Part shown: piece by piece, positions 1 through 10,342 of the stretch | How the letters are laid out: each line of letters begins with the position of its first letter | How positions within the stretch are numbered: the first letter of the stretch is position 1 | Assembly: GCA_946886845.1 (NCBI GenBank) | Contig: CAMPJH010000044.1 | Span: 1-10,342, forward strand | From: an uncultured Sphingomonas sp. | GTDB taxonomy: Bacteria > Pseudomonadota > Alphaproteobacteria > Sphingomonadales > Sphingomonadaceae | Direction: 5' to 3' | DNA length: 10,342 bases | Program-made: the position numbers and the translations under genes | Notes under the pieces: generated by a model | What the model saw: the letters and a program-made list of their open reading frames with translations, nothing else | What the model was told of the DNA's origin: nothing | The model's database searches: none

Positions 1-182
1 ACGGCAAGATCGCCCATCTCGACGGGCTCAACCTCAGCCGCGCCTGGTGCTGGCGCTCGCTCGGCTATCCGCAGCCCGCCGAGGCGCATCTCGAGGCGGC
101 GCTATCGCACCTTGCCGGCGACTATATGGGCGAGCACTGGCTGCAGAGCTTCGCGCTCCTGGCGCTGCTCAGTGACACTTGA
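1..182 (+). CDS. DUF2891 family protein, C-terminal end (partial)
   Basis: The 59 complete codons visible here are the last part of a gene that begins before the window. They read in frame from base 3 to a TGA at 180-182. The peptide contains HLDGLNLSRAW near its start and DYMGEHWLQSFALLAL near its end. From memory these match the conserved C-terminal blocks of the DUF2891 family, whose members are cytosolic proteins of unknown function with helical repeats. No catalytic role can be assigned. The last 14 bases overlap the 3' end of the convergent paaD gene, so there is no room for a separate terminator between the two. The family assignment rests on only 59 residues. Confidence 0.72.
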   Translation, partial: GKIAHLDGLNLSRAWCWRSLGYPQPAEAHLEAALSHLAGDYMGEHWLQSFALLALLSDT

Positions 183-633
183 ATCGGTCGAATGGCTCCA
201 GGCAGGAATCGCAGCGCCACTGCGCCTTGCACGGAGTCGAGCCGAAGCGGCTGACTTCGTGGGTTTCCATCGACCCGCACTGCGGACAGGCGGTTTTCGC
301 ATTGGGGTCGGGCGGGGCGATCCCATAGGCCTTGAGCCGCTCGCGCCCGCGCTCCGTGATCCAGGCGGTGGTCCACGGCGGGAACAAGACCCGCTGGATG
401 TAGACATGGTCGAAGCCTGTTTTATCGAGCGCGTCGCGGATCATCTGCTCGATCGCCAGGGTCGCCGGGCAGCCGGTGTAGGTCGGGCTGATCATCACTC
501 GCGGCGGATTGTCGACGATCGCCCGGACGATGCCGAGATCGGTGATCGACAGGGCGGGGATTTCCGGATCGGGAACCCGGTCCAGAACCTTCATGATCGC
601 CGCCTCGTCGAGCGATTTTACCGCCGTCGCCAT
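169..633 (-). CDS. paaD: PaaD-like iron-sulfur assembly protein (MIP18 family) with C-terminal Cys cluster
   Basis: This 154-residue protein has a MIP18/DUF59-type N-terminal domain (about 10-100) with DPE at 22-24, TDLGIVR at 31-37 and TYTGCP at 51-56. A C-terminal metal-binding tail follows, with cysteines at 116, 119, 135, 141, 144 and 153. This arrangement is typical of PaaD (also called PaaJ in some nomenclatures), which helps mature the phenylacetyl-CoA epoxidase PaaABCE. It is the last gene of the hpd-thiolase-paaD operon and starts 9 bases after the thiolase stop. The oxygenase genes paaABCE are not beside it: the next gene downstream is a convergent DUF2891 gene. A more general Fe-S carrier role is therefore possible. 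The family call is firm; the substrate is inferred. Confidence 0.88.
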   Translation of the reverse strand: MATAVKSLDEAAIMKVLDRVPDPEIPALSITDLGIVRAIVDNPPRVMISPTYTGCPATLAIEQMIRDALDKTGFDHVYIQRVLFPPWTTAWITERGRERLKAYGIAPPDPNAKTACPQCGSMETHEVSRFGSTPCKAQWRCDSCLEPFDRFKCH

Positions 634-642
634 GATGCGAGC

Positions 643-1845
643 TTACACCCGTTCGAGCGCCAGCGCGATGCCCTGGCCGACGCCGATGCACATGGTTGCG
701 AGCGCCAGCCTGCCGCCGGTGCGCTGCAGCTCCTCGGTGGCGGTCAGCGCCAGCCGCGCGCCCGACATCCCGAGGGGATGGCCGAGGGCAATTGCACCAC
801 CGTTGGGGTTCACATTGGCCGCGTCGTCGGGAAGCCCGAGCTGGCGGAGCACAGCCAACGCCTGCGCGGAAAAGGCCTCGTTCAACTCGATCACGTCGAA
901 GTCGCCGATCTTGACGCCGAGGCGCTTCATCAACTTCTCCGACGCCGGCGCCGGGCCGATGCCCATGATCCGCGGCGGCACGCCGGCGACGGCGGCGCCC
1001 AGAATGCGCGCGCGCGCTGTCAGGCCGTTGCGCTTCGCCGACTCTTCGCTGGCGACAATGATTGCCGCGGCGCCATCATTGACTCCGGATGCATTGCCGG
1101 CGGTGACCGTTCCGTCCTTGCGAACTATCGGCTTCAGCGCTGCAAGTTTCTCGAGCGTCGTCGCGCGCGGATGCTCGTCCTTGCCGACGATTACCGGGTC
1201 GCCCTTGCGCTGCGGAATTTCGACCGCGACAATTTCGGCGGCGAGGCGGCCATTGGCCTGCGCTTCGGCGGTGCGCTGCTGGCTGCGTAGCGCGAACGCG
1301 TCCTGGTCGGCGCGGCTGATCTGGAACTCCTGCGCGACGTTCTCGGCGGTGCTCGGCATGGTGTCGTCGCCGTAGGCGTCTTTCATCTTCGGGTTGACGA
1401 AGCGCCAGCCGATGGTGGTGTCGTAAATCTCGGCGCGTCGGTCGAACGGCTGCGTCGCTTTGGGCATGACGAACGGCGCCCGACTCATGCTTTCGCTGCC
1501 GCCGGCGATGATCAGATCGGAATCGCCGCCGCGGATCGCCCGCGCCGCCATCGCCACCGCGTCGAGACCGGAACCGCACAGCCGGTTGAGGGTCACCCCG
1601 CCCGAGCTGTCCGGAAGTCCGGCGAGCAGGCCAGCCATTCGCGCCACGTTGCGATTGTCCTCGCCGGCCTGGTTGGCGCAGCCTAGGATCACGTCGTCGA
1701 GATCGGCCCAGTCGACGCCGGGGTTGCGGTCGATCAAAGCCCTGATCGGAATCGCGGCGAGGTCGTCCGCGCGGACGCCGCTGAGAGCGCCGCCGTAACG
1801 GCCGATCGGCGTTCGGACATAGTCGCAGATATAGGCTTCGGTCAG
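643..1845 (-). CDS. pcaF: 3-oxoadipyl-CoA thiolase (PcaF/PaaJ type acetyl-CoA acyltransferase), likely CTG start
   Basis: This is a 400-residue thiolase that cleaves 3-oxoadipyl-CoA to succinyl-CoA and acetyl-CoA at the end of aromatic degradation. The nucleophile Cys90 lies in NRLCGSGLDAV, the active-site His356 in GGAIALGHPLG, and the second catalytic Cys386 in CIGVGQG; these positions and the length fit PcaF-type enzymes. The usual N-terminus, TEAYICDYVRTPIGRYGG, is encoded here but no ATG, GTG or TTG precedes it. The codon in the expected Met position is CTG (1845-1843). It overlaps the hpd stop by four bases (CTGA), with a run of four G six bases upstream. The first conventional start, a TTG at 1737, would remove 36 conserved residues, so I chose CTG. 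Acetoacetyl-CoA thiolase is a less likely alternative, because the N-terminus and length favour the oxoadipyl group. Confidence 0.88.
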   Translation of the reverse strand: MTEAYICDYVRTPIGRYGGALSGVRADDLAAIPIRALIDRNPGVDWADLDDVILGCANQAGEDNRNVARMAGLLAGLPDSSGGVTLNRLCGSGLDAVAMAARAIRGGDSDLIIAGGSESMSRAPFVMPKATQPFDRRAEIYDTTIGWRFVNPKMKDAYGDDTMPSTAENVAQEFQISRADQDAFALRSQQRTAEAQANGRLAAEIVAVEIPQRKGDPVIVGKDEHPRATTLEKLAALKPIVRKDGTVTAGNASGVNDGAAAIIVASEESAKRNGLTARARILGAAVAGVPPRIMGIGPAPASEKLMKRLGVKIGDFDVIELNEAFSAQALAVLRQLGLPDDAANVNPNGGAIALGHPLGMSGARLALTATEELQRTGGRLALATMCIGVGQGIALALERV

Positions 1846-2930
1846 ATGACGCCCCGTCGCATCTGGTCGAGCTCGATCGATTCGAACAGAGCCTTGAAAT
1901 TGCCCTCGCCGAAGCCCTCATTGCCCTTGCGCTGAATGATCTCGAAGAAGATCGGGCCGATCACGTTCTGGGTGAAGATCTGCAGCAGCAGGCCCTGCCC
2001 TTCGGTCGGCGCGCCGTCCATCAGGATGCGCCGCTTCTCGAGCTCGGCAAGGTCTTCGTCATGGCCCTCGATGCGCTCGGGAAGCAGCTCGTAATAAGTG
2101 TCGGGCGTGTCCTGGAAGGGAATGCCACGGCCGCGAAGCACGTCGACCGCCTCGTAGATGTCGGTGGTGCCAAGGGCGATGTGCTGGATGCCCTCGCCTT
2201 TATATTCGCGAAGGAACTCCTCGATCTGGCTCTTGTCGTCCTGGCTCTCGTTGAGCGGGATTCGGATCTTGCCGCAGGGCGACGTCATCGCCTTGGAGAA
2301 CAGGCCGGTGACTTTGCCTTCGATGTCGAAATATCGGATCTGGCGGAAGTTGAAGAGCCGCTCATAGAAATCGGCCCAGGTCGCCATGTTGCCGCGATTC
2401 ACATTGTGGGTCAGGTGGTCGATGTAGGTGAGCTTCGAATCCGCTCCGGCCATCCGCTGTTGCCAGTCGGGATGGAAGTCAAAGTCGACCTCGTAGATCG
2501 ATCCGCCGTCGCCATACTGGTCGACGAAGAACAGGCGCGATCCGCCGATACCTTCGATTGCCGGGATGTGGAGCTCGCCGTCGCCCTTCCGCACCTCGAC
2601 ATCGGTCGCGCCGAGGCGGAGCGCGCGGTCATGGGCGGCCTTGGCGTCCTTGACTCGGAAAGCCATCGCGCAGGCGCTCGGGCCATGCGCCTGGGCATAA
2701 TCCTCGGCGTAGCTTCCCGGCTCGGCATTGATGATGAAGTTGCAGTCGCCCTGTTTGTGCAGCGTGACGTTCTTGCTCTTGTGGCGGGCGACTTCGGGGA
2801 AGCCCATTTTGGTGAACAACGACCGCAGAAGCTCGATGTCGGGGGCGGTATATTCGACGAATTCGAATCCGTCGGTGCCCATCGGGTTGGCAAACCCGGT
2901 GACGGTCTTCTCCTCCAAGGTGGTGGCCAT
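1842..2930 (-). CDS. hpd: 4-hydroxyphenylpyruvate dioxygenase
   Basis: This 362-residue Fe(II) enzyme converts 4-hydroxyphenylpyruvate and O2 to homogentisate and CO2, the committed step of tyrosine catabolism. It has the two-barrel vicinal-oxygen-chelate fold. The C-terminal half carries the iron ligands His172 (in YIDHLTHNV), His250 (in GIQHIALGT) and Glu330 (in FFEIIQRKG), spaced as in known bacterial HPPDs. The C-terminal gate helix region, GFGEGNFKALFESIE, is intact. The ATG is preceded by AAGGAG with a six-base spacer. It is the first gene of a minus-strand operon; its stop overlaps the proposed CTG start of the thiolase gene by four bases, which suggests translational coupling. It diverges from phhB across 175 bases. 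Confidence 0.97.
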   Translation of the reverse strand: MATTLEEKTVTGFANPMGTDGFEFVEYTAPDIELLRSLFTKMGFPEVARHKSKNVTLHKQGDCNFIINAEPGSYAEDYAQAHGPSACAMAFRVKDAKAAHDRALRLGATDVEVRKGDGELHIPAIEGIGGSRLFFVDQYGDGGSIYEVDFDFHPDWQQRMAGADSKLTYIDHLTHNVNRGNMATWADFYERLFNFRQIRYFDIEGKVTGLFSKAMTSPCGKIRIPLNESQDDKSQIEEFLREYKGEGIQHIALGTTDIYEAVDVLRGRGIPFQDTPDTYYELLPERIEGHDEDLAELEKRRILMDGAPTEGQGLLLQIFTQNVIGPIFFEIIQRKGNEGFGEGNFKALFESIELDQMRRGVI

Positions 2931-3105
2931 TGCGTGCTCCTTCGCCGCCCAACTGCGCTCCGCTGGGCCTCATTTCAAGGCGGCGCCCCCGCTTACCTTC
3001 CCTAAAGTCACGCGATGAGCGACCAATTTCGTGGCTTTACCGCAGAGAGCTGGCCATTCCAGCAAGAGTAGGCGATTCCGACGGATGTAGGACAGGAGAA
3101 TCGCA
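2931..3105. promoter_or_regulatory. Divergent hpd/phhB intergenic region with a small dyad
   Basis: This 175-base gap must hold the promoters for hpd (leftward) and phhB (rightward), two genes of the same phenylalanine/tyrosine route. A perfect inverted repeat, GCTGG-N5-CCAGC, lies at 3049-3063, about 43-57 bases upstream of the phhB start, and could be an operator. Shine-Dalgarno sites are clear at both ends: AAGGAG for hpd (2942-2937) and AGGAG for phhB (3094-3098). I could not identify convincing -35/-10 pairs. Confidence 0.4.
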
Positions 3106-3354
3106 ATGGATGCACCGGACGGCTGGGCGCTCGAGGACGGCGGCAAGGCGCTGGTCCGAAGCTTCAAGTTCAAGGATTTCAGCGAGGCGTTCGCCGTCCT
3201 GACTCGGGTCGCGCTGCACGCCGAAAAAGTCGACCATCACCCGGAGTTCACCAGCGTCTGGAACCGCGTCGACTTTCGATTGACCAGCCACGACGCCGGC
3301 GGGGTCACCGACCGCGACCGCAAGCTGGCCGAGGCTATCAACGATTTAGCCTGA
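3106..3354 (+). CDS. phhB: Pterin-4a-carbinolamine dehydratase (4a-hydroxytetrahydrobiopterin dehydratase), short form
   Basis: This 82-residue protein dehydrates the 4a-hydroxypterin released by phenylalanine hydroxylase, so that the cofactor can be reduced again. The family signature is intact: the His-His-Pro-Glu-Phe block at 44-48, VWNRVDFRLTSHDAGG at 51-66 with His62 and Asp63, and a C-terminal helix ending at Leu-Ala. It is shorter than the usual 95-105 residues because the first helix before the GW motif is nearly absent. A TAG at 3088-3090 blocks extension in frame, and AGGAG seven bases before the ATG supports this start. The partner gene phhA lies 1.1 kb downstream on the same strand, separated by a DUF4239 gene on the opposite strand. 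The family call is firm. Confidence 0.94.
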   Translation: MDAPDGWALEDGGKALVRSFKFKDFSEAFAVLTRVALHAEKVDHHPEFTSVWNRVDFRLTSHDAGGVTDRDRKLAEAINDLA

Positions 3355-3365
3355 CGCCGCCGTGG

Positions 3366-4160
3366 CTACGGTTCCGCCCACATCCGATCCAGCCGGTCGA
3401 ACTCGGCCGACAATTCGACGAGGTGCCTGTTGCTGACGCTGAACTCGCCCTTGAACGGGTAATCGACGGTGAGGATGAACAGGAACACGAGACCGAGGGT
3501 GACCGAAATCCCCGCTATCATCACGACGTTGAACCGCGTCGGCGTGAACGCCGATGCATAAGCGACCGTCAATAGCGATCCGACCAGGCCGATCGTCCAG
3601 AGAATGAGCGGTACAGACGTCTGGCTTTCGATGATTCGGTCGTGCCTGAAATCGATGAGGTCATTGAGCTTCCCGAGCATTTCCTCATAGATTGCGCCGG
3701 TCCGATTATCCTCGGGCTGGAGCTTACCGATTTCGTAGAAGACGGTCTGGAGCGCCGCCTCCGTGGTTTCACTACCCATTCCTTCGTGAAGCAGCGGCCA
3801 TTCGTCTTTTGTGACGCTCACGACATAGGCTCTCAGGGCACCGCGTGCCGCGATCGTTTCCGGACCGAAAATGGTCAAATCCTGGTAGAGTTGCGATGCG
3901 GTCGCGGCTTCGTGCGAGACCGCCGCCTTGGCGTCGGAGAAGTCCTGCCACACTGTGACGCCCGCGAAGGCGATCATTATTCCGACATAAGCGGCGACAA
4001 CCTGCATCAGGTTGACCGCAACTTCCTTCTCTTCGCTAGTTGTTTTGAGCCGGAACAGCTTTTGCAGGCCGAGGCTGCTTCCGAGCCCGACCATCAAGGC
4101 CAGTCCAAGGACCAGGATTGTCGATAGCCAGATCGGCAAGTCGTAGAATAAATCGGTCAT
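3366..4160 (-). CDS. DUF4239 (bestrophin-like) membrane protein
   Basis: The 264-residue protein has four predicted membrane helices, at about 9-31, 50-71, 183-203 and 211-232. A polar region of some 110 residues lies between the second and third. The C-terminal block TVDYPFKGEFSVS, just after the fourth helix, is typical of DUF4239, a family sometimes called bestrophin-like. Its function is not established and ion transport is only a guess. I chose the ATG at 4160 because it is followed directly by the hydrophobic N-terminus and preceded by AGGGGG with a five-base spacer. An in-frame start 32 codons further upstream would add a charged stretch with no family likeness. The gene converges on phhB with an 11-base gap and splits phhB from phhA. 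Confidence 0.82.
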   Translation of the reverse strand: MTDLFYDLPIWLSTILVLGLALMVGLGSSLGLQKLFRLKTTSEEKEVAVNLMQVVAAYVGIMIAFAGVTVWQDFSDAKAAVSHEAATASQLYQDLTIFGPETIAARGALRAYVVSVTKDEWPLLHEGMGSETTEAALQTVFYEIGKLQPEDNRTGAIYEEMLGKLNDLIDFRHDRIIESQTSVPLILWTIGLVGSLLTVAYASAFTPTRFNVVMIAGISVTLGLVFLFILTVDYPFKGEFSVSNRHLVELSAEFDRLDRMWAEP

Positions 4161-4293
4161 CCGCACCCCCTGCGGGGAGATTGACCCCAAAAGCGGATCA
4201 TCCGCAACATCTTCGCCGCGGCGGGATGGACGGCAAAGCGTAAACCAGCCGGACATTGATCATTCAGATGCGCGCGGGCATATCGCCCGGGAA
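4161..4293. promoter_or_regulatory. Divergent non-coding region between the DUF4239 gene and the phhA leader
   Basis: This stretch should contain the promoters for the DUF4239 gene (leftward) and for phhA with its leader (rightward). A weak candidate for the rightward promoter is TTGATC at 4256-4261, 17 bases from CATATC at 4279-4284. That would place the transcript start near 4291, at or just before the leader start codon. No conserved protein was found on either strand. A short C/G dyad at 4166-4178 overlaps the DUF4239 ribosome binding site. Confidence 0.35.
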
Positions 4294-4386
4294 ATGAGAA
4301 AATCGCTTGCCTCGATCGATCTGATGCGCGCCGATTCAGCGGCGTCGACGAGCTATTATTACCCGCGGGAGGCCGGAACGACCTGA
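4294..4386 (+). CDS. Putative tyrosine-codon leader peptide of phhA (30 codons)
   Basis: A small reading frame starts at ATG 4294, with an in-frame second ATG at 4324, and ends at TGA 4384-4386. Codons 21-23 are TAT TAT TAC (4354-4362), and the peptide ends Ser-Tyr-Tyr-Tyr-Pro-Arg-Glu-Ala-Gly-Thr-Thr. Three tyrosine codons in a row shortly before the stop recall leader peptides of amino-acid attenuators, such as the Trp-Trp-Trp of alphaproteobacterial trpL. It lies in a divergent gap and is followed by a terminator hairpin just before phhA, whose product makes tyrosine. There is no good Shine-Dalgarno site for either ATG, so translation may start from a leaderless or nearly leaderless transcript. 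Function is inferred from sequence and position only. Confidence 0.6.
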   Translation: MRKSLASIDLMRADSAASTSYYYPREAGTT

Positions 4387-4425
4387 CGCGCATGTAGCGA
4401 CCAGAGCCACCAGCCTCCAGCCCGC
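4365..4425 (+). promoter_or_regulatory. Candidate antiterminator pairing upstream of phhA
   Basis: Bases 4365-4369 (GCGGG) can pair with 4421-4425 (CCCGC). Bases 4370-4373 (AGGC) pair with 4413-4416 (GCCT), and 4375-4376 with 4410-4411. This gives about 11 base pairs with a four-base bulge and one mismatch. The pairing would take up the left arm of the terminator at 4421-4444, so the two structures exclude each other. The left arm begins three bases after the last tyrosine codon. A ribosome at the leader stop codon would cover much of it; one held at the first tyrosine codon would leave most of it free. Read by eye, without an energy calculation. Confidence 0.45.
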
Positions 4426-4450
4426 CAAGCCTCCGCTCGGCGGGTTTTTT
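4421..4450 (+). terminator. Rho-independent terminator acting as attenuator before phhA
   Basis: CCCGCC (4421-4426) pairs with GGCGGG (4439-4444). After one mismatch, three further pairs (4428-4430 with 4435-4437) close a four-base loop. Six T follow at 4445-4450. This is a strong intrinsic terminator on the plus strand. It lies inside the gap between the leftward DUF4239 gene and phhA, ending 24 bases before the phhA start. No rightward gene upstream would need it, which points to conditional termination of the phhA leader transcript. Confidence 0.85.
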
Positions 4451-4474
4451 GTTGCCCGAGAGAAGGACCACCGA

Positions 4475-5244
4475 ATGCTGCAGGAGAAGATCGCACCGAG
4501 CCGGCCGACCGTGCCTTGGCAGGATTATGTCGTCCCGCAAAACTGGGAGCGGTTCGACGACGGGGATCACGCCGTCTGGGACCTGCTGTTTGGGCGGCAG
4601 GTAGAACTGCTCGGAACCCGAGTGATTTCTTCGTTCCTCGACGGGGTCGACCTGCTTCGCCTGTCTCATCCCGGAGTTCCGGAGCTGACCGAACTGAACG
4701 CCATACTCCAGCCGCGCACCGGCTGGCGTACCGTCGCCGTTCCGGGTTTGGTCCCCGATGACATCTTTTTCGCAATGCTGCGCGACCGGGTCTTCCCGGT
4801 CGGCAATTTCATTCGCAGGCGCGATCAACTCGATTATCTCGAAGCGCCGGATTGCTTCCACGACATGTTCGGCCACATCCCGATGCTGGCGAACCATGAC
4901 TTCGCCGAAATGGTCGAACATGTCGGCCGGCTCGGCTTGGCCGCAGTCGCCGCCGGCGAAGGCATCGCGCTGCCCGCTTGTATTGGCACAGCGTCGAGTT
5001 CGGCCTGGCGCGCGAGAATGGCGAGCTGAAGATTCTCGGCGCGGGATTGGCGTCGAGCTTCGGCGAAGCGCATTTCAGCCTGGAGAGCGAGGCTGTCGGA
5101 CGACCGTCATTCTCGGCCGAACGCGCCGTTCGCAGCGCCTACCACCACGACTCCTTCCAGCCGCGCTACCTGGTGTCCCGCTCGCTGGAATCGACGATGG
5201 CCGAGGTGCTGGAGCTGACTCCGGAACGCTTGCTCGCGCTGTGA
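4475..5244 (+). pseudogene. phhA: Phenylalanine 4-hydroxylase, interrupted by a one-base frameshift
   Basis: The gene encodes the pterin-dependent non-heme iron hydroxylase that turns phenylalanine into tyrosine. AAGGA seven bases before ATG 4475 marks the start. The first frame gives HDMFGHIPML with iron ligands His129 and His134, then runs out of family likeness after residue 167 and stops at 5027-5029. The rest of the enzyme continues in another frame, beginning Arg-Leu-Tyr-Trp-His-Ser-Val-Glu at about 4975 and ending at TGA 5242-5244; it includes the third iron ligand. Adding one base in the CCC run at 4973-4975 restores a 256-residue enzyme with 41 residues between the second His and the Glu, the spacing I recall for the Chromobacterium enzyme. 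As written, the product lacks the Glu ligand and should be inactive. It may be a real mutation or a read error. Confidence 0.88.
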
Positions 5245-5247
5245 GCG

Positions 5248-5586
5248 TCAGTCGAGGAGGTCGCCGCTCCGATATGTGCGAGGCGCGGAGACCGCGAGCT
5301 TGGCGCCCGTCTGATCGACCAGGCGGTTCATCAGCAGCGGCGTTTCGAATTCGACTCCGAACCAGCCGCGCTCTGCCCAGGCCACTCGGCCATCGAGCCC
5401 TGTCTTGCCGCACTCCAACCGGACGGATTCGCCCGCTTCGGGTTGGACAGCGGATTCGACAAGCGCGCCGGTGCACGAGATGTCGCGGATGCGTGCATCG
5501 GCGGCGCCGGCGCCGGAATCGATCGTCGCCGACAAGAACACTCGGGAGCGCTTCGGCGCCCGCTTTGGTGCGGTTAGTGGCTGCAT
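5248..5586 (-). CDS. PilZ-domain protein, probable cyclic di-GMP binder
   Basis: This is a 112-residue protein made of little more than one PilZ domain. Both parts of the cyclic di-GMP binding signature are present: RxxxR at residues 9-13 and DxSxxG at 35-40 (Asp-Ile-Ser-Cys-Thr-Gly). The later AWAERGWFGVEF segment fits the end of the PilZ barrel. The ATG at 5586 has AAGGGGGG five bases upstream, and upstream extension would run antisense through the flavin reductase gene, so this start is preferred. The gene converges on phhA with only three bases between the stops. A cytosolic receptor for cyclic di-GMP is likely; the downstream target is unknown. Confidence 0.9.
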   Translation of the reverse strand: MQPLTAPKRAPKRSRVFLSATIDSGAGAADARIRDISCTGALVESAVQPEAGESVRLECGKTGLDGRVAWAERGWFGVEFETPLLMNRLVDQTGAKLAVSAPRTYRSGDLLD

Positions 5587-5707
5587 CGCTGCCCCCCTTG
5601 TTGGATCAGCACGACGGGCGTCGCACGGCGATGCTAAGAATTTGCTAACAAATCTGAACGGGTCGGCCGAGTGGAGCTTTCGGCCGGCTTCGCTATAGGC
5701 TGGAGCG
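5587..5707. promoter_or_regulatory. Divergent PilZ/flavin reductase intergenic region
   Basis: The 121-base gap holds promoters for two divergent genes. Its middle (5631-5656) is clearly AT-richer than its surroundings and contains GCTAA at 5633-5637 and again at 5644-5648, a direct repeat with an 11-base period. TATAGG at 5694-5699 lies so close to the flavin reductase start (5708) that, if it is a -10 element, the transcript would be leaderless. Neither promoter is certain. Confidence 0.35.
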
Positions 5708-6223
5708 ATGCCCGCAGACGCGCCACCTCGCGAATATCGAAGCGGATCCGACCAGCGTACCCTGCGCGACGCTTTGGGATCGTTCGCGACGGGGGTGACG
5801 GTGGTCACCTGCCTCGATTCCGACGGGATCCCGTTCGGCCTTACTGTCAACAGCTTCACCTCGGTCTCGATGGACCCGCCGCTGTTGCTGGTGTGCATCG
5901 CCAAACAGGCGCGCTGCGCGCCGGCGCTGACCAGTGCCAGCCATTTCGCGGTGAACGTGCTGCAGACCGGCCAGCAGCCCGCCTCGATCCGCTTTTCTAC
6001 CCGCGACGAGGACCGCTTCGGGGCCACTCCCTGGTCAACCGGCGAAACCGGCGCGCCGCTGCTGATGGAATCCCTGGGCGTTTTCGAATGCGAACGGCAC
6101 GCGGTCTATGACGGCGGCGACCACGACATCCTCGTCGGCCATGTGCTCCGGGCCAGTTTCGATCCCAATCTGGACCCCTTGCTCTACTTCCGTGGACGCT
6201 ACCGCCGACTCCACTTCGACTAG
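5708..6223 (+). CDS. Flavin reductase family protein (FMN-binding split barrel)
   Basis: This 171-residue protein belongs to the flavin reductase-like family, which reduces FMN or FAD with NAD(P)H, often for a two-component monooxygenase. Family blocks appear in order: FATGVTVVT at 26-34, the flavin-contacting GLTVNSFTSVSMDPPLLLVC at 44-63, the HFAVNVL block at 79-85, GGDHDILVGHV at 136-146, and the C-terminal LLYFRGRYRRL. The start ATG has only a weak ribosome site (AGG seven bases upstream). No monooxygenase gene lies next to it, so its partner is unknown; an aromatic hydroxylase partner would suit the region but is a guess. Its TAG stop overlaps the stop of the convergent DUF808 gene in a shared CTAG. 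Confidence 0.9.
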   Translation: MPADAPPREYRSGSDQRTLRDALGSFATGVTVVTCLDSDGIPFGLTVNSFTSVSMDPPLLLVCIAKQARCAPALTSASHFAVNVLQTGQQPASIRFSTRDEDRFGATPWSTGETGAPLLMESLGVFECERHAVYDGGDHDILVGHVLRASFDPNLDPLLYFRGRYRRLHFD

Positions 6224-7176
6224 TCGACGATCAGCTCTTCCGGGTGGCTGGTCAGCTGCCGGACGATGACCGCGATCGGAATGCCGACGGCCAAGCCTGC
6301 CACCGCCGAGCCGAACGCATAGAGCAGCCATTCGACGGCCGGCCCCATCGAGCCGGCGGAGCGGCCGATCGCCACCGACCAGGAATGGAGCGCATGCGGC
6401 GCGGCTTCGAGGATGTGCAGCTCCTCGAGCCCGTGGAGCAGGATCCCGCCGCCGACCCACAGCATCGCCGCGGTGCCGATGGTCGACAGGCTGGTGAGCA
6501 TCGGCGGTACGACGTGGACGAGGCCGTTGCCGAATGCCCGGGCGCCGGGGTTGCGGCGCTCGGCGAGGTGCAGCCCGATGTCGTCGAGCTTCACGATCAG
6601 CGCGACGACGCCATAAACGCCGGCGGTGATGGCGAACGCGACCGCGATCAGGGCCATGGCGGTCGTCGCCAGCGACAGCTCGCCGAGGCTGGCGAGGGCA
6701 ATCGCCATGATCTCGGCCGACAGGATGAAGTCGGTCCGAATCGCGCCCTTGACCTGCAGCTTCTCGAGATCCGCGGGATCGGCCATGGCGTCGACCAATT
6801 GTTCCTCATGCTGGTGCTCGTGAAGCAGCTTCTCAAGGATTTTCTCGGTGGCCTCGAAGGCAAGATATGACCCGCCCAGCATCAGCAGGGGGGTAATCAG
6901 GACCGGCGCGAAGGCGGTCAGCACCAGCGCTCCGGGCAGCAGGAACAGCAGCTTGTTCTTGAGCGAGCCCCAGGCGATCTTGCCGATGATCGGAAGCTCG
7001 CGCTCCGGGGCGAGGCCGACGACGTAGCGCGGCGTGACGGCGGTGTCGTCGATGACCACGCCGGCCGCCTTGGTTCCCGCCTTGCCGGCGGCGAGGCCGA
7101 CATCGTCGATCGACGCGGCGGCGAGCTTGGCGATGGTGGCGACGTCGTCGAGCAACGCGATCAGACCGGAGGGCAT
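6220..7176 (-). CDS. DUF808 family inner membrane protein (YedI-like)
   Basis: The 318-residue protein matches the DUF808/YedI family. It opens with the typical SGLIALLDDVATIAKLAA segment, carries the conserved VIDDTAVTPRYVVGL and ERELPIIGKIAWGSLKNKLLFLLPGAL blocks (about 41-84), and has several hydrophobic segments that look like membrane helices (about 76-106, 152-196, 222-250, 281-306). The family's function is unknown. No clear Shine-Dalgarno site precedes ATG 7176, but this start gives the family N-terminus. The start lies only 56 bases from the preferred start of the divergent serS gene, so the two promoters must overlap or reach into the coding sequences. The 3' end shares a CTAG with the flavin reductase gene. 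Confidence 0.9.
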   Translation of the reverse strand: MPSGLIALLDDVATIAKLAAASIDDVGLAAGKAGTKAAGVVIDDTAVTPRYVVGLAPERELPIIGKIAWGSLKNKLLFLLPGALVLTAFAPVLITPLLMLGGSYLAFEATEKILEKLLHEHQHEEQLVDAMADPADLEKLQVKGAIRTDFILSAEIMAIALASLGELSLATTAMALIAVAFAITAGVYGVVALIVKLDDIGLHLAERRNPGARAFGNGLVHVVPPMLTSLSTIGTAAMLWVGGGILLHGLEELHILEAAPHALHSWSVAIGRSAGSMGPAVEWLLYAFGSAVAGLAVGIPIAVIVRQLTSHPEELIVD

Positions 7177-7232
7177 GCCGCGGCGCTTAGGCGAACTTGC
7201 GGATGAAGCGCAATTCGCGCACTGGCCTGCCG

Positions 7233-8492
7233 ATGCTGGGCGTGGATTTCATCAAGGCCAACCGCGAAGCGGTCGAGGGCGCGATCGCGGCGAAGAATGT
7301 CGGGCTCGACCTGGACGCGATCTTCGCTCTCGACGCGGAGGTGCGATCGCTCAAGACCGAGATCGACCAGCTTCGCGCCGAGCGCAACGCGATCAGCGCA
7401 CGGTTCAAGGATTCGGCGCCCGAGGAGAAGGCCGAGCTGGGCCGCAAGGCCAAGGAGGCGGGAGCGCGGGCTTCGGAGCTCGAAGCGACGCTCGGCGAGA
7501 AGCAGGAAGCGCTGCGAGCGCTGCTTCTGCTCGTGCCCAACATCCCGTGGGAGGGTGCGCCGATCGGGCCGGACGAGAGCGCCAACCTGGTCATTCGGCA
7601 GGAGGGGAGCCCGCCGCAATTCGGCTTCGAGCCGCTCGACCATGTCGCGCTGATCGAGAAGAACGACTGGGCGGACCTCAGCCGGATTGTCCAGGTGTCG
7701 GGATCGCGCACCTATTGCCTCAAGGGGCGGCTGGCGCTGCTCGAGACCAAGCTGATGGGCTGGGCGCTGGAGCGGATCGCAGGCGCCGGCTTCACGCCGA
7801 TCACCGTCCCGGCAATCGCCCGCGAACAAGCGTTCCTTAACCAGGGCCAGTTCCCCGGCCATCGCGAGGAAACGTATGAAATTCCCGCCGACGAGCTGTG
7901 GCTTGCCGGCACCGCCGAAGTGGCGCTGACCTCGCTCCATTCGGGCGAGATCATCGAGGCCTCACAGCTGCCGATCCTCTACGCCGGCTATTCGCCCTGC
8001 TTCCGCCGCGAAGCGGGCAGCGCCGGCAAGGACGTTCGCGGGCTGCTTCGGGTCCACCAGTTCGTCAAGGTCGAGCAATATGTGATCTGCGAAGCCGACG
8101 ACGAGGGTTCGGCCAAATGGCATGGGCGGCTGCTCGAGCTCGCCGAGGACATGCTTCGGGCGCTCGAAATCCCCTATCAGGTGATCGAGACATCGACCGG
8201 CGACATGGGGCTCGGCAAATATCGGATGAATGACATCGAGAGCTGGGTTCCGAGTCTGGGCAAATATCGCGAAACCCACAGCTGTTCGACGCTCCACGAT
8301 TGGCAGGCGCGGCGGGCGAACCTTCGTTATCGAGCGGGCGACGGCAAGGTGCGGTTCGCGCACACCTTGAACAATACCGCGCTGGCCTCCCCGAGGATCC
8401 TGGTGCCGCTGCTCGAGAACCACCAGACCGAGGATGGGCGGGTGCGGCTGCCGAAGGCGCTGCAGGAGCTGATGGGCGGGGAGTTCCTCTGA
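7233..8492 (+). CDS. serS: Seryl-tRNA synthetase, Thermus-like type
   Basis: This 419-residue class II synthetase charges tRNA-Ser with serine. An N-terminal coiled-coil arm that contacts the long variable arm of the tRNA spans about 32-100. The catalytic core shows motif 1 (around 175-195), the serine-binding TAEV at 227-230, motif 2 at 256-281 (FRREAGSAGKDVRGLLRVHQ and beyond) and motif 3 at 383-397 with Arg388. I chose ATG 7233 because MLGVDFIKANREAVEGA aligns with the family start; TTG 7197 and ATG 7203 are possible longer starts. The blocks SCSTLHDWQARRANLRYR and LNNTALASPRILVPLLENHQ resemble the Thermus enzyme, as I remember it, more than the usual alphaproteobacterial one. The stop overlaps the next gene. 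Confidence 0.95.
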   Translation: MLGVDFIKANREAVEGAIAAKNVGLDLDAIFALDAEVRSLKTEIDQLRAERNAISARFKDSAPEEKAELGRKAKEAGARASELEATLGEKQEALRALLLLVPNIPWEGAPIGPDESANLVIRQEGSPPQFGFEPLDHVALIEKNDWADLSRIVQVSGSRTYCLKGRLALLETKLMGWALERIAGAGFTPITVPAIAREQAFLNQGQFPGHREETYEIPADELWLAGTAEVALTSLHSGEIIEASQLPILYAGYSPCFRREAGSAGKDVRGLLRVHQFVKVEQYVICEADDEGSAKWHGRLLELAEDMLRALEIPYQVIETSTGDMGLGKYRMNDIESWVPSLGKYRETHSCSTLHDWQARRANLRYRAGDGKVRFAHTLNNTALASPRILVPLLENHQTEDGRVRLPKALQELMGGEFL

Positions 8493-9196
8493 GCGAGGAC
8501 CGCGCTCCCGGCACGCTCGCGCGGCTGAGGGAGGTCGGCTCGCTGTTGTCGCGCTTCTGGCGAAGCTTCGGCCACATGGGACCGCGGGGCCCCGAAGACG
8601 GCGTACCGGCAATGGTGATCCCCGGCTTCATCGCCAGCGACCTCACGACGATGGAGCTGCGCCGAGCGCTCGCCGAAGCCGGTTTCAGGGTTCATCCTTG
8701 GCGGCAAGGCTGGAACATGGGCGCCAGGGCCGACACGCTGGAGAAGCTCAAGCGAGCCGTCGACCTGTGCGGCCATGACCAGCCGATGGTGCTGGTCGGC
8801 TGGAGCCTCGGCGGCCTCTATGCGCGCGAGATCGCCCGGGCGGAGCCGGAGGACGTGCGGGCGGTGGTGACTCTGGGGTCGCCGGTGTGGGGCGACCGGC
8901 GGCGCTACACCAACGTGTGGAAGCTGTACGAATGGATCGCGAAGCACCCGGTCGACGACCCTCCGATCCCGGACAGCATTGAGAAGCCGCCGGTGCCGAC
9001 CTTGGCTTTGTGGTCACGCCGCGACGGCATTGTCGCGGGGCCGTCGGCGCGCGGCACCAAAGACACGTGCGATCGCGCGGTCGAGGTGGATTCGAGCCAC
9101 ATGGGCTTTGCTGTGTCGAAAAAGGGTACTCGGCAGGCGGTCGCCGAGATCGTCCGCTTCCTTAAGGAAATCGAGGCTCCCGAGTCGCGCCATTGA
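8489..9196 (+). CDS. Alpha/beta hydrolase, likely CTG start
   Basis: A lipase-like alpha/beta hydrolase of about 235 residues. The nucleophile Ser106 lies in the elbow GWSLGG, with the acid Asp179 in SRRDGIV and His204 in DSSHMGF. VIPGFIASD at 43-51 forms the oxyanion-side loop. The substrate is unknown. No ATG, GTG or TTG stands at the expected start. A CTG at 8489-8491 overlaps the serS stop by four bases (CTGA) and has GGGGAG five bases upstream, which would give Met-Ser-Glu-Asp at the N-terminus. Alternative starts are TTG 8546 and ATG 8576, the latter just before the first beta strand with no good ribosome site. It is probably co-transcribed with serS. The stop codon lies within the -35 element of the imuA promoter. 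Confidence 0.85.
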   Translation: MSEDRAPGTLARLREVGSLLSRFWRSFGHMGPRGPEDGVPAMVIPGFIASDLTTMELRRALAEAGFRVHPWRQGWNMGARADTLEKLKRAVDLCGHDQPMVLVGWSLGGLYAREIARAEPEDVRAVVTLGSPVWGDRRRYTNVWKLYEWIAKHPVDDPPIPDSIEKPPVPTLALWSRRDGIVAGPSARGTKDTCDRAVEVDSSHMGFAVSKKGTRQAVAEIVRFLKEIEAPESRH

Positions 9197-9236
9197 CTCT
9201 CCGGCGCGAGTCGCCGGATAAGAACAAACGTAGAAC
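9193..9236 (+). promoter_or_regulatory. imuA promoter with LexA (SOS) operator
   Basis: GAAC at 9222-9225 and 9233-9236, separated by seven bases, form the alphaproteobacterial LexA box (GTTC-N7-GTTC on the other strand). A sigma-70-like promoter fits around it: TTGACT at 9193-9198 and GATAAG at 9217-9222, 18 bases apart, predicting a start near 9229 inside the operator. LexA bound here would block RNA polymerase. The spacer holds a perfect inverted repeat, CCGGCG-N5-CGCCGG (9201-9217), which has no T tract. Confidence 0.88.
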
Positions 9237-9245
9237 AGAAGCGTT

Positions 9246-9962
9246 GTGAGTCGTGTGGCGAAAGGCTTGTCCATCGTCGCCGGCGGAGCTGTCTCCGACC
9301 GCTCCGGACCGGCCTATTTCAATCGTCTCCCCAAGGGGCTGGGCGAGCGCTGGAGCACGCCCGCGCCGCCCGGCCCCACCCTGTGCGAGCTGTTCGCCGC
9401 AAGCCCGCGCGATTCGGCCTGGGCCGGGTTCCTGCTGGCCCAGGTCGACCCGTCGAAGCCGGTGCTGTGGGTCCAGGAGCGGATGGCGATCCTCGAATCG
9501 GGGCGGATCCATCCGCCCGGGCTCGGCCCTGCCGAAATCCTTCACGTCGAGGCGCGCGACGCCCGCTCGGCGCTGTGGGCGATGGAGGAAGGCGTAAGAT
9601 GCGCCGCCCTCTCCGCAGTGATCGGCGAGTTGTACGGCGACCCGGCGGCGCTCGACTTCACCGCGACTCGCCGGCTGGCGGTCGCCTCGGAGCGCGCCCA
9701 GGTGCCGTGCTGGCTGGTTCGGCTCGGCGGCCATGCGAATTTGAGCGGCGCGCGGATGCGCTGGCGGCTGGCGAGCGCGCCGTCGCTCGCCAATCCGCTC
9801 GATGCACGGGCGCCGGGGCCGCCGGCCTGGGATGCCGAGCTGTTCCGCTCCCGCGGAGCGCCGCCCGGCCGCTGGAGCATCGCCCATGATTCGGGTGCTT
9901 TCCATCTGGTTGCCGTCCCTGGCGATCGAGCGCTGGGCCAAGAGCAGCGACTTACCGCCTGA
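9246..9962 (+). CDS. imuA: ImuA-like SOS mutagenesis protein
   Basis: This 238-residue RecA-like accessory protein belongs to the ImuA-ImuB-DnaE2 mutasome, which copies damaged DNA with errors. It has the family's GPTLCELFAA segment (43-52) where RecA has its ATP site; no Walker A P-loop is visible. The strand KPVLWVQERM (71-80) follows, and HVEARDARSALWAMEEGVRC (100-119) with the central core after it. The start GTG at 9246 lies ten bases after the LexA box and has only a weak ribosome site, so a slightly later start cannot be excluded. It is regulated by DNA damage through the operator just upstream. It overlaps imuB by 77 bases, and dnaE2 would be expected after imuB, outside the window. 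Confidence 0.88.
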   Translation: MSRVAKGLSIVAGGAVSDRSGPAYFNRLPKGLGERWSTPAPPGPTLCELFAASPRDSAWAGFLLAQVDPSKPVLWVQERMAILESGRIHPPGLGPAEILHVEARDARSALWAMEEGVRCAALSAVIGELYGDPAALDFTATRRLAVASERAQVPCWLVRLGGHANLSGARMRWRLASAPSLANPLDARAPGPPAWDAELFRSRGAPPGRWSIAHDSGAFHLVAVPGDRALGQEQRLTA

Positions 9963-10342
9963 CACACCCGTCCTCCTCACCATCGAAGGCACCCACGGCC
10001 CGATCATCCATGCGGTGACCGGGATCGCCGCCCAGCGCGGCGCCCGGCCTGGGGCGCGACTGACGGACGCAAAAGCGCTCGACCCGAGCCTGATCGCTGT
10101 CCCCGCCGATCCCGCCGGCGATGCAATGCTGCTTCGGCGGCTCGCGCGCTGGGCTGCCCGCTGGTCGCCTTTGGTCGAAGTCGATGGCGTCGACGGCCTG
10201 CGCCTCGACATCACCGGCGTCGCCCATCTGTTCGGCGGCGAAGAGGCCCTGGCCGAGGACGTGCGGGCGCGGTTCGCAGCGGCCGGGCTGACGGCTCGGG
10301 TCGCCATAGCGCCGACCGCGGCCGCCTCCTGGGCGCTGACGC
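9886..10342 (+). CDS. imuB: ImuB, Y-family DNA polymerase-like protein (N-terminal part)
   Basis: The first 152 codons of imuB run off the right edge. The ATG at 9886 lies inside imuA in another frame and has GGAG eight bases upstream. The protein starts with the strand MIRVLSIWLPSLAIERW, has the GIAAQRGARPGARLTDAKAL block typical of Y-family palm domains, then EVDGVDGLRLDITGVAHLFGGE and AIAPTAAASWAL. The catalytic acidic residues of true Y-family polymerases seem missing: the N-terminal Asp motif reads Ser-Ile-Trp-Leu-Pro, and the Asp-Glu pair of the second motif reads Asp-Gly. This fits ImuB, which is a non-catalytic platform linking ImuA, the beta clamp and DnaE2. It is co-transcribed with imuA. 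Confidence 0.92.
   Translation, partial: MIRVLSIWLPSLAIERWAKSSDLPPDTPVLLTIEGTHGPIIHAVTGIAAQRGARPGARLTDAKALDPSLIAVPADPAGDAMLLRRLARWAARWSPLVEVDGVDGLRLDITGVAHLFGGEEALAEDVRARFAAAGLTARVAIAPTAAASWALT

Follow-up and report, generated by a model that had tools for sequence, protein, structure and literature searches.

Introduction

Leader-peptide attenuation is a classical mechanism, and in E. coli the pheL-pheA and trpL-trpE pairs display its usual layout, in which a leader ORF carries several codons for the cognate amino acid in a row and a terminator stands before the gene. Phenylalanine hydroxylase converts phenylalanine into tyrosine, and its product would thus raise the very amino acid that a tyrosine-reading leader senses.

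In the alphaproteobacterium Sinorhizobium meliloti, the trpL-trpE(G) attenuator, with its products rnTrpL and peTrpL, gives an RNA that starts from the leader ATG according to the available part of the report; it senses tryptophan and precedes the biosynthetic trpE(G) (PMC7298713). The nearest case that we found is the aroR leader before aroF in Corynebacterium glutamicum, whose peptide also contains tyrosine (Phe-Tyr-Phe) but which, in the portion of the article at hand, is reported to respond to limitation for phenylalanine, not tyrosine (PMC11802643). Attenuator-type uORFs have likewise been predicted by comparison, among them uORFC-8-2 (Cys codons before cysS in Rhodobacterales) and uORFC-13-1 (a Phe codon before aroF), which in the accessible part of that work concern other amino acids and genes than tyrosine and phhA (PMC8632094). 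Phenylalanine hydroxylase has been proposed by GapMind as a route to tyrosine, replacing TyrA or beside it, in Dyella, Legionella and Echinicola, which belong to other lineages than the sphingomonads considered here; the available part of that source mentions no attenuator (PMC7311316). The author of a preliminary description of the present locus knew of no described Tyr attenuator of phhA, and none was found in the literature searched, which included PMC2965389, PMC1183508 and PMC1173090 and left most subscription journals outside its scope.

Here we analyze a stretch of 10,342 nucleotides from an uncultured Sphingomonas sp. (the window), in which a Tyr-codon attenuator had been suggested before phhA. 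We read the element as an attenuator of phhA transcription, mediated by the ribosome and responsive to charged tRNA-Tyr, and assign this reading a probability of about 0.78. The attenuator is well supported overall: comparison shows the leader frame, the Tyr codons, the terminator, the paired strands, the link to phhA and the rarity of TyrA, and from these we infer the start site, translation, stalling and antitermination, the last being least secure in the window's own copy. In contrast to pheL and trpL of E. coli, whose targets are shikimate-branch enzymes, the leader has Tyr codons, its target is a phenylalanine hydroxylase and its transcript probably starts without a 5' leader; in the window's group, moreover, the conserved helix abuts the terminator and does not overlap it. 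The phhA attenuator joins the leader-peptide attenuators as a new case with an unusual target, and would extend the amino acids sensed in this way to tyrosine.

A tyrosine-codon leader and a terminator precede phhA in the window

The leader ORF occupies positions 4294-4386 of the plus strand, from an ATG at 4294-4296 to a TGA at 4384-4386. Its 30 codons encode the peptide MRKSLASIDLMRADSAASTSYYYPREAGTT, with an internal ATG at 4324 and three consecutive Tyr codons (TAT TAT TAC, 4354-4362, plus strand) that stand at codons -10 to -8 relative to the stop. An intrinsic terminator follows at 4419-4450 of the same strand, with an 8-bp stem (4419-4426 with 4439-4446), an inner 3-bp stem and a T-run at 4445-4450. 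Twenty-four bases separate the end of the T-run from the phhA ATG at 4475, and an RBS-like AGAAGGA lies between them at 4461-4467 (plus strand, as read from the sequence). The coordinates given in the preliminary description for the Tyr codons, the stop, the six T and this 24-base gap are all correct.

The gene behind the terminator, phhA (phenylalanine 4-monooxygenase, 4475-5244, plus strand), is read in two frames, 4475-5029 and 4978-5244. Both pieces match Pfam PF00351, and NCBIfam TIGR01267 is matched by both with each piece under the full-length cut-off. The frame break falls within 4960-5030 and leaves pieces of 184 and 88 aa, whereas phhA of the genus, among the matches listed, is a single open frame of at least 255 aa. 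Either a sequencing error or a true frameshift may have caused this split. Neighboring genes encode HPPD (1842-2930, minus strand), a pterin carbinolamine dehydratase (3106-3354), a bestrophin-like protein (3366-4256, minus strand), a 3-oxoadipyl-CoA thiolase and PaaD.

Taken by itself, the window gives mixed signals. The segment 4410-4456 folds at -21.5 kcal/mol (z -4.25), a value that none of 200 shuffles equaled, while the stability of the 181-nt region as a whole does not exceed that of its shuffles (z -0.21). A terminator scan of positions 3500-5500 returned 2 sites against a shuffle mean of 1.9, a count that is not significant. No Rfam family reached its gathering score in the window, and a riboswitch or T-box was rejected as a candidate for lack of such a match. 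A search of the viral collection likewise returned nothing. Since the evidence from the window alone is weak, the case against chance rests on conservation.

The leader is conserved before phhA in relatives

Using the first 169 residues of phhA as a genome-scan query, we recovered 57 loci, of which 15 belong to Sphingomonas or Sphingomicrobium (74-80% identity); each of the 15 shows a terminator, the pairing strands described below and a leader resembling that of the window, in which Tyr codons number two or more. The gene was found in 254 of 298 genomes of the family and in 65 of 71 of the genus. Leaders were collected wherever a terminator preceded phhA, regardless of their Tyr content, and the Tyr-richest ORF was then taken in each. 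This yielded 67 distinct leaders including that of the window, after setting aside later repeats of identical leaders and L083, where an unrelated hairpin precedes a phhA without a Tyr leader. Four further loci (L115, L116, L142 and L147) carry the leader and stand outside the 67. One leader whose stop lies two codons later (L140) was left out of the Tyr-frame count, of the group II helix count and of the duplex, stall and ensemble calculations, and two near copies (L127 and L133) were left out of the model alignment and of the stall and ensemble calculations. By leader sequence, and without a tree, the leaders were sorted into groups I (24, including the window), II (21) and III (19).

Across the 67 leaders the distance from stop to T-run is 54-65 nt, and their CCCGCC...GGCGGG stem with its T-run resembles the terminator of the window, a likeness to be read knowing that the leaders were selected by terminator. 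The C-termini are similar in 66 leaders including the window, and motifs of the type YYYPDEVGIG or YYxxAVETG precede the stop. Tyr occupies codons -10, -9 and -8 in 46, 55 and 54 of the 66, and V or A occupies codon -4 in 65. Within the last 15 codons of these leaders, 173 Tyr codons are in frame, none in +1 and 12 in -1, a contrast that the choice of the Tyr-richest ORF favors somewhat, while the sharing of C-terminal residues is independent of that choice. The Tyr codons of the window's group are 60 TAT and 7 TAC, and those of phhA itself in L001-L014 are 29 TAT and 41 TAC.

The preliminary description had named the loss of Tyr codons in relatives that keep the terminator as an observation that would speak against it; in these terminator-selected leaders, 65 of 66 keep at least two Tyr codons within the last 20, and the remaining one has a single Tyr. 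The Tyr run, its frame, the stop position, the terminator and the pairing strands are thus conserved before phhA in relatives, and comparison confirms the leader and terminator as real and conserved at the level of sequence. An accidental neighborhood of a Tyr-containing ORF and an unrelated terminator would fit a region of the window that folds like shuffles and terminator-like sites at their expected number. It is contradicted by the in-frame conservation over 66 leaders and by the specificity to phhA, and we regard it as extremely improbable.

Three relatives (L009, L011 and L012) have GC-rich palindromic repeats, CTCCGGACGGTCC for example, between the terminator and the matched part of phhA, at or close to the 5' end of the gene, and the phhA match begins 103-157 nt past the terminator.

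Clear copies of the element sit before phhA

An RNA model was built from 65 leaders. When scanned against the 298 family genomes, with 12 first-look candidates scored per genome and strict filters that may miss weak copies, it gave 12 clear hits at 55.7-102.5 bits, the next best match scoring 35.2, and all 12 sit just upstream of phhA. In 246 genomes of the order there were 20 clear hits of at least 42.9 bits and two weaker matches at 36.1 and 35.5. No gene other than phhA was found behind the element among the clear hits in family and order genomes. Placement of the element before other genes was considered and rejected, six matches of 32-35 bits that were viewed having looked like ordinary terminators.

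Within the genus the model reaches at least 40 bits at 66 of 69 phhA places, many of which supplied sequences to the model; four leaders outside the model set score 40.0 (L115), 96.0 (L116), 56.6 (L142) and 58.1 bits (L147). The three places under 40 bits are the second phhA of genome G003 (L151) and the two copies found in G328 (L152 and L154).

A conserved helix adjoins the terminator in the window's group

The preliminary description had drawn an antiterminator between 4365-4376 and 4410-4425. Its strands are conserved in relatives, and the pairing drawn is one of several: the best-kept one joins strand A (GGAGGCCGG, 4368-4376, plus strand) to strand B (CCAGCCTCC, 4410-4418, plus strand), with one mismatch in the window. 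This helix ends at the base adjoining the terminator stem. A GCCTCC motif in the region of strand B has a second copy at 4429-4434, inside the terminator. Strand A ends 7 nt before the TGA, so that by geometry, and for the footprint size assumed, a ribosome at the stop codon would cover it.

In the 24 leaders of the window's group, standard pairs fill 96% of the helix pair cells. Compensatory changes, proposed earlier as a check, are seen in part: two of the nine helix pairs vary on both sides in this group (pair 1, CG in 13 and GC in 10; pair 6, TA in 13 and CG in 9), while fixed-frame column covariation over all 67 leaders gave no clear signal, because the pairing register shifts between groups. 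Covariation within the helix is modest, strand B having been anchored on CCT, with 11 distinct rows and 24 of 5000 partner swaps doing as well; L069 and L119 were left out of the helix pair analysis by the search pattern, L119 also from the group II count. The leaders' own A:B duplexes come to -15.0 kcal/mol against -12.9 for swapped partners, the best of 5000 shufflings reaching -14.2, and they are mildly better than duplexes in which strand B was shuffled (mean z -0.75, window -0.38). For 13 of the 24 group I leaders RNAduplex predicted that strand A may extend, with bulges, by at least 7 nt into the terminator 5' arm; full ensembles do not favor such extensions.

Terminator weakening on stalling is predicted for groups II and III

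In the mechanism that we propose, RNA polymerase would start at or just before the leader ATG and the leaderless, or nearly leaderless, mRNA would be translated. When Tyr-tRNA is ample, the ribosome would reach the stop codon and mask strand A, the terminator would form and transcription would end near 4450. When Tyr-tRNA is scarce, the ribosome would wait on the Tyr codons, leaving strand A free to pair with a region reaching the terminator; more polymerases would then enter phhA and tyrosine would be made from phenylalanine.

To put energies on this scheme, each leader was cut at the 3' edge of a ribosome with either the first Tyr codon or the stop codon in its A site, and the contribution of the terminator 3' arm to stability was computed. 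The weakening reported here is the stop value minus the stalled value with the edge at +11, in equilibrium energies that take in neither folding order nor pausing. Its mean is +8.6 kcal/mol in group III (19 of 19 leaders above 1) and +4.9 kcal/mol in group II (18 of 21), against -0.2 kcal/mol in group I, with -0.1 for the window; antiterminator and terminator are thus predicted to exclude each other by more than 1 kcal/mol in 37 of 40 leaders of groups II and III versus 2 of 24 in the window's group. The identical calculation on E. coli leaders gives +8.2 to +9.3 kcal/mol for trpL, +4.8 to +14.7 for pheL, +9.0 to +13.5 for thrL, +4.2 to +8.3 for leuL and -1.0 to +3.4 for hisL. The predicted stall response of groups II and III is similar to that of these attenuators, and in the model the two groups hold the textbook switch.

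The effect depends on the footprint. With the edge at +14 the group II mean drops to 2.0 kcal/mol (12 of 21 above 1), and with the edge at +9 the group I mean is 0.05 (4 of 24 above 1). Over all ribosome positions, group I never exceeds a mean of 2.2 kcal/mol and the window never exceeds 0.6. A classical attenuator has a protecting first hairpin, whereas the terminator of the phhA leaders is predicted to be weakened also with no ribosome present (means of 1.5, 4.4 and 2.8 in groups I, II and III), so that an untranslated leader would not be safely off.

Before the terminator 3' arm is made, strand A of group III is expected to form 7.6 pairs with the terminator 5' arm and loop. At the same stage, strand A of group II has 5.9 pairs with B and 2.8 with arm and loop, and that of group I has 8.3 with B and 1.1 with arm and loop (6.1 and 4.1 in the window).

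The switch as drawn in the preliminary description is not supported for the window's copy. Throughout the window's group, the helix lies next to the terminator and not over it, both can coexist and no switch is predicted on average; simple helix competition leaves the last step of the mechanism unexplained, and this group may work differently or weakly. One explanation is that the window's group has decayed, having lost the overlap of helix and terminator and retaining a fixed partial terminator, with the switch intact elsewhere. The 22 of 24 group I leaders without a predicted switch agree with such decay, as does a changed aromatic metabolism, a chorismate synthase match being absent in 19 of 23 window-group relatives (with loci assigned to genomes by us). 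Yet the Tyr codons, the terminator and the 9-bp helix with its both-side changes are kept across group I, and a fixed terminator would need neither Tyr codons nor helix; we therefore hold decay to be unlikely. On the attenuator reading, groups III, II and I would form a natural series of growing separation between antiterminator and terminator under a retained leader.

We are equally doubtful of a more ambitious version of the attenuator reading. In it, the element would be, to our knowledge, the first Tyr-codon attenuator set on the sole tyrosine step of an animal-like aromatic metabolism, meaning here that phenylalanine is taken up and tyrosine is made by phenylalanine hydroxylase. The window's group would add a new geometry, in which a Tyr-gated helix that abuts the terminator, with no overlap, would still control whether transcription ends, through stacking, the order of folding or pausing of the polymerase.

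A putative promoter lies close to the leader ATG

A promoter-like motif stands at 4256-4284 of the plus strand, with TTGATC (4256-4261) and CATATC (4279-4284) 17 nt apart, within a conserved CATTGNNCGTTCA block. The motif TTGNNNNTTCA occurs in 22 of the 24 leaders of the window's group, L015 and L103 falling outside the strict pattern, and the ATG follows 6-10 nt past the assumed -10 place. The box 17 nt after TTGNNN reads NATANN in 17 of these 22 and is weaker in the other 5. In this form the pattern is absent from most leaders of other groups, and a generic promoter scan of the window did not list the TTGATC-CATATC motif. The listed start of the divergent bestrophin-like ORF (3366-4256) touches the edge of this motif; with an internal ATG near 4160 as its start there would be no overlap.

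A transcript beginning about 7 nt past the -10 box would have 0-3 nt before the leader ATG, and the position of the motif suggests a leaderless ORF in the window's group. The preliminary description had found no clear ribosome binding site for the leader and took this for a weak point; none would be needed if the mRNA is leaderless, which is possibly why the site is missing, and the promoter motif offers this answer for the window's group only. S. meliloti trpL, where the available part of the report has the attenuator RNA beginning at the leader-ORF ATG, is a precedent (PMC7298713).

The same example suggests an alternative in which the leader RNA released at the terminator, or the peptide that it encodes, would work in trans like rnTrpL and peTrpL, with the hairpins serving RNA stability. 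Termination would then yield a small RNA of about 157 nt whose ORF is leaderless, like that of S. meliloti trpL in the part of the report available (PMC7298713), but all clear hits lie in cis to phhA and the peptide is more variable outside the Tyr run and the final residues. We judge action in trans to be quite improbable.

phhA is probably the tyrosine-making step in leader-bearing genomes

The preliminary description tied the leader to tyrosine formation, a link that is borne out in that the element is found where phhA is the likely tyrosine-making enzyme. TyrA (PF02153) is matched over cut-off in 263 of 298 family genomes and in none of the 12 with the element, seven of which were read as TyrA-less by elimination from the list, with a below-cut-off match in G153. 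A simple draw, ignoring kinship, would leave all 12 without TyrA with a probability of 1e-12. In the genus, 4 of 71 genomes have TyrA over cut-off. The controls were positive in 14 of 14 named genomes for the genus search and 13 of 14 for the family search. These counts concern relatives, the window's own genome not being among them, and some genomes are drafts in which a single absence is weak.

Other steps of aromatic synthesis are also thinned out in the genus. Prephenate dehydratase (PDT) was found in 14 of 71 genomes, with no match in 57, and chorismate synthase in 48 with no match in 23; in twenty genomes, most of the window's group among them, phhA is present and chorismate synthase has no match. 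Of the 45 genomes with both genes, 37 have aroC ahead of phhA on the same strand, no more than 10 kb away. PDT, aroC and phhA occur together in G003, G316, G328, G346, G347 and G362, the PDT stretch of G328 and of G362 holding one stop. Judged by gene content, with TyrA under cut-off in 67 of 71 genomes and the gaps in PDT and chorismate synthase, these genus members are likely aromatic amino-acid auxotrophs; many relatives of the window probably depend as auxotrophs on phenylalanine uptake, and phhA is probably the tyrosine-making step. A tyrosine-starvation switch before phhA would mean that these bacteria treat the enzyme as their source of tyrosine, in line with TyrA being rare among them and PDT and chorismate synthase often missing. 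It would also offer a regulatory mark by which biosynthetic hydroxylases could be told from catabolic ones.

Leader and TyrA loss do not form a strict pair, as seen from G003, G005 and G316, which have both TyrA and the leader, from G328, where TyrA is present and the leader absent, and from 10 TyrA-less family genomes inspected in which phhA lacks the leader. On the side of a link, 32 phhA genes inspected in TyrA-bearing family genomes have no such leader. In G014, G108, G170, G218 and G256, TyrA was not found, phhA is present and no Tyr leader was seen upstream; these genomes would represent another way of running phhA without TyrA. Finally, one stretch of G003 (C1:176464-181321) brings together a second phhA that lacks the Tyr leader, a split tyrA, chorismate synthase and prephenate dehydratase, a cluster that resembles an aromatic-synthesis island.
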